Below, in pieces: positions 1 to 64,000 of a stretch of DNA of 64,000 nt. The stretch is from Thermodesulfovibrio sp. GTDB taxonomy: Bacteria > Nitrospirota > Thermodesulfovibrionia > Thermodesulfovibrionales > UBA6898. Under the pieces are notes generated by a model. The model searched no databases, was not told where the DNA came from, and was given only the letters and a program-made list of their open reading frames with translations. The stretch covers positions 1-64,000 of the forward strand of contig PNOC01000002.1 of NCBI GenBank assembly GCA_013824615.1, in the 5' to 3' direction. A program made the translations under genes and the position numbers. Position 1 is the first letter of the stretch. Each line of letters starts with the position of its first letter.

Positions 1-980
1 CTGGTAACGCCCGAAGTAATTGCCGGAGAGGTTACGGAGAGTGAACCCACGGTCAGCAGCCCGGCAGATGTGGTAGCCGTACCTGCCCAGTTTGTAAATA
101 CCGCCCTGAATAGGTTTCCACTTTGAGCAGGGTCACCCGGAATGTTCAGGGTCGGTGATGTTGCGCCGGGTATATTGGAATAGTTGGCACCACCGTTTGT
201 GCTTACCTGCCACTGGACCGTTGGTGTCAGCGGGCTGGTTGCCGAGGCCGTAAAAGCAGCACTGCCCCCGGAGCAGACGGTCTGATCAACCGGCTGGGCG
301 GCAAGCGTAATTGCGGGTGGTGAAAAAAGCCGTGCGGTATTCTGCAAAGAGTAGCTCCCGAAGTTGTATTGAAGCGATGAGCTGTTGTCTTCGTTTGATA
401 TTCCGGTCGTGACTATACGGTCGCCACTTACTGTGCAGGACTGAAACTGCATCTCGATACTATTTGTCCCTTCATGCAGGATTATCTGAAAAGAGGCAGT
501 TGTCGTGCCTCCAACAAGAGGTACATTCAGGAACTGGACCGTAAAAGTCCGGGAACCCGGCGACCCTGCTGTACGGTAATGGATCGTTCCGCCGCCGTTA
601 ATGGGGTCTGGGTTGAGGTCCGTCCAGTAGCCCGCAACAAGGGTGTTCGGCGAAAGAAACGATGTATTGAGGTTCCGGCCATCGCAACAGCCGGTATCGA
701 CTGAGGACCCAAAGGTGAGAAAACCGTTTGAAGAGACATGGACACTCGAATACTGGGTCCCATAAAAGTTGAAGGAAAATCCAAGCGGAATAGCCCCGCT
801 GAGGGCATCATCCCCCAAGGATAACAGTGTGCCCCCGGAGCCGGAAATATCAGTAAAACTGTACGCAGGTGTTGATCCGGTGTAGCCCGCAGAATCAGGC
901 CCCGTCCAGCTCGTGGCTGCGGCCCTGCCTGCAACTGTCATCATAATAAATAAAACCAATAATGCTACCGATCTTTTCAT
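1..980 (-). CDS. Secreted nidogen-like / Ig-like surface protein (C-terminus outside window)
   Basis: An open frame runs from an ATG at 980 to the window edge (326 codons) with no stop, so the C-terminus is missing. Residues 1-22 form a signal peptide: MKRS, a hydrophobic stretch, and an A-x-A-like site before TSWTG. Residues about 40-220 contain the NFYGTQYSSVHVSSNGFLTF signature of the nidogen-like module found in bacterial adhesin-type proteins, and a Cys-Cys pair follows. From about residue 222 an Ig-like domain begins (QPVDQTVCSGGSAAFTA, then a VQWQVS strand). It lies 36 bp downstream of the giant surface protein on the same strand, so the two are probably co-transcribed. A role in adhesion or as extracellular matrix is inferred. 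The ATG at 994 is not usable because its frame stops after five codons. Confidence 0.8.
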   Translation of the reverse strand, partial: MKRSVALLVLFIMMTVAGRAAATSWTGPDSAGYTGSTPAYSFTDISGSGGTLLSLGDDALSGAIPLGFSFNFYGTQYSSVHVSSNGFLTFGSSVDTGCCDGRNLNTSFLSPNTLVAGYWTDLNPDPINGGGTIHYRTAGSPGSRTFTVQFLNVPLVGGTTTASFQIILHEGTNSIEMQFQSCTVSGDRIVTTGISNEDNSSSLQYNFGSYSLQNTARLFSPPAITLAAQPVDQTVCSGGSAAFTASATSPLTPTVQWQVSTNGGANYSNIPGATSPTLNIPGDPAQSGNLFRAVFTNWAGTATTSAGLLTVGSLSVTSPAITSGVT

Positions 981-1016
981 AGCTTTTTTTCCATGGCTCA
1001 TATTGTCGATGTCCCC

Positions 1017-4000
1017 TTATCTGATTGTGATATTCTCTACGGTTACAGCACCGTCGCTTATCGTGACCGATCCCCTGATGACGCTGTTGCCCGTCGGATT
1101 GCTGAATCCGCTGTCGTATCCACCCTCAAGAGAAACTGCTATGCCCGGGTGAGCGAAGTTCAGGTCCCCGGTAAACGTCAGGGCCTGGGCCTGAATGCGG
1201 TCACCGTCTACGGAGGCTGCAGCTGCCGCAGATGTCAGCGAAACCTTGCAGTCGCTGTTGACTCCGTTTAGAATGATAACCGGGTAGTTTGCGAAGTTTG
1301 CCTTTACCGTATGGTCCAACGTCACATTGTTGACCGTATAGGAATAATGATTCCCGATAACACTTACGGAACCTGTCCAGTTTATCGAGTTGTCATAGAG
1401 CCCGTAAAGATCATATCCCTTCGACGGAGTGAGCGTGCAGGTAAAACTGCCCCCATAGGCGACATCGGCTGGAGTGCACTCATTCGTCCCGCTCCCGGGT
1501 CCGCTGACAACCGTCCCTGCTATCTTATTGAGTGGATGGAGCGTTACTGTCGCAGGAGCCGATACCGCCTCGCTGTACGTGGCATCAGCAGCCTTCGTGG
1601 CGGTTATTGTACAGACGCCTGTGCTGGCGTCGGCAGTAAGCTGATCGCCCAAAACATGGCAGCTTCCGGCGGTAACCTGATATGTCACGGCCCCACCACC
1701 GCTGCCGCCTGTTGTACTCAAGGTTGCCGATGTACCGATAGTGAGATCAGATGGTGCGGAGAGAAACAATGTGCTCTGTGTAGCCAGTCCGTTACTTAAA
1801 TCAAAGATTGCAGGCAGGGCAATGCCGGAGGCAGATGCAGTGACCTGATATGTTCCGATAGTGCCATTAGCCGTTACATTAAGAGACACTGCCCCGCCCG
1901 CAATCGTCGCCTGACTTGATGACGCCGTGATGCTCGCGCCTGATGAAGGCGCCGCAAACGTTATGACACCACCGTCTACCGGTTCGCCATAGTCACTGGT
2001 GACCGTCACTCCCAGAGGAGTCGCAAAAGGAGTGCTGAACGGAGTGCTCTGAGGCGTGCCTGTCGGAGTTCCAAAACTGAATCCCCTCGATTCAAAAGCG
2101 CCGATGTCGCAGGATGCACCACGCGTTACACCGCGCTGGTCAGTCGCTGGACAATTCGTGTTCGTTCCTCTCATAGCAGCCGAGCCGGGAAGCAGCGGGA
2201 TCGTCTGCGTGCTGCCGCCGTAACTGCCAAGGGGACCAAGAAGAGGATCGGCCACTATGATGTTACTGCCGGTGCCCCCCCCCTGCACCACGCTAGCAGA
2301 GACAGTGGCTGAACCAATGATCTCGCCGCCCGTGTTGCCCCACAGGACGGTGTTCCGCATCGTGGCAGTGCCTAAAAGAATATGTATGCCGCCGCCCAAC
2401 GTTCCGGTGGCGGAATTGTCCGAAAAGGTGCTGTTTGTCACTGTCACCATCGCCTCATTACTGCCGTTATAGATGCCGCCACCTCCTCCGGCCCCGCTGA
2501 CGGAATTGCCCGAAAATGTGCTGTTGGTCACGGTAAGCGCATCGCCGTTGCTTATGCCGCCTCCGGCATAAGAGGCGGAGTTGCCCGAAAATGTGCTGCC
2601 GGTCACGGTCACCGTGCCAATATTATTGCTTAACCCGCCGCCATACGTTGTAGCATTGTTGTCCAAAAATGAGCTGTCAGTAACCGTCACTGTGCCGCCA
2701 TTGTTTCTTATTCCGCCGCCGTAGGGCGCTGTGTTGGCAGAAAATGTACTGCCCGTCACCGTCAGGACGGCCGCAGGAAGGTCATTGCATATGGCGCCGC
2801 CGCTGCAAAACGAATCGTACGTTGTGTTACTTGAAAATGTGCTGTTCGTTACTGTAAGAGTCCCCCCATAATTGCATATTGCGCCGCCGCCTGGGGTCGC
2901 CGCGGTTGCTGTATTTGAGGAAAAAGTACTGTTGGTAACCGTTACAGTGCCACGATAATTATATATGCCTCCGCTGCTGGGACCATGGCCATCAGCCACT
3001 GTTACGTTATTAAGATTGAAGGCGATAGACTGGCTGACCATGAAAACAATACACTGGCTGTTGCCGCTTACTGTCACTGAATGGCCGTCACCGTCAATCG
3101 TCACGTTCTTTGAAATCGCAAGCGTGCTCGCAAGTGAAATAGTATAGTCGCCATTAAAATTAATCGTCCCGTCGGGGCAGATATCCGCAATCGCCTGCCG
3201 GAGTGAGCCGTCGCCGCTGTCGGCATTGTTGCCTACGGTTATCGACGGATAACAAACACTTACAACCCTCGGCGAACCGAAGACGGTCGAGACATTGCCG
3301 GCCGTATCCCTGGCCCAGGGGTAAAACGTATAAGAGCCTCCCCCCCCGACCGTATAGGTACCGAGAGGCGTACCTGACCAACCGGCGTCATTGGCCGCAG
3401 GCGGGGTTGATGATTGAGTAATCATATACCCGTTCACTCCACCAGCGTCCGAAGCGGTAAAGGCCGTGATTGCTATATCGAGGCTCACTGTAGGAGACGT
3501 CACAGTGAAGGTATCGACCGTCGGCAGGACCGCATCGATTGTCCATGTATAACTCGCAGGGGTTGCATCCTTATTGCCAACCGCATCCACCGCGCTCACC
3601 TGGAACGTATGGCCTGTGCTGCTCAGCCCGCTATAACTGGCGGGGCTTGTGCAGACACTAAATGATCCGCTGTCCAGGCTGCATTCAAACCCAACGACCC
3701 CTGTTCCACTGCCGTCGTTCCCGGTAAAGCTGAAACTTGCCGATGTGCTGTTTGTCGGGTTTGAAGGATTGGAAGTAATGCTCGTATCAGGCGGAGTCGC
3801 ATCAATAACCCAGGTATAGCTCTCAGGCGCTGTATCAGCATTCCCTGCGGCATCCACCGCGCGCACCTGGAACGTATGGCCTGCACTGCTCAGACCGCTA
3901 TAACTGGCGGGGCTTATGCAGACACTAAATGGTCCGCTGTCCAGACTGCATTCAAACCCAATGACCCCTGTTCCGCTGCCGTCGTTCCCGGTAAAGCTGA

Positions 4001-7000
4001 AACTTGCCGATGTGCTGTTTGTCGGGTTTGAAGGATTGGAAGTAATGCTCGTATCAGGCGGTATCGTATCAACGACCCATGTATAACTCGCAGGCGTTGC
4101 ATCCTTATTACCGACGGAATCCACTGACCGCACCTGAAACGTATGGCTGCCCTCACCAAGAGGGCTGTATCCCTTCGGACTTGTGCAGGCGCTAAATCCT
4201 CCGCTATCCAGCTCGCACTCGAAACTGAGGGTGCCAAGTCCCCCGCTGCCGCTGAAGCTGAATAAGGCAGATGCGCTGCCCGAGGGATTTGAAGGCTTAG
4301 TATCGATCGTCGTATCCGGCGTGGCCGCGTTTGTCAGATTGAAGCTTACGCTGCCTGGCCCCCCTGCAGAGGCAGTTACCGTATAGGAACCTGGGATACC
4401 GTTTGCAGTGGCGTTTACAGTGGCGGTGCCTCCTGAGATCGTCGCAGGGCTGCCGGTTATTGATGCACTGGCTCCGCTGCCGGGTGCGATGAACGTAACC
4501 AGGCCGCCGTCCACAAACACACCTGGGTCATTTGCATTCACAGTTACGGCCAGATCTGAAGCGAAGGAAGTGTTGATGACTGCGGACTGGTTATCCCCTC
4601 CGCTTATGGTCAGGGTAAAACCCCTGGATTCAACGGCGCCGATGTCGCAGGCTGTGTTATATGGACGCGTCATGCCTCTCTGGTCTGTTGTTGGACAGCC
4701 GCTGTTGGTGCCTGCGTCTATGGCGGGTGAACCAGGCAGAAGTGCCATGGTCTGGGTCGGGCCGCCGTAGTTGCCGAGCGGGCTCAGCAGAGGAGCAACA
4801 CCAATTATATTGCCGGTTGTATCTCCGTTTATCGTAGTGCCGGCAGCTGCGCCTATCAGGTTATATCCCTGGGAATTGATGGAACCATAGACATCCGGCC
4901 CGACGGCTCCGGAATTACTGGCTATAATAGAGTTGGTTATTGTCAGGGTAGCGTTGTTTAATATGCCGCCGCCGAAAATATTTGCAGAATTGCCGGAAAT
5001 AGTACTGTTTGTCATCGTTACACTACCAGCGTTTTCTATGCCTCCGCCATTTTGGAGCGCAGAATTGCCGGAAAGGGTGCTGTTTGTTAATGACACACTG
5101 CCACGATTGAAAATGCCTCCTCCGTAGGCTGTAGTGTTGCCGGAAAGGGTGCTGTTTGTCATCGTCAGAGCGCCACTTCCTTCATTGTCGATCCCCCCGC
5201 CGTAGGTAGCTGAGGAGTTGCCGGAAATGATGCTGTTTGTCATCGTCAGAGTACCTTGATTGTATACGCCTCCGCCGTCTGCATTTACAGAGTTATCAGA
5301 AAGGGTAGTATTCGTTAATGTAACAATGCCACTAACATAGTTAGCTATTCCGCCGCCGTAGTTGCCTGCATAGTTCCCGGAAAGTACGCTATCGGTGACC
5401 GTCAGAGTGCCTTGATTGTTGATTCCTCCCCCCCTATCTGCATCCGAGCCATTTTTTATGGTCAGATTATTCAGGGAGGCGGTTACTCCTGGATAAACAA
5501 AGAAAACACCCACTGTATTTCCGCCGCTGATGTCTATTCCAGGCGATGAGGTCAGACCGTTGATCGTCATATTTTTATTGATAATCAAAAAGGTGCTGCT
5601 TAGGGTTATGGTCTGGCCGGCAAGACCCGCATCGAAATCTATCACGCCATCTGCACAGATATCTGACATAGCCTGCCTCAGTGTGCCTGGACCGCTGTCA
5701 CTGGAACTCACCACTGTGATACTGCCGGGGCAATAGGTGAACAGATCAGCGCTGCTGGTTGCACTGGTGCCGCCTAGCGTGGTTACGATTATATCAACAG
5801 TGCCTGAACCTGCCGGAGCAACCGCCGTGATCTGGATCGCAGAGTTGACTGTGAAGCTTGCCGCAGCTGTGCTGCCGAACCTGACCGCCGTAGCTCCCGT
5901 AAAATTAGTGCCGGTGATTGAAACGCTCGTCCCGCCTGACGTTGAACCGCTCGTCGGACTTATGCTGGTTACCGTGGGCGCCGGTATGTAGGTGAACTGG
6001 TCAGCTGACGAGGTGGCGCTGGTCCCCCCTGAGGTAGTGACAGTGACATCAGCGGTACCTGTTCCCGCCGGTGAGGTCGCCGTAATCTGCGTTGCAGAGT
6101 TAATTGTGAAGCTGGCTGCAGCTGTGCTGCCGAACCTGACAGCCGTGGCTCCCGTAAAATTAGTGCCGGTGATCGTGACCGAAGTGCCGCCCGCAAGCGG
6201 ACCGCTCGTCGGACTTATGCTGATTACCGTGGGCGCCGGTATGTAGGTGAACTGGTCGCTGGCCGAGGTGGCACTGGTACCGCCGGGTGTCGTAACAGCA
6301 ACGTCAACTAATCCGGCCGCATGTGCAGGCGTTGTTGCAGTTATCGTAGTTGCATTCACAACCGTTACACCTGTCGCAGCGAAGCCTGCGAAAGTCACTG
6401 AAGTAGCTCCGGTGAAGTTAGTGCCGGTGATGGTGACGGAGGTGCCGCCTACAGTCGGACCGGATGTGGGGGAAATGCCCGTAACTGTGGGTGCAGCTGC
6501 ATAAGTGAACTGGTCGGCAGAACTGGTTACACTGGTACCGCTTGGCGTGGTGACGGTTACGTCAACCGTTCCTGCAGAACCCGCAGGAGAGGTGGCAGTT
6601 ATAGTAGTAGAGTTGACAACCGTTACTCCGGTTGCGGCAGCGCCGCCAAACATAACAGCAGTCGCTCCCGTAAAGCTGGTCCCGGTGATGGTAACCGCGG
6701 TGCCGCCAACAACCGGACCGCTCGTCGGGGAGATTGAGGTGACGGTGGGCGGAGGGACAATTGTTACCGTAATGGTCCGCGTGGCTGTGGCTGTGCCGTC
6801 GCTCACCTGCACGGTAAAGGTCTCAGTGCCGCTGTAACCGGCTGCAGGCTGATAGGTGATAGTGCCGCCAGGGGTGATGTCGGCGCTGCCGGAAGCGGCA
6901 GTGGCACTGGAGAAACTGAGCGTACCGCCATGGTTCGGGGCCACGCTCTGCATCCAGGTCTCGGTCTGACTGGAGTCGGTATCGCTGACATGCAGGAGGC

Positions 7001-9434
7001 CCTTGATGTCCGTCGCGCTTGCGTTCTGGTTGACTGTCAGCGTGGTGACGGCTCCGACAAAGGTCGGGGCTGTGTTTGTGCTGGATACCGTTCCCTTTAA
7101 AATGATGTTCGAGCCGGTTCCGCTGGCGGCCGCCTGCCCGCCTGCCGGTAAATTAGTGAACCCCATTGTCGAGGTTAAATCGCCCGCTGCGTTTCTCTTG
7201 TAGCCATACCAGCGGAAAGTGATCGGTCCACTGCGTGTTCCGATTGAGGAGATATCGACATCGAAAGGCACCTGTTCAAAGGTTCCGGTCGGTGTCCAGG
7301 TAAGTGTCTGTATAAGGACATTTGATGATGCAAAGTCATCCGTACTATACCGCAGGTCTATCGTTGTCGGACCGAAGAACTGCTGAGTCGGAGGCGTCGC
7401 CGGATAATTGTCGGCGGCCACGGAAAAGGCCACCCTATTATAGGTGATCTGCTTTAGGGCGTCAGGAGTTATCCTGGCCTGGAAATATTGTCCGGCATCA
7501 TTAGACGTGGAGGTGGTCCAGTTCATAAAGAGGTATGATCCTGTGCCAGTATAGAACGTATCGGTTGTCATGGACGGTCCGGCCGTGAGATTGGTGGCGG
7601 TTATTCCAGATGCGACAGAGCCGGGGACTACATAATTAGGTCCTCCACTTTGTACCGGAATGTGAGTTCCTATGTCGTAAATGGCAAGGATATTGAATAT
7701 CTGGCGGTTCCCTGCCGGGGCAGTCACCGAAGGGGTCCTGGCTGAGCCACCGACGGTAACACTGGTGCATTGTGCATCGAGGACATTTCCGTTCGTGGCT
7801 CCAGGTGACACCGCATAGGCAAGCCAGAAATAATTCGTCCCCTCGGTGAGCGCCTGGGTCCCAGTAATGGTGAAAGATCCGCTCGGCGACGCAACTGCCG
7901 AACCAAAGGGAGTTGCCGTGGAGAAAGCCGCGGTGGTGCCGGTGTAGTAGAGTCTGGCGCTCGATATATCGGCTGGAGCCGTAGTGCCTGTGGTATTACA
8001 GGTGAAGGAAGTGGCGGTGAGCGCTGAAAGGTCACCGTTCATGGTTATCGCAATATTTACGATGTCGCCGGTGGCGCCCGGGGCAATCACGTTGGTGTTT
8101 TGCGCGACGGTGCTGGACGCATAGACCATATTCGTGGAAGAGGCATTCAGCCGCACCAGCGCAAAATCCCTTGCTGCGCCGCTGCTCGACCAGCCGGCAA
8201 TAACACTATTGTTGTCGGACTGGATGACGAGCCCAGCGTCGCCACGATCGTCGTCACCGAAATCGATGAATACATATCCACTCGAACCGAAGGAGGTATC
8301 TACAGTCCCGCCTGCATTCAGACGCGCAGCGATAAAGTCGTAATTGCCCGAAGGTCCGGTTCCATAGCCCGACAGCACTATCTTCCCGTCAGACTGTACG
8401 CCTATCCCCTTTTGAGAGTCAGACCCCGTGGTCGGGTCAAGAATGACCTTGCCAGTCGTGTTGAAAGAGGTATCGAGCGATCCGTCGGTGTTCAGACGGG
8501 CCACTGCAAAGGCATTCTGTCCTGATACATCAGTCGTCCCGCCAACCAGTATCTTGCCGTCCGACTGAAGGGCAAGACTATTTGCCGATTCTCCACCGGT
8601 CCCGAAGGCCTTGGTCCCGCTCAGCAACTGTATGCCCGATCCATTAAAACTCGTATCGAGGGCGCCGGCCGAGGTCAGGCGGACGACAGTCATCTTGTTG
8701 TTGGATCCGTCGTAACCATAGCCTGCCGCGACGATCTTGCCGTCGCTCTGCACGGCGACAGCGTTAAATGATTCATAAGTCCCGCCCGCGCTGATGGTAA
8801 AACTCGTATCGTAACTACCGTTTGTATTCAGACGCACAATGGTCGAAACGTCACCGCCGCTGTAGGACTGTCCCGCAATGAGGATCTTGCCGTCGGACTG
8901 TATCGCAACCGCCTGCCAGCTCGAATTGAGAGAGCCGATCTGCATCGTCACCTTGCCGTCGCCATCGAAGGTTGTGTCGAGACTGCCATTGGCATTGTAC
9001 CGGACAACGCCGAGGTCGTTCCGGTTGGTGGGAGAACCCCACGATGCAGCGCCAACAACGACAATCTTGTCGTCCGACTGGATTGCGACGCCCCACGGCC
9101 TGCTGAAATAGCCCGTAAGGTCCACTGTTGGCGCCTTACCATCGGTATCGAAGGTTGTGTCGAGGGTGCCGTTGGCATTATAGCGCGCAACTCCAAAAGT
9201 GTCGTAGTTGGAGGCGTTCATTACCATCCCTGCGACAACTATCTTGCCCGCATGGGTCCCCGCCGTATAGATGGCGCTTGCCGTGGCCTGGTCTGACGAA
9301 CTGTTAAAGTCCGTCTTTACCTTGCCCGCCGTCCCGAAGGACAGATCGATTGAACCCGGCGAGGCAGAGACTACTGAGGAAAAAAGAAGCGACAGGATAA
9401 TGGAACAACAGAATGCGGATACTTTGATATGCAT
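1017..9434 (-). CDS. Giant modular secreted surface protein (about 2805 aa)
   Basis: The ATG at 9434 is preferred over the ATG at 9461 because AAAGGTGAC lies just upstream and it puts the signal peptide (MHIKVSAFCCS to VVSA) at the N-terminus. Approximate modules in order: eight or so delta-60 type repeats (D-x-SF...G, IQSDGKI; residues 25-440); a module ending FWLAYAVSPGA (440-600); a Cys-poor beta region; a VCBS/cadherin-like segment (about 790-890); four IPT/TIG domains (890-1235); a first right-handed beta-helix with repeated NSTLSGN-type rungs (1235-1600); Ig-like plus three 89-residue repeats with paired Cys (1605-1970); a second beta-helix (2060-2460); Ig-like modules; and a C-terminal GGY...IRGS...IR motif. 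No transmembrane anchor or LPXTG-like tail is visible. An adhesin or matrix role is inferred. Confidence 0.85.
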   Translation of the reverse strand: MHIKVSAFCCSIILSLLFSSVVSASPGSIDLSFGTAGKVKTDFNSSSDQATASAIYTAGTHAGKIVVAGMVMNASNYDTFGVARYNANGTLDTTFDTDGKAPTVDLTGYFSRPWGVAIQSDDKIVVVGAASWGSPTNRNDLGVVRYNANGSLDTTFDGDGKVTMQIGSLNSSWQAVAIQSDGKILIAGQSYSGGDVSTIVRLNTNGSYDTSFTISAGGTYESFNAVAVQSDGKIVAAGYGYDGSNNKMTVVRLTSAGALDTSFNGSGIQLLSGTKAFGTGGESANSLALQSDGKILVGGTTDVSGQNAFAVARLNTDGSLDTSFNTTGKVILDPTTGSDSQKGIGVQSDGKIVLSGYGTGPSGNYDFIAARLNAGGTVDTSFGSSGYVFIDFGDDDRGDAGLVIQSDNNSVIAGWSSSGAARDFALVRLNASSTNMVYASSTVAQNTNVIAPGATGDIVNIAITMNGDLSALTATSFTCNTTGTTAPADISSARLYYTGTTAAFSTATPFGSAVASPSGSFTITGTQALTEGTNYFWLAYAVSPGATNGNVLDAQCTSVTVGGSARTPSVTAPAGNRQIFNILAIYDIGTHIPVQSGGPNYVVPGSVASGITATNLTAGPSMTTDTFYTGTGSYLFMNWTTSTSNDAGQYFQARITPDALKQITYNRVAFSVAADNYPATPPTQQFFGPTTIDLRYSTDDFASSNVLIQTLTWTPTGTFEQVPFDVDISSIGTRSGPITFRWYGYKRNAAGDLTSTMGFTNLPAGGQAAASGTGSNIILKGTVSSTNTAPTFVGAVTTLTVNQNASATDIKGLLHVSDTDSSQTETWMQSVAPNHGGTLSFSSATAASGSADITPGGTITYQPAAGYSGTETFTVQVSDGTATATRTITVTIVPPPTVTSISPTSGPVVGGTAVTITGTSFTGATAVMFGGAAATGVTVVNSTTITATSPAGSAGTVDVTVTTPSGTSVTSSADQFTYAAAPTVTGISPTSGPTVGGTSVTITGTNFTGATSVTFAGFAATGVTVVNATTITATTPAHAAGLVDVAVTTPGGTSATSASDQFTYIPAPTVISISPTSGPLAGGTSVTITGTNFTGATAVRFGSTAAASFTINSATQITATSPAGTGTADVTVTTSGGTSATSSADQFTYIPAPTVTSISPTSGSTSGGTSVSITGTNFTGATAVRFGSTAAASFTVNSAIQITAVAPAGSGTVDIIVTTLGGTSATSSADLFTYCPGSITVVSSSDSGPGTLRQAMSDICADGVIDFDAGLAGQTITLSSTFLIINKNMTINGLTSSPGIDISGGNTVGVFFVYPGVTASLNNLTIKNGSDADRGGGINNQGTLTVTDSVLSGNYAGNYGGGIANYVSGIVTLTNTTLSDNSVNADGGGVYNQGTLTMTNSIISGNSSATYGGGIDNEGSGALTMTNSTLSGNTTAYGGGIFNRGSVSLTNSTLSGNSALQNGGGIENAGSVTMTNSTISGNSANIFGGGILNNATLTITNSIIASNSGAVGPDVYGSINSQGYNLIGAAAGTTINGDTTGNIIGVAPLLSPLGNYGGPTQTMALLPGSPAIDAGTNSGCPTTDQRGMTRPYNTACDIGAVESRGFTLTISGGDNQSAVINTSFASDLAVTVNANDPGVFVDGGLVTFIAPGSGASASITGSPATISGGTATVNATANGIPGSYTVTASAGGPGSVSFNLTNAATPDTTIDTKPSNPSGSASALFSFSGSGGLGTLSFECELDSGGFSACTSPKGYSPLGEGSHTFQVRSVDSVGNKDATPASYTWVVDTIPPDTSITSNPSNPTNSTSASFSFTGNDGSGTGVIGFECSLDSGPFSVCISPASYSGLSSAGHTFQVRAVDAAGNADTAPESYTWVIDATPPDTSITSNPSNPTNSTSASFSFTGNDGSGTGVVGFECSLDSGSFSVCTSPASYSGLSSTGHTFQVSAVDAVGNKDATPASYTWTIDAVLPTVDTFTVTSPTVSLDIAITAFTASDAGGVNGYMITQSSTPPAANDAGWSGTPLGTYTVGGGGSYTFYPWARDTAGNVSTVFGSPRVVSVCYPSITVGNNADSGDGSLRQAIADICPDGTINFNGDYTISLASTLAISKNVTIDGDGHSVTVSGNSQCIVFMVSQSIAFNLNNVTVADGHGPSSGGIYNYRGTVTVTNSTFSSNTATAATPGGGAICNYGGTLTVTNSTFSSNTTYDSFCSGGAICNDLPAAVLTVTGSTFSANTAPYGGGIRNNGGTVTVTDSSFLDNNATTYGGGLSNNIGTVTVTGSTFSGNSASYAGGGISNGDALTVTNSTFSGNSVSGAGGGGGIYNGSNEAMVTVTNSTFSDNSATGTLGGGIHILLGTATMRNTVLWGNTGGEIIGSATVSASVVQGGGTGSNIIVADPLLGPLGSYGGSTQTIPLLPGSAAMRGTNTNCPATDQRGVTRGASCDIGAFESRGFSFGTPTGTPQSTPFSTPFATPLGVTVTSDYGEPVDGGVITFAAPSSGASITASSSQATIAGGAVSLNVTANGTIGTYQVTASASGIALPAIFDLSNGLATQSTLFLSAPSDLTIGTSATLSTTGGSGGGAVTYQVTAGSCHVLGDQLTADASTGVCTITATKAADATYSEAVSAPATVTLHPLNKIAGTVVSGPGSGTNECTPADVAYGGSFTCTLTPSKGYDLYGLYDNSINWTGSVSVIGNHYSYTVNNVTLDHTVKANFANYPVIILNGVNSDCKVSLTSAAAAASVDGDRIQAQALTFTGDLNFAHPGIAVSLEGGYDSGFSNPTGNSVIRGSVTISDGAVTVENITIR
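3530..4310 (-). repeat. Near-identical 267-bp in-frame repeats within the giant surface gene
   Basis: The segment GACACTAAAT at 3654 recurs at 3921, exactly 267 bp (89 codons) later. The surrounding sequence of the two units is nearly identical at the DNA level. A third, more diverged unit lies at about 4060-4310. Each unit encodes an Ig-like domain with FECSLDSG and a second Cys. The low DNA divergence suggests recent duplication or gene conversion, or possible assembly collapse in other strains. Confidence 0.85.
5735..6765 (-). repeat. Four tandem IPT/TIG-domain coding repeats
   Basis: Four consecutive units of about 250 bp each encode a protein repeat of the type SISPTSGP-x-GGTSVTITGT. 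Each unit ends in SSADQFTY or a close variant. Stretches of the two central units are close to identical in DNA. These are protein-domain repeats and not an array of non-coding repeats. Confidence 0.85.
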
Positions 9435-9844
9435 AATGTCACCTTTCACAATCGTTATCATCTCGGAAATGCGCTCAAAAAAAGGATCTGCGGCAAAGGG
9501 GACAGGAGGTGTGACAGTAAAGCTGACCCTCAGTTTTCCTCACCCCAACAATAATAGCCTCACCATCCCCCTGGTATCAAAACGTTTGTCACAATCTGAA
9601 TAGATAAAGCTCTTCCGCGCAAACAGTATAGCATTATTTCTTTTTTGTGTCACAATGCTAGTACGGCCCTGGGGCCCGTGGATGACAATCTCAAGCGTTT
9701 TCATAGGGGAATTATACCAGACAGCGTGCTAGGAATCTGTTAAGGATTGCGGGAAATCCAAAGGTCTTCCTTCGATCAATTCGCCCGGAAAAATATTTTT
9801 GACTATGCCGGCGCTTCATACTAAAATATGATTGAGCAGAGAGC
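9435..9844. promoter_or_regulatory. Upstream region of the giant gene with a twice-repeated TGTCACAAT
   Basis: This 410-bp region separates the divergent giant gene (-) and the candidate selenoprotein gene (+). TGTCACAAT occurs at 9587-9595 and again at 9648-9656, 61 bp apart (about six helical turns). A related CTTTCACAAT overlaps the start region of the giant gene at 9442-9451. They could be binding sites for a regulator of the surface operon, but no such regulator is identified. No convincing coding sequence is seen here. Confidence 0.3.
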
Positions 9845-10324
9845 ATGATTAGTCCAGTTAATAGAAGCTATTTTCAGAACTATACCGCCCCGGTTGCGCA
9901 GCCGGTCGATGCCCGAAATCAGCAGGCCGTTCTGCTGCCTGGAGGGAACGCAGTCCCCGGCGTTGCGGAGGCCCCGAAGGCTCAGCAGATAGGGCCGAAG
10001 GAATGCAAGACCTGACAGGGCAGGACATATAAGGATCAGTCTTCTGATTCCTCCGTATCCTTCCAGACGCCGACCTCTGTTTCCCCTGAGGCAGCGGGCA
10101 GCGCTGTTGCAGCCCATGAATACCAGCATGTTGTCCATAATGAACAGAAGGCAGAGCAGGAGGGCATGCGTGCAATATCGACGGTACAGATCCGCAGTTC
10201 TGTCTGTCCTGAGTGCGGCAGGATATATGTCTCCGGAGGAACAACCACGACCACCTTTGTGCCGAAGCAGAATCAGCCGGCCGCTGACAATCTCTCAGGC
10301 CAAAACATCGATACCTGGGCGTAA
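9845..10324 (+). CDS. Small HExxH / CxxU-CPEC protein, candidate selenoprotein with in-frame TGA
   Basis: Reading ATG 9845 to TAA 10322-10324 in one frame gives 159 residues interrupted only by TGA at codon 57 (10013-10015). Sequence flanking the TGA reads GPKECKT-(TGA)-QGRTYKD, so the TGA sits where the second Cys of a C-x-x-C pair is expected. After it come an HEYQH (HExxH, residues 91-95) and a second pair CPEC (121-124), followed by GRIYVSGGTTTT. From memory, small proteins in Firmicutes and other anaerobes share this ECxxC...HExxH...CPECG layout; no search was run. Either selenocysteine is inserted, giving a C-x-x-U site, or a Cys codon has recently become a stop. The frame after TGA is intact for 102 codons, which favours translation through it. 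The metalloprotease-like motif suggests Zn binding, but the function is unknown. The ribosome site (AGAG) is weak. Confidence 0.6.
10032..10052 (+). promoter_or_regulatory. Candidate bacterial SECIS hairpin downstream of the in-frame TGA
   Basis: The stem AGGATCAG (10032-10039) pairs with CTGA-T-TCCT (10044-10052), with a single bulged T. The loop is TCTT, or GTCTTC if the closing G-C pair opens. The loop begins about 24 nt after the TGA at 10013-10015. Bacterial SECIS elements lie within the coding region just after UGA and carry G/U in a small apical loop; the E. coli fdhF loop contains GGUCU, and here GUCU is present. This fit is by eye and no folding program was run. Confidence 0.45.
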
Positions 10325-10361
10325 GGGCTTAACGGACGTCTCAATAAACTCCACATTTTGT

Positions 10362-10480
10362 CGGTCATTCCCGAAATCCTTAATCGGGAATCCAGCCCTT
10401 CGACAAGCTCAGGGGGACACAATGACCGGTCATGGTGAGCTTGCCGAACCATGGATCCCCGGGTCAAGCCCGAGGATGAC
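10362..10480. repeat. Intergenic dispersed-type repeat with inverted segments
   Basis: The region between the candidate selenoprotein gene and the methyltransferase gene holds two imperfect inverted segments. One is GTCATTCCCGAAATCC followed by TTAATCGGGAATCCA. The other is GGATCCCCGGGTCAAG followed by CCCGAGGATGAC. Similar GGATTCCCCGGTCAAG text recurs at 38089 in this window. This is typical of non-coding dispersed repeats in the intergenic DNA of this type of genome. It could also act as a bidirectional terminator. Confidence 0.55.
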
Positions 10481-10504
10481 AACTTATGACGTTATGGATA
10501 GAAA

Positions 10505-11725
10505 CTATCTGAGGCGCAGGAAGGCGATTGATTCTATATGGAAGGTATTCGGGAAAAAGTCGATCTGCCTGACGGACAGGATATCGTATTTTTCTTTCAG
10601 CTTTTTTAGATCGCGGGAGAACGTTGCCGGATTGCAGGAGATATAGACGATCAGATCTGACGGCATCTCCAGAATTTTTTTCACGACCTCTGACGTCAAG
10701 CCGGGACGCGGAGGATCGAGGATTATAATATCAAATTTCTTGCCTGGTTTGTATTTCTCTGCAGATGACTTCACCATCCTGCAGTGTTTGAGCTCATTCG
10801 CCTGGATATTTCGTATGCCGTCCTCAACCGCATACGGGTTCTCCTCAACAGCAATCACTTCACGGGCCTGGCCGGCAAGCGGGAGGGCGAAATTTCCTGC
10901 CCCGGCATACAGATCGAGGATTCTCTTGCCTTCAAGCGGTGCCAGCTCTGCAGCGAGCAATTCCACAACTTTTATATTGAGACTCCAATGTGCCTGAAAA
11001 AATGTCCCGGGAGAGACGGTATAGCGAAGCCCGTTGAGATCAAAACAGGTGCCGTGCACCCCGGCCACGACCTCCCGGTTATAGACAACTCCGGCAGCTC
11101 CCGCAGCCAGATACTTCGCAAAAGCTGACCCCGCGTAATCCCTGCCGAGCAGCAGTAAAACCGGATGCCCGGGCGGCTGATCGCCGCAGGCGATATGAAT
11201 CTCACTGAGGCCTTCGATATTGATATCTGCCTTAATCCTCCTGAGCATCTCATTAATCCCGTCATCCATCAGAGGGCAGGAATCAAAAGGCACCACCTCT
11301 CTCGTGGCCTCTTTAAAAAAGCCGATTTCCCCGTTTCTGCCGACCTTAAACTGCGCCCTTCTGCGGTAGTGCCATTGGGCATCGGTCAGTGCAGGGCTGA
11401 GTCCTGTCTCAATGCCCCCAATCCGGGCAAGTGAGTCGAGCAGTACCTCGTCCTTCATTTCCACCTGGGCAGTGTATGAAATGAACTGCAGGTGACAACC
11501 GCCGCATATGCCGAAAACCGGGCAGGCAGGCTCGACCCGCTGCGCTGAAGGTTCAAGCACCGTGACAACGCGGGCAGTCGCATAATCCCGTTTATTCTCG
11601 AGGATCTCCACCTCGACCACCTCTCCGGGCAGGGCGCCTTTGATCAGGACGACCTTCTCCTTTTCATCTCGTGCGATCGAATATCCGCCGTAGGCCGGTG
11701 AAAGGGATTTCAGAACCAGGCTCAT
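10505..11725 (-). CDS. rlmD: 23S rRNA (uracil-C5)-methyltransferase, RlmD/TrmA family
   Basis: The 406-residue protein has an N-terminal TRAM domain (residues 1-58). A [4Fe-4S] cysteine set follows: C68, C74 and C77 in PACPVFGICGGC, plus C150. The SAM-binding motif is ILDLYAGAGNF. The C-terminal catalytic part has DPPRPGL and the nucleophile region YISCNPATFSRDL. The family transfers a methyl group from SAM to a specific uracil of 23S rRNA or tRNA; which site is modified cannot be fixed from sequence. The start codon overlaps the stop of the response regulator gene (TAATG), so it is translationally coupled as the last gene of the galT-glgA-kinase run. Confidence 0.88.
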   Translation of the reverse strand: MSLVLKSLSPAYGGYSIARDEKEKVVLIKGALPGEVVEVEILENKRDYATARVVTVLEPSAQRVEPACPVFGICGGCHLQFISYTAQVEMKDEVLLDSLARIGGIETGLSPALTDAQWHYRRRAQFKVGRNGEIGFFKEATREVVPFDSCPLMDDGINEMLRRIKADINIEGLSEIHIACGDQPPGHPVLLLLGRDYAGSAFAKYLAAGAAGVVYNREVVAGVHGTCFDLNGLRYTVSPGTFFQAHWSLNIKVVELLAAELAPLEGKRILDLYAGAGNFALPLAGQAREVIAVEENPYAVEDGIRNIQANELKHCRMVKSSAEKYKPGKKFDIIILDPPRPGLTSEVVKKILEMPSDLIVYISCNPATFSRDLKKLKEKYDILSVRQIDFFPNTFHIESIAFLRLR

Positions 11726-12075
11726 TACACCTTCTCGGTCAGTCGCTTGATGGTTGCCTTGAACTCGGCCAGGTCGGCGGACTTGACGATATAGGCTTCG
11801 GACGCCCAGACCGAAAAATCATCCCGGTAGTCGTAGGCTGTCGACATGATAACAGGCAGCCGCGGCCGCTTCTCCTTCATCTGCCGCAGCAGCTTGATGC
11901 CATCGACATCAGGCAGCTGAATATCCAGCGTCACGAGGTCCGGGGTCTCCTTCTCGAACTGCTCCAGCGCCTCAACCCCGGTAGATGCGGTCACCACCGT
12001 ATAGCCCTCTTCTTCAAGCTCTTCCTTGTACAACCTCAATATGCTCAGGTCATCATCCACAACAAGAATCTTCAT
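11725..12075 (-). CDS. Single-domain response regulator (CheY-like receiver)
   Basis: The 116-residue stand-alone receiver domain has the acidic pocket VVDDD (D7-D9) and the phospho-acceptor D51 in LVTLDIQLPDVDG. The switch Thr/Ser is at STAY and a conserved Lys is present at IVKSADL. There is no output domain. Its ATG overlaps the stop of the preceding multi-sensor kinase by 4 nt, so the kinase is its likely phosphodonor. The output probably works through protein-protein contact or a phosphorelay. Confidence 0.93.
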   Translation of the reverse strand: MKILVVDDDLSILRLYKEELEEEGYTVVTASTGVEALEQFEKETPDLVTLDIQLPDVDGIKLLRQMKEKRPRLPVIMSTAYDYRDDFSVWASEAYIVKSADLAEFKATIKRLTEKV

Positions 12076-15000
12076 TGCTCCACCTCCTTCATAGGTATAA
12101 ACACACGAAACACACTGCCCTTGCCGATTTCACTGTCAACCTCGATAAGACCGCCATGCTCCTGAATAATACGGTGCGTAATGGCCAGGCCGAGTCCGGT
12201 ACCCGAGGCCTTGGTCGTAAAGAACGGGTTAAAGATAGAGTGCAGGTCTCCTTCGGCAATGCCCTTGCCGGTATCATGAACCTCCAAGACCGCAAAACCA
12301 TCACGCACATAGGTTTTAAGGCTGATTTCTCCGGCCCCGGAAAGAGACTGGATCGCGTTTGTCATGATATTCATGATCGCCTCCTTGACTCTGTTGAGAT
12401 CAACGTAGACCTCGACGCCCGGCGTGTAGTCCCTGACAATCCTGATCCCCCGGTCTTCGGTGTCGGATGCCATTACCATTATGATATCATCTACGATAGA
12501 ATTTAGGGAGACGGTCTCCCGTGACAGCCGCACCTCCTTCACAAAACCGAGGATCTCCCGAAGAATCTGTTCAAGGCGGGAAACCTCTTTCACAATAATG
12601 GTGGCGTATTCCTTGAGGTTGCCGTCAAGTTTCTTCTCAAGCCGCTTGGCAAAACCACCCACCGAGACCAGGGGATTCCGGATCTCATGGGCCACCTTTG
12701 CAGCCACTTCACCAAGCGCCGCCATCTTCTGTGACATCACCAGTTTCGACTGAAGGTTCTTCAGCTCAGTCACGTCCCTGACCACATGCACCGAACCCAT
12801 AAACTCATTGTTCAGGTCAAAGATAGGCGAACTGGAAGTCAGGAAGGTTCCCCCGAGGTGAGGGTCTTCCAGTTCCTCTATATAGGCCTTCTTCGTCTGG
12901 ACTGTTTTGTGGTGCGGACACTTTTTATAGGGCTCGGTGGTCCCGTGGAATATCTCGTAGCACTTCCTTCCGACAATCTCGGAGGCCGGGAGCCCGATCT
13001 TGTTACAGACCGCTTTATTGACGCTCTTGATCACATAGTCCTTGCTGTTAAAATACACCATGTCGGACATGGACTCAAAAATATTCTCAAGCTGCTGTTC
13101 AGCCAGCTTCACCTGCTCAAAGAGACGGGCATTTTCAATGGCCGAAGCTATATGGTTCGAAAAGCTTGCCAGGAAATTCATGTCCTCGTCCGTGATCTCT
13201 TTGCGGTTGAAATAGTTATCAACCCAAATGATTCCCACAACCTTATCCCGTGAGATCAGAGGGACAATAGCATAGGCCTGCGTTCCGAGTTGCTGGATCA
13301 GCACCGTATCAGAGAACGGCTCTTCGCGCACATCCTTCACATTGTAATATTTCTTCTCCCTGACAGCCCGGGTAATGATGGTGTCCTCGTCAAGCGATAT
13401 CTCTATCCCAATCGAAAGCCTGTCCAGGAACGAGTTCTTCTCCAGGGGGTTCGTCATCACTTCCTGCATAATCTCTTCCATAGACTTGTGCTGGTACGAA
13501 AGCTCGTCCCAGATCCGCCAGGCCTCCTCCGGACTGGCAGGCCCCACACCCATGGCTCCCCTGAGCACGTTCTTCTGTTCGTCGATAAAGAGGAGTATCG
13601 CACGGTTGAACCCCATCCCGTCGCTCATGGTCACCCCGATCAGGACCATCCGGAGAAGTTTGTCGAGTTCGAGTGTGCCCCTCATGGCAGAACTTATGAA
13701 GAAGAGCCTCGCCAGTTCCTGGCTCCTGCGTATCAGCTCTTTTTCGACGAGCTTTTTCTCGGAGATATCCCTCGATATCCCGCTGACGCCAATCACCGTG
13801 CCCGCCGCATCCTTGATCGGAGAAAGCGCCAGGCTGACCTCTATGATGGTCCCGTCCTTCTTCCTCCTGAGGGTCTCAATGTCCCTGAGCACCTCACCTT
13901 TCTTGATTTTTTCGATATTCTCGAATTCCTGGGCCGTCAGGAATTCGGGGATAAAGGGCATAACGCTTCCCATGGCCTCGGTCTCGGAAAACCCGAAGAT
14001 CTTCTCTGCCCCCTGGTTCCATGAGGTTATCTTGCCGTCCAGGGCTGTCGTCACAATGGCATCGGCAGAATTGTCAATGATACTCTCAAGATATTCCTTG
14101 GTCTGTATGACCTCGCGATACAGGCTGAGAGTCTCTTCCTGATACAGGACCCTCTCCGTGATATCCTGGATGAAAACAACGCATTCAATGACTTCCCCGT
14201 TGCCGTTCCTGATCGGGTAAGCAGAAAGTTCGGCATAGTTCATACCCCGTGACTGCATAAGGGTATTGATCTCACCGGTTTCAAAGGTGGTCTTGGCCGC
14301 ACAGTGAGGACAGATACCGATCTTATCGTGAAAGATGTCAATACTGCTCTGCCCGACCAGGGCAGTGCTCGGCATACTGGTCCACTCCTCAATATACCGG
14401 TTGGCGGAAATAATCGTATAGTCCCTGTCGACAGAGATAATTCCTCCCTGAACGCTGTCGAAGAGAATATCCAGCCTTTTCTTTTCCTCTCTCGCCCGGC
14501 GCTCACGCATGACCTCGGTCTCGTAAAGCTTCGACTTTTCGATCGCAATCGCCGTAATCCCCGCAAACCCCTCTGCCGTATTCAGGTCTTCCATATCAAA
14601 GGGTACCGGAGCACCTCCTGCATCAATTTTGTCATACAGCCCCAGAGTCCCGATAACCTTTTCGCCAAGCTTGAGCGGGACGCAGATGACTGTCCTGGCA
14701 TCCAGCTTCGGCAGGTGCATGTCCGCCGACATGGTTGATACATCCTCGACAAGAAGCGACGTCCCTTTTTCTGCAACCCGGCCGGCTATCCCGTGGCCGA
14801 GGGTCAACTCCATTTCATCCTCAATTCCCCGCGGAAGACCGGAACTGGACTTGATTTTAAGCCGATCCCCCTCAAGCAGGCGGATGATACAGCCCCGGGC
14901 CGAGAGCATGCGCGAAATTCCCTCTGCAGTTTTACGGAGCAGTTCTTCCAGGTCGAGAATCGAGGTGACCGCTCTGGTCAACTCATAAAGCACCGTCAAT

Positions 15001-16265
15001 TTCTGAAGTTGTTTTCGTGTGGCGGTATAGAGTTCTGCATTGCGGGCCACCGAGCCGATTGTATGGGAAAGGATGGTCAGGGTATTGATCTCATCCTTAT
15101 TGAAAACACAGGCCGTCCTCCCGGCAAGCAGCAGCATTCCGGCACAGGCATTGTCCCTGACCACCGGGATGGCCGCCAGGGAAACGAACTCGGGCCTCAA
15201 GCGCGTCCCGCCCTCCGCATAACTGCCGAGATCAGGTATAATTACAGGCTTCAGCGCGCGCAGCACCTCCTGTGACAGGAGATCTGATTCCGGAAGCTGC
15301 GCATACAGCGGGGTCTCGTCTTTTCTGCTCGAGGCTTCGAGAGAAAAAAGATGCAGGTCCGGCCGGTAGGAATATATCAGGCAGCGGTCATGCTTCATCT
15401 TCACTGCAATAGTCTCGGCCATGAGGGAAAATACATCCTGCAGGTCGATCGTAGCACTGGCTATCCTGGCTACATCCAGCAGAAGCTCGGTTTCGGTGAG
15501 CTTCTGACTGACCTTGCGATTCGACCCCTCCAGTTCAGTCGCCATGGTGTTGAAGCCGGCAGCGACCTTGCCGAACTCATCTGTCCGGTCCATACTTACC
15601 CGGTAGGAAAAATCGCCGCTCCCGAGTTTCTCGGTTGCTATTATCAGAGAATTAAAAGGGGCGGTTATCGCCCTCCTGATCCTCAGAATCAGAAAAATTG
15701 AAACAAGGGCGCTGAAGACAATAAGGGTAACGTGGTACCGGATCAGGTCCTTTTCGACCCCCTCGCTCTGCCGGACAACCTCCAGGACCTTGTTGATCGA
15801 GCTCTCCTGCAGGGCGTCAATCTTGGTTATCAGCGCAATCCCGTCAGTCTCAATTTTACGGATATGGCCGCTGACTTCAGGCGAGCCGACCGGCCGCGGT
15901 TCCGCAATGATCTTCCTTGCAGAAACATGGAACAAGCGGTAATCTTTTTCAAGGTCCTCAATTTCCGGGCTTCCCCGAAAAAGCCGGTAGAGCTTTGCAA
16001 AATTGTTCCTGATTTCCTCGGCTTTTCTGTTATATTCTTTTTTGAAACGAACATCCCCGGTCAATCCCCAGTTTTTGGAGGCATCCAGCAGATCCCCGAT
16101 ATTCCTGTCCAGTTCATTGAACAGTCTATTCTCTTCGCCGACCGTTCTGAGCGACGTCATATTGCCGCTCATCTTCTCGAAGATAATGATCGTCCCTGCA
16201 GCAAGGATAGCAATGATCACCAGGAAAAAAGAGAGCATGACCGGGAGTTTCACCCTGAGATTCAT
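12072..16265 (-). CDS. Membrane multi-sensor histidine kinase (HAMP-GAF-GAF-PAS-PAS-GAF-PAS-HisKA-HATPase)
   Basis: The protein has 1397 residues. TM1 (about 9-28) and TM2 (about 176-197) bracket a helical periplasmic segment. HAMP follows (about 198-250), then GAF (260-410), GAF (415-570), PAS (600-720, with a CPHC pair), PAS (725-850), GAF (850-1035) and PAS (1045-1165, with CPHH). The HisKA phospho-acceptor lies in KVAHEIRNPLVS. The HATPase carries N box NIMTNAIQSL and G boxes DTGKGIAEGD and SGTGLGLAITHRI. The Cys/His motifs inside two PAS domains could bind haem or metal; this is inferred. It overlaps glgA upstream by 4 nt and the receiver gene downstream by 4 nt. This ties signal sensing to glycogen synthesis genes. 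Confidence 0.93.
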   Translation of the reverse strand: MNLRVKLPVMLSFFLVIIAILAAGTIIIFEKMSGNMTSLRTVGEENRLFNELDRNIGDLLDASKNWGLTGDVRFKKEYNRKAEEIRNNFAKLYRLFRGSPEIEDLEKDYRLFHVSARKIIAEPRPVGSPEVSGHIRKIETDGIALITKIDALQESSINKVLEVVRQSEGVEKDLIRYHVTLIVFSALVSIFLILRIRRAITAPFNSLIIATEKLGSGDFSYRVSMDRTDEFGKVAAGFNTMATELEGSNRKVSQKLTETELLLDVARIASATIDLQDVFSLMAETIAVKMKHDRCLIYSYRPDLHLFSLEASSRKDETPLYAQLPESDLLSQEVLRALKPVIIPDLGSYAEGGTRLRPEFVSLAAIPVVRDNACAGMLLLAGRTACVFNKDEINTLTILSHTIGSVARNAELYTATRKQLQKLTVLYELTRAVTSILDLEELLRKTAEGISRMLSARGCIIRLLEGDRLKIKSSSGLPRGIEDEMELTLGHGIAGRVAEKGTSLLVEDVSTMSADMHLPKLDARTVICVPLKLGEKVIGTLGLYDKIDAGGAPVPFDMEDLNTAEGFAGITAIAIEKSKLYETEVMRERRAREEKKRLDILFDSVQGGIISVDRDYTIISANRYIEEWTSMPSTALVGQSSIDIFHDKIGICPHCAAKTTFETGEINTLMQSRGMNYAELSAYPIRNGNGEVIECVVFIQDITERVLYQEETLSLYREVIQTKEYLESIIDNSADAIVTTALDGKITSWNQGAEKIFGFSETEAMGSVMPFIPEFLTAQEFENIEKIKKGEVLRDIETLRRKKDGTIIEVSLALSPIKDAAGTVIGVSGISRDISEKKLVEKELIRRSQELARLFFISSAMRGTLELDKLLRMVLIGVTMSDGMGFNRAILLFIDEQKNVLRGAMGVGPASPEEAWRIWDELSYQHKSMEEIMQEVMTNPLEKNSFLDRLSIGIEISLDEDTIITRAVREKKYYNVKDVREEPFSDTVLIQQLGTQAYAIVPLISRDKVVGIIWVDNYFNRKEITDEDMNFLASFSNHIASAIENARLFEQVKLAEQQLENIFESMSDMVYFNSKDYVIKSVNKAVCNKIGLPASEIVGRKCYEIFHGTTEPYKKCPHHKTVQTKKAYIEELEDPHLGGTFLTSSSPIFDLNNEFMGSVHVVRDVTELKNLQSKLVMSQKMAALGEVAAKVAHEIRNPLVSVGGFAKRLEKKLDGNLKEYATIIVKEVSRLEQILREILGFVKEVRLSRETVSLNSIVDDIIMVMASDTEDRGIRIVRDYTPGVEVYVDLNRVKEAIMNIMTNAIQSLSGAGEISLKTYVRDGFAVLEVHDTGKGIAEGDLHSIFNPFFTTKASGTGLGLAITHRIIQEHGGLIEVDSEIGKGSVFRVFIPMKEVEQ

Positions 16266-17713
16266 GCCGGCACCCTGAGGACAGCCTTACGGTAGAGCAT
16301 GAGGTAACGGCCGGCAGCACGCTCCCACGAAAAATTCTCGGCCATGCCAGCCTGAAGGACACCCTGAAACCGTTCCGGCGAACGATAGACCGCCAACGCG
16401 CGGCTGACCGCGGCAAGCAGCGCCTCCACGGTATACTCATCAAATAGGAACCCGGTGCCCTGCCAGGTCCTGGAATCGTAGTCCCTGATCGTATCTGCCA
16501 GTCCACCGGTACGCCGTGCAACAGGAACAGAACCATACCGCAGCGCAATAAGCTGGCCAAGACCGCAGGGCTCATACCGCGACGGCATCAGAAAAAAATC
16601 AGCTCCGGCATAAATCAGCCGGGCATAATCCTCCCTGAAACCTATCGTCACCGATACCCTGCCGGGATGCTGCCTGGCTGAGGCAGCCAGAAGGTCGTGA
16701 TAGTACTCCTCCCCCTTGCCGAGGATAACCAGGTCCACCCCCATCCGGAGCAGTGGAGCAATTGCACCGGAAACAAGGTCAAGTCCCTTCTGAGATGAAA
16801 ACCTGCCAACCAGCCCGATTATGGGTCTCTCTTTGTTCTCCAGTCCTGCCTGCTCTCTGAGCGCCTTTCTGCATGCGGCCCTGTTCTCCAGACCGTCCCT
16901 GGAATAGCGGGCCGGGATAAATCTGTCGTGGGCAGGATTAAATTCTTCATAATCAATGCCGTTGGTGATACCGTAAAGCGCGGACTTCCTCGAGCGGAGC
17001 AGTCCGTCAAGCCCGAACCCATGCTCGGCAGTCAGAATTTCCAGGGCATAGGTAAGGCTCACGGTATTGATAACATCGGCATAGACAAGACCGGCCTTCA
17101 GGTAGTTCAGCATATCGTGAAACTCAAGCCTGTCGACCGTAAAATACTCCCAGCCCAGGCCGGTATACCTGAGGTCAAGCTTGTTAAAAAGTCCCTGATA
17201 TCCGAGGTTATGGATCGTCATGACCGTCGCCGTCCTTCTGAAATGAGGATGATCACGGTAGAGGTCCTTCAGATACAGCGGGACGAGTCCGGTCTGCCAG
17301 TCATTACAGTGGATGACATCCGGCCGCACCTCGCAGAGCAGGCAGGTTTCAAGCACCGCCCTCGAAAAAAAAGCAAACCTGAGGGCATTGTCGTAATAAT
17401 CACCACGGGCAGTGCCATAGAGTTCCGTCCGGCCGAAAAGTTCCTCGCATTCAATAAAGTAGACAGCGGGAACAGGGGACTGATCAGAGGCCCAGACTGC
17501 ACCGGCAAGCGCAACCCCGCCCAGCTGCAGCGTGAAGGTCCGTCCGGTATCGTGGAGTGGAAAACGCTCCCGTATTCCGCAATAAAGCGGCAGGACCAGA
17601 GAAACCTGCTCCCCCCGCCCCCTTAATTCATGAAGCAGCGCCCCGGCTACATCAGCCAGCCCCCCTGTCTTGACATACGGGACCGCCTCTGAAGAAGCTA
17701 TTATGATCCGCAT
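16262..17713 (-). CDS. glgA: Glycogen synthase (ADP-glucose type, GT5)
   Basis: The 483-residue length is typical of the family. The N-terminal signature MRIIIASSEAVPYVKTGGLADV holds the ADP-glucose-binding KTGGL lysine (K15). The C-terminal GT-B half has VGRFSSQKGLDL and the acid pair region MPSRYEPCGLGQ. It extends alpha-1,4-glucan from ADP-glucose (or possibly UDP-glucose) in the cytosol. It is 13 bp downstream of galT and its stop overlaps the sensor kinase start, so it is part of one operon. Confidence 0.93.
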   Translation of the reverse strand: MRIIIASSEAVPYVKTGGLADVAGALLHELRGRGEQVSLVLPLYCGIRERFPLHDTGRTFTLQLGGVALAGAVWASDQSPVPAVYFIECEELFGRTELYGTARGDYYDNALRFAFFSRAVLETCLLCEVRPDVIHCNDWQTGLVPLYLKDLYRDHPHFRRTATVMTIHNLGYQGLFNKLDLRYTGLGWEYFTVDRLEFHDMLNYLKAGLVYADVINTVSLTYALEILTAEHGFGLDGLLRSRKSALYGITNGIDYEEFNPAHDRFIPARYSRDGLENRAACRKALREQAGLENKERPIIGLVGRFSSQKGLDLVSGAIAPLLRMGVDLVILGKGEEYYHDLLAASARQHPGRVSVTIGFREDYARLIYAGADFFLMPSRYEPCGLGQLIALRYGSVPVARRTGGLADTIRDYDSRTWQGTGFLFDEYTVEALLAAVSRALAVYRSPERFQGVLQAGMAENFSWERAAGRYLMLYRKAVLRVPA

Positions 17714-17726
17714 AAAGGCTCCCGTC

Positions 17727-18722
17727 CTAGAGCTTTGCCTCCCTCATGAACTTGGCAGACTCTTCCGGAGGTGTCGGGTTGATATAAAAGCCTGATCCCC
17801 ATTCAAAGCCTGCAATCTTGGTGAGCTTCGGCACCAACTCTATATGCCAATGGTAATAATCATTCACCTCGTCATAAAAAGGAGAGGTATGCAGAACGAA
17901 ATTATACGGGGGTGTATCGAGAATGCGGTCCATCTGGCGCAGGATCTTCTGGAGCATCTCTGCCAGATCGGTAAAGCTCTTATCCGGGGGCATAAACATC
18001 GATTCATGTTTTTTCGGGAGGATCCAGGTCTCGAAAGGGGCACGGGGCGCAAAAGGGGCTATCGCAACATACCGGGAGTTTTCATAAATAATTCTCTTGC
18101 CGTCCTCCAGTTCCTGATTTATGACGTCGCAGAAGATGCACCGCTCCTTGAACTCATAATGGCGCCGGGCAGAATCCAGTTCCTCTTTAACCAGTTTCGG
18201 AACGATCGGCAGGGCAATCAACTGGGTATGGCTGTGTTCAAGTGAGGCGCCGGCCACTTCCCCCTCGTTCTTAAAAACAAGGACATATTTAAATCTGTTG
18301 TCTTTTTTAAGGTCAGTCAGGCGGAGAAAAGCGGCCCAGAGCACATCCTCCACCGCCTTCTGGCTCATCGTCGCCAGGGAGAGATTATGGTCCGGACTTT
18401 CGATAATTACCTCATGCGCACCGACTCCGTTCATCTTGTCGAAGATGCCCTCACCCGTCTTCCCGAGGTCTCCGTAGATCTGCAGTGCAGGGAATTTGTT
18501 CGGCATGACCCTCAAGGTCCAGTCAGGGCTGTTCGGTTGGGAGCCGACCGGCCTGAAGGCCATTATCTCCGGCGGCGTCGTATATTCATTGCCAGGACAA
18601 AAAGGACAAAAACCGCCTTTCTTCCGCTGTGACGGCGATATAAAATCAGTAGGTCTTTTCCCCCGCTCAATAGATATAATGACCCATCTGCCGACAATAG
18701 GGTCTTTTCTCAGTTCAGGCAT
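17727..18722 (-). CDS. galT: Galactose-1-phosphate uridylyltransferase family protein
   Basis: The 331-residue HIT-superfamily nucleotidyltransferase carries zinc ligands CPFC near residue 40 and CIFC near 197. The active-site motif is HSHTQ in SLEHSHTQLIALP, and a second metal/structural motif is HWHIE in YYHWHIELVP. The Leloir enzyme exchanges UDP between UDP-glucose and galactose-1-phosphate. Bacterial relatives next to glgA may act instead on other hexose-1-phosphates or as ADP-glucose phosphorylases, so substrate assignment is tentative. It is the first gene of the galT-glgA-kinase-regulator-methyltransferase run. Confidence 0.85.
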   Translation of the reverse strand: MPELRKDPIVGRWVIISIERGKRPTDFISPSQRKKGGFCPFCPGNEYTTPPEIMAFRPVGSQPNSPDWTLRVMPNKFPALQIYGDLGKTGEGIFDKMNGVGAHEVIIESPDHNLSLATMSQKAVEDVLWAAFLRLTDLKKDNRFKYVLVFKNEGEVAGASLEHSHTQLIALPIVPKLVKEELDSARRHYEFKERCIFCDVINQELEDGKRIIYENSRYVAIAPFAPRAPFETWILPKKHESMFMPPDKSFTDLAEMLQKILRQMDRILDTPPYNFVLHTSPFYDEVNDYYHWHIELVPKLTKIAGFEWGSGFYINPTPPEESAKFMREAKL

Positions 18723-18792
18723 GTATCCTCCAGCTACTTAGTGATTTGGTCGAAAGCTAACTGCTGTTGCAGCGTTGTGATATTTTCGGGTT

Positions 18793-18824
18793 ATTATATC
18801 ATACAGGGGGGCATTCCTGATGCC
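18793..18824 (-). promoter_or_regulatory. Probable promoter of the galT-glgA operon (extended -10; overlapping -24/-12-like match)
   Basis: On the minus strand TG-A-TATAAT (TATAAT at 18798-18793) is a perfect extended -10 box about 70 bp upstream of galT. Just upstream, TGGCAT-N7-ATGC has the GG-N10-GC spacing of a sigma-54 site (GG at 18824-18823, GC at 18812-18811), but its -12 box lacks TTGC. The sigma-70 reading is preferred. Confidence 0.4.
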
Positions 18825-18916
18825 ATACGACGGAATGCTTATACAGCCAGATGAGCCCTGCCTGCCAGCAGCAGCCATCATGTATTCCTGAAAAACAATC
18901 GAAAAAATGCAGCCGG

Positions 18917-19102
18917 CTAGCTACCCAGACAGTCAGATCTCCAGAAGCAGTCAGACTGTGAACAATCGCCGGAAAAGGCAGTGCCGTAGCAGTCGAAGTT
19001 CCCCTCAGACAGCTGAATCGCACGGACAAGTTCATCCTTTTTCAGTTTCCCTGCCTTGACCCCTTTTTCTTTTGCGATCTCCTTAATCTCTTTCAGTGTC
19101 AT
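18917..19102 (-). CDS. Small SAP/Rho-N-like peptide with a four-Cys tail
   Basis: The 61-residue protein has two parts. Residues 1-33 (LKEIKEIAKEKGVKAGKLKK) form a helix-extended-helix of the SAP/Rho-N kind that often binds nucleic acid. Residues 34-61 hold four cysteines in the pattern FDCYGTA...DCSQSDCFWRSDCLG. Small proteins of this layout (EGNFDCF...C...CLWREDC) recur in anaerobic deltaproteobacteria, as recalled from family knowledge. GAGGAGGAG lies just upstream of the ATG. A short hairpin GCTGCC/GGCAGC sits at 19128-19148 in its leader. A DNA- or RNA-binding role with Cys-bound metal or disulfides is inferred. Confidence 0.7.
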   Translation of the reverse strand: MTLKEIKEIAKEKGVKAGKLKKDELVRAIQLSEGNFDCYGTAFSGDCSQSDCFWRSDCLGS

Positions 19103-19194
19103 AACTCCTCCTCAGCATATATTCCCCGCTGCCAGGACATTCGGCAGCATTTTTTATAAACGTACCTCATGCTGCCCCAAAATGCAAGAAATAT

Positions 19195-20514
19195 TTAAGC
19201 GTTTTTTCCTATCTTTTCAGCCCAGGAGCGCGCACGGGCATAAATCGCATCCTCGTCCAGCGTCGTCGGCCGGCCCTGCTCCAGGAGGACTCTGCCGTTA
19301 ACCAGGACAGTCGAGACATCAGACGCCCTCATGGCGTAAACAATCTGGGAATAAATGTCATACAGGGGGACCAGGTGCGGCCTGTTCAGCTCTGCAATGA
19401 CCAGGTCCGCCGACCTCCCCGTCTGAATACTCCCTGCAATACTGTCGAGGCCCAGCACCCCGGCACCCGAGCGGGTGGCCATCGACAGCGCCTGCCTGGC
19501 ATTAAGCACCGTAGGGTCTCCGGATATTGCCTTATGGACCCTTGCCGCAGTCGCCATCTCACCGAGGATATCGAGGTCGTTGTTGCTTGCAGCCCCGTCG
19601 GTCCCAAAGGCAACCTTCACCCCGGCGCTCAGCATCTTCACCACCGGCGCAATGCCTGAGGCGAGCTTCAGATTGCTCTTGATGCAATGGGCAACTCCGG
19701 TTTCGGTCTCTGCAAGAATATCGATCTCCTCATCAGAGGCCCAGACGCAATGGGCCGCAAGAACCCTTTGCCCCAGGATGCCGTGGTCATGCATAAGCTC
19801 GATCGGTCTGCGGCCGTAACGGCCGAGTAATTCGCGCACCTCCCACTCTGTCTCTGCCAGATGGAGATTCAGCGGGACCTCATACGTATCTGAAAGCTCC
19901 TTTGCCCTCTTCAGGGTCTCAGGGGAACAGGTATAGGGTGAATGAGGAGCAACGGCGGGAACGACCAGCGCATCCTTCCGCCAGTCACGGATGAAACGTT
20001 CTGCCCGGGCGAGATACTCGTCGGCCGTCCGGGCAGTGGCACTGGGGAAATCCAGAACACCGGCACCGATGACCGCCCTCATGCCTGCCTTTTTCACGGA
20101 CTCGGCAATAGCGTCTCCATAGAAATACATATCACTGAAGACAGTAATTCCGGCCTTCAGCATCTCCAGACAGGCAAGTTCAGCAGCATCCCGGACGAAC
20201 TCGTGACTGAGCCATCTGTTTTCCGCAGGCCAGATATGCTCTTCAAGCCAGACCTTCAGAGGCAGGTCATCCCCGAGCCCCCTGAAGTAGACCATCGGCG
20301 AATGTGTATGCGTATTTACCAGGCCGGGAAAGACAACGGTATGGGGTCCGCCAAGAATACGGTCGGACCAATACCCGGCCATGATCCGATCCGCGGCATC
20401 CACTGCCACGATATTTCCGTTGCTGACCGCAATCGCCCCGTTTTCTACAACATCCAGCATGTCGTTCATCGTAACGACATAGTCAGCCTTTATGATTAGA
20501 TCGCAGTCAATCAT
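19195..20514 (-). CDS. mtaD: 5-methylthioadenosine / S-adenosylhomocysteine deaminase (amidohydrolase)
   Basis: The 439-residue protein is a metal-dependent amidohydrolase of the TrzA/MtaD type. The first metal motif is VNTHTHSPM. The substrate loop YFRGLGDDLPLKVWLEE is followed by WP. Further ligands lie in LNLHLAETEWE, the AHCVWA histidine and FGTDGAASNND. The family deaminates MTA or SAH to the inosine analogues. A nucleoside phosphorylase (mtnP-like, 31368-32153) elsewhere in the window could take the product further. It lies 52 bp downstream of asd on the same strand, so a methionine/aspartate-family link is plausible. Confidence 0.9.
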   Translation of the reverse strand: MIDCDLIIKADYVVTMNDMLDVVENGAIAVSNGNIVAVDAADRIMAGYWSDRILGGPHTVVFPGLVNTHTHSPMVYFRGLGDDLPLKVWLEEHIWPAENRWLSHEFVRDAAELACLEMLKAGITVFSDMYFYGDAIAESVKKAGMRAVIGAGVLDFPSATARTADEYLARAERFIRDWRKDALVVPAVAPHSPYTCSPETLKRAKELSDTYEVPLNLHLAETEWEVRELLGRYGRRPIELMHDHGILGQRVLAAHCVWASDEEIDILAETETGVAHCIKSNLKLASGIAPVVKMLSAGVKVAFGTDGAASNNDLDILGEMATAARVHKAISGDPTVLNARQALSMATRSGAGVLGLDSIAGSIQTGRSADLVIAELNRPHLVPLYDIYSQIVYAMRASDVSTVLVNGRVLLEQGRPTTLDEDAIYARARSWAEKIGKNA

Positions 20515-20566
20515 CGACGTGGTCAGCCCTATTATGAATGGTGTTTAGGACCGCATTCAAAAAAAA

Positions 20567-21679
20567 CTACTGTTCAACCACAATGCGCAGCATCCGCCTG
20601 AGCGGTTCAGCGGCGCCCCAGAGAAGCTGATCGCCGCAGGTGAAGGCGTTCAGGAAGGTCGGCCCCATGTTCATCTTGCGCAGGCGTCCGACTGGAACAG
20701 TCAGCGTCCCGGTGACTGCGGCAGGTGTCAGCTCACGAATGGTTATATCGCGCTGATTCGGCACCACCTTCACCCAGGCATTATGCCTTGCCAGCATGTC
20801 ATTGATCTCATCCAGCGGCAGGTCCTTCGTCATTTTGATCGTCAGGGCCTGGCTGTGGCAGCGCATCGCCCCCACTCTCACGCAGGTGCCGTCGATGGGG
20901 ATCGGCGCAGCCTCCCTGCCAAGGATCTTGTTCGTCTCGGCCTGGCCCTTCCATTCTTCCTTGCTCTGCCCATTCTCCAGCTGCTTGTCGATCCAGGGGA
21001 TAACAGAGCCTGCCAGCGGCACCCCGAAGTACTCCCGGGGGTAGTCGTCCGAGCGGATGTGGGCAGCCACAGCACGGTCAATCTCCAGTATGGCTCCGGC
21101 CGGGTCGGCCAGGAGACCTTCAACCTTTCCGTGGATAGAGCCCATCTGCCTCAACAGTTCCCGCATATTATTAGCGCCTGCACCAGAGGCGGCCTGGTAT
21201 GTCATGGCGCTCATCCACTCGACAAGCCCTGCCTCGTATAACCCTCCCAGGGCCATGAGCATCAGGGAAACCGTGCAGTTGCCTCCGATATAGTTCTTAA
21301 CACCTTTTGCCAGTCCGTCTTTTATGACGTTCAGGTTGACCGGATCAAGTATGATTATCGCATCCTTCTCCATACGCAGCGCAGAGGCAGCGTCTATCCA
21401 GTAACCGTCCCAGCCTGCGGCACGGAGCCGGGGATAAACATCGTTCGTATAGTCACCCCCCTGGCAGGAAACGATCACGTCCATGGCTTTCAGTTCATCG
21501 ATATTCCTTGCGTCCCTGAGCGGCGGGGCGTCCTTCCCGATGTCCGGGGCCTTGCCGCCAACATTTGACGTTGTAAAAAACACGGGCTCGACAAGTTGAA
21601 AATCCTTCTCCTCACGCATCCTGCCCATCAGTACCGAACCAACCATTCCACGCCAGCCTATAAAACCTGCTCTCATCAT
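20567..21679 (-). CDS. asd: Aspartate-semialdehyde dehydrogenase
   Basis: The start at 21679 (ATG ATG, preceded by AAGGGAGCAGAAC) gives 370 residues, close to the 367 of E. coli Asd. A longer frame from 21751 would add an unlikely leader. N-terminal [16 protein letters not shown] is the NADP-binding signature of the Gram-negative Asd class. The catalytic Cys is in [14 protein letters not shown], and substrate-binding [14 protein letters not shown] is present. It reduces aspartyl phosphate to the semialdehyde used for Lys, Thr, Met and diaminopimelate. Confidence 0.95.
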
Positions 21680-21853
21680 GTTCTGCTCCCTTGATATAAA
21701 ATTCCCGCTGCGTACCCTGTCCTGATTGCTGTCTGCATCCGGATCCGGCAATAGCTATAAAAAAATATTATACGTTATGAGCAAAGAGAAAGTCTTGTCA
21801 CAGACAGCTTTTCAAAGGCAGAAGGTGGTGCAGGGAAGCGGGGGTATCCGGGA

Positions 21854-23347
21854 TCAGGAGAAGAGGGTCCCCTGGTCCCTTCTCAGCCGGGCCAGGCTTT
21901 CTCCTGACACCGGAAAGCGATTAAAAAAGACCCTGTTCATCACTGCAACCAGCTGACGGAACTTATACGCGTCATGGTGGGAATCTCCCTTTTTTTCAGA
22001 GGCGCGCCAGCTCTGCTCGTCGGATATGCGCAGCTCCACCCCCAGCGTATGCTGCTGTGTGTTTTTGCGCAGGCGGTCGCGTCCCGCATAAAGAGGAGTG
22101 CCCGGGATCATGATTTCATGCGTGTCAGCAGTGTGGTGGATCGGCACGGAAAAGGCAATCTTGCACTGGAACTTTCTGTGCCCAAGCGAAGAATGCCGGT
22201 TCGTGGCAGCGTTTAAACTCAGGGCCTCATAGAAGACCCTGGCATTCGAGAGGAGCGCCTCGTCGCCGGGGATTTCATCACTGCCGGAGCTCTGAGCAAG
22301 ACTGACCATCAGCCTCCTCACCGCTTCCCTCATTTCCTCCGGACTATCGAAGAGGGTCTGGGTGACAGAATGGGAGGCAGTGTATTCCTGAAGGATGACC
22401 CCCCTCTTCTGCAGTGCATGAAAAAGCTTCAGGGTATCGTCCATGCTCCGGAGGATAAAGGTGATGGCCAGGATGTCCCGTATGTCATACGCCTCCCCCT
22501 CCACATCTTTGCCCAGCTTGGTGAACATGCTCTCCGGACTCTTGAGTCTGGCCTTGATTTCAACAATATCAACGGACACCCCATCCCCGCTGTTAAAAAC
22601 GAGGCAGCCCGCCCTTTCATCAAAAGTCAACGACTCGGTCAATTTATGGAAAAAAGTAGAGACCTTGACAAAAGCCCTCTGTGCCGGCGCATTGTCGGGG
22701 ATATGTTGCGGGTTGTCCCAGTTGTAATGGTGCAGGTCATCCAGGCTCTGCCCCTGCGCGGCCAGGAAAAACCCGAGCTGGGCGTAATCATTGATGTCCT
22801 GGCTGTCTTCTTCCACCGACTTGATAAGGTGCCCCATCTTGAGCATGGAACAGGCGATCTGCTGCCATCCGGCCGGGACGTCCAGGTCGCGGCCCTTATA
22901 GCCGTAAAAAACGCGAGGATATCTCCGCGAGGAGGCCAGAAGAAAGAGATGCCTGGGGTCTTCCCCCACCAGCCGCCGGAACTCTGCACTTGCCAGGACT
23001 GCTTCCGCTTCCGCGACCGCCTCCAGGCAGCGCCGGTACAGGTCGGCATTGGCGGACTGCAGGGCGGCGAGCCCCTCCAGCTGCTTCTTTGCAAAAGGAA
23101 AGAGCCATTCAAGAAAATACCGGTAGACGTGATCAATATACCTGTTTGCCCGCTCGGCCTCACTCTCCTGCAGTTCAGCGTTGCCGAGGATATCAAACCC
23201 GCGGTTGCCCATCATCTTGGTCGCCTGAAACAGGGCCGTAGCGTAATCCCTGGCCGGCAGAAGAAGAAAAGGCGTCATCTCGGTTCTGTCAAGAATAGAA
23301 CCGAAAATCTCGTGGTGAAGCTCCTGATCCGATGAGGTGTATTCCAT
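21854..23347 (-). CDS. Divergent RelA/SpoT-like protein
   Basis: The 497-residue protein has an N-terminal helical half of unknown type and a C-terminal half resembling the (p)ppGpp synthetase fold. IKARLKSPESMFTKL (264-278) matches the basic synthetase loop. YDIRDILAITFILRS (287-301) matches the segment that in RelA reads like YDLxGIRIIV. VELRISDEQSWRASEKKGD near 445 matches the E-x-Q-I-R-T region, with HHDAYK after it. The Arg and Gly of the central motif are replaced, so activity may be altered or lost. No HD hydrolase domain is seen. It is the first gene upstream of asd. Some family members in myxobacteria are listed only as conserved hypothetical proteins. Confidence 0.6.
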   Translation of the reverse strand: MEYTSSDQELHHEIFGSILDRTEMTPFLLLPARDYATALFQATKMMGNRGFDILGNAELQESEAERANRYIDHVYRYFLEWLFPFAKKQLEGLAALQSANADLYRRCLEAVAEAEAVLASAEFRRLVGEDPRHLFLLASSRRYPRVFYGYKGRDLDVPAGWQQIACSMLKMGHLIKSVEEDSQDINDYAQLGFFLAAQGQSLDDLHHYNWDNPQHIPDNAPAQRAFVKVSTFFHKLTESLTFDERAGCLVFNSGDGVSVDIVEIKARLKSPESMFTKLGKDVEGEAYDIRDILAITFILRSMDDTLKLFHALQKRGVILQEYTASHSVTQTLFDSPEEMREAVRRLMVSLAQSSGSDEIPGDEALLSNARVFYEALSLNAATNRHSSLGHRKFQCKIAFSVPIHHTADTHEIMIPGTPLYAGRDRLRKNTQQHTLGVELRISDEQSWRASEKKGDSHHDAYKFRQLVAVMNRVFFNRFPVSGESLARLRRDQGTLFS

Positions 23348-23550
23348 ATGACCGGTTATCGCATAGGCCCAGCTGTTCTATTATAGCCCATGGCTCCATC
23401 CCCCCCCTTCCTCGATATATAACGCGAGCTCATACCATTTTTTCAAAGATGCCCGTCGTCGTATTTCCATTATAGGGGAGGTTGTTTCTATAGTCAATCG
23501 CGGCCAGCACGGCGAATGATTATTATCTCCAACTTGCTATAAAATAGGTA

Positions 23551-23886
23551 ATGATGAAAAAATTCTTTATTCTGGCAATAGGTTTTTTCGTATTTCTTAA
23601 TACAGGCATCAGCTATGCTTTCTCATGGGAAAGACATTTTCAGTGGGGCGGAGAGCCGGGACAGTTCTGTGGTAGCACCTGTTTCTTACTTCCCCTCTTG
23701 TTGTGCATTGCCTTTTGGGGTGCTGTCATTTTCGGGATTGTCCATTTCATTAAATGGCTGATAAGAACAGGCAAGCAACATGAAATGACATCAGGGGAAA
23801 CAGCTCTGGATATTCTCAAAAAACGCTATGCCAAAGGGGAAATCTCCAAGGAAGATTTTGAAAGGATGAAGCAGGATATTAGTTAA
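23551..23886 (+). CDS. Small membrane protein with C-terminal SHOCT domain
   Basis: The 111-residue protein carries a signal or anchor helix at residues 3-22 and a second transmembrane segment at about 45-68. The C-terminal SHOCT motif is ALDILKKRYAKGEISKEDFE (82-101). SHOCT domains are short oligomerisation modules common in accessory membrane proteins. ATG ATG allows two starts. The stop overlaps the tail of a convergent remnant gene by 4 nt. This is the first gene of the accessory patch. Confidence 0.8.
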   Translation: MMKKFFILAIGFFVFLNTGISYAFSWERHFQWGGEPGQFCGSTCFLLPLLLCIAFWGAVIFGIVHFIKWLIRTGKQHEMTSGETALDILKKRYAKGEISKEDFERMKQDIS

Positions 23887-24077
23887 ACCAGCCTCAACTT
23901 CGGTATCTGCGGTATCTCCCCCAATAACAAGGCCCTCAGAGCCTCAATAGGATGCAGGTAATGGGTTCCCTTCAGGATCGTCCTGTTGCTGTACAGTGTT
24001 TTCTCATTGGTAGAGGTCTGAACAGGAGGGTTCCCTAATTCCTTCAGGAGTTTCTGAGTGCAGTGGATCAGGGTCAT
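23883..24077 (-). pseudogene. Remnant with DUF6933-like N-terminus fused to unrelated tail
   Basis: The 64-codon frame starts [14 protein letters not shown], typical of the N-terminus of the DUF6933 family (about 150 residues). It then continues as unrelated sequence (YLHPIEALRALLLGE) to a stop. The start overlaps the DUF1232 stop by 4 nt, as in a genuine operon. The simplest reading is an internal deletion that joined the first codons of one gene to the end of another. The family name is from recall. Confidence 0.35.
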
Positions 24078-24376
24078 AATGCTTTATCCTCCATCATGCG
24101 ACAATCTGCAATAACCTCCTTGGGTATCATTTTCAAAGCTATCATAACCAGGGCAGGGACTATTATCAGGTCATCAAGATGACCGATGATAGGGATAAAA
24201 TCAGGAATTATGTCGAAGGGAATCAATAGATATCCTACCGCAACTCCAAGGAGGCATTTTGCAGTCCTGGGTGTCCTGCTGTCCTTAAGAACAAGCCGAT
24301 AAACCTTGAGTTCATCCTTTATCTGCTTGGCTAAAACCTGTAGTCTTTTAAACATGCAGTATATTTCCTCTGACAT
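24074..24376 (-). CDS. DUF1232 (YkvA-like) small membrane protein
   Basis: The 100-residue protein has the DUF1232 hallmark [19 protein letters not shown] (residues 51-69) between two short hydrophobic helices. DUF1232 proteins are small inner-membrane proteins of unknown role. The start gives a basic cytosolic N-terminus ([16 protein letters not shown]). Confidence 0.88.
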
Positions 24377-24521
24377 TATTATCCAATATGATCAGATTCA
24401 ATCGGTCTCAAATTATACCGGCAATGAAAGCAGTAATACCCTCAATGGCATAAAGAACAAGCAACTGCAACACGATAAGAGAACGGCAGCCGGGTGGGAT
24501 ATTCTCGCCCGGTTCGGCTTA

Positions 24522-24764
24522 TTAAGCTCTGTCTTTACACTGAATCAGATAACGGGAATACGTTTCCCGGGTCATACCGGCAGTTCTCATATTACTCTTA
24601 ATGATGTCTATGTCGATTTCCCTGTATGTGGGTATGATCAAAGGGCGATTAACGCCTTTTTTCACATAGCTGCGGTGAGATCCGACTTGACGCTCAAAGA
24701 CAAAACCGGCAAGGGTAAAGATACATTCGAGGATCTTCCAGTGTACCGGGGTTAAGCGTGGCAC
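24522..24764 (-). CDS. hicA: HicA-type mRNA interferase toxin
   Basis: The 80-residue protein has the dsRBD-like HicA fold: N-terminal MPRLTPVHWKILE, catalytic His in VGSHRSYVK, then LIIPTYREIDIDIIKSNMRTAGM. HicA toxins cleave mRNA without the ribosome. The start overlaps the end of the hicB gene by 13 nt. The gene order is antitoxin first, the less common HicBA arrangement. Confidence 0.85.
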   Translation of the reverse strand: MPRLTPVHWKILECIFTLAGFVFERQVGSHRSYVKKGVNRPLIIPTYREIDIDIIKSNMRTAGMTRETYSRYLIQCKDRA

Positions 24765-25075
24765 ACTGGCGGCTTGTGAGACAACGACTGTAGTGGTATA
24801 GGGATAGTGATAAAATTACCGGTTGGCCTCCCGTGCCGGCCAGTCGGCTTGATCCCAGGGACAAAACCAAGCTCCCTTAATGCAGCATCAAGCGTGCCGC
24901 GTTCTATGCAGGACATAATAAATAATTGGACGGCCTCGAATATGTTCTTCTTGGCTTCGCGTTCTGTATCGCCCTGGGTATAAACATCGAGCACCGGGCA
25001 GGATGAGACAAAAAACTTTCCTTTGGTTTTTATTGTTATCGGAATTTTCAGCTTAATTTCAATCAATTGCCTCAT
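24752..25075 (-). CDS. hicB: HicB-type antitoxin
   Basis: Starting at MRQLIEIKL (25075) gives 107 residues of the HicB partial RNase H fold: TKGKFFVSSCPVLDVYTQGD, TEREAKKNIFEAVQLF, then RGTLDAALRELGF. A longer frame reaching 25216 adds an N-terminus not seen in the family. The basic C-terminal tail may contact DNA, since no separate helix-turn-helix is evident. The gene overlaps hicA by 13 nt. Confidence 0.85.
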   Translation of the reverse strand: MRQLIEIKLKIPITIKTKGKFFVSSCPVLDVYTQGDTEREAKKNIFEAVQLFIMSCIERGTLDAALRELGFVPGIKPTGRHGRPTGNFITIPIPLQSLSHKPPVCHA

Positions 25076-25448
25076 GTTTTCATTATCGTTCAAAGCAAGA
25101 ACTTTTTGCAAGCTGGTAAATCCCATGTAATTCCATTTAGCAGTGCATATCCTAGAGGTGGCTGGCAGTTCCGTTACGCTGCCTAAATTGATAATGGCCG
25201 AAAAATTCAAGATCAAAGACCTGACACTCCTCTCCCGTATTCTGGAAGCAATCAGGCCCTATCAGCCTGCAGCATAACACCTTCATTTCCCCCTATTTTA
25301 CGAAAAGCAAGGGAAAAAGATTTCAAGACTAAGTCCTTGAAGTCCGGCTCCCGCCTGAAGGGCTGAAACAATTGAGCGCCTTAAAGAACGGGCGAAGCTC
25401 CCTTTCACTCATATCGAACCCACAATCTTCAGGTCACGGAAATTGCTC
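25076..25448. other. Gap with only short fragments
   Basis: No complete gene is seen. A 27-codon frame at 25194-25277 (+) reads MAEKFKIKDLTLLSRILEAI and resembles the tail of a lost protein. Another conserved-looking stretch (ERLKERAKLPFTHIEPTIF, + strand, about 25370-25430) lacks a start. A 12-bp palindrome AGCCAATTGGCT lies just inside the next gene at about 25470. The content fits decayed insertion debris in an accessory region. Confidence 0.35.
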
Positions 25449-25883
25449 TTATACACTCCAAGGGTCAAGAGCCAATTGGCTATGACCCCCTTCAATGCCG
25501 GTATCTCCATCTCCAATGAGCGGGAGTATTCTCTCAACTCTAAAGTACACCAGAAATTTAGGTCCCTTGGCCTCATCCTCTTCAGGGGTAAGGCATCGTC
25601 TCTTCATGCTGTCAATCAAAGCATTATCAGTATCCTCTTTTGTCTTCTTCAAGAATAGTCGTATGCCCTGATAGCCATGACCATCTTCAATAAACATATA
25701 GGAGGCGTAGGGATTGGTCTTCAGGTTCTCATGGGTGAGTCTCTTCCTCATGACAAAAGCAAGGGTGCCATCATCAAAGACGTGGGGTCTTGAATATATT
25801 GCTGAAGTTACCATGCCATCAGCGTTGGCAGACGAAACTATGCTCTTTCCTTCCTTGCTCTCAAGGTACTGTTTCAAGTTCAT
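25449..25883 (-). CDS. Pyridoxamine 5'-phosphate oxidase-like FMN-binding protein
   Basis: The 144-residue protein has a split beta-barrel pattern: N-terminal MNLKQYLESKEGKSIVSSA, central SRPHVFDDGTLAFVMRKRLT, then NPYASYMFIEDGHGYQGIRL. This matches small PNPOx-like flavoproteins used for general reductase or stress roles. The substrate is unknown. The start overlaps the end of the upstream lipocalin gene by 23 nt, so the three genes to 26792 form one unit. Confidence 0.85.
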   Translation of the reverse strand: MNLKQYLESKEGKSIVSSANADGMVTSAIYSRPHVFDDGTLAFVMRKRLTHENLKTNPYASYMFIEDGHGYQGIRLFLKKTKEDTDNALIDSMKRRCLTPEEDEAKGPKFLVYFRVERILPLIGDGDTGIEGGHSQLALDPWSV

Positions 25884-26445
25884 GTTGGCTCCTGTTTTGT
25901 ATAGTTTTTACTAATTTTGCGGTATCGTAATGATGAGTTTCTAGCAGTCTTCTGCGTATGGATTCATAGGTGTCAGCGTCCATCGCCTGGGTTCTGCTTA
26001 ATATCCATAAGAACTTACGTTTTGGATGTCCTATGACTACATAGGAATAATCATCAGCGAGATCAATAATCCAATAGTCTCCTGCAAAGAACCAGAAAAA
26101 CGATACTTTGAGCTTGGAGTTTGTTTCTTTATCGACAACCCATGCCTTGCCTTTGGCAGATCGTAACTTCCCGCTGAATGAACCGTCATAACACTCATTC
26201 AGGACAGAGACATTCCCGTCATCCATGAGGCTATAGGTCGCCTTACTGCCGACACAGCCCTTCTGAAAGCTGTTCGGATATCGGGCAATCTCATACCAGA
26301 CCCCCATGTATTGCTTAATAGCAACATGGGGAACTGTTTCCAGCGGGGTTGATGGTTCTTTTCCCATATATGAGCATCCTACCACAATAAGAAGCGTTGA
26401 GGCGATTATTGCAGGAAAAATTGATGATAGGTATTTGTTTCTCAT
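25861..26445 (-). CDS. blc: Outer-membrane lipocalin lipoprotein (Blc family)
   Basis: Starting at MRNKYLSS (26445) the protein has 194 residues and its ATG overlaps the stop of the upstream gene (ATGA). A signal peptide ends in a lipobox-like IVVGC, so it is a probable lipoprotein. The lipocalin signature GVWYEIARYPNSFQKGC follows, with YSYVVIGHPKRKFLWILSRT in the C-terminal half. Blc proteins bind lysophospholipids or fatty acids in the outer membrane and are often stress-induced. Confidence 0.92.
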   Translation of the reverse strand: MRNKYLSSIFPAIIASTLLIVVGCSYMGKEPSTPLETVPHVAIKQYMGVWYEIARYPNSFQKGCVGSKATYSLMDDGNVSVLNECYDGSFSGKLRSAKGKAWVVDKETNSKLKVSFFWFFAGDYWIIDLADDYSYVVIGHPKRKFLWILSRTQAMDADTYESIRRRLLETHHYDTAKLVKTIQNRSQHELETVP

Positions 26446-26792
26446 CTGGATTGTTTGCACCTGATAACATCACAATCACAACCTTTTCCTATTAGAATTT
26501 CTATCTGCCTTTCTACAGGGTCAACAAAAGAGGTTTGAACACTGCTTCCTTTAGCCAACGTCTTATCCAAAGGACTCTTATGATTATACCCCCTTGCAAG
26601 CATCTCCTGAACAATGTCTTCATGAACTTTGAACAGTGCCTTCAGCTTGCCCTGCCATCTCTTCGTCTCAGGATGATTTGAATATCCTTTCTTCCCCTGT
26701 GTCAGGACATTCCACATGGCATGGAGTTCATTATGCTCACCGAGCAGATGATTACGGCACAGGCAATCAGGAGGGATGTCCCATATCCTCAT
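26442..26792 (-). CDS. Pyrimidine dimer DNA glycosylase-like protein (T4 endonuclease V family)
   Basis: The 116-residue protein begins MRIWDIPPDCLCRNHLLGEH and continues NELHAMWNVL then KKGYSNHPETKRW, the signature of the Pyr_excise family related to phage T4 endonuclease V. These enzymes incise UV-damaged DNA at cyclobutane dimers. The C-terminal part (PVERQIEILIGKGCDCDVIR) holds a C-x-C-like pair. It heads the three-gene unit with lipocalin and flavoprotein. The phage-like family fits the accessory setting. Confidence 0.8.
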   Translation of the reverse strand: MRIWDIPPDCLCRNHLLGEHNELHAMWNVLTQGKKGYSNHPETKRWQGKLKALFKVHEDIVQEMLARGYNHKSPLDKTLAKGSSVQTSFVDPVERQIEILIGKGCDCDVIRCKQSR

Positions 26793-26905
26793 TGGTCTTT
26801 CTCACCTGTACTTTCTATTACAGCCCAAACACCAAGGTGCGTTAGAGTAGGAATATCCTGAGAATCTGCTTTTGTGAACGTTGCCATAATAAATTTTACT
26901 CTATC

Positions 26906-27037
26906 CTAATAGGTTTCTCGACCTCTCAGGTAATAAACCGACCCGCCCCCTGCTATTAAAATAAATAAAATCACTCCCCACTCATTCAAGGTCGGCACAC
27001 TCTGCAGGGGAGTCGCAACAGCATTTACAAGAGCCAA
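26906..27037 (-). pseudogene. IPTL-CTERM sorting-domain remnant
   Basis: About 43 codons read ALVNAVATPLQSVPTLNEWG, then a hydrophobic span ILFILIAGGG and YYLRGRETY before TAG at 26906. VPTLNEWG plus a transmembrane helix plus an Arg-rich end is the IPTL-CTERM exosortase-type sorting signal. There is no ATG; an in-frame TGA at 27044-27046 lies inside the palindromic element that begins at 27040. This looks like the C-terminal end of a secreted protein cut off by that element. A TTG at 27037 is an unlikely start. Confidence 0.6.
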
Positions 27038-27039
27038 TT

Positions 27040-27139
27040 GGGGTCAGGCTTGACTATTGACATTTTAAAGTGGAGTTGCCCCCGTCTCAATCAGAAGATG
27101 TACAAGGTTGCTCAAATGTCAATAATCAAGTCTGACCCC
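27040..27139. mobile_element. 100-bp palindromic element (REP/MITE-like) with 26-bp terminal inverted repeats
   Basis: The left arm starts GGGGTCAGGCTTGACTATTG (27040-27065). The right arm is its reverse complement with two mismatches (27114-27139, ending CAAGTCTGACCCC). The 48-bp centre has no frame of note. The GGGGTCAG-type ends resemble the REP sequences mobilised by RAYT/IS200-like Y1 transposases, as recalled from family knowledge. No transposase lies in this window. The element sits exactly between the truncated ubiquitin-like gene and the IPTL-CTERM remnant, both on the minus strand. Confidence 0.75.
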
Positions 27140-27370
27140 TTAGTCCTTGTCCTGAAACAGGGTCTCTTTCATTTGTTGGTCAACAGGGATACCTTCTTTG
27201 TCTTGAATCTTTGCCTTTACGTTTTCTATTGTGTCATTGGCTTCTACTTCAAGCGTAATGGTCTGTCCTGTTACTGCTGTTTTGACAAATATCTGCATGG
27301 CATCGGCATTTGATACCCCCAAGACAATAAAACATAGTAAGACAATACCTGTGATTGCTAATTTATTCAT
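27140..27370 (-). CDS. Secreted ubiquitin-like protein, C-terminally truncated
   Basis: A 24-residue signal peptide ([20 protein letters not shown], then NADA) is followed by [20 protein letters not shown] and then [22 protein letters not shown]. This is almost the eukaryotic ubiquitin N-terminal half (beta1-beta2-alpha1). The remainder is only [10 protein letters not shown] before TAA, so beta3-beta5 and the Gly-Gly tail are missing. The stop codon abuts the palindromic element at 27139. TGAGGAGAAATA before the ATG is a strong ribosome site. Without Gly-Gly it cannot be conjugated. It may be a pseudogene or a free periplasmic peptide. Secreted ubiquitin is known in Bacteroides fragilis. Confidence 0.8.
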
Positions 27371-27679
27371 TATTTCTCCTCAGAAAGTAGATAGCCATAA
27401 TTATCCGTATTTTAAGAAATAAAGACAATGAATTTATAGTTCAGCATGGAGCTATTGAGCATTCCATTGATACTGAGGTTCAGGATGCCCTGATCCTTGG
27501 CGATAGGATGAAGTATTTTGGGATTAAGCAGTAAGGCTGGATGAGAGCTAACGCTTCCCTATTCATCGTTCATGTCTATCCCCGGAACTTACCAGATAAT
27601 TTTCGCAAGTCTGCGAACTTATTTGCAGTGATGCAGGGGAGTCCCGCAGCAATAACACGTAAAATCGGCAACTTACAGT
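27371..27679. other. Gap with an orphan protein tail
   Basis: No complete gene is seen. On the + strand a frame reading NEFIVQHGAIEHSIDTEVQD then ALILGDRMKYFGIKQ ends at TAA 27532-27534 but has no convincing start. It looks like the last 35 or so residues of a lost gene. A 64-codon frame from 27541 has no recognisable features and runs through the promoter of the next gene, so it is not called. Confidence 0.3.
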
Positions 27680-27694
27680 TGGCATGGTCCGTGC
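27680..27694 (+). promoter_or_regulatory. Candidate sigma-54 promoter for the tandem membrane protein pair
   Basis: TTGGCATGGTCCGTGCAAA (from 27679) has GG at 27681-27682 and GC at 27693-27694, exactly GG-N10-GC. It matches TGGCAY-N5-YTGCA. The predicted transcription start is near 27706, leaving room for AAGGAGG at 27719 and the ATG at 27732. Confidence 0.5.
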
Positions 27695-27731
27695 AAATAT
27701 ATAAGCAAGAACTTAAACAAGGAGGCTTAAA

Positions 27732-28052
27732 ATGAAAAACACAAACTACACAAAGAAAATAGCTTACATAGGTGCAGGATGCGGTATCGTACTTTTCGTA
27801 ATCTTCGGATTACTGCCTGGTTCATTCCTTGGCGGTGTCATGGGACTGAACTTCGCAGGGATGCTTCTTGGAATTCCTGTAACTTCAGGCGTACTGTCCA
27901 GACTTATCGTGGCAGCTTCGATGATGTTGGGTGTGATGGTATCAGGCATCATGTTCATCACTGCTTCTTCCGTGGCCGGCTGGTTGGTTGGCACCGTGGC
28001 AGACGCCCTGACAAGCCAGAAGCATAATCTTGCAGCAGTTGCACAGAAATAA
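27732..28052 (+). CDS. Small two- to three-helix membrane protein (tandem paralogue A)
   Basis: The 106-residue protein is not assigned to a family. It has a basic N-terminus (MKNTNYTKK). Hydrophobic glycine-rich segments lie at about 11-32 (AYIGAGCGIVLFVIFGLLPG), 36-50 and 58-92, and the tail is hydrophilic. AAGGAGGCTTAAA lies before the ATG. The gene downstream encodes a similar protein with the same order of segments (IG-A-GF/GIV, G-LP, then SRL..V..MLGV..SG). The pair is therefore a duplication. A candidate sigma-54 promoter precedes it. Confidence 0.75.
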   Translation: MKNTNYTKKIAYIGAGCGIVLFVIFGLLPGSFLGGVMGLNFAGMLLGIPVTSGVLSRLIVAASMMLGVMVSGIMFITASSVAGWLVGTVADALTSQKHNLAAVAQK

Positions 28053-28081
28053 TAAAAACTAAACTATATAAGGAGACTATC

Positions 28082-28417
28082 ATGAAAAACGAAAGAAAAC
28101 AGACAATGAGCGTAGGAACGAAAATTGGCGCAGCAATCGGGTTTGTAGCATTTCTGGCCATCGGGCTTATGCCTACGGTCTATTTCGCAAGTTACGGGTC
28201 ACTGATGCTGATGAGCAGACTTGCCGGCGGACCTGTTGAAGCTACCACCATTGTCAGGATGCTTACCGTGGTTGGTGTTATGCTGGGCGTATTCTGTTCC
28301 GGCGCGGTCGGCATCGTCCTTGGTTCAGTCTTCGGAACCGCCCTTGCCTATATCGTTGATGTTGTCGGTTCCTTCGGCAAGGTCACTGATACTGCTGAGG
28401 TCAAGGCCCACAATTAA
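28082..28417 (+). CDS. Small membrane protein (tandem paralogue B)
   Basis: The 111-residue protein is similar in layout to its upstream neighbour: basic start MKNERKQTMSVGTK, helices at about 15-38 and 60-98, shared MLGVFCSGAVGIVLGSV versus MLGVMVSGIMFI. AAGGAGACTATC precedes the ATG, 30 bp after the upstream stop, and a clear terminator follows. The two probably form a hetero- or homo-oligomer in the inner membrane, but the function is unknown. Confidence 0.75.
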   Translation: MKNERKQTMSVGTKIGAAIGFVAFLAIGLMPTVYFASYGSLMLMSRLAGGPVEATTIVRMLTVVGVMLGVFCSGAVGIVLGSVFGTALAYIVDVVGSFGKVTDTAEVKAHN

Positions 28418-28444
28418 TCCTGAAAAACGACTTGGAAGCTGATA

Positions 28445-28481
28445 AAAGGCATCCCGCTTAAAGGTGGGGTGCCTTTTTATT
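28445..28481 (+). terminator. Rho-independent terminator after the membrane protein pair
   Basis: The stem AAAGGCATCCC (28445-28455) pairs with GGGGTGCCTTT (28466-28476) over 11 bp with one wobble pair. The loop is 10 nt and the 3' arm runs into TTTTTATT. Confidence 0.85.
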
Positions 28482-28632
28482 GTCTTGAATAGTTCTTTGG
28501 CAGTTTTGATAACCAACTACTGTGGGCTTTTAATCCTGCGGCACCTGCTAATTGCCTGGTTAAGTTTCACTTTGGCAGTGCTCCCCTAATAATGCAACGA
28601 ATCCTTAAATATAATATGCAGGTGGAAACATC

Positions 28633-28664
28633 TTGACATATGTAACCCTAAGGGTTACATTATA
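28633..28664 (+). promoter_or_regulatory. higBA promoter with palindromic operator
   Basis: TTGACA (28633-28638) is a consensus -35 box, and TACATT or the overlapping ATTATA serves as -10. Between them lies a perfect 17-bp palindrome GTAACCCTAAGGGTTAC (28642-28658). Its position over the spacer fits autorepression by the HigA antitoxin. Confidence 0.75.
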
Positions 28665-28669
28665 GGCAG

Positions 28670-28948
28670 ATGATCAAGACCTTCACTCATAAGGGGATTG
28701 AAGATTTCTTTTATGACGGCTCGAGGAAGGGAATCCAGATTGCTCAAGCGCAGAAGCTCTCGGACATCCTGGACAGACTGGATGCCGCGCATGCGGTGGA
28801 GGATATGCGTTATCCAGGTTCAGATCTTCATCAGTTGAAAGGGCCTTTGAAGGGCCATTGGGCAGTAAAGGTTTCAGGTAACTGGCGTGTTGTATTTATG
28901 TTCAAGGAAGGCAACGTCTATCAGGTGAACTATCTCGATTATCACTAA
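28670..28948 (+). CDS. higB: HigB-type RelE-family toxin
   Basis: The 92-residue protein is of the HigB/RelE plasmid-maintenance killer type: MIKTFTHKGIEDFFYDGSRK, LHQLKGPLKGHWAVKVSGNW, then RVVFMFKEGNVYQVNYLDYH. Such toxins cleave mRNA on the ribosome. The gene lies directly behind a consensus promoter with operator palindrome. The antitoxin gene follows after 13 bp (toxin first, the usual HigBA order). Confidence 0.92.
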   Translation: MIKTFTHKGIEDFFYDGSRKGIQIAQAQKLSDILDRLDAAHAVEDMRYPGSDLHQLKGPLKGHWAVKVSGNWRVVFMFKEGNVYQVNYLDYH

Positions 28949-28961
28949 GAGAGGTGAAAAG

Positions 28962-29255
28962 ATGAGAACGCGAAAGAGAATCCCCACCCATCCGGGCGGT
29001 ATTTTGAAAAGGCAGTATATGGAGCCTTTGTCCCTGACGGTTTCAGAACTTGCCGGGACCCTCGGCATCTCTCGTAAGACCCTGTCTAAAATCGTTAACG
29101 AGCGAGGCGACGTCACCCCTGACATGGCACTTCGTCTTTCCCGGGCGTTCAGCACGACACCGGAGCTCTGGATCAACCTCCAGCGTAATTATGACCTCTG
29201 GGAAGCCTCGCACAAATCGAACGACTGGAAGCTGATTGAAGCGATTGCATGCTGA
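28962..29255 (+). CDS. higA: HigA-type XRE antitoxin
   Basis: The 97-residue protein starts with the HigA signature (RIPTHPGGILKRQYMEPLSL). A helix-turn-helix follows in SELAGTLGISRKTLSKIVNE, then FSTTPELWINLQRNYDLWEA. It neutralises HigB and represses the operon, probably through the 28642-28658 palindrome. GAGAGGTGAAAAG before the ATG is a good ribosome site. Confidence 0.93.
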   Translation: MRTRKRIPTHPGGILKRQYMEPLSLTVSELAGTLGISRKTLSKIVNERGDVTPDMALRLSRAFSTTPELWINLQRNYDLWEASHKSNDWKLIEAIAC

Positions 29256-29407
29256 TACATTCCGTTGGACAATTCTCTTTGTTGACAGCACTGTCGCATT
29301 TCGTGAGGGTTATTACGTGAGACAACGGGATTATTTGAGAACGATTTGAGAACGGGGATATCGGGATTTTTTCTTCATCCATAACCCCTTACTATTAAAG
29401 GGAGAAA

Positions 29408-29483
<76 letters not shown>

Positions 29484-29598
29484 ACAGAGAAAACAAAATA
29501 TAACGAACACTAGTAAAGCAGAAATCCGTGTCCTGCGTCAACTTTTCCAAGGAACCCGCACTCAAACCGTACTCTGTGGGGAACCCGGCTTGTGTTAG

Positions 29599-29675
29599 TG
29601 GCGCGCCTGAGAGGATTCGAACCTCCGGCCCTCAGCTCCGGAGGCTGATGCTCTATCCAGCTGAGCTACAGGCGC
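29599..29675 (-). tRNA. tRNA-Arg (CCG)
   Basis: The 77-nt cloverleaf has acceptor GCGCCTG, D arm GTAGCTCAGCTGGATAGAGC and anticodon loop CTCCGGA (anticodon CCG). The T loop is GTTCGAATC and CCA is encoded. Confidence 0.97.
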
Positions 29676-29685
29676 ATTGAAAAAA

Positions 29686-29762
29686 TGGGGTGAGTGAGGG
29701 GACTCGAACCCCCAACAACTGGAACCACAATCCAGTGCTCTAACCATTGAACTACACTCACC
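29686..29762 (-). tRNA. tRNA-His (GTG)
   Basis: The 77-nt cloverleaf has anticodon loop TTGTGGT (anticodon GTG). It carries the genome-encoded extra G at position -1 opposite the discriminator C, a hallmark of bacterial tRNA-His. T arm GTTCGAGTC and an encoded CCA are present. Confidence 0.97.
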
Positions 29763-29841
29763 ATCGAAATACAGATAAGTAATAGTTAAACAAAAAAAAG
29801 CCTTACGAGTCAACCTATAGAAACCTGTATAAAAGAAAGAA

Positions 29842-29918
29842 TGGTGCGCCTGACAGGATTCGAACCTGTGGCCTACTGCTTAGAAGGCAGTTGCTCTATC
29901 CAGCTGAGCTACAGGCGC
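29842..29918 (-). tRNA. tRNA-Arg (TCT)
   Basis: The 77-nt cloverleaf has acceptor GCGCCTG and anticodon stem ACTGC/GCAGT with loop CTTCTAA (anticodon TCT). T arm GTTCGAATC and an encoded CCA are present. It is the first tRNA of the cluster. Confidence 0.97.
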
Positions 29919-29994
29919 AGAGAAGAAAATCACGAATGTTAATTATACGCAGTACGCAAAAACCGTGTCAACCGAAGCTCGGATACCACGCAGC

Positions 29995-31368
29995 CTAATA
30001 GTTCTCTATCCCGTAGTCTTTGATCTTGGTAAGGAGGGTCTTATAACTCACCTGCAGCAGTTCCGAGGCCCTGCTTTTATTCCCTCTGGTCTCCTTGAGT
30101 GCCCGGCGGATGCGCTCGGTCTCGGCAATCCTCGTGGCCTCACGGGCAGTGTCTTCAAGCGGGCCTTCCATGGTTACGTTCTGCATCGTGCTTTCGAACG
30201 ACAGGCGTCTGTTCAGTATGATATGCTCCGGGGTAATGGTATTGCCATCACAAAGGATAATGGCCCGTTCGATGCAGTTTTCGAGCTCCCTGACATTGCC
30301 CTTCCAGGGGTATGTATAGAGCAGGTCAAGGGCTTCCTCTGAGATGGACTTGTGCGTGGCCTTCAGTTCAGCACAGTACTTATTGATAAAAAAATCCGCC
30401 AGCAGGGGGATGTCGTCCTTGCGCTCTCTCAGGGGGGGGATGGTAATAGGGAAAACGTTCAGCCGGTAGAAAAGATCTTCACGGAAGGTTCCGGCCTCGA
30501 CCGCTTTTTCAAGGTCCTTGTTGCTGGCGGCAACCACGCGCACGTCGATGGTCACCGGGCGCAGCCCTCCCACCCTCTCTATCTCGCCCTCCTGTATCAC
30601 CCGCAGCAGCTTTGTCTGGAGCCCGGCGTCCATCTCGGCAATCTCATCGAGAAAGATCGTCCCCTTGTCTGCCAGTTCGAATTTTCCCAGCTTCCGCGCA
30701 TCCGCCCCGGTAAAGGACCCTTTTTCATGACCGAACAGTTCGCTTTCGAGAAGTCCGGCCGGAATGGCCGCACAGTTTATCGGCACAAAGGGGTAGGCCT
30801 GCCGCGGACTCAGGTTATGGATTGCCCTGGCAAAAAGTTCCTTTCCGGTGCCGCTCTCGCCGAGCAGCAGGACGGTGGTCTTCCCCTGTGCAACCTTCTG
30901 CACCTTCCCGGCTGCGGCAACGGCTGCGGCGCTCTTGCCGATGATATGCGGGCCCCATACCTTTGCCGATAGTTCATCCTTCAGAAGTATATTCTCGGTA
31001 AGCAGCCGCTGTGTCTCCAGGGAGCGTTTTATTATCAGCAGGAGGAGGTCGGTATCGAACGGCTTGGTGATAAAATCATAGGCGCCCTCTTTCATGGCGG
31101 TCACCGCAGTCTCGATAGTACCGAAGGCAGTCATCATGATCACCGGGGTACGGGAGCTTTCCGCCTTGCATGCCTTCAGGACCTCAATGCCGTCCTTTTT
31201 CGGGAGTTTGAGGTCAGAGAGGACCACGTCATAGTAACCGTCTCTGAGCATCCTGATGCCCTCGGCCCCGTCCCTGGCTATGACAACCCGGTAACCCTCG
31301 GCCTCCAGAGTCTCCCTCAGCATCTCTGCCATGGATTCCTTGTCTTCAACAAGCAGTATCGTCCGCAT
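29995..31368 (-). CDS. NtrC-family sigma-54-dependent response regulator
   Basis: Starting at MRTILLVEDKE (31368) gives 457 residues, and the ATG overlaps the mtnP stop (TAATG). The receiver domain has D52 in VVLSDLKLPKKDG. The AAA+ domain has Walker A GESGTGKE, the sigma-54 contact loop GSFTGA (usual GAFTGA with Ala to Ser), Walker B GTIFLDEIAEM and the arginine-finger region FREDLFYRLNVFPI. The C-terminal Fis-type helix-turn-helix is NKSRASELLQVSYKTLLTKI. No cognate kinase is adjacent. Candidate sigma-54 promoters at 27680 and 33803 could be targets, which is inference. Confidence 0.95.
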   Translation of the reverse strand: MRTILLVEDKESMAEMLRETLEAEGYRVVIARDGAEGIRMLRDGYYDVVLSDLKLPKKDGIEVLKACKAESSRTPVIMMTAFGTIETAVTAMKEGAYDFITKPFDTDLLLLIIKRSLETQRLLTENILLKDELSAKVWGPHIIGKSAAAVAAAGKVQKVAQGKTTVLLLGESGTGKELFARAIHNLSPRQAYPFVPINCAAIPAGLLESELFGHEKGSFTGADARKLGKFELADKGTIFLDEIAEMDAGLQTKLLRVIQEGEIERVGGLRPVTIDVRVVAASNKDLEKAVEAGTFREDLFYRLNVFPITIPPLRERKDDIPLLADFFINKYCAELKATHKSISEEALDLLYTYPWKGNVRELENCIERAIILCDGNTITPEHIILNRRLSFESTMQNVTMEGPLEDTAREATRIAETERIRRALKETRGNKSRASELLQVSYKTLLTKIKDYGIENY

Positions 31369-32153
31369 TACATCCGTGCCTCTGCAAGTGCCTGCCCGCA
31401 CGTGCAGTCCCGGGACTGAAAAACGGACTTGAAATACTGCAGCAGAAGCAGCCGTATTTTCTCCTCTGAACGCTGCATCGTTTCCTTCACCTCAGCCGTG
31501 GTCAGTCTCTCTCCTGCTCTGCCGGCTGCATAGTTGGTAACAACAGAAATGCCGGCATAACAGATCTCCGCTTCGCGCGCAAGGCCTGCCTCGGGCATCG
31601 CGGTCATACCGATAATATCAGCACCCCAGCCGGCAAAGGTCCGGATCTCTGCAGCTGTCTCAAGCCTGGGGCCGTTAACGCAGATATAGGTTGCCCTGGC
31701 TGCTGCCGGGACAGCTGCTCTCTCTGCTGCTCTGAGGAGATACCCGCGCAGATCTTCGCAGAAAGGCTCGGTGAAATCAATATGCACCACCTCATTCTGG
31801 TCGTAAAAGGTGTTCATCCTGCCGCTGGTCTGATCGATAAGCTGGTCAGGAAAGGTAATCAGGCCAGGGCTCATTTCAGAACTGATGCCGCCGACAGCGC
31901 CGACAGACAGGAGCCGTTTTACCCCCAACTGCCTGAACCCCAGGATGTTCGCACGGTAATTTATCCGTTGCGGCGGCAGGGTATGGCCTGAACCATGCCG
32001 TGCCAGAAAAGCGATCTCACGTCCCGCGAGCATACCGATCCGGTAAATATCCGAGGGCGCTCCGCAGGGAGTCTCCACCGCAACCTCGTCCCTGATCTCA
32101 AGTCCCGGGATATGGGAGACACCGCTTCCGCCTATGACGCCGAACTCCGGCAT
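31368..32153 (-). CDS. mtnP: S-methyl-5'-thioadenosine/thioinosine phosphorylase
   Basis: The 261-residue PNP-family trimeric phosphorylase has phosphate-binding GVIGGSGVSHI, ARHGSGHTLPPQRINYRAN and GAVGGISSEM. The substrate pocket includes PRLETAAEIRTFAGWGAD and IGMTAMPEAGLAREAEICYA. A C-terminal C-x-C (DCTCG) resembles the disulfide pair known in archaeal MTAP II. It splits MTA (or MTI after deamination) into the base and methylthioribose-1-phosphate. It is coupled to the downstream regulator gene. Confidence 0.92.
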   Translation of the reverse strand: MPEFGVIGGSGVSHIPGLEIRDEVAVETPCGAPSDIYRIGMLAGREIAFLARHGSGHTLPPQRINYRANILGFRQLGVKRLLSVGAVGGISSEMSPGLITFPDQLIDQTSGRMNTFYDQNEVVHIDFTEPFCEDLRGYLLRAAERAAVPAAARATYICVNGPRLETAAEIRTFAGWGADIIGMTAMPEAGLAREAEICYAGISVVTNYAAGRAGERLTTAEVKETMQRSEEKIRLLLLQYFKSVFQSRDCTCGQALAEARM

Positions 32154-32285
32154 TCCAGCCTCTCTTTCTTCCTGTCCTTAATGCACTGACAACAGTGTTA
32201 TAATAGAAAACATTCTAGCTTTTTTCATTATAATTGTGAAACATAAGCAACAACAATAAACCATTAAGGACATATCAAAACCAAC

Positions 32286-33671
32286 ATGACAGATCCTGAA
32301 CTGCTCCAAAAACTTGTTATCAGGGCCCTTGCAAAAGGCGGGGAGTATGCTGATATTTTTATCGAGTACCGGGAGACGACCTCCCTGGTGGTCGAGGACG
32401 GGAAACTTGAGAAGGTGGTCACCGGCAGTGAGGCCGGCGCCGGAATTCGCCTTATTTATAAGGGCAGGACTGCCTATGCCTTCAGCAATGATCTTTCTGA
32501 AGAGGCACTGAGCGCTGCCGCAACAGAGGTAAGTGCAGCAGCAAAAGGCAGCAGTACAGATGTCGTGCTGGATCTTGCTGTCAGGAGACCGGTAATTGTT
32601 TTTCCTGTTAAGAAAATGCCTTCGGAAATCCCCCTGGACAGGAAGATAGCGCTGGTGAGACAGGCGGACAGGACTGCCAGGGCCTTTGACAGCAGGGTCA
32701 GACAGGTGACCGCAGTCTACCGGGATTCGGTACAGAAGGTTAGAATAGCCAGTTCTGAGGGGTATATAGCACAGGACGACAGGGTTTATACAACGGCCAT
32801 GGTTCAGGTCCTGGCCGCAGAGGGGACCGTGCTTCAGACCGGATATGAGCCTGCCGGAGGGTTCACCGGGTTTGAATTATTTGATGAATACGACTTTGAA
32901 GCCCTGAGCCTGAAGGCTGCCCGGCGGGCCATTACTATGCTCAGTGCCCGGAAATGCCCCGGCGGTCGGATGCCCGTTATTATCGCATCGAGCGCCGGCG
33001 GCACCATGATCCATGAAGCTATCGGGCATGGGCTTGAGGCAGATCTGGCGCAGCAGGGGCTCTCGGTATTCTCGGGGAAGACAGGATCCCAGGTGGCATC
33101 AGAACTCATCACCGTTGTCGATGATGCTACTCTTGCTGGAAAACGAGGATCTCTGGGGTTCGACGATGAGGGGGTGCCTTCCCAACGGACAGTTCTGGTC
33201 GAAAAAGGTATTCTCAAGACCTATATGTACGACCGCCTGACCGCAATGAAAGACCATGCGCGCTCCACCGGAAACGGCCGGAGGGAGTCTGCGCGCCACA
33301 GGCCGATACCACGTATGACCAATACCTTCATAAGCCCGGGGACAACCGCTCCGGAGCAGATTACTGCTTCAGTTACCAAAGGTCTCCTGGTGACTAAAAT
33401 GGGAGGCGGGCAGGTCAACACTGTCACGGGCGACTTTGTCTTTGAGGTCCAGGAAGGGTATCTGATCGAAAACGGGTCGGCAGGGGAGCTGGTGCGCGAG
33501 GCTACATTGACCGGCAACGGGCCGCAGGTCCTGATGTCTGTCGACATGGTCGGGGATGACCTCGGGTTTTCTATCGGCACCTGCGGCAAGGATGCACAGG
33601 GGGTCCCGGTATCAGACGGTATGCCCACGATCAGAATCCCCGAACTGGTGGTTGGAGGCACCTGCGAATAG
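32286..33671 (+). CDS. tldD: TldD/PmbA-family zinc metalloprotease (TldD)
   Basis: The 461-residue protein carries the HExxxH zinc site in GGTMIHEAIGHGLEADL. Family markers are VVEDGKLEKV near residue 35, DDEGVPSQRTVLVEKGIL and GGGQVNTVTGDFVFEVQEGY. TldD acts with TldE/PmbA in peptide degradation and maturation. No tldE partner follows directly. The gene lies in a divergent arrangement with mtnP. Confidence 0.95.
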   Translation: MTDPELLQKLVIRALAKGGEYADIFIEYRETTSLVVEDGKLEKVVTGSEAGAGIRLIYKGRTAYAFSNDLSEEALSAAATEVSAAAKGSSTDVVLDLAVRRPVIVFPVKKMPSEIPLDRKIALVRQADRTARAFDSRVRQVTAVYRDSVQKVRIASSEGYIAQDDRVYTTAMVQVLAAEGTVLQTGYEPAGGFTGFELFDEYDFEALSLKAARRAITMLSARKCPGGRMPVIIASSAGGTMIHEAIGHGLEADLAQQGLSVFSGKTGSQVASELITVVDDATLAGKRGSLGFDDEGVPSQRTVLVEKGILKTYMYDRLTAMKDHARSTGNGRRESARHRPIPRMTNTFISPGTTAPEQITASVTKGLLVTKMGGGQVNTVTGDFVFEVQEGYLIENGSAGELVREATLTGNGPQVLMSVDMVGDDLGFSIGTCGKDAQGVPVSDGMPTIRIPELVVGGTCE

Positions 33672-33802
33672 TCCTGCCTGGGACATTTTCTGCCGCGGCT
33701 TTTTCAGTCTTTGAATTTTTTAGTGTGTCGGCCGCTCTACAACTGAGTTTATTTGTCTACACCCGGGGACAGGGATCACCTTATTTTCATTGAATATATA
33801 AA

Positions 33803-33817
33803 TGGCACTGTTTTTGC
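33803..33817 (+). promoter_or_regulatory. Near-consensus sigma-54 promoter upstream of lpxC
   Basis: TGGCAC-TGTTT-TTGC (33803-33817) followed by TTA matches the -24/-12 consensus exactly, with GG-N10-GC spacing. A start about 12 nt after the GC falls near 33829, only about 8 nt before the lpxC ATG at 33837. The leader would be very short and has no clear Shine-Dalgarno. Either a short-leader transcript is made or another promoter also serves the gene. Confidence 0.55.
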
Positions 33818-33836
33818 TTAATCTAAAATTGTAATT

Positions 33837-34727
33837 ATGCGATCACAGAGAACCATAAAAAGCAGTGTACGTGTTGAAGGCATCGGTCTTCATACGGGTG
33901 TGCACGCCAGGGTTACGATCAACCCCGCAGCGCGGGACTCGGGAATTACCTTTGTGCGGACTGACAAGCCCATGGTTATCAAGGCCCATGTGGGTTCGGT
34001 CATCGACACGGCCTTTGCCACGACGATCGGACACAACGGGGTCAAAATAAGAACGGTTGAGCATCTCCTGGCTGCGCTTGCCGGGCTGGGTATCGACAAT
34101 GCAACCATTGACGTTGACGGTCCAGAAATACCGATTCTCGATGGCAGTTCAACCGAATTCATAAGTCTTATCCTCAGGGCCGGCATAGCAAAACAGGGCA
34201 AAAAGAGGCCTTATCTGAGGATCCTCAGGCCGTTTGTCTTTGAAGACGGTCACTCCAAGATAGCTGTCTTCCCGCATAAGGGCTCACGGATCACCTACAG
34301 CATCCACTTCCATCATCACGGCATTGGCGAACAGCGCATGAGCCTGGATATAAACGAAGAATCTTTCATACGGGAGATCGCACCTGCAAGGACCTTCGGC
34401 TTTCTCAAGGACATCGAGTATCTTCGCACCAACGGGTTGGCAAAGGGCGGATCTCTTGATAATGCGATAATTCTCGGGGACAACGGAATTCTTAATGCAA
34501 CCGGACTGCGGTTCAGTGATGAGTTCGTGCGCCACAAAGTGCTGGATTCGATAGGCGATTTTTCACTGCTGGGCTTTCCGATATACGGACATATAATCGC
34601 CAGCAAGTCAGGACATGCCACCAACGTCAAATTTCTGAAAAAGCTTCTTTCACTGCCTGATGCCTGGGACATCATCCTTGAGGATGAACACGCCCATGCT
34701 TCATCGCTCCTGCAGATAAATACTTAA
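33837..34727 (+). CDS. lpxC: UDP-3-O-acyl-N-acetylglucosamine deacetylase (lipid A synthesis)
   Basis: The 296-residue protein has N-terminal RTIKSSVRVEGIGLHTG and zinc ligands in TVEHLLAALAGLG and in HKVLDSIGD (His and Asp). Further motifs are DGPEIPILDGSS and the catalytic-region HASSLLQ near the C-terminus (EDEHAHASS). It carries out the committed deacetylation of lipid A synthesis in the cytosol. Its presence shows an LPS-bearing outer membrane. A candidate sigma-54 promoter lies immediately upstream. The gene stands alone with no lpx or fab neighbours. Confidence 0.97.
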   Translation: MRSQRTIKSSVRVEGIGLHTGVHARVTINPAARDSGITFVRTDKPMVIKAHVGSVIDTAFATTIGHNGVKIRTVEHLLAALAGLGIDNATIDVDGPEIPILDGSSTEFISLILRAGIAKQGKKRPYLRILRPFVFEDGHSKIAVFPHKGSRITYSIHFHHHGIGEQRMSLDINEESFIREIAPARTFGFLKDIEYLRTNGLAKGGSLDNAIILGDNGILNATGLRFSDEFVRHKVLDSIGDFSLLGFPIYGHIIASKSGHATNVKFLKKLLSLPDAWDIILEDEHAHASSLLQINT

Positions 34728-34734
34728 CATTGAC

Positions 34735-34882
34735 GGCTTCGGAAAAAGTCCGTATACTGCATTGCGCTTCAAAACTCCCATTGTCATATATTGGGGCGAC
34801 GTACCTGTAAGTACGCCTCATTCCTTATTTCTTGCGCGCCTTGCCTCCGGAGTTTTTTACAAACCCTTCTCGTCTTGTCTTC
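34735..34882. repeat. Intergenic dispersed-type repeat
   Basis: This non-coding stretch after lpxC has a characteristic core GGCGACGTACCTGTAAGTACGCC, where GACGTAC and GTACG(C)C form an inverted repeat. It is flanked by CGGAAAAAGTCCGTATAC and CCGGAGTTTTTTACAAACC. Text of this type is familiar as a multicopy intergenic repeat in related genomes (recall, not searched). It may influence lpxC mRNA ends. Confidence 0.45.
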
Positions 34883-34925
34883 ATTGAAAAAGCCCCCAAA
34901 AATCAGGCCGGTTATGCTAATATAC

Positions 34926-34961
34926 AAAAAAAAGAGGCTGGAGAACTGACATTCTCCAGCC
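34926..34961 (-). terminator. Rho-independent terminator of the Lys/Ala/Pro peptide gene
   Basis: On the minus strand GGCTGGAGAAT pairs with TTCTCCAGCC (34961-34936) and is followed by CTCTTTTTTTT. It lies 22 bp beyond the stop of the small peptide gene. Confidence 0.9.
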
Positions 34962-34983
34962 TTACGACATAACCATAGGTATA

Positions 34984-35076
34984 TTATTTTTTCTTCTTCG
35001 GTGCTGCCTTCTTGGCCGGTGCTGCTTTCTTAGCCGGTGCTGCCTTCTTAGCCGGAGCTGCTTTCTTGACTGCCAT
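34984..35076 (-). CDS. 30-residue Lys/Ala/Pro-rich histone H1-like peptide
   Basis: The ATG at 35076 is preceded by AAGGTGGTGAATAAC. The frame encodes MAVKKAAPAKKAAPAKKAAP, then AKKAAPKKKK and TAA. It consists of four near-perfect KKAAPA repeats resembling the C-terminal tails of bacterial histone H1-like proteins and HU extensions. It has its own ribosome site and a strong terminator, so it is likely a genuine monocistronic gene. A nucleic-acid or polyanion-binding role is inferred from the charge of about +14. Confidence 0.75.
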   Translation of the reverse strand: MAVKKAAPAKKAAPAKKAAPAKKAAPKKKK

Positions 35077-35121
35077 GTTATTCACCACCTTTCTTTCCCC
35101 GCTATTGCGGGGGAACTGAGA

Positions 35122-35688
35122 TTAAAGCTTCCCCATCAGTAATATTTTATTTCCTGACAGGAGCTTTTCGAGGTCGGCGTCGCCGCTTTCCCTCTTTTGC
35201 CTGAATTCCTGTTCATCAATGAGCATAACCTGGATCTTTTTACCGAATTTCTCCTCAATATCCCGATACCCTTCGGTGGAGACCGATGCCGGTCCGACGA
35301 TCAGAAGGTCGACTGTCCCGGCCTCCTCGCTCTCGGCATATGGCCCATGGATAAAGGCTATTTTTGCACCTGATGTCTTCAGCGAGGCCTTAAGGGCTCC
35401 GTGCACGCCGAGTGATTTTGCGATCAGGCTTTTCAATTCCGAGAAGAGGGGTGAGCTTTTTTCTGCCTGGAAATACTTGAGGTTTGCTACTTTTTTGCTT
35501 ATGAGAATACCCATCTTTTCGAGGTTATCAAGCTCTCTTTTCACGCCTGATGGGTTTTTTCTTAATAAAGTGGCTATTTCTCTTACATAGAATCTTTCAT
35601 CAGAATTATTAAGCAGCAGCGCAAGAAGATCAGCCCTGATTGCTGAGGAGAAAAGACTTTTTAGTGTATCCCGTGCTTGTTTTGACAT
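35122..35688 (-). CDS. Winged-helix regulator with degenerate nucleotidyltransferase-like domain
   Basis: Starting at MSKQARDTLKSLF (35688) gives 188 residues. Residues 1-80 form an ArsR/MarR-like winged helix (RFYVREIATLLRKNPSGVKR, then LDNLEKMGIL). Residues about 100-185 resemble a minimal nucleotidyltransferase core, IAFIHGPYAESEEAGTVDLL, where G-S-x2-x-G-x3-SDIDL would be expected. The second acidic residue pair is largely absent, so catalysis is doubtful. Similar HTH-NTase proteins occur as stand-alone regulators near toxin-antitoxin or surface genes. Three TACAAC-containing sites upstream could be its own operators. Confidence 0.65.
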   Translation of the reverse strand: MSKQARDTLKSLFSSAIRADLLALLLNNSDERFYVREIATLLRKNPSGVKRELDNLEKMGILISKKVANLKYFQAEKSSPLFSELKSLIAKSLGVHGALKASLKTSGAKIAFIHGPYAESEEAGTVDLLIVGPASVSTEGYRDIEEKFGKKIQVMLIDEQEFRQKRESGDADLEKLLSGNKILLMGKL

Positions 35689-36010
35689 GATCTGTATCAA
35701 ACTATACAACAGAATAATTATGTTTGTCAACAATAAAATTCATTTTTATAACAGATCGAACAAATAATCATACAATCGTTGCTTACACATGGGACAATAA
35801 TAACGTTCAATGATACAACCCGTCATCATATCTATACAGAGAGTCACAATAGTGTATCTGTTGAAGCTGAATAGGATACAACTGTTTCAGGGATTAAACG
35901 ATCATAGACAAAAATGGAAGTATAAACGACAGGGATACAACGAACGTTCAGCAAAAACTAGATATAGTGGGTTAAGAAGGGAAAAACACTAGATGGCTTA
36001 CATTGGTGTT
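35689..36010. other. Gap with repeated GATACAAC motifs
   Basis: This A/T-rich region has no convincing gene. TGATACAACC (about 35811), GGATACAACT (about 35873) and GGATACAACG (about 35933) recur at roughly 60-bp intervals. ATACAAT occurs near 35771. They may be binding sites for the adjacent winged-helix protein. A 60-codon + frame at 35810 through this DNA has no features. Confidence 0.3.
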
Positions 36011-36892
36011 CTAAGGGAGGGTGCTGAACAATTCTTTCACCCGGGCAAGATTCTTCCGGTCGTCATCCTCCGTCTTTTTAGGGGTTTCGAGAATCAGAGG
36101 GACATCAGCAAAAAAAGGATGGTTCACAATGTACCGGATAGCTTCAAGGCCCAGCTTTCCGTCGCCAATATGCTCATGCCGGTCGAGATGGGACCCGACC
36201 TCACCCTTCGTATCATTGAGGTGAACCAGCCGGAGGCTTTTCCTTCCGACGTAGCGGTCTATTTCAGCGGCAAGGCTGTCAATGCCGGACAGGGTTCTGA
36301 GTTCATAGCCGGCGGCAAAGGCATGGCAGGTATCAATGCAGACACCCGCTATGAGCCCGCGCGGCACTGCATCAATTATTTCTGCAATTTCAGCAAGCCG
36401 TGAGGTCGTGTCCCCACGCTCCCCGGCGGTATTTTCGAGAAGCAGTCCCGCCTTCCACCTCCCTGCCCCGGCGACCTCGGTCAGGGCTTCAATCGCCCTT
36501 TTCCTGGCCTGCTCCGGGATATCAGCCGAGGCGCTGCCGGTATGCAAAACCACATACTCGACCCCCAGCGCATCAGCGATATGCAGCTCTTCGACCACCA
36601 TGGCAACTGATTTTTTCAGGAGCCCCCGGTCAACTGCAGCGAGGTTGATGAGATACGAGGTGTGTATGAACGCAGGAACAATATCGAGGTCTTTCCTCAG
36701 CCTCCGGAATTCAGCACACTCCGCGCTGTCCCGGTCTTTAATCGCCCAGCCCCGGGGGTTATGAGAAAAAAACTGAAGCGTATTGCACCCGAGCGCCGCT
36801 GCCCGCTCAAGGCCCTTGTCAATTCCCCCTGCAATGGAGGCATGAACGCCGAGACGCCGTGCCGATGCCGGCGAAGACGGGGACAGGGTCAA
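36011..36892 (-). CDS. nfo: Endonuclease IV (AP endonuclease)
   Basis: A TTG start at 36892 is chosen. It overlaps the TGA of the upstream small gene (ATTGA), is preceded by GGCGGGAG and gives 293 residues, close to the usual 285. An ATG much further upstream would overlap that gene almost fully. Motifs include RRLGVHASIAGGIDKGLERA, LLLENTAGE, CIDTCHAFAAGY and HLNDTKGEVGSHLDRHEHIG with the three-zinc ligands, and ILETPK. It cleaves DNA 5' to abasic sites in base excision repair. Confidence 0.93.
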   Translation of the reverse strand: MTLSPSSPASARRLGVHASIAGGIDKGLERAAALGCNTLQFFSHNPRGWAIKDRDSAECAEFRRLRKDLDIVPAFIHTSYLINLAAVDRGLLKKSVAMVVEELHIADALGVEYVVLHTGSASADIPEQARKRAIEALTEVAGAGRWKAGLLLENTAGERGDTTSRLAEIAEIIDAVPRGLIAGVCIDTCHAFAAGYELRTLSGIDSLAAEIDRYVGRKSLRLVHLNDTKGEVGSHLDRHEHIGDGKLGLEAIRYIVNHPFFADVPLILETPKKTEDDDRKNLARVKELFSTLP

Positions 36893-37044
36893 TGGCTCCC
36901 GCCGTGTATAAGCACCGGCAGACACCGCACGCATACATACTTCTCTTCGCCATCCTTGACGCACTTGAGATAAACCTGCTCTTTATTACTGGCGCCGCAT
37001 ATGCAGCAGGTCACAGCGCCGGGATCAGTCATGTCAGACATCAT
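36889..37044 (-). CDS. 51-residue zinc-ribbon-like peptide
   Basis: A short gene sits between the DUF1858 and nfo genes and is coupled to both by stop/start overlaps (TAATG upstream, TTGA downstream). The product is MMSDMTDPGAVTCCICGASN, then KEQVYLKCVKDGEEKYVCVR and CLPVLIHGGSH. The pairs C13/C14-C16 and C38-C41 form a C-x2-C-type zinc knuckle. The ending CVRCLPxLIHG is a pattern recalled from small conserved proteins in anaerobes. A metal- or nucleic-acid-binding partner role is inferred. Confidence 0.75.
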   Translation of the reverse strand: MMSDMTDPGAVTCCICGASNKEQVYLKCVKDGEEKYVCVRCLPVLIHGGSH

Positions 37045-37253
37045 TAAGCCTCCTCGTTCAGTTCTTTTATTATCTGCTCAGGATCAATATTATGCATCAT
37101 GGCGCCGAAGGATATCGACTCCACATTGATTCCCGGGCAGGTGAAACAACCGCCGCCAAAATATTTCTGGATCACCTCTTTGCCTCTGGGGTGTTCTTTC
37201 AGTATCGTACCTATTATTGAGTCTTTTGTCACCAGGTCCTTTGTTGTTGTCAT
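37044..37253 (-). CDS. DUF1858 domain protein
   Basis: The start at MTTTKDLVTKD (37253) follows GAGGAGGCTGACC, giving 69 residues. The core is KDSIIGTILKEHPRGKEVIQ, then KYFGGGCFTCPGINVESI with a C-x-x-C-P-G pair, typical of the DUF1858 or hybrid-cluster-associated small domain. These domains are often linked to Fe-S or persulfide chemistry. The gene is the first of the three coupled genes ending in nfo. Confidence 0.88.
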   Translation of the reverse strand: MTTTKDLVTKDSIIGTILKEHPRGKEVIQKYFGGGCFTCPGINVESISFGAMMHNIDPEQIIKELNEEA

Positions 37254-37387
37254 GGTCAGCCTCCTCATATGTATTTGCTTATGATAAAAGTATAAACCTG
37301 CCGTGCGGAGATGTATATGACCATAATCATAGCGCCGCGGCTATATTCGCGATATACTCCAATCAACGACTATCTTGAGGAGGAAGT

Positions 37388-37795
37388 ATGGACAGATTTG
37401 TGAAAAACTTTATTATCGTCAGCATCGTGTACCTGGGAATATCTTCGCTGCTCGGGGTCTTCATGCTCTGGAACCAGTCCCTCATGTCACTGAAGTTTGT
37501 GCATTCGCACCTAAATATGCTGGGGTGGGTCTCGATGATGATCTATGGTGTCGGCTATCATATCCTGCCGAGATTCGCGGGCCGCGCACTGAAGTATCCG
37601 AAAATGGGCGAGGTCCAGTTCTGGACAGCCAATATCGGGCTTGTCGGTATGCTCACGTTCTATACACTCGATGCCGTAAGTCATGGACAGTCTTTCACTG
37701 TCATGACCGTCATATTCGGAGCTGTTGAGGTCCTGTCTATAAGTCTTTTCTTCTACAATATGCTGGCAACACTCCTGCCGAAGCCGGCAAACTGA
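37388..37795 (+). CDS. Mini COX1-like four-helix membrane protein
   Basis: The 135-residue protein has four transmembrane helices. The haem-copper-oxidase-type motifs HSHLNMLGWVSMMIYGVGYH (H39, H41, H58) and ILPRFAGR resemble the central helices of cbb3/NO reductase subunit I. It is far too short to be a full oxidase subunit (normally about 450 residues). Small proteins of this kind are annotated as cbb3-type subunit I-like. Haem binding or NO/O2 sensing is inferred. GAGGAGGAAGT precedes the ATG. Confidence 0.8.
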   Translation: MDRFVKNFIIVSIVYLGISSLLGVFMLWNQSLMSLKFVHSHLNMLGWVSMMIYGVGYHILPRFAGRALKYPKMGEVQFWTANIGLVGMLTFYTLDAVSHGQSFTVMTVIFGAVEVLSISLFFYNMLATLLPKPAN

Positions 37796-37831
37796 AGCAA
37801 GATTAAGAGGGGGGCAGGAAGATTGCCTCCC

Positions 37832-38077
37832 TTATGCAGGAGGCAGCTTTTTCAGCATTTTCCTTCTCAGGTGCAGATACATTCTTTCAACTTTTTTTCT
37901 CGCCCAGGGGGTTTTTCTCAGAAACTGCAGGCTGGACTTGATGCTCGGATCATTATTAAAACATCGGATGCGAATCGCCCTGCCCATTTCCTCCCAGCCA
38001 TACGCTGCAACAAGTTCAGTAAGGATCGTTTCGAGTGTTATACCGTGCAGAGGATCGGGGGATCGCTGCTCAATCAT
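37832..38077 (-). CDS. VF530 (DUF2132) family DNA-binding protein
   Basis: The 81-residue protein has the full VF530 pattern: DPLHGITLETILTELVAAYG, WEEMGRAIRIRCFNNDPSIK and SLQFLRKTPWARKKVERMYL. Members are small basic DNA-binding proteins of unknown role. It is convergent with the COX1-like gene. Confidence 0.92.
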   Translation of the reverse strand: MIEQRSPDPLHGITLETILTELVAAYGWEEMGRAIRIRCFNNDPSIKSSLQFLRKTPWARKKVERMYLHLRRKMLKKLPPA

Positions 38078-38088
38078 AAAGAATGGAT

Positions 38089-38112
38089 TCCCCGGTCAAG
38101 TCGGGGAATGAG
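38089..38112. repeat. Short inverted repeat, dispersed-type
   Basis: ATTCCCCG-gtcaagt-CGGGGAAT is a perfect 8-bp stem just upstream of the VF530 gene. Its text matches the repeat family seen at 10362-10480 (CCCCGGGTCAAG...CGAGGATGAC). Confidence 0.55.
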
Positions 38113-38293
38113 AGAATGTAAAATTATCACAGTATACACTGACACTATTTAATATGAATTACGCTGTTTTTGCAATACAAGGCGGTTTTTTCTTTATTCC
38201 TTTATAATGGATCTATAGCAACTGGAGTGAAGAGCCCATGCAGGCGACTACGGCAGGCTGCAGCCGATTTTAAAACTCAAAGGAATAGGAACG

Positions 38294-39646
38294 ATGCGCG
38301 GCAGGTTGAATATTTTTCAGCGGACGATGCTGCAATGGGATTCTTTTCATCCCTACAACGTCGTATTTCTCATGAAAATTCCCGGCAGACTGGACCAGGA
38401 AAAACTGCGGTCATCGCTGGATTCAGTCATTGAAAGGTTCAGGATAGGAGAGTTTTCATTCGACAGAACCCTCGGGACATATGAATACGCGGGCGAATAT
38501 GCGGGCGAATACGCGGACAGACAACCGAAGGCCGAACTGCGGATCATCCCGGAGGGCGAAGATTGCCTGCAGGCGGTCCGCAATGAAGTCGGACTGCAGA
38601 TGAACAGGCGGTTTGAAGATAAGCAGGGAAAGGTCTCTCCGGTCAGGTTCTTTGCAGTCGAAGGGGAAGGTTTCTTTTACCTTGGACTTGTCTGTTTTCA
38701 CGTCATTGCCGACGGCTATTCAATCTTCAGGATCATCCGGAATATTATCGGCAGCTACTCTGGCGGGCCTCTTCCAAAGGAAGCACCGGAAATCTATCCG
38801 GAAACCTATGGCAGCCTGTTCAGACAGCGGCCCCTTTTATTTTTTCTGAAGAGCCTGACCCTGCCTGCCTTTGTTTCAGGGTTAAGGCGGTCCTGCAAAC
38901 CCTTTGCAATGTACCACACCCACGACCAGAGCGTGGCTTACCACAGCGTGGCCTGCAGCCACCAGTTTGCAGCAGCCCTGACTGAGGCAACCGGGAAATG
39001 GGGAGTCACCCGGCACGATATATTCCTGGCTATTATATTCAAGGTGATTGCTCCGTTCGTCCTGACAAAAAAGGTCACGGACAGAAAAAAGAAGGTGGCC
39101 CTTGGATCGGTGATCAACATAAGCCGGGACCTCGGCATTGACCACAACCGCAGTATCGGCGTCTTCCTGAGTTCATTCACGGTCTCTCACGCCGGGCCTG
39201 CCGGCAGATCACTTGAAGCGCTGGCGCAGGATATCCGCAGAACCACTGCCGTTATAAAGAAGAGACGGCTGTATCTGGTGACCTTGCTTGAGCAGTGGCT
39301 GGGATTGAAATGGATGCCCTTTCTGCCACGTGAGCAGCAGATGAAATTTTACCCCAAGAACTATCCCCTGTGGGCCGGGGTATCAAATATGAACTATACC
39401 GGCCTGCTGGACGAGCTGCCTGGCGGGGGTGAGATTCCTATCTCTTTTGCCGCGCCGACTGGTCCGAACTGCCCAATTGTCTTTGCTATAACCAGGGGCA
39501 AAAAGACTATAGACATCGGCCTGAGCTACCGTGTTGAGGTATTTTCCCGGGATGAGATCGAAACCATAGGAAATGACTTCCTGAGGTATGCAAAAGAGTT
39601 GACCATGACCATGACCATGACCATGAACAAGGAGGAAGGGATATGA
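38294..39646 (+). CDS. Condensation-domain (HxxxD) acyltransferase-like enzyme
   Basis: The 450-residue stand-alone condensation-fold protein starts MRGRLNIFQRTMLQWDSFHP after AAAGGAATAGGAACG. The catalytic motif is HVIADGYS near residue 137. A second-lobe segment NMNYTGLLDELPGG precedes a DFGWG-like latch region. Relatives include NRPS condensation, wax-ester synthase and alcohol or peptide acyltransferases; the acyl donor is unknown. The C-terminus ends with four TM repeats from a hexanucleotide repeat. The stop overlaps the start of the cytochrome gene (ATGA), so translation is coupled. Confidence 0.75.
   Translation: MRGRLNIFQRTMLQWDSFHPYNVVFLMKIPGRLDQEKLRSSLDSVIERFRIGEFSFDRTLGTYEYAGEYAGEYADRQPKAELRIIPEGEDCLQAVRNEVGLQMNRRFEDKQGKVSPVRFFAVEGEGFFYLGLVCFHVIADGYSIFRIIRNIIGSYSGGPLPKEAPEIYPETYGSLFRQRPLLFFLKSLTLPAFVSGLRRSCKPFAMYHTHDQSVAYHSVACSHQFAAALTEATGKWGVTRHDIFLAIIFKVIAPFVLTKKVTDRKKKVALGSVINISRDLGIDHNRSIGVFLSSFTVSHAGPAGRSLEALAQDIRRTTAVIKKRRLYLVTLLEQWLGLKWMPFLPREQQMKFYPKNYPLWAGVSNMNYTGLLDELPGGGEIPISFAAPTGPNCPIVFAITRGKKTIDIGLSYRVEVFSRDEIETIGNDFLRYAKELTMTMTMTMNKEEGI
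39601..39624 (+). repeat. Four tandem GACCAT hexamers at the end of the condensation gene
   Basis: GACCAT is repeated four times perfectly, encoding Thr-Met pairs just before the last seven codons and the ribosome site of the next gene. Copy changes keep the frame (6 bp). They would alter only the protein tail and the spacing to the downstream start. Confidence 0.9.
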
Positions 39647-39975
39647 CAAACAAGAGCAGTCTGCTGCTTGTCGCAGCCGGAGCACTGGTCAGTCTGTTTC
39701 TGATAATCATGTTTGCAGACATGCCTGACGGCGCAGAAATCTTTAAACGTGAGGGATGCAGCAGCTGCCACAGCTTCAGAGGCTCCGGGGGGTCGGCCGG
39801 TCCGGAATTGACCGCAGTGTCGAAACGCAGAGATGACACATGGATACGCAGGCAGATCAGGGACCCGAAGAGCCATAACCCCGGCACAACCATGCCGTCG
39901 TTCAGCCATCTGTCGCGCAAGGAGACCTCGGCCCTGATCAATTACCTCAAGCAGGACAGCGGAAAAACCCCTTGA
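39643..39975 (+). CDS. Membrane-anchored monohaem c-type cytochrome
   Basis: The 110-residue protein has an N-terminal anchor helix (about 6-25) and haem motif CSSCH (C39, C42, H43). A likely axial Met lies in GTTMPSFSHLS. The layout resembles cytochrome c of the COX2/short-chain type. AAGGAGGAAGGGAT precedes the ATG, which overlaps the condensation gene stop. Its own stop overlaps the NRAMP TTG start. It is a periplasmic electron carrier, but the partner is unknown. Confidence 0.9.
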   Translation: MTNKSSLLLVAAGALVSLFLIIMFADMPDGAEIFKREGCSSCHSFRGSGGSAGPELTAVSKRRDDTWIRRQIRDPKSHNPGTTMPSFSHLSRKETSALINYLKQDSGKTP

Positions 39976-41228
39976 GTCTGCGCACACTATTCGGCAAACA
40001 CAGCCCCAGACTCGGGGCCTTCGAGATACTTAAATATATCGGCCCGGGCTTCCTGGTCACGGTCGGCTTCATCGACCCGGGCAACTGGGCCGCGAATATG
40101 GCAGCCGGCTCCCAATACGGGTACACCCTCCTCTGGATGGTAACGCTGGCGACCCTGATGCTTATCCTCCTGCAGCATAACGCGGCACATCTCGGCATCG
40201 TGACCGGCCTCTGTCTTTCCGAGGCCTCCACGAAATTCATGCAGAAAAAAATCAGCAGGCTTCTGCTTGCAACTGCAGTAGTTGCCTCGGTTTCAACCGC
40301 GCTGGCAGAGATCCTGGGGGCTGCCATAGGGCTTCAGATGCTGACCGGCCTTCCGCTTATCCCGGGGGCAATCCTGACGGTGGTCTTCGTACTCTTCATG
40401 CTTTTTTCGAACAGTTATAAAAAGCTTGAGCGCTGGATCATCGGGTTCGTCTCCCTTATCGGACTTGCCTTTCTCTTTGAGCTGACCCTGGTGCGCCTGA
40501 ACTGGCCACAGGCTGCGGCAGGCTGGATCATGCCTTCTTTTCCCACGGGTTCGATTCCGGTCATTATGAGTGTGCTGGGTGCCGTGGTGATGCCGCATAA
40601 CATCTTCCTCCATTCAGAGATAATCCAAAGCCGTCAGTGGAACCTCGAAGGAGAGGACACCATAAAGCGGCAGATGAAGTATGAGTTTGCCGACACGCTC
40701 TTTGCGATGGCGGCAGGCTGGGCGATCAACAGCGCCATGATTCTCGTTGCTGCCGCAGTCTTCTTTTCAAAGGGGATAGTGGTAACCGATCTTGTGCAGG
40801 CGCAGGAGACGCTCAGACCGCTGCTCGGCAGCAGTGCTGCAACCGTCTTTGCCCTCGCGCTGCTTTTTGCCGGGATCTCTTCGTCGGTGACAGCGGCGAT
40901 GGCCGGCGGGAGTATCTTTGCAGGCATCTTCAGAGAACCCTTTGACCTTCAGGACAGCCATTCACGGGCAGGCATCCTGATAACGCTCCTCGGCGGGCTG
41001 GGGGTGATTTTTCTGCTGGGTGATCCCTTCACCGGGCTTATCTGGAGCCAGATTTTTCTGAGTGTCCAGCTTCCTCTGACCATCTTTGGTCTGCTCTTCC
41101 TGACCTCTTCAACCAGGGTCATGGGGAAATATGCAAACAGCCGAAACGAAAATATTTCGTTATGGACTGTTGCCGCAGTCGTCTCTGCCCTGAACCTGCT
41201 CCTGCTGTTTCAGATGCTGAGGGCCTAG
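39972..41228 (+). CDS. NRAMP-family divalent metal transporter
   Basis: The 418-residue protein has about 11 helices. The metal-site motif of helix 1 is DPGN (D35-N38) and that of helix 6 is MPHNIFLHSE. It is a proton-coupled Mn/Fe-type importer, though some members with altered motifs move Mg or Al. Translation begins at TTG overlapping the TGA of the cytochrome gene (TTGA), so all three genes from 38294 are coupled. Iron or manganese supply for haem or redox proteins is an inferred link. Confidence 0.93.
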   Translation: MSLRTLFGKHSPRLGAFEILKYIGPGFLVTVGFIDPGNWAANMAAGSQYGYTLLWMVTLATLMLILLQHNAAHLGIVTGLCLSEASTKFMQKKISRLLLATAVVASVSTALAEILGAAIGLQMLTGLPLIPGAILTVVFVLFMLFSNSYKKLERWIIGFVSLIGLAFLFELTLVRLNWPQAAAGWIMPSFPTGSIPVIMSVLGAVVMPHNIFLHSEIIQSRQWNLEGEDTIKRQMKYEFADTLFAMAAGWAINSAMILVAAAVFFSKGIVVTDLVQAQETLRPLLGSSAATVFALALLFAGISSSVTAAMAGGSIFAGIFREPFDLQDSHSRAGILITLLGGLGVIFLLGDPFTGLIWSQIFLSVQLPLTIFGLLFLTSSTRVMGKYANSRNENISLWTVAAVVSALNLLLLFQMLRA

Positions 41229-41234
41229 AAGGGC

Positions 41235-42875
41235 TTAAGCCGGGCACGGGGCGGCAAGCGCCTCCCGTGTCATCCGCTCTGCGGTTTCGAAGACCGCCTT
41301 TTTGCCTTCCTCTGTTCTGGCCTCGATATAAAACCTGACCTTTGGCTCTGTTCCTGAGGGCCGTATCATAAGCCAGGAGCCGTCATCGAAGACAAGCTTT
41401 GTCCCGTCCACCGTAATCAGGTCCCTGACTGTCCTTACACAGCTGTTGATAACGACTTCTGTACCAATTTTATACTGCTCCCTCAGCACAGAGAGTTTTC
41501 TGAGCAAAGGTTCCCCGACCAGGGCTTTATCGACCGAGATGCCGGAGCGGTCAGGGTAATAGTACCCGAACTCTTCCATGAGGTCAGTCAGGTAGTCCCC
41601 AAGTTTTTTCCCGGTGACCGCCATCATCTCCAGTGCAAGCAGCAGTCCGAACAGCGCATCTTTTTCGAGGGTGTGGTGATAGCCTGATATACCGTCAGAC
41701 TCCTCAAAGACAACGATGGCCCGTTCAGGGGCGTCAGCAACCATGTAAGGCCGGAAGTTCTTGAACCCGACTTTGGTCTCCCGCACAGCGATTCCCAGTT
41801 TTTTGGCAATAGCATTGACGAGGTTGCTGGTCCCGACCGACTTTGCCACCACACCGGAGAAGCCCTTGTGAACGTGCAGAAAATGCAGTGCCATAGCGCC
41901 AAAATAGTTCATCGGGATCTGGACGTTCCCGTCGCAGAAGCGAATACGGTCACCGTCAGGGTCCATGATCACTCCCAGTTTCAGTGCCGCGGTCATTGCC
42001 TGCAGCGTCTGTTCAGTTCCGGCCATATTCTTTTCAGAAGGCTCAGGGGCGATGCCGCCGAACAGCTGGTCGTCCGCTGTCCTGAGATACGTGATCTTCC
42101 GGCTTGCTCCGAGAATTCTCTCTATCCTGCCCCGTGTCGAGCCATGGACATTGTCGATGCATACGGCGCAGTCGCTGCTCTTGATGAACGCCAGTATCCT
42201 GCCGAGATCGAGGGTCTTTTTCTCCTGTATATACTGCAGGTATAAAGCCGGCAGGTCTATGGTCTCTGGGGCTGTTGGCCTGGCCCCGGAGAGTATGGCC
42301 TGCTCCCGCATCATCCTGTTTGAGATCTCCTCGATCTTTGTGGTAATTTCAGAGCCTGCAGGCCCGCCGTCAGCAGGGTTGAACTTGAACCCGGCATAGT
42401 TGGCAGGATTGTGCGAGGGCGTCAGGTTTATGGAGCAGGCTGCCTTGAGCATCTCGATGCCGGATGAAAATTCAGGGGTCGGCGCTTCTCCGGCGTACCA
42501 GGTTTTCATCCCGGCCTGCTGCAGCAGTCCCATAACCTCCCTGGCGAATTCCCGGCCGAGAAAGCGGTTGTCATGCCCGACAATGACCCCTCTTTTCTTT
42601 ATTTCTTCAAAGTCCGGTACGCCTATCGCCTTCACCACCTCAGGATCCCGGGACTGCAGCACCTCGATAATGGCCGTCGTGACAATGCGGACATTATTGA
42701 ACGTGTAGTCGGTCCCTATCTCTCCCCGCCACCCCGAGGTGCCGAATACGATCTCCGCCGGTGCGGTATTCTCCCGCGCAAAGCGTTCTATCTGGTCAAG
42801 CAGTCCCCTGTTTTTTACTACATCAGACAATATTGCCTGCCAGCAGGAGGCGGCATCAGTAAATTGCATGGTCAT
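41235..42875 (-). CDS. pgm: Phosphoglucomutase/phosphomannomutase (alpha-D-phosphohexomutase)
   Basis: The 546-residue protein carries the catalytic phosphoserine in LTPSHNPANYAGFK, the metal loop MDPDGDRIRF and the sugar loop VFEESDGISGYH. The phosphate-binding loop is RPSGTEPKVRFY. CGGAGGAACC precedes the first ATG. It interconverts glucose-1-P and glucose-6-P (or the mannose pair). With galT, glgA and galE in the window this supports hexose-1-phosphate and glycogen metabolism. The exact sugar is not fixed by sequence alone. Confidence 0.92.
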   Translation of the reverse strand: MTMQFTDAASCWQAILSDVVKNRGLLDQIERFARENTAPAEIVFGTSGWRGEIGTDYTFNNVRIVTTAIIEVLQSRDPEVVKAIGVPDFEEIKKRGVIVGHDNRFLGREFAREVMGLLQQAGMKTWYAGEAPTPEFSSGIEMLKAACSINLTPSHNPANYAGFKFNPADGGPAGSEITTKIEEISNRMMREQAILSGARPTAPETIDLPALYLQYIQEKKTLDLGRILAFIKSSDCAVCIDNVHGSTRGRIERILGASRKITYLRTADDQLFGGIAPEPSEKNMAGTEQTLQAMTAALKLGVIMDPDGDRIRFCDGNVQIPMNYFGAMALHFLHVHKGFSGVVAKSVGTSNLVNAIAKKLGIAVRETKVGFKNFRPYMVADAPERAIVVFEESDGISGYHHTLEKDALFGLLLALEMMAVTGKKLGDYLTDLMEEFGYYYPDRSGISVDKALVGEPLLRKLSVLREQYKIGTEVVINSCVRTVRDLITVDGTKLVFDDGSWLMIRPSGTEPKVRFYIEARTEEGKKAVFETAERMTREALAAPCPA

Positions 42876-43024
42876 GGTTCCTCCGGATTTTTCAGATATT
42901 GTATCATGGATTAAGGGATAGCAGTCCTCCCGCCTTTGTTCTGGAAAAGTTTTTTTATTTCATGGCCGGGCTTATAATAATTCAGGTTAGTTGACGTAAT
43001 AATAATTTCTGAAGAGGTAAACAT

Positions 43025-44449
<1,425 letters not shown>

Positions 44450-44576
44450 TCATGATAGTCATTATCTGCAGCAATTATAGCATGATCGGCAGACAGCATG
44501 AGAGCATTGAATTTCAACCATAGGCTAACCCTGGTCACAGAGCCGAGGCTATCACTCAGTTGGCGGAAAATTATTG

Positions 44577-44837
44577 TTAGCCTTCACTTCTTATTATTCT
44601 TTCGTATTCGTCATGGGTTCCGATCCAAACCCAAATGAAGTCATTACCGTCTTCGACAGCAAGTGCTCTATGACTGATGCCAGCTCTTGCTGACCAAAAA
44701 TTACCGATTTTTTTGAAATGAAGAGATGGATGTGAAGAATTAGTTTTCAGTATTTCAAAATTATTCTTTGCTGTATTTTGAACAAGTGACGGCAGGTGAT
44801 CAAAACATTTCCAAAAGCGCTCCGTAGTCCGGTGCAA
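44577..44837 (-). CDS. RelE/ParE-family toxin
   Basis: The 86-residue protein contains RFWKCFDHLPSLVQNTAKNN, HPSLHFKKIGNFWSARAGIS and FIWVWIGTHDEYERII, the pattern of a common RelE/ParE subgroup. The start is TTG directly after the antitoxin stop (TAATTG), so expression depends on the antitoxin message. The predicted activity is ribosome-dependent mRNA cleavage or gyrase inhibition. Confidence 0.85.
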   Translation of the reverse strand: MHRTTERFWKCFDHLPSLVQNTAKNNFEILKTNSSHPSLHFKKIGNFWSARAGISHRALAVEDGNDFIWVWIGTHDEYERIIRSEG

Positions 44838-45038
44838 TTAAAGTTCCCTGAGTTTATTCTTTGATTTTGCCTCAAGTGCCTCATGCAGTAAAAAATCCAG
44901 TTTCCCGGACTTAGAATCTGCTTCGACTTGCTGGTCCCACTTGTGCCAATCCTTTTCAGAAAACCATTGTCTCAATTTGACATACTCCTCTTCAGGCAAG
45001 GCGTCAATGGCTTTCTCTAATTCTTCCACCTTTAACAT
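44838..45038 (-). CDS. Antitoxin of the RelE/ParE pair
   Basis: The 66-residue, largely helical acidic protein contains EELEKAIDALPEEEYVKLRQ, WFSEKDWHKWDQQVEADSKS and an AKSKNKLREL tail. The pattern AI..LPEEEY..LR.W is the typical partner of the RelE subgroup encoded next. The gene order is antitoxin first. Confidence 0.85.
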   Translation of the reverse strand: MLKVEELEKAIDALPEEEYVKLRQWFSEKDWHKWDQQVEADSKSGKLDFLLHEALEAKSKNKLREL

Positions 45039-45247
45039 CGCAGACTCCTTTCATTTTGAATCTGATAATCTAGTATACATCAATGTTTGCAGTTGTTTTA
45101 TACCTTGCAGTTAGGAGTAGTGTCAAGGGAAAACTAATGATCAAAATCAGCTGTAAAATAGGGACACCTCCCCTGCCAATGTTGTCCGCTTGACAAGAGA
45201 TCTGCATTTGATAAACTGAGATTATAAATAACCCTGGGAGGTGCTGC

Positions 45248-45607
45248 ATGGGAAATCCGTTTGTCCACATTGAATTACAGACGCAGGACCTGAGCAAATC
45301 AAAGAAGTTCTACGCAGCCATGTTCGACTGGAAACTGGAAGACATGCCGGGCATGGACTACACGATGATCAACGTCGGGGAGGGAACCGGAGGGGGAATG
45401 ATGAAGAAACCGGTACCTGACATGCCGGACAATTGGTTCCCGTATGTCCTGGTCGATGACGTTGCAGCCTCGACAAAGAAGGCTCAGTCCCTCGGGGCCA
45501 CAATTTGCAAAGAAGTCACCGAGATTCCGGGCATGGGGTGGTTCAGTGTCATTACAGATCCGACCGGTGCGACTTTTGGACTCTGGCAGACAAAGGCAGC
45601 CATGTAA
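45248..45607 (+). CDS. VOC-family (glyoxalase-like) protein
   Basis: The 119-residue protein is two beta-alpha-beta-beta-beta modules: FVHIELQTQDLSKSKKFYAA, WKLEDMPGMDYTMINVG, and YVLVDDVAASTKKAQSLGAT to FSVITDPTGATFGLWQ. These folds bind a divalent metal and small carbonyl or epoxide substrates; which one is unknown. GGGAGGTGCTGC precedes the ATG. Confidence 0.9.
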   Translation: MGNPFVHIELQTQDLSKSKKFYAAMFDWKLEDMPGMDYTMINVGEGTGGGMMKKPVPDMPDNWFPYVLVDDVAASTKKAQSLGATICKEVTEIPGMGWFSVITDPTGATFGLWQTKAAM

Positions 45608-45675
45608 TCACCTTCCCGAGAAGGCTTATAAACGGCAATAATCCGGAATTCCGATGCAGAGAGCATGACTGCCTG

Positions 45676-46712
45676 CTAACAGGTGATATTCGGTGAAGGC
45701 TGTCCGTAGTAGTCATGATACCATTCGACAAACTTTTTCAGACCCTCTTCAAGCGAAGTTGAGGGCCTGAAGCCGGTGTCCCGGACCAGGTCGTCGATGT
45801 CCGCATAGGTAGTGGGAACATCGCCCGGCTGAATTGGCAGCATATTCTTCTCTGCCTTTTTACCAAGACAGTTTTCAAGAACTTCGATAAACTGCATGAG
45901 CTCAACCGGCTGGTTGTTGCCTATGTTGTAAATCCGGTAAGGGGCATAGCTCGTTGCCGTGTCAGGTGAATCACCGGACCAGTCAGGATTCGGGGAGGGG
46001 ATGCGGTCCATCACCCGCACGACCCCTTCCACGATGTCATCAATATAGGTAAAGTCCCTCTGCATCTTCCCGAAGTTAAAAACATCAATCGGCCTGTTCT
46101 CGAGATCGCCCGGGTAAAAAGGAAATAGGCCATGTCTGGGCGGCCCCAGGGACCGTATACGGTAAAGAACCTCAGTCCGGTGCAGGGAATTTTAAAGAGA
46201 TTGGCATACGTATGGGCCATGAGCTCATTCGACTTCTTCGTGGCTGCATACAGGGAGACCGGGTGGTCCACATTATGATGGACCGAGAACGGTATCTTCG
46301 TATTGGCCCCATAGACCGAACTTGAGGAGGCAAAAACAAGATGCCCGACATTGTTATTGCGGCAACCCTCCAGCACATTTAAAAACCCGTGGACGTTGCT
46401 GTCGATATAGGCATGAGGGTTGATCAGAGAATACCTGACTCCGGCCTGGGCAGCAAGGTTCACAACCGTATCAAACTTCTCATCAGCAAAAAGCCGGGCC
46501 ATCTCGGTCCGGTCCGCCAGGTCTATCCTGACCGGTTTGAAGCGCGGCTCGAACGACAACTGCTTCAGCCTTGCCAGTTTCAGGTTTATGTCGTAATAAT
46601 CATTAAGGTTGTCAAGACCGACCACCGAAGCACCCATAGAAACAAGCCTCTTCGAGAGATGATACCCTATAAATCCGGCAGCGCCGGTGACTAATATTTT
46701 TCTGTTCAGCAA
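45676..46712 (-). pseudogene. UDP-glucuronate 4-epimerase-like gene with a single-base frameshift
   Basis: The first part (TTG start at 46712 after AGGAGGAGAAATAA) contains VTGAAGFIGYHLSKRLVSMG, SSSSVYG and YAATKKSNELMAH. It reads normally to YFLFTRAI near 46105. The family continuation (ENRPIDVFNFGKMQRDFTYI, then DDIVEGVVRVMDR) lies in the next frame and runs to 45676. ATC-TCGAGAAC would be ATC-CTC-GAG-AAC with one added C, so one base is missing around 46100-46106. There is no slippery site, so this is a mutation or a sequencing or assembly error. The full-length product would be about 345 residues. Confidence 0.85.
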
Positions 46713-47313
46713 TTATTTCTCCTCCTGGAATTCCGCAGCAGACAAAAAACTCTTCATTACATTAATCGTCCCGGAGATAATTTTCAAGCAGATGCAAGGC
46801 AGATCCTGCATATGGTCCGGCAAGTCGACGATATTCGTGGTACTGCCCGGTCTATCGTCGTCAGTTTTTTGCGAGTTCATGAAGACAGAGAATCTCAAGA
46901 AATAAAAAAAATGCCTGATATATCAGTACGCTCCTGATATATCAGAAGTCAGCGCCCTTCCCCGTATCATACTTTCATAGTAGTCCTGGTTGAAATTTCA
47001 TTGTTTTCAACATGATAAAACTCCTCTCCAGACGCAAACTGTCCAGGCACATATTCTGCTTTTGAATATCACGGAAGATGTTCCCTCTGATCACAATGTC
47101 TCAAGGGAGAAGGAGGTGACCCCTGGCGCTTGGACTAATATTACATTGCGCATTATTTACAGTATTAACTTTGTTTAACTTGACCCGCAGAGTGGGATAT
47201 TTTATTCTTAAGTCAACAAAAGGTGCTTTCGAAAGGGGGAAGAGTTTCTGCAATTTTAATGGAAGTACTGTATCTGACCATCAACGTTAATAAAATCAAA
47301 ACAGGAGGAATCA
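46713..47313. promoter_or_regulatory. 600-bp gap with two identical 12-bp palindromes
   Basis: CTGATATATCAG is present at 46915-46926 and again at 46934-46945, 19 bp apart start to start (close to two helical turns). This spacing fits a dimeric repressor bound on one face. It may regulate the epimerase region or the + strand gene at 47314. A 61-codon minus frame ending at 46713 has no features. Around 47110 AAGGAGGTGACC is a perfect ribosome-site-like sequence without a following ATG. Confidence 0.4.
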
Positions 47314-48516
47314 ATGAAACGACTAATATTTTTATTTTTGGGAATGGTTATGGTCCTCGCCGGTTACGGCTCTGCTCATGCCTTCGGAAATTATCTGGAC
47401 ACCTTTAATACACAATATCCTACATCACAATTTCCCAATGTCAACAATGTCAAGAACTGCGGACTCTGTCATCTCAACGCCGCCAACCCCGGGGCACGGA
47501 ATGCGTACGGCCTGGCCTATGCAAGCAGTCGCAGTTTTTCAGGAATAGAAAATCTTGATTCGGACGGCGACGGGTTTACAAACAGGGCGGAGATTACCAA
47601 TAATCCCCCGACCTATCCAGGCGATGCAGCAAGTAAACCGGCACCGGTTGTTGTGACCTGCACCTCTTTCACCTATTCAGATTTTGCAGCTTGCCAGTCT
47701 AACAACACCCAGACAAGGACGGTCGTCTCCAGCTCGCCGGCAGGCTGTACCGGTGGAAGCCCGGTCCTGACCCAGTCCTGCACCTTTGTCCCGCCGACAA
47801 ATACCTGCACCTCGTTCACCTATTCAGATTTTGGCACCTGCCAGTCTAACAACACCCAGACGAGGACGGTCGTCTCCAGTTCACCGTCAGGCTGTACCGG
47901 TGGAACCCCGGTGTTAACCCAGTCCTGCACCTTTGTTCCCCCCGCGGGAGGCAGCACCAGCGTGACAGTCACTGCTGCTGAGGGGACTGGCCAGATTACA
48001 GTCGAAACCCTGACCGGTGGCACCAACCTGACGAATGTAACCGCCATTTCGTCCTCTGCCGGCTCGATAGTCCAGAACGGAAAACCTACGGGCTTTGCCT
48101 TTAACAACGGGCTGGTCAGCTTCAAGTTAAACGCTGTTGCAACCGGCGGAACGGCGCAGGTAAAGATCACGTTGCCTGCCGCTATCCCGGCAGGAAGCAA
48201 GGTCTACAAGACCGACGCAACCGGATTCCATGAATATTCGGGTGCCACCATATCCGGAAACGCAGTCACCCTGACCTTGACTGACGGTGGCAACGGCGAC
48301 AGTGACGGGGCTGCAAACGGTTCTATTACAGACCCTGTCGGCATTGCCTCCCCGGTCGCCGTTGTTTCTGACGACGATGACGGCGGCGGCTGCTCCATGG
48401 GGGGACGCTCCGCAACAGCAACAGCCCTGGCTGATTCAGCCATCATGTTTTCACCGCTGCTCATCATTGCCGCGGCAAGGTTCCTCAGACGCAGAAAAGT
48501 CGAAACTGAGAAATAG
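47314..48516 (+). CDS. Secreted CXXCH / TSP-like repeat / anchor-U protein with Cys-type C-terminal sorting signal
   Basis: The 400-residue protein has a signal peptide (MKRLIFLFLGMVMVLAGYGS, then AHA) and a haem-type motif CGLCH near residue 47. A calcium loop is present in NLDSDGDGFTNRAEI. Two 49-residue thrombospondin-like repeats follow (CTSFTYSDFGTCQSNNTQTR...TQSCTFVPP). Next is a choice-of-anchor-U-like domain (KVYKTDATGFHEYS, LTLTDGGNGDSDG). The end has GGGCSMGG, a hydrophobic helix and RFLRRRK, a tripartite JDVT/GlyGly-like CTERM sorting signal in which the Cys may be lipidated. ACAGGAGGAATCA precedes the ATG. It is probably surface-anchored. Confidence 0.8.
   Translation: MKRLIFLFLGMVMVLAGYGSAHAFGNYLDTFNTQYPTSQFPNVNNVKNCGLCHLNAANPGARNAYGLAYASSRSFSGIENLDSDGDGFTNRAEITNNPPTYPGDAASKPAPVVVTCTSFTYSDFAACQSNNTQTRTVVSSSPAGCTGGSPVLTQSCTFVPPTNTCTSFTYSDFGTCQSNNTQTRTVVSSSPSGCTGGTPVLTQSCTFVPPAGGSTSVTVTAAEGTGQITVETLTGGTNLTNVTAISSSAGSIVQNGKPTGFAFNNGLVSFKLNAVATGGTAQVKITLPAAIPAGSKVYKTDATGFHEYSGATISGNAVTLTLTDGGNGDSDGAANGSITDPVGIASPVAVVSDDDDGGGCSMGGRSATATALADSAIMFSPLLIIAAARFLRRRKVETEK
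47656..47945 (+). repeat. Two 147-bp TSP-like coding repeats
   Basis: ACCTGCACCT(C) at 47656 recurs at 47803, 147 bp or 49 codons later. Most of the intervening DNA is near-identical (TCTAACAACACCCAGAC in both). This indicates recent in-frame duplication. Confidence 0.85.
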
Positions 48517-48530
48517 TTTTTTGCGAGTAC

Positions 48531-48552
48531 GGGCGGACCTCCTGGTCCGCCC
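48531..48552 (+). terminator. GC-rich hairpin after the secreted haem/TSP-like gene
   Basis: GGGCGGACC (48531-48539) pairs perfectly with GGTCCGCCC (48544-48552) around a TCCT loop. The run that follows is CTCC-rich with few T residues, so it may terminate weakly or protect the 3' end. Confidence 0.6.
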
Positions 48553-48608
48553 GCTCCTTCTCCCCCTGCTGATTGACTTCATCCCTCCCGGGCCGCTATC
48601 TTAAAATC

Positions 48609-49286
48609 ATGAAGCTGTTACTCTTTGACATAGACGGAACGCTTATCGATTCAGACGGAGCAGGTGTCCGCTCCCTGAATATATCCTTCGAAGAAATGTT
48701 CGGAAAACAGCACGCCTTCAGGGAGATCAGTCTGGCCGGAAAAACCGACCCGCAGATCCTCAGAGAGGGCATGATGCTTCACGCCATACCCTATTCAGAG
48801 GAGATCGCCTCAAAATTCTTCAAAACCTATCTCAGCCACCTCACGGTCCAGATGCCGCATACACAGGGACATATAAAACAGGGAATACCTGAAGCGCTGG
48901 AGGCCCTGAAGATGGAGGAACGGCATATCATAGGATTGCTGACCGGCAACATTGAAGCCGGAGCAGGGCTCAAGCTCAGGAAGTTCGGCTTGAGCTCATA
49001 CTTTGAAGTAGGGGCCTACGGCAGTGACGGGGAGGACCGGAACAAACTCCTCCCGGTAGCTGTTGACAAGCTCTACCGGTCCAGGTCTCTGCTGGTCGAT
49101 TACCGGGACTGTGTCGTCATCGGAGACACCCCGAGGGACATCGACTGCGCAAAAGCCTACGGTGCTTTCTCCGTCGGGGTCGCCACAGGACCATACACGA
49201 CAGCGGCACTCACGAACGCCGGGGCTGATGTAGTCTTTGACAACCTCAGCAATACCGGTGAATTTCTTGCTGTCCTGAACCATTGA
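48609..49286 (+). CDS. HAD-superfamily phosphatase (phosphoglycolate phosphatase-like)
   Basis: The start at 48609 ([17 protein letters not shown]) puts catalytic motif I D-x-D at the N-terminus; an upstream ATG adds a non-family leader. The protein has 225 residues. Motif II lies near [15 protein letters not shown] and motif III/IV in [18 protein letters not shown]. The cap-1 helical domain indicates a small phospho-sugar or phosphoglycolate substrate. The stop overlaps the uvrB ATG (TGATG), so a repair-linked role such as removing phosphoglycolate from DNA damage is an inference. Confidence 0.88.
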
Positions 49287-51262
49287 TGACCCCATTCAAA
49301 ATCATTTCTGATTTCACCCCCAAAGGTGACCAGCCGCGCGCTATCGCAGAGCTTGTAGCCGGAATTCGCTCGGGTGAAAGGGGCCAGGTGCTGCTGGGGG
49401 TCACCGGCTCGGGCAAGACCTTCACCATGGCCCAGGTCATCGCGGAGATAAACCGGCCGGCCCTGGTGCTCGCCCACAACAAGACCCTTGCGGCGCAGCT
49501 CTACGGCGAGTTCAAAGAGCTCTTCCCTGAAAATGCTGTCGAGTTTTTTGTCAGCTACTACGACTATTACCAGCCCGAGGCATATATCCCGACGACCGAC
49601 ACATACATAGAAAAAGACTCGATGGTCAATGAGGATATCGACCGCCTCAGGCATTCCGCAACACGGGCAGTGCTGGAGCGGCGGGATGTTATCATCGTGG
49701 CCTCGGTTTCCTGCATCTACGGTATCGGTTCCCCCCAGGATTATATGGACATGCACCTGCTGCTGGAAAAGGGCATGCACATCGAACGGGATGAGGTCCT
49801 GGGCAGGCTGATCGAGATACAATATGAACGGTCGGATCATGAATTCAAACGCGGCCGCTTCAGGGTGCGCGGAGACATTGTCGAAATCTTTCCTTCCTTC
49901 TCCTTCGACAAGGTCATCAGGGTTGAATTCTTCGGTGACGACATCGACTCGCTGAGCGAAGTTGATCCGCAGACCGGAGACCGGATCAGAATACTTGACC
50001 GCATCTCGATATTTCCGAACAGCCACTGGCTGACCCCGAAGGAGCGTCTCGACACGGCGCTCATCAGCATTGAGCAGGAAATGAAGGAAGCTGTGGAACG
50101 GTTTTTACAGGAAGGGAAGATCATCGAGGCCCGGAGGATAGAGGAACGGACCCGGTTCGATATGGAGATGCTCAAGGAGTTCAACTACTGTCATGGCATC
50201 GAAAATTATTCCCGCCATCTGAGCGGCCGAAAAGCGGGAGAACCGCCCTATACGTTGATACATTATTTCCCGGAGGACTTCGTCTTTTTTCTCGACGAAT
50301 CACATGCGAGCGTTCCTCAGGTCCGGGGTATGTACGAAGGCGACCGCTCGCGAAAGCAGAACCTCATCAATTACGGCTTCAGACTTCCCTCTGCCCTGGA
50401 TAACAGACCTTTGAAGTTCGATGAGTTCGAGAATATGGTTGGCCAGGCAGTGTATGTCTCTGCAACCCCGTCAGAATATGAAATCACCAAGTCCGGCAGA
50501 AAGATTATTGAACAAATCATCAGGCCGACCGGCCTTACCGACCCGAAACCGACCGTACGCCCCGTATCGGGACAGGTCGATGACCTGCTCGGTGAAATCC
50601 GAAAACGGGTGGCAGTCGGCGAGCGCGTCCTGGTGACCACGCTCACGAAGAAAATGGCCGAAGATCTGACCGGTTATTATGTCGAACTCGGGGTGAAGAC
50701 CCAATATCTCCACTCGGACATAGACACACTGAAACGGGTTGAAATCATCAGAAACCTGCGACTGGGAGAGTTCGATGTCCTGGTCGGCGTCAATCTTCTG
50801 CGGGAGGGTCTGGACATACCTGAAGTCTCGCTCGTCGCGATTCTCGATGCAGACAAGGAGGGGTTCCTCAGGTCAGAACGCTCCCTCATCCAGACCACCG
50901 GGAGGGCCGCCCGGAATATCAATGGCGAAGTCATATTCTATGCCGATGTCATTACCGGGTCACTGAAGCGGGCAATCGATGAGACAGAACGGAGACGCAG
51001 GATACAGACCGAGTATAATGAAAAGATGCATATTACACCAGAGACGATCAGGTCTACTATCAAAGACATTGCAGGCTCAATTTATGAGTCTGACTACTAT
51101 ACGGTGCCTGCCGCGGCAGAAGACTTCTCCCTGTATGCTGAGGGTGAGACAGCGCTCCAGAAACTTGAAGAGGAGATGAAACAGGCTGCAAAACAGCTGG
51201 ACTTTGAGAGAGCAGCCGCTATCAGGGACAGGATCAGAAAGCTTAAAACAGTAAAAACATAA
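49286..51262 (+). CDS. uvrB: UvrABC excinuclease subunit B
   Basis: The 658-residue protein has all family marks: N-terminal [20 protein letters not shown], Walker [11 protein letters not shown], beta-hairpin [12 protein letters not shown] and helicase motifs such as [32 protein letters not shown] follows, and the C-terminal UVR domain has [20 protein letters not shown]. It loads at damage with UvrA and directs UvrC incision. It is translationally coupled to the HAD phosphatase upstream. Confidence 0.98.
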
Positions 51263-51290
51263 GACATGCATAGTTGCAGAGCCGTCAAGA

Positions 51291-52478
51291 TTGCGGCAGG
51301 AGATAACTCAGATTAGTCAGCAGGGCGATAACACAGGCAGCTTCACCATCACTGCGCTGGAGCAGGTCTCCGGCTGCGGGTTCACGGGCGGCAACCGGGT
51401 GACCCTGCTCTGGAAAGACCGTGAGTCGTTCAGCCTCATATTCGATGCAATAAGAAATGCACGGGAACTGGTATGCCTTGAGTTCTACATATTCAGAAAC
51501 GATGAGACCGGGACTGAACTGGCAGAGATGCTGAAACAGAAGGCGGCGGCAGGGGTGAGGGTCTGTCTCCTGTACGACCATTTCGGTTCCCTCACCACGC
51601 CGCTGCGTTTCTGGAAAGACCTGACGCAGGCAGGGGTTGAGGTGCGTGCGTCCCGTCCGTTCAAATGGGCATCGCCTCTTCATTACATACACCGGGACCA
51701 CACGAAACTGATTATTGTTGACGGAGATACTGCCTTTACCGGCGGGCTGAATATTGCAAATGAATACCGGGGATACCATAGACTGAGAAAACATACGGGC
51801 TGGAGAGACACCGGGATCTTCATGGAGGGACCGGTAGCCGCCATGCTCCTGAACCGCTTCAGGGCAGCGTGGGCGGTATGGAAGGGACGGGAGATTCCGG
51901 AGGGGCGCACCGTCAAGTCATTCGTGGGAGGTGTCCCGGTGCTGCCGATTTTCACGCACTCGTCACGGTCAAGGCGGTGGATGAGAAAACTGCTCTACTA
52001 CAGCATCAATAACGCCTCTGAAAGCATCTGCCTGACGACCGCCTATTTCACCCCGAGCAGAAGGATGATCGAAGTCCTCGGCAATGCTGTCGGCCGCGGG
52101 GTTGATGTCCGGCTGCTCCTTCCCGGGAAGTCGGATATATCCTCCGCGCATTATGCAGGCAGGGCCTTCTTTTCCCGCCTTCTGAAGGCCGGGGTCAGGA
52201 TCTTTAATTACCAGGGAGAAATACTGCATGCCAAGACCGCTGTCTTTGACCGTACCTGGTCGGTGGTGGGCTCTGCAAACCTCGACTTCCAGTCTCTCCG
52301 CCGGAACGACGAGGGGAATATCGGGATATCCGGCAGTGAGTTCGGCAATCTGATGACGGCCATCTTTGAGGAAGACCTTAAAAAGTCCGAGGAAATAATC
52401 CTTGGCAGTTGGCAGGCACGACCGGTCTGCGACAAGATCAAGGAGCACTTTTTCGCCCTCTTCAGGCGGAGGCTTTGA
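51291..52478 (+). CDS. Cardiolipin synthase-type phospholipase D family protein
   Basis: The 395-residue protein has two HKD motifs: HRDHTKLIIVDG (near residue 135) and LHAKTAVFD with GSANLD (near 310). The first half has FYIFRNDETGTELAEML, typical of ClsA/ClsB. It joins phosphatidyl groups to form cardiolipin at the inner membrane. No N-terminal transmembrane helices are present, which favours the ClsB/YbhO type. The start is a TTG; no ATG fits the frame before residue 59, and the ribosome site is weak. Confidence 0.85.
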   Translation: MRQEITQISQQGDNTGSFTITALEQVSGCGFTGGNRVTLLWKDRESFSLIFDAIRNARELVCLEFYIFRNDETGTELAEMLKQKAAAGVRVCLLYDHFGSLTTPLRFWKDLTQAGVEVRASRPFKWASPLHYIHRDHTKLIIVDGDTAFTGGLNIANEYRGYHRLRKHTGWRDTGIFMEGPVAAMLLNRFRAAWAVWKGREIPEGRTVKSFVGGVPVLPIFTHSSRSRRWMRKLLYYSINNASESICLTTAYFTPSRRMIEVLGNAVGRGVDVRLLLPGKSDISSAHYAGRAFFSRLLKAGVRIFNYQGEILHAKTAVFDRTWSVVGSANLDFQSLRRNDEGNIGISGSEFGNLMTAIFEEDLKKSEEIILGSWQARPVCDKIKEHFFALFRRRL

Positions 52479-52490
52479 ATTTTTATGCGT

Positions 52491-53489
52491 TCAGTGCTTC
52501 CTGTGCTGTGCATCGACTTCGGAATACGTTATGCGCGAAACCTCGCGGATGACATCATCAAGGAATTCCAGATTCGGACCTTTTGACATGACGCAGAGAA
52601 TGTAGGGATGTTCAGGATAGTAGACAATCCCGCAGTCATGCAGCTGCACCGTGCCTTCTTTGGCGTCCGAGTGCTCTCCAAACTTGTGCGAGACCAGGAT
52701 TCCAGGAGGCACTCCTCCAACTAATCCGGACCTGAACTCTGCCTGGGATAGAAGCTCGAGCGCCCGGTCAGAAGCCTCCTTGCTGAGGTAGGTCGCATTG
52801 TAGAGTACCCGAAAAAAAGACGCATAGGTCTGGACCGAGAGAAAATCATCGTCCTGGGTAGACTGCGGGTTCTGAATTCTGAGTGTGGCATAAATGCTGT
52901 CAAGGTCAAGGGTATCCACAACCCCGGTCAGCAGCCTGAAGGCATTGTTGTCAGAATAGACAATCATTCTGAAGAGCAGCTCTCTGATGGTGTAGCGGCG
53001 GCCCGGTACCATGACCTGGGAAGGCTTGATGTTCTGGTCTGCATTGTAATCCCTTGATAATGAAAAAACGACCTCCCGGTCGAGCAGGGCAGGCCCCTCC
53101 CGGTCAGCCTTTTTCAGAAAAGAAATCAGCAGCGGCACCTTGCGCAGACTTGCCGGGACAAACTTCCGTGTGTCTCCGATACTGAACCAGAGTCCGTCAT
53201 TCAGTTCCCGGAAATAAATACTGACGCTCGCAGCCCAGCGCGGGTCCATGCGGGACTTGAGGAAAGTTTCAACCTTTTCCTGGAATGGTCGCAGTTCCCG
53301 GTTTCGCAACACATTGTCTGCTATGTCGCACTCAAGAAGCGGGTTGATGTGATTCAGCGCCCCTTCACGATGCTCGATAAAGGCATGCTTGTTGCTCTCG
53401 TTCAGCACGGCATCGCGGGCCACATAACCAATGGCAATGCCAAGGAGCAGAACAATACATAAGACAACCGCTTTCTGCCATTTCATCAT
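52491..53489 (-). CDS. Membrane-anchored class A beta-lactamase-fold serine hydrolase
   Basis: The 332-residue protein has an N-terminal anchor helix (about 6-23) and then a periplasmic class A-like domain. SxxK is in VPASLRKVPLL and SDN is in MIVYSDNNAFRLL. A K-x-G triad (HKFGEH) replaces the usual KTG. The general-base Glu of the omega loop is not evident, so penicillin hydrolysis is unlikely without test. It may be a cell-wall peptidase or binding protein. It is convergent with the PLD gene. Confidence 0.8.
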   Translation of the reverse strand: MMKWQKAVVLCIVLLLGIAIGYVARDAVLNESNKHAFIEHREGALNHINPLLECDIADNVLRNRELRPFQEKVETFLKSRMDPRWAASVSIYFRELNDGLWFSIGDTRKFVPASLRKVPLLISFLKKADREGPALLDREVVFSLSRDYNADQNIKPSQVMVPGRRYTIRELLFRMIVYSDNNAFRLLTGVVDTLDLDSIYATLRIQNPQSTQDDDFLSVQTYASFFRVLYNATYLSKEASDRALELLSQAEFRSGLVGGVPPGILVSHKFGEHSDAKEGTVQLHDCGIVYYPEHPYILCVMSKGPNLEFLDDVIREVSRITYSEVDAQHRKH

Positions 53490-53785
53490 TATTTTTCCGC
53501 CTGCAGCCTTTTTGGAGAGCGTCTCTCAAGCATGCTGTTCCGGATCCGCGTGACTGGATGTCTTTCCGGTTGCATGGGCTATTTTACCAGTTCAAGGGCG
53601 AATATTCCCAAAGAAAAAAACAACTTTTCTGCATCAGTTCCTGTTGGGAGACCCTCGCGCATGCTGGTATATGCCGCATAGGGGTTTTACAACCTTATTA
53701 TGCCCCTAATAATTCCAGCCCGACAGGAAACCAGACTGCTATACTAGAACTGTCTATAAAATAAAAGCCGAAAGAAAGGATTGTT

Positions 53786-54361
53786 ATGATGAAGACTATA
53801 AAAATGCTGCCTTTACTGACGGTCGCGCTTTTTCTCGCGAGCTGTATTGTCCAGTCTGTTAACCGGTTTTATACAGAGACTTCGGTTTGCGCAGTTCCTG
53901 CCATTGCCGGCGAATGGCGCCCCCTGGATGACAAGGGCAGCCCTGCGCCTGTAAAACCATGGATATTTGGAGAGAACAAGGTCCTTACCTATGAAAAAAA
54001 CAACGCACCCGCAAACCTTAAGGTGACCTATTTCAGCGTAGGGAAGGCCTTTTTCATGGATTCGACTGCAGACGATCCCGGGGAGGGAGCCAACCAGTGG
54101 TGGTCCATGCATGTATTCCCTGTGCATATCGTCGCGAAGATAGAGATCCAGGACAACCGCCTGACGCTTACACCGCTTGATTACCGCTGGCTGGAGAAAG
54201 CGATCAAGGCAAAAACCATTACTCTTTCGCATATCATACAGAAAGAAGGGGATACACTGCTCTTCACCGCATCTCCTGAAGAATGGAGCGGTTTTCTTAA
54301 AAAATATGCCGCGGACAAGGAGGTCTTTTCAGAGACCAATGCGCTGCGGTTTATCAGGTAG
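53786..54361 (+). CDS. Lipoprotein of unknown function
   Basis: The 191-residue protein has a signal peptide with lipobox LASC (C20 by count from the first Met). A beta-rich domain follows (AGEWRPLDDKGSPAPVKPWI, LTYEKNNAPANLKVTYFSVG). It ends abutting the convergent J-domain gene by one base. No family is recognised. An outer-membrane-facing or inner-membrane lipoprotein is inferred. Confidence 0.85.
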   Translation: MMKTIKMLPLLTVALFLASCIVQSVNRFYTETSVCAVPAIAGEWRPLDDKGSPAPVKPWIFGENKVLTYEKNNAPANLKVTYFSVGKAFFMDSTADDPGEGANQWWSMHVFPVHIVAKIEIQDNRLTLTPLDYRWLEKAIKAKTITLSHIIQKEGDTLLFTASPEEWSGFLKKYAADKEVFSETNALRFIR

Positions 54362-55201
54362 CTAGTGCCGGACTGTTGATTTCAGCTTCGCGTCATATAC
54401 CCTGCGCTTCTCAGGATTGCTCAGGGTTTCATGGGCATCGACCGCATACTCGATTATTGCATGGAGCTTGAGGGCGATATCTTCAGGTGAACCGAAATAT
54501 CTGTCCGGATGGAATTCCTTGACAATTTTCAGATATGAATGCCTGATCTGCTGTTCAGTCGCATGCTCCCTGACTCCGAGGAACTTATAATATCCCATGG
54601 TTTTCTGCCACGTGAAGAGATACTCTACCTTCTCAAGCAGTTCCCTTCCCATGCGGTGCGTATCTACTGCGGCGGCCGCTGCCCTGGACGCCTCTGAAAC
54701 AGATTTCTCTGCCTGCGCAAGGTGGAATTTTCCGGCAATCGATTCGAACCCCCTCTTTGCCGCAAATTCATGAAAACAGGTGATATGCCTGCAGTCGAAT
54801 GCCCCGAGCCCCCTGAGCAGCCGTTCGACTTCAGGGTTGGATTTCCCGATAAGTGTCCTGTTATGCTCTTCCGCAGTGGAATGCTCCAGATCAATCGCAT
54901 GCCTGAGTGCATCTTCAAGTCCCGGAGGTTCGGCGGCATCCCTGATTGCATCGATATCCGATAACACCTTCCTTATGGAAGCGACATCCATGTCGATTTC
55001 ACTGAAGCTCTTCGGATTCTGCGTAACGAGCCTGCGCTGATATTTTATGATATTGGCGTGTACTACTTCCTCTACGCTGACCCGGTAAAAGAATGACGAT
55101 GCGTCGATGTCCTCACTGAATATGCGGCTGAACCACTCATACAGACCGGCCATCTTTGTCTCAAGTTCTTCTAGCGGGGCAAGCATTTTCAGTATGTGCA
55201 T
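54362..55201 (-). CDS. Ferritin-like / DnaJ-domain fusion protein
   Basis: The 279-residue protein has two parts. Residues 1-150 look like a ferritin-like helical bundle with carboxylate/His iron-ligand candidates: E14, E45-x-x-H48 and E106-H107, with DLEHSTAEEHNRTL. Residues 200-279 form a J domain: KTMGYYKFLGVREHATEQQI, then FHPDRYFGSPED with the HPD tripeptide (231-233). It ends without a G/F or zinc region. The J domain would recruit an Hsp70 partner to an iron-bundle protein. The fusion is unusual. Confidence 0.65.
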   Translation of the reverse strand: MHILKMLAPLEELETKMAGLYEWFSRIFSEDIDASSFFYRVSVEEVVHANIIKYQRRLVTQNPKSFSEIDMDVASIRKVLSDIDAIRDAAEPPGLEDALRHAIDLEHSTAEEHNRTLIGKSNPEVERLLRGLGAFDCRHITCFHEFAAKRGFESIAGKFHLAQAEKSVSEASRAAAAAVDTHRMGRELLEKVEYLFTWQKTMGYYKFLGVREHATEQQIRHSYLKIVKEFHPDRYFGSPEDIALKLHAIIEYAVDAHETLSNPEKRRVYDAKLKSTVRH

Positions 55202-55386
55202 GATTTCTCCGGGCAGCTGTAGGGTCCTGGTACGTATCCTTTATTATATCTGAGTGCGCGATAAAAGATCCGGTCCCGCATTCGGAGCGTATCAGCGTGG
55301 TGCATATGCTATACTTTTGAAAATATGACCGTCATTCGCAGAGCATACAAGACCGCCCTCTTCACGGACCTCCACCTCCGGCAATC

Positions 55387-56247
55387 ATGGATGACATAAC
55401 TATCCGGGGAAACATAGTCTGTCAGGTACGGGACAGGTTCGGGGAGATCTCGATTGCCGACTACCACGGGGTACGCAGTCTCTATTTCGGCGATGGGGTG
55501 ATGCAGAGCTGCCTGAGTCTTGATCAGCCGCATATGCTGCTGACGGATTACAGCAAGGCCATGATGAGCACACTGGCCTTCAGACGCAAGCCTGGATCGA
55601 TCCTGCTGATCGGCCTGGGAGGAGGATCTCTGGTCCACTTTCTGCTGCAGGCCTGTCCTGACTCTTCCCTCGATGTTGTTGAGGTGAGCGAAGAGGTCAT
55701 CAGCCTTGCGCGGGAATATTTTTTTCTGCCGGCAGAGAATAGGCAGTTCAGAATTATTCATGCTGCAGGTCAGGATTTTATACAACAGAAAATAGAGGCG
55801 GACCGGCGCTATGACCTGATACTGATCGATGCCTTTGACGAATCAGGCCCTGCCTCTGTGTTAACAGGCGGGGATTTTCTTGCGGCCTGCCGCTGCCGGC
55901 TGAAAGCAGACGGGATATTCGCCATGAACCTCTGGAACCGGCTTCAGGACAACTTCCCTCTCATGTTTGAGACGATACAAACAGCATTTAAAGGTCATGC
56001 GCTGAAGCTTCCCCTCGGTGAAGTGCATGATAACGCCATTGTCCTCGGCTTTGAGAACCCGGCCCTGTTTCGTGACCTGGCCATATATCGACCCGAGGCA
56101 CAAAGACTGCAAAGGGAATGGGGCATCGACTTCCCCCGGTTTCTGAAGCACCTCTACTGGCAGAACTTTGGTGCTGCGGCTGTTGATGACTCCTATCGGA
56201 TAGCAGAAAAAACCGCAAACCCAGCCAGCCCGACATCTACCGAATAA
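55387..56247 (+). CDS. Spermidine synthase-like aminopropyl/methyltransferase-fold protein
   Basis: The 286-residue Rossmann-fold protein has a nucleotide loop ILLIGLGGGSLVHFLL, an acidic VVEVSEE and an active-site region YDLILIDAFDESG, all as in polyamine synthases. A more distant N-terminal beta domain is present (HGVRSLYFGDGVMQSCLS). Whether it makes spermidine or another product cannot be decided. The end overlaps the convergent beta-helix gene by 11 nt. Confidence 0.8.
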   Translation: MDDITIRGNIVCQVRDRFGEISIADYHGVRSLYFGDGVMQSCLSLDQPHMLLTDYSKAMMSTLAFRRKPGSILLIGLGGGSLVHFLLQACPDSSLDVVEVSEEVISLAREYFFLPAENRQFRIIHAAGQDFIQQKIEADRRYDLILIDAFDESGPASVLTGGDFLAACRCRLKADGIFAMNLWNRLQDNFPLMFETIQTAFKGHALKLPLGEVHDNAIVLGFENPALFRDLAIYRPEAQRLQREWGIDFPRFLKHLYWQNFGAAAVDDSYRIAEKTANPASPTSTE

Positions 56248-58096
56248 TCACCTTTGACACATCAACACTTCCCTCCTGGATAAGCAGTGAACCCCTGACT
56301 GTTGTAAAAGAATCAGACTGGCCAAACCCGCAGCGGTAGCCGCCCTGAAGAGAAACAGAGATTTCCTGATCGAACGCGAGGGCCTCGGAAAAATATTCGG
56401 CAATTATCTCCAGGGTACTGCCCCCCCCGACGACTGCGCCTGCATAGGCGCTCTGTATCGTTGCATAGGGAGAGTTCAGTATCCTGACCGGCGTGGAATG
56501 GCAGAGGGTATAGGCCCCTGCGGGATTTACAGAATCTCTGGGGGTCTGGTCGCGGTCAAGGTCAACGCTATTGACAAGGTCCCCCTCCGGGGTAGGCGGG
56601 GTCATCGGCCTGTCGCCTCCGGGAAACAACGGAATACTGAAGGCCATGCTGCCAAGATTATTGCTGTTTCTGAAGAGATGGAAATCATTGCTCTGCGGCG
56701 CGAGCATATGCGGCTCGAAGACATGGATGCTATTTTCTGCCAGCAGTTGGATTGCATTGCAGGAAGGATTCACGGGCTGGCACCCCTGTGAAGTGTCTTC
56801 TATGCCCAGGGGTAACTCTCCATTGCCGTTCCAGATGATATTCCCGCGAATCTGGAGATTGGTATCCGTGGCAGAGGGAGAGGGAATGTTGGTCCCGGCC
56901 GGAGGATTCACCGGCCCGAAGATATCAAAATGGCTGTACAGGGTCTGTACGCCTGCCGGATTGTAAAAGATATTATTGTAGATATAGACATTCCTGTTCG
57001 GGATCCATTCTCCCCCTGGTTCCGGAGAAGCAGGCCCCCAGCCTCCCGCAATGTTCCGGGCGAGGCACTCTGCTGCGTTTCCATCACAACCTCTTGCCCC
57101 CTGCCCAACCAGCAGCATTCCCGAACCCGCGCTACCGATCCCTATGCGGTAAAGGGTGTTATAGGCAAACACGATGTTATAGCCGCCCCGCACCGCTATC
57201 CCGGCATTCTGGACATCATGAACAACATTATTAATAAATTTCAGATCATAGGCCTCATAATGCAGCCACGGGGAGGCCATATACTCATACCCGGTGCCCT
57301 GCCCCGCACCCAGTCCGATGACTCCGCAGTCGTAAACCTCGTTTCCTTCTATGGTGAGATACGCGGTCCCGCCCTTTAAGACAACGCAGTCATCGCCCGA
57401 GTTATGGATGGTGTTGTTTATTACGTGGCCGTACTGCACCGCCACAAAATCCAGGGGAAACCAGAAGGCCCCCTGGATGTCAGAATCCTCAACATACATA
57501 TACTGGACCTGGTTCACTTTGAGGGTCTCCTGCGGTTGACGCTCGAGACCGTCAAAGCCGTTCAGGCTGCAGCCACGGATGAGGATATGATGCGAACCCG
57601 CAAAATGTACAACATTGGCTCCTCCTCCGGTTCCGAAATCGGTTACAAAATCGATATCGAGAAGATAGAAATATGACACACCAGAAATATCAAGATAGCC
57701 ATGGAACCTCACGGTGTGCGGTCCGTCTGCCGCCTCGAAGATCACCGGATACTGGTAGGTGCCGAACCGGAACTCCATCCATCCAGGCAGCGAATCTGCG
57801 GGGTAGTCTCCGCTGACAAGCATGATCCGGTAGCCGGTGGAGGAAAGTGTTTCATTTGACGGAATTCTGTTCCATGCCTCGCTGACTGTCCGCAGTGCAT
57901 CTGAGCGGCTTGAACCACCCTGTGCGTCATTGCCGCTCAGGGGGTCCACCCAGATATCCTGTAGTGTCGGAGAGCCGATATCGTACGCTGAATAGCTGTA
58001 TACAGGCATCGGCGACAGAGAGAGAATTGATGGAACTACCACGAGAAGAACCACAATTAAACGAAATGCAACCAGACTTTTCAGTACGTTCATCAC
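56237..58096 (-). CDS. Secreted right-handed parallel beta-helix protein
   Basis: The 619-residue protein has a signal peptide (MMNVLKSLVAFRLIVVLLVV...). An opening WVDPLSGNDAQGGSSRSDAL is typical of polysaccharide-lyase-like beta-helix proteins. Repeated rungs follow (LTIEGNEVYDCGVIGLGAGQ, FINNVVHDVQNAGIAVRGGY). The last 40 residues (EISVSLQGGYRCGFGQSDSF, then TTVRGS and EGSVDVSKVIIR) match the end of the giant protein at 1017. Polysaccharide binding or cleavage is likely; catalytic residues cannot be assigned. Confidence 0.85.
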   Translation of the reverse strand: MMNVLKSLVAFRLIVVLLVVVPSILSLSPMPVYSYSAYDIGSPTLQDIWVDPLSGNDAQGGSSRSDALRTVSEAWNRIPSNETLSSTGYRIMLVSGDYPADSLPGWMEFRFGTYQYPVIFEAADGPHTVRFHGYLDISGVSYFYLLDIDFVTDFGTGGGANVVHFAGSHHILIRGCSLNGFDGLERQPQETLKVNQVQYMYVEDSDIQGAFWFPLDFVAVQYGHVINNTIHNSGDDCVVLKGGTAYLTIEGNEVYDCGVIGLGAGQGTGYEYMASPWLHYEAYDLKFINNVVHDVQNAGIAVRGGYNIVFAYNTLYRIGIGSAGSGMLLVGQGARGCDGNAAECLARNIAGGWGPASPEPGGEWIPNRNVYIYNNIFYNPAGVQTLYSHFDIFGPVNPPAGTNIPSPSATDTNLQIRGNIIWNGNGELPLGIEDTSQGCQPVNPSCNAIQLLAENSIHVFEPHMLAPQSNDFHLFRNSNNLGSMAFSIPLFPGGDRPMTPPTPEGDLVNSVDLDRDQTPRDSVNPAGAYTLCHSTPVRILNSPYATIQSAYAGAVVGGGSTLEIIAEYFSEALAFDQEISVSLQGGYRCGFGQSDSFTTVRGSLLIQEGSVDVSKVIIR

Positions 58097-58239
58097 AGGC
58101 CTCCATTCATTCCCGAGTATTCCGTCGTAATTATATATCCGTAAATCATCTCAGCATATACCATGCCTGCTCTGCGAAAGAAGCTTTCAATAAAGAGGCT
58201 ATGGCTCAAGTACCGCCGTGCAGAAACGGGCCTGACTAT

Positions 58240-58392
58240 AGTATGTTTTTAAAGCTCCCCGCCTGATTTCAGGAGGGGTGGCCGAAGGCCGGGGTGGTAA
58301 GTGGCGATAAAGGAATCCATTGTTCAGGCAAACCACCCCCTCCCTTTGGGAGACCCCTCCTTATCCAAGGAGGGGAGTTTTAAAAGCATACT
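58240..58392. mobile_element. 153-bp inverted-repeat element (MITE-like)
   Basis: The ends are inverted: AGTATGTTTTTAAAGCTCCC at 58240 matches the reverse complement of the right end (...GGGGAGTTTTAAAAGCATACT, ending 58392). Inside are imperfect inverted stretches GGAGGGGTGGCC/GGCCGGGGTGG and GGGTGG/CCACCC. No ORF lies within. It resembles a small dispersed element placed upstream of the beta-helix gene. No transposase is adjacent. Confidence 0.65.
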
Positions 58393-58465
58393 TCATTTAT
58401 GAAGACTAGCTTACCGCTGGGGTGACAGGTTTGAGCTTTCTCCTGACAATATTTGTCCGTCCAGA

Positions 58466-59410
58466 CTATTTCCCCTCTTGTTCCTCGTCTCCCTCTTCCT
58501 CCCCCACGTCTTCCCCTGCATCAGCTTCTTCATCCTTATACTCTCTCTTCTTTTTCATGACCCGGAAAAAGCCGTATATCGTCAGCAGGGCGGCAGCCAC
58601 GAAGAGCAGTTCATAAAGATTGTCGCGGAGATAAGAAAACCAGGCAATGCCGGGAGAAAGGGAGTTTCGCCACTGCTTCTCAAGATCATGCAGGGAGACT
58701 GAAAGGCTGTTGAGGACAGCTTTTTCAAGATCATCGCCGCTGCGCATCTGCTCCAAAATTTTCCGCAGTCCCGAAGCACCATGTTTCTTATGTATGTAGT
58801 CGACGATGCTCCTGCTTTCCTCATAGGCAAGGAGGAGATCCCTGCCGTCGGCAGCAAATTTTGCGGCAAGGCCTTCAATACTCACAAGCCGTTTTGAAAG
58901 AACAGCCTCTCTGAGATGAGAGCGGCTGTTGTCTCCAATGATCTCCCCAAACCCGCCGGTGACCCACTGACAGATACCTTCATCAAACCAGCGGGGCAGC
59001 TTCTCGGAAGAAATGGCATTATGGAGTTCGAGATGACACAGCTCGTGTTTCAGCGTCACATCCAGAGTAAAGGGGTGGGTGCCCATTTTCGAATAATCGA
59101 TCAGGATGAGGCCCTTTCGGGGAATCGCCAGTGCGGTCACCAGGTCGCTGCCGGAGACCTTTCTGAAAGAGGCATGGTCTTTCAGCAGGACTATCTCGGG
59201 CCGGAATTCTGACTGCCAACCAAGGTCCTTCAGTAACTCAGAGCGGACAACCGGATACGTCCGCAGGACCTCCTTTGCCGCGCCCTGAAGCGGAGAATCA
59301 AACCTGACCGTAGCTTGTGGATCCGATATGGTGCGCATTTCTGCGCCCGGGGTCAAAGCGGGCATGGCAAAAAAGAAGATTATCGGCAGGATAAAAAGTC
59401 TTCTAATCAT
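58466..59410 (-). CDS. Secreted M-family metallopeptidase (HExxH) with C-terminal membrane anchor
   Basis: The start MIRRLFILPIIFFFAMPALT (59410) gives 314 residues with a signal peptide; a longer frame would overlap the next gene. The zinc motif is KHELCHLELHN, followed by LPRWFDEGICQWV, the arrangement of peptidase MA-like and related zinc peptidases. Near the C-terminus lies a transmembrane helix (LYELLFVAAALLTIYGFFRV). A Glu/Asp-rich cytoplasmic tail follows. The protein is probably anchored to the inner membrane with a periplasmic catalytic domain. Confidence 0.82.
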   Translation of the reverse strand: MIRRLFILPIIFFFAMPALTPGAEMRTISDPQATVRFDSPLQGAAKEVLRTYPVVRSELLKDLGWQSEFRPEIVLLKDHASFRKVSGSDLVTALAIPRKGLILIDYSKMGTHPFTLDVTLKHELCHLELHNAISSEKLPRWFDEGICQWVTGGFGEIIGDNSRSHLREAVLSKRLVSIEGLAAKFAADGRDLLLAYEESRSIVDYIHKKHGASGLRKILEQMRSGDDLEKAVLNSLSVSLHDLEKQWRNSLSPGIAWFSYLRDNLYELLFVAAALLTIYGFFRVMKKKREYKDEEADAGEDVGEEEGDEEQEGK

Positions 59411-59450
59411 ACCAGAGGGACAGAGGGGCAATACACAGACTCCCGATAAT

Positions 59451-59999
59451 TTATCGGGACTGCTTTGCCGGCCGGGCGGTGGTTCCAAGGGGGCGGAACG
59501 ATCTGGAAATCTCCGCGACAACAGGGTCGAAGTCCTTCTTTTTCCCAGACGGGTATATCAACAGAAAGGTCATAAACGCATCATTGTCAAGCATGGTTTT
59601 CTGATAAAATATTTTTTCTCCCCGGTAACCGGATACAACATAGGTATTCCCTTTGAGATACTTAAAGGTGACCCGCTTGTCAGGCTGCTCTTTTGTCTTT
59701 TCTTTTATGTCTTCCTGAAACTTTGATTTTATCGTTTCATCCAGGGCATTGTTGCTTCCCCAGACCAGCATTTCCAGGTCACCATCTTTAGATAGAAACC
59801 GCTGCCCGTCGCTGTTGTCAGCCTCTCCCTGGGGAAATAATATGCCTGCGGGATACGATATCCCATAACCAAACCGGACATTGACATAGCGTTTATATGC
59901 CATGGTATCCCCGCTGTCTGCGGCCATTATGCCCACAGAAAACATGAGGGCAGCGAAAATGATTATCAGTCTTGCAGCGCGGGATAAATGCATACGCAT
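59451..59999 (-). CDS. Secreted protein of unknown function
   Basis: The 182-residue protein has a signal peptide (MRMHLSRAARLIIIFAALMF then SVGIMAADS). A conserved-looking domain begins RYVNVRFGYGISYPAGILFP. The pattern FGYGISYP...D is shared by small periplasmic proteins with a PsbP/MOG1-like fold (recall). It is encoded between the lipoprotein gene and the peptidase. The role is unknown. Confidence 0.8.
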   Translation of the reverse strand: MRMHLSRAARLIIIFAALMFSVGIMAADSGDTMAYKRYVNVRFGYGISYPAGILFPQGEADNSDGQRFLSKDGDLEMLVWGSNNALDETIKSKFQEDIKEKTKEQPDKRVTFKYLKGNTYVVSGYRGEKIFYQKTMLDNDAFMTFLLIYPSGKKKDFDPVVAEISRSFRPLGTTARPAKQSR

Positions 60000-60024
60000 G
60001 GTCCTTTCGTCTGAGGGAGAAACC

Positions 60025-60132
60025 CTAGGGGATGAGCCTGTTTTTGATCTCCCTGACGGCCTGGTTGTTCAGCAGCCTCATGAAACGCGGATTTGCCATA
60101 GAAGGGATTTCATGAGAACACGCTTTTTTCAC
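60025..60132 (-). CDS. Possible 35-residue peptide with GTG start
   Basis: GTG at 60132 overlaps the stop of the upstream lipoprotein (GTGA). The frame reads MKKACSHEIPSMANPRFMRL, then LNNQAVREIKNRLIP. It has no homologue that is recognised. The overlap suggests coupled translation, but length and lack of motifs leave it unproven. Confidence 0.25.
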   Translation of the reverse strand: MKKACSHEIPSMANPRFMRLLNNQAVREIKNRLIP

Positions 60133-60713
60133 TTCAGGCCCGTCATCGCCCTGGCAATCCCTGCCTGAATCTGTCCAGTGCCCTCATGCAGCGCACCGCT
60201 CAGGGCCTTTGCAAGATTGGCAAAACCCCGGTCCTCCATCCTGACTGTTTTTGATATTGTTTCTTTATAGATTTCCTTCCCTTCAGGGGACCGGAGTCTC
60301 ACTTCAAGCAGAAGATGTCCGTACGAGATCTCGCCTTCATCAAACCGCTCGAACCGCTTGAGGTTTATATCAAGGTTGTAGAAACCGCCGGGGGTGACGA
60401 CGGAAGCCCTCACCTCCCGAAACGGTCCGGCCGCCGACAGCGCATCCCTGAAGGAGTCCCTGACCAGATCCACCGGAGGCATGTCCCAGCGGGAATACCG
60501 CGACAGCTCAAGCTGGTAAGGTGACGTCCGGTAGGCGATATATGCCTGGCCAAGATAGCGTGTGGCATGGACCGTGAGATTGACCGCTGTCTCAAACTGC
60601 CCGGCCGCAACAGTCTTTTCTTCCGGAACCGCCAGACTGTAAATCTTTGTCCCGGGCATACTGCACGAGGCAAGTATAAGCATGGCAAAGGTAATAATGA
60701 AAATTCTCCGCAT
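60129..60713 (-). CDS. ABC-type transport auxiliary lipoprotein (PqiC/YmbA-like) of the Mla operon
   Basis: The 194-residue protein has lipobox LASC. The PF03886-type domain follows (TKIYSLAVPEEKTVAAG, then YLGQAYIAYRTSPYQLELSR). It follows mlaD by one base. These lipoproteins work with MCE/Mla systems between the two membranes in lipid transfer. It probably replaces the MlaC or outer-membrane partner role. Confidence 0.85.
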   Translation of the reverse strand: MRRIFIITFAMLILASCSMPGTKIYSLAVPEEKTVAAGQFETAVNLTVHATRYLGQAYIAYRTSPYQLELSRYSRWDMPPVDLVRDSFRDALSAAGPFREVRASVVTPGGFYNLDINLKRFERFDEGEISYGHLLLEVRLRSPEGKEIYKETISKTVRMEDRGFANLAKALSGALHEGTGQIQAGIARAMTGLK

Positions 60714-60714
60714 C

Positions 60715-61611
60715 TTATTCCCCTTTCCCTTCTTTATAGATAATGCTCCACGGCTTGCTCTTTATCTCCAGCAGGAGCTCCTGGAGCTCTTCAGTCGTCC
60801 TGGTCATCGTCGTCAGCAGGACATCCAGGTTCTGGGACTGCAGCACCACAGCCTTATCAATGGAATTTGAGGTCTTGCCGACCGACCGCGAGGTCTCCTC
60901 AAGACTCTTGATCATATCGCCAGCCTTTTCAAGATCTTCCCGGGCCTTTTTGATCAGCTCTGATACCTCTCCCTTATTCGCTTTTATCAGGCCCTCAACC
61001 TCATTCAGGACCAGCTCCAGCTTGGCAGCAGCTGACTTGAATCCCGCGGCAACCTTTTCAAGACTTGCCGAGCCTGAGACGATCGCCTTGTTCGTATCGA
61101 CAATAAGGTTCTCGATCCTCTTAACGTTCGGGGGAGAGAAAAGCTTGTTTACATCCTTGATCAGCCCGTCGACAGATTCTGCCAAAGAGTTCATCTTGGC
61201 CATCATCATGGTGAACTCTACGGTGGAGGAGGAGGGTATATCCTCGCCGATTTTTATCCGCTCATCGGTAGTCTGATCGACCGTAAGCAGAAGATAAATA
61301 TCTCCCACAAACCCGATCTGGGTAATCAGCGCTTTGGTACCCTTATATATTGGAGTACCCTGCCTGACTCCTATCTCGATCGTGACCGGCTTGCCGGGTC
61401 CGCTTGGTTCACTGATGCTGAGGATCCGGCCAATCCGCACGCCGCCGAGTTTCACCTGTGCCCCGGTCTCAAGCCCTGCGGCATTCTGGACCCTGACATA
61501 ATATTTGTCGTACTTGTTCAGAAACTGGCCGCCGCCGATCAGCACCACAAAAACACTCATGATCAGCAGCGATGCAACAATAATAATCCCGGCTTTAATC
61601 TCTTCCTTCAC
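60715..61611 (-). CDS. mlaD: MlaD-type MCE-domain substrate-binding protein
   Basis: The 298-residue protein has an N-terminal anchor helix (KAGIIIVASLLIMSVFVVL). The MCE domain follows (YYVRVQNAAGLETGAQVKLG, then GVRIGRI). A coiled-coil region downstream (about 130-270) is rich in Glu, Lys and Leu. MlaD forms a hexameric ring on the MlaFE transporter and carries phospholipids. It is adjacent to mlaF (2-bp gap). Confidence 0.95.
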   Translation of the reverse strand: MKEEIKAGIIIVASLLIMSVFVVLIGGGQFLNKYDKYYVRVQNAAGLETGAQVKLGGVRIGRILSISEPSGPGKPVTIEIGVRQGTPIYKGTKALITQIGFVGDIYLLLTVDQTTDERIKIGEDIPSSSTVEFTMMMAKMNSLAESVDGLIKDVNKLFSPPNVKRIENLIVDTNKAIVSGSASLEKVAAGFKSAAAKLELVLNEVEGLIKANKGEVSELIKKAREDLEKAGDMIKSLEETSRSVGKTSNSIDKAVVLQSQNLDVLLTTMTRTTEELQELLLEIKSKPWSIIYKEGKGE

Positions 61612-61613
61612 GT

Positions 61614-62399
61614 TCAGTCTCCTGCTATGATCTTGAAATAGTCATCCGGTGAATAGGTCTCCTGCTCGGGTTGCCGTTCAAGAAACATCCTGATCCTCGG
61701 ATGGTCCGATGCCTTCAGCCCGGCGAGATCGCCCTGGTAGAGGACATTCCCCGCGTCCAGCATAATAACATAATCCGAAATCTTGAAAACACTCTCAATC
61801 TCGTGCGTTACGACAATACTGGTCATTCTGAAGACATTCCTGAGCTTCAGAATCAGCTCGTCAAGACCGGCCGCGGTCACCGGGTCGAGTCCTGCCGAGG
61901 GTTCATCAAAAAAGATCATCTCCGGATCAAGGGCCAGTGCCCGCGCCAGGCCCGCGCGCTTCTTCATACCGCCTGAAAGCTGCGACGGAAAAAAGTTTTC
62001 AAATCCGGAAAGCCCTACCTGATCCAGCTTCATACGGACCATAATCTTTATGGTTGATTCGTTCAGGCGGGTATGCTCGCGTATCGGCAGGGCGACATTG
62101 TCCCCAAGCGTCAGCGAGTTCAGAAGAGCGGCGCCCTGGAAGAGGACCCCCATCTTCTTCCGGACTTCGTTCATCTCATCTTCATCCATCCGGGTAATAT
62201 CGCTGCCGTTGATAAGAATCTGCCCCTTCGTCGGCTTCAGGAGCCCGATAAGATGTTTAAGCAGCGTACTCTTGCCGCAGCCGCTGCCGCCCAGGATGAC
62301 CGTTGTCTTGCCGCGCGGAATCGAGGCGCAGACATTCTTCAGGATCTCCCTGCTGCCGTAGTGCGTCTGAAGCCCTGCAATTTCGATCGCTGTTTCCAT
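61614..62399 (-). CDS. mlaF: MlaF-type ABC transporter ATPase
   Basis: The 261-residue ATPase has Walker A GGSGCGKSTLLKHL, Q-loop VLFQGAALLNSLT, ABC signature QLSGGMKKRAGLARALAL and Walker B MIFFDEPSAGLDP. The family-specific Met/Lys stretch in SGGMKKRAG is typical of Mla/MCE ATPases. It energises lipid transfer between the inner membrane and MlaD. It sits between mlaE and mlaD with 1-3 bp spacing. Confidence 0.97.
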   Translation of the reverse strand: METAIEIAGLQTHYGSREILKNVCASIPRGKTTVILGGSGCGKSTLLKHLIGLLKPTKGQILINGSDITRMDEDEMNEVRKKMGVLFQGAALLNSLTLGDNVALPIREHTRLNESTIKIMVRMKLDQVGLSGFENFFPSQLSGGMKKRAGLARALALDPEMIFFDEPSAGLDPVTAAGLDELILKLRNVFRMTSIVVTHEIESVFKISDYVIMLDAGNVLYQGDLAGLKASDHPRIRMFLERQPEQETYSPDDYFKIIAGD

Positions 62400-62400
62400 G

Positions 62401-63246
62401 TCACGTGAAGTAATAAAAGAGCCCTGTGAAGAAAAGGTCTACGATAACCACCAGGAAGATCGAGGTGACTACCGAGGCCGTGGTGCGCCTGCCGACCTCC
62501 TCGGCGCCTCCGGTAACCTTAAAGCCCTGATATGCGCCGACGAGGGTTATAACAATGCCGAAGGCCCAGGCCTTGAGCAGGCCGGTAAAGACGTCCTTGA
62601 TCAGCAACGCATTCACCGTCTGTTGAAAATAGTTATAGGGATGGATTTCAAGTGCAGTAACAGCAAGCAGGAAGCCGCCAAAGATACCGACGAGATCAGA
62701 AATAATCGTGAGCGCCGGCACCATGATCATCAGGGCGAGCAGTTTCGGCACGACCAGATATCGGACCGGGTTAACCCCCATGGTGGTCAGGGCGTCGACC
62801 TCTTCAGCCGCCTTCATTGACCCGATCTCCGCAGCAAAGGCAGAGCCGCTCCGGCCGGAGACAATGATTGCGGTCATGATCGGTCCGAGCTCCCGGGTGA
62901 GTGAGACGCCGACCAGGTTCGCCACATAGATCAGCGCCCCCATCCTCTTCAGTTGATACGCTGCCTGGAGGGCCAGAATGATGCCGACAAAAAGTGAAAT
63001 GACCGAGATGATCGGCACGGAATTATAGCCGGCCTTGACCATTTCGGATATGCTTGCCCTGAAGCGGATGGGTCTGCCCTTAAAGGGAGAAATGAAGGTC
63101 CAGTGGACTGTATCGTTGATGATCTTTGCAGCGTCATGGATGTCACCGCGGAGAGAGAGTACCCGCCGTCCCAATGCTCCCAGGACTGCTTCAGGCCAGG
63201 ATGCTGAGGCAGGGGCTGATGCGGCAGGCTTAGGGCCTGAGGGCAT
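62401..63246 (-). CDS. mlaE: MlaE-type permease
   Basis: The start at 63246 (MPSGPKPAASAP) is used. It gives 281 residues and overlaps the STAS gene by 17 nt. Five transmembrane helices are seen with the conserved stretch TRELGPIMTAIIVSGRSGSA, then FAAEIGSMKAAEEVDAL, the hallmark of MlaE/TrbE family permeases. It forms the inner-membrane channel of the lipid transporter with MlaF. Confidence 0.95.
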   Translation of the reverse strand: MPSGPKPAASAPASASWPEAVLGALGRRVLSLRGDIHDAAKIINDTVHWTFISPFKGRPIRFRASISEMVKAGYNSVPIISVISLFVGIILALQAAYQLKRMGALIYVANLVGVSLTRELGPIMTAIIVSGRSGSAFAAEIGSMKAAEEVDALTTMGVNPVRYLVVPKLLALMIMVPALTIISDLVGIFGGFLLAVTALEIHPYNYFQQTVNALLIKDVFTGLLKAWAFGIVITLVGAYQGFKVTGGAEEVGRRTTASVVTSIFLVVIVDLFFTGLFYYFT

Positions 63247-63559
63247 CGTCCATGCTCCCGTGTATCTCGAAGACCTTATCGAGCTTGGCAAAGCCGAATA
63301 TTTCGGCTATCTTCGGCGGTATGCTGACGAATTTCAGCCTGCCGCCGTAAGGCATCATCCCCTTCAATCCCTCGACAAAGGTGGCGATACCCGAACTGTC
63401 GATATAGGAGACGCTGGTAAAATCGACAAAAAGCACCGGGGGTTTTTTATGGATAAGTTCAAGCAGTCTTGCTCTGAGTTCAGGGGAGGAGCTCATGTCG
63501 ATCTCCCCCGTGATCACAATCACGATATGACTGCTGTGGCTGGTCAATTCAATTTTCAT
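63230..63559 (-). CDS. STAS-domain protein (MlaB-like or anti-sigma factor antagonist)
   Basis: The 109-residue STAS domain has the phospho-acceptor region YIDSSGIATFVEGLKGMM (Ser55/56) and N-terminal MKIELTSHSSHIVIVITGEI. Two readings fit. It could be a SpoIIAA/RsbV-like anti-anti-sigma factor paired with the kinase gene just upstream. It could also be the MlaB subunit of the mlaFEDB transporter, since it overlaps mlaE. The gene order supports either. It also overlaps the upstream gene by 4 nt. Confidence 0.88.
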   Translation of the reverse strand: MKIELTSHSSHIVIVITGEIDMSSSPELRARLLELIHKKPPVLFVDFTSVSYIDSSGIATFVEGLKGMMPYGGRLKFVSIPPKIAEIFGFAKLDKVFEIHGSMDDALRP

Positions 63560-63972
63560 AGTTGTCCCGTAAGATATTTTATAAGCTTCAAACGGTTGCC
63601 GCTCCTTTTCTTCGGATCAAACTCAACGCAATCGAATGTCCTTTTGATAAAATGCACGCCGAGTCCGCCGGGTTTCAGATCATCCAGGTCCCTCCCCCGG
63701 ATCAGTTCGGGATTGGCCTTCAGCCCGTTATCGTCAATGACCACTTCAAGTCCCCGAGGGCTTATCCTGAATTGTACAACAATCCTTTTTGTTGTGTCTC
63801 CCTTATACGCATGCCTGATAACATTGGAGCAGGCCTCATCAACCGCAAGCTTAAGATCCTCAATCTCTTCTTCCCGGATATTGGTCATCTTTCCCATTCT
63901 GACCGTCAGGTCCCTCACCATGCAGAGATATCGGGGATGCGAGGGAATCGCCAGTCTGACCCTGTCCTTCAT
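63556..63972 (-). CDS. Anti-sigma regulatory factor (RsbW/SpoIIAB-like serine kinase)
   Basis: The start MKDRVRLAIPSHPRYLCMVR (63972) gives 138 residues; a TTG at 63999 is a longer alternative. The GHKL ATPase core has N box KLAVDEACSNVIRHAY, G1 VIDDNGLKANPE and G2 GGLGVHFIKRTFD. Such kinases bind a sigma factor and phosphorylate the partner STAS protein. No sigma factor lies in the window. The open frame ends one base from the window edge, so upstream genes are unseen. Confidence 0.88.
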   Translation of the reverse strand: MKDRVRLAIPSHPRYLCMVRDLTVRMGKMTNIREEEIEDLKLAVDEACSNVIRHAYKGDTTKRIVVQFRISPRGLEVVIDDNGLKANPELIRGRDLDDLKPGGLGVHFIKRTFDCVEFDPKKRSGNRLKLIKYLTGQL

Positions 63973-64000
63973 CAGGTCAGCCCTGCCATTTGATATCAAT

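Follow-up and report, generated by a model that had tools for sequence, protein, structure and literature searches.

A UGA codon very probably read as selenocysteine in a small C-x-x-U/HExxH/CPEC protein of Thermodesulfovibrio

The window analysed here, a stretch of 64,000 nucleotides from a Thermodesulfovibrio sp. contig (PNOC01000002.1), contains a frame of 159 codons with a TGA where a C-x-x-C motif would have its second cysteine, which raises the question of whether this codon specifies selenocysteine, marks a broken gene or is read in some other way. Recoding of the UGA at codon 57 to selenocysteine, in a 159-residue selenoprotein, is the best explanation, and we put its probability at roughly 0.93. 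This reading is supported by the exchange of UGA and Cys codons among homologues, purifying selection past the UGA, the sel genes of the genome and a hairpin that is kept in register, all of which bear out the selenocysteine reading proposed in the initial annotation of the locus.

The UGA codon and its exchange with cysteine codons

The features of the gene are as follows.

9799-9827, + strand: promoter-like site TTGACT-17-TAAAAT, sigma-70-like, directly 5' of the start codon, with a consensus match of only 10/12
9845-10324, + strand: candidate selenoprotein gene, 159 codons with the UGA read as Sec, three Cys and one Sec (from homologues and dN/dS)
10004-10015, + strand: C-K-T-U motif, Cys54 to Sec57, its last column being Cys or UGA in all aligned homologues
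10013-10015, + strand: putative Sec-UGA codon (codon 57), TGA also in L013, L048 and L055, TGC or TGT in the Cys homologues
10115-10129, + strand: HEYQH (HExxH), residues 91-95, with H, E and H invariant across the family
10205-10216, + strand: CPEC, C121-P-E-C124, the second Cys codon being UGA in L048

The TGA is the sole interruption of the frame, which stays open for 102 codons beyond it and ends with a TAA at 10322; these positions, and those of the HEYQH and CPEC motifs, had been annotated correctly. All Cys and Sec residues of the window protein lie within the two C-x-x-C motifs, with HEYQH in between, and Cys is likewise absent outside these motifs in the other Sec forms.

The family comprises about 25 homologues with the architecture C-x-x-C ... 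HExxH ... CPECG-IYVSGG. Among 84,980 species genomes scanned, 21 relatives came to light, 20 of them with a Cys codon (TGC or TGT) in the Sec column, and in total this column holds Cys in 23 loci and TGA at the identical codon in the window gene and in L013, L048 and L055. Locus L013, from the Deltaproteobacteria bin RA.bin115, has its TGA at the exact Sec codon and the rest of the frame intact to the stop. When the class of this genome was searched with a profile, L048 was found on the reverse strand of a 917-kb contig of genome G445, with two in-frame TGA codons (CKT-U and CPE-U) that replace the second Cys of both motifs, and this gene is likely to encode a double selenoprotein. The same class includes genome G413, in which two decayed copies (L049 and L050) both have TGA at the second motif, as CSE-U and CLE-U. 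L055, with TGA at the first motif, came from a profile search of the window's class and belongs to another family of that class. The TGA is thus not private to the window's strain, as it recurs in three further genomes, one in the window's class and two in the class of L013; the assemblies of the Sec carriers examined are at draft stage. A weak match in another genome of the phylum (L010) turned out to be a coincidental coiled-coil similarity and was not retained.

No other family member was found among the searched genomes of the window's genus and family, and in the tree two Cys forms from Syntrophaceae fall together with the Sec forms at a support of 92/94; together these observations point to horizontal spread of the gene. 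A single Sec clade was neither proved nor rejected (AU test, p 0.46). Plasmid and phage records yielded no relatives. One Cys-form member (L044, 1788-2336) lies on a contig from a viral collection, which suggests that it is carried by a phage or prophage region.

In the window the gene stands alone, both neighbours being on the other strand. One of them (1017-9461, minus strand) encodes a protein of 2814 residues with DUF5122 beta-propeller, TIG/IPT and Ig-like domains, which is probably surface-exposed, and the other is a tRNA/rRNA uracil methyltransferase gene. The neighbourhood is not conserved among the 12 loci inspected, and a flagellin gene is nearby in L013 and L024 only. Right after the gene, positions 10380-10480 resemble a short interspersed repeat (TCGACAAGCTCAGG ... 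GGATCCCCGGGTCAAGCCCGAGGATGAC), present in a single copy in the window. Directly 5' of the selenoprotein gene, L013 (2369-2881) and L048 (2023-2565) have a small gene that encodes a DTVTIS-type motif and is not matched by any Pfam model; some Cys homologues contain comparable VxISxxAR stretches in their N-terminal regions.

Past the UGA, differences between the Sec-form genes are mostly at third positions, and dN/dS is 0.11-0.18 (5 pairs with computable dS, 73-74 codons), indicating that this part of the frame is under purifying selection. The family-invariant motifs CPECG, the GG of VSGG and HExxH are all encoded 3' of the UGA, and the Sec forms retain them except for the Cys-to-Sec change in L048. 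Purifying selection and the retained motifs together rule out a recent nonsense mutation as a general explanation. Applied to the window gene, that explanation would make it a decaying Cys-form gene cut off at codon 57, and it can appeal to the Cys found at this column in most homologues, to the lack of the family in the other searched genomes of the genus and to the existence of decayed copies in G413. Such a mutation, which the initial annotation had named as its alternative, is nevertheless contradicted by the TGA at the identical codon in three other species, by the open and selected frame beyond it and by the common hairpin 3' of the TGA described below, and we regard it as very improbable.

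Selenocysteine machinery and a hairpin common to the UGA forms

The genome of the window encodes a tRNA-Sec with anticodon tca (69.5 bits, above the Rfam cut-off), selB (369 bits), selA (613 bits) and a selD that itself has an in-frame TGA, so that all four sel genes, the tRNA corresponding to selC, are present and UGA recoding is available to the cell. selA and selB are also found in 4 further searched genomes of the genus, and selA in the TGA-form genomes tested (G000, G389 and G445), which include those of L013 and L048; selA is missing in most Clostridia-type Cys-form genomes. Reading of the UGA as Trp or Gly by a reassigned code, or ordinary read-through, would also leave the frame open, but 8 of the 27 long frames in the window end with TGA as an ordinary stop, as do the L013 and L055 genes themselves, so the code is not reassigned, and with Cys instead of Trp or Gly at the column in relatives and sel genes in the genome this reading is very improbable.

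The candidate SECIS element of the window is as follows.

10031-10052, + strand: candidate bacterial SECIS hairpin, stem 10031-10038/10045-10052, loop GUCUUC at 10039-10044, 23 nt after the UGA

The window stem (AAGGAUCA/UGAUUCCU, loop GUCUUC) forms 7 of its 8 pairs in the register common to the relatives, whereas in the RNAfold minimum an inner G-C pair is closed, leaving the loop UCUU, and one U is bulged; the 29-nt core in this minimum has an energy of -7.9 kcal/mol. The annotated hairpin is present, and its loop, given there as GUCU, is GUCUUC in the shared register. The published bSECIS model sets a loop of 3-9 nt with a G in the first two positions, an upper stem of 4-16 bp, a distance of 16-37 nt from the UGA and an MFE of at most -7.5 (PMC13188914); the window hairpin falls within these constraints. 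By itself the hairpin is weak evidence, since its energy is not exceptional: the z-score is -1.4 for 53 nt and -2.3 for the 29-nt core, and 28% of synonymous recodings give an equally stable SECIS-like hairpin.

It is the retention of the hairpin, in the same register, across four UGA-containing genes that sets it apart from chance. The corresponding stems are AGGGAUCG/UGAUCCCU in L055 (loop GUCCGA) and AAGGACCA/UGAUUCUU in both L013 and L048 (loop GUCUGG), and in an ungapped alignment with the same bases paired the loop starts 23 nt after the UGA in all four Sec genes, where G-U invariably opens it. A loop-initial G is found in none of the 18 Cys genes compared. The RNAalifold consensus of the four Sec sequences is this hairpin, with an energy that 0.85% of recodings match or surpass. 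The four genes together form 29 of the 32 pairs, where synonymous recodings average 17.5; none of 20,000 recodings reached this number, nor did any of 5,000 when any register having the loop G was allowed, although the joint probability is overstated because the four genes share ancestry. One pair is altered on both sides, from A-U to G-C; covariation counts for the four sequences are not significant, and shuffling the columns of a four-row alignment is a test of little power. The hairpin codons show only modest conservation at synonymous sites (p 0.024, three-sequence test).

L048 and both G413 remnants have a second SECIS-like hairpin, 3' of the second motif, with its loop 18 nt after the UGA there. 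A second SECIS element in L048 is plausible, yet this hairpin is indistinguishable from those of some Cys genes, which form a similar fold because the V-S-G-G codons favour it, and the candidate was set aside.

Taken as a mechanism, SelB, guided by the hairpin whose loop starts 23 nt past the UGA, would insert selenocysteine from Sec-tRNA(UCA) at codon 57. Sec57 would take the place of the second Cys in the first C-x-x-C motif. This motif belongs to a small conserved domain, in which C-x-x-C/U is followed by the HExxH helix and then by CPECG on a beta hairpin.

Structure and possible function

No Pfam or NCBIfam model scores above cut-off with the window protein, and no convincing E-value to any such model was obtained among 18 members. 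In the AlphaFold models (pLDDT 70, or 80 for the domain alone) there is a short helix at the first CxxC, HExxH is on a long helix, and CPEC occupies the turn of a beta hairpin. Fold searches with two predicted models gave nothing above noise in the PDB or viral libraries; similarities to flagellar rod/hook and POTRA folds were weak (Z below 5) and were set aside. The four Cys/Sec positions and the H, E and H of HExxH are invariant across the family, and from this arrangement we infer that the two CxxC/U pairs build a compact site and that HExxH may provide a second metal site.

The occurrence of Sec at these positions suggests that the second Cys of each CxxC is the reactive residue, and since selenium usually marks such a residue these cysteines should be chemically important. 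A redox function of the protein, at a putative thiol/selenol site, has about an even chance of being correct. A selenenylsulfide redox pair would be the likeliest use of the C-x-x-U, which would probably lie beside a metal site of the other CxxC and perhaps of HExxH, and the small protein is probably metal-binding.

Metal ligation is the main rival to a redox role. The two CxxC motifs may constitute a zinc-ribbon-like structural or catalytic metal site in which Sec is a ligand without a redox function, and HExxH would add another metal site of the kind seen in zinc peptidases. The invariance of all seven residues and the lack of other Cys in the Sec forms agree with such a site, as do similarities, weak and below threshold, to zinc-ribbon profiles and Zn_peptidase_2 (at best 12.4 bits, against a cut-off of 27). 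However, neither a profile above cut-off nor a solved fold was matched, and a 2026 review places Sec-for-Cys exchanges in known bacterial families mostly at redox motifs, so that a purely ligating Sec is possible and has less in its favour than the selenenylsulfide pair. For a putative zinc-metallopeptidase role the HExxH motif is in place, and no third metal ligand was identified. Less probable still is an elaborate arrangement in L048, in which the two selenolates and two thiolates of C-x-x-U and C-P-E-U would form one site beside the HExxH helix, acting either as a selenolate-ligated metal centre or as a two-Sec relay, and a single short gene would contain two SECIS hairpins; this would be undescribed for catalogued selenoproteins, and we consider it unlikely.

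Comparison with known selenoproteins

Standard gene callers truncate or miss such genes, and a selenium-dependent protein of uncultured bacteria is consequently invisible in databases. The present case would add a family to the approximately 119 prokaryotic ones, together with a widespread Cys-form family, and the Sec positions offer a way to test what that entire Cys family does. Among the 119 families or subfamilies of prokaryotic selenoproteins in the 2026 review we found no match (those without a Pfam or NCBIfam identifier were compared by name and motif only), and there was neither a matching model in the NCBIfam release of June 2026 nor a report of the family in open-licence papers. The initial annotation's view that a Sec version of an HExxH/CPEC family would be new holds against Pfam, NCBIfam and this catalogue. 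On the strength of these absences we regard it as a selenoprotein family that is new but of a known kind, its double-Sec variant being unusual.

Three groups of known proteins come closest. The FmdB-type CxxC-CxxC zinc ribbon (TIGR02605), listed in the review as a UxxU selenoprotein, is alike in having two CxxC motifs in which Sec can replace Cys, but the window protein scores 13.2 bits against a cut-off of 31.3, and the family described here differs in the HExxH helix between the motifs and in having Sec solely at the second Cys (CxxU). The AhpD-like and SelW-like selenoproteins share the C-x-x-U arrangement and the existence of Cys homologues, whereas none of their Pfam or NCBIfam models match and the motifs around the Sec are different. 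Nearest are the Cys-form homologues (L011-L031, from Clostridia, Treponema, Armatimonadota, Thermotogota and Syntrophaceae), which have the same domain with 32-54% identity over the aligned protein and differ in having TGC or TGT in place of the TGA, in a loop without the initial G and, in most of the Clostridia genomes, in the absence of selA.
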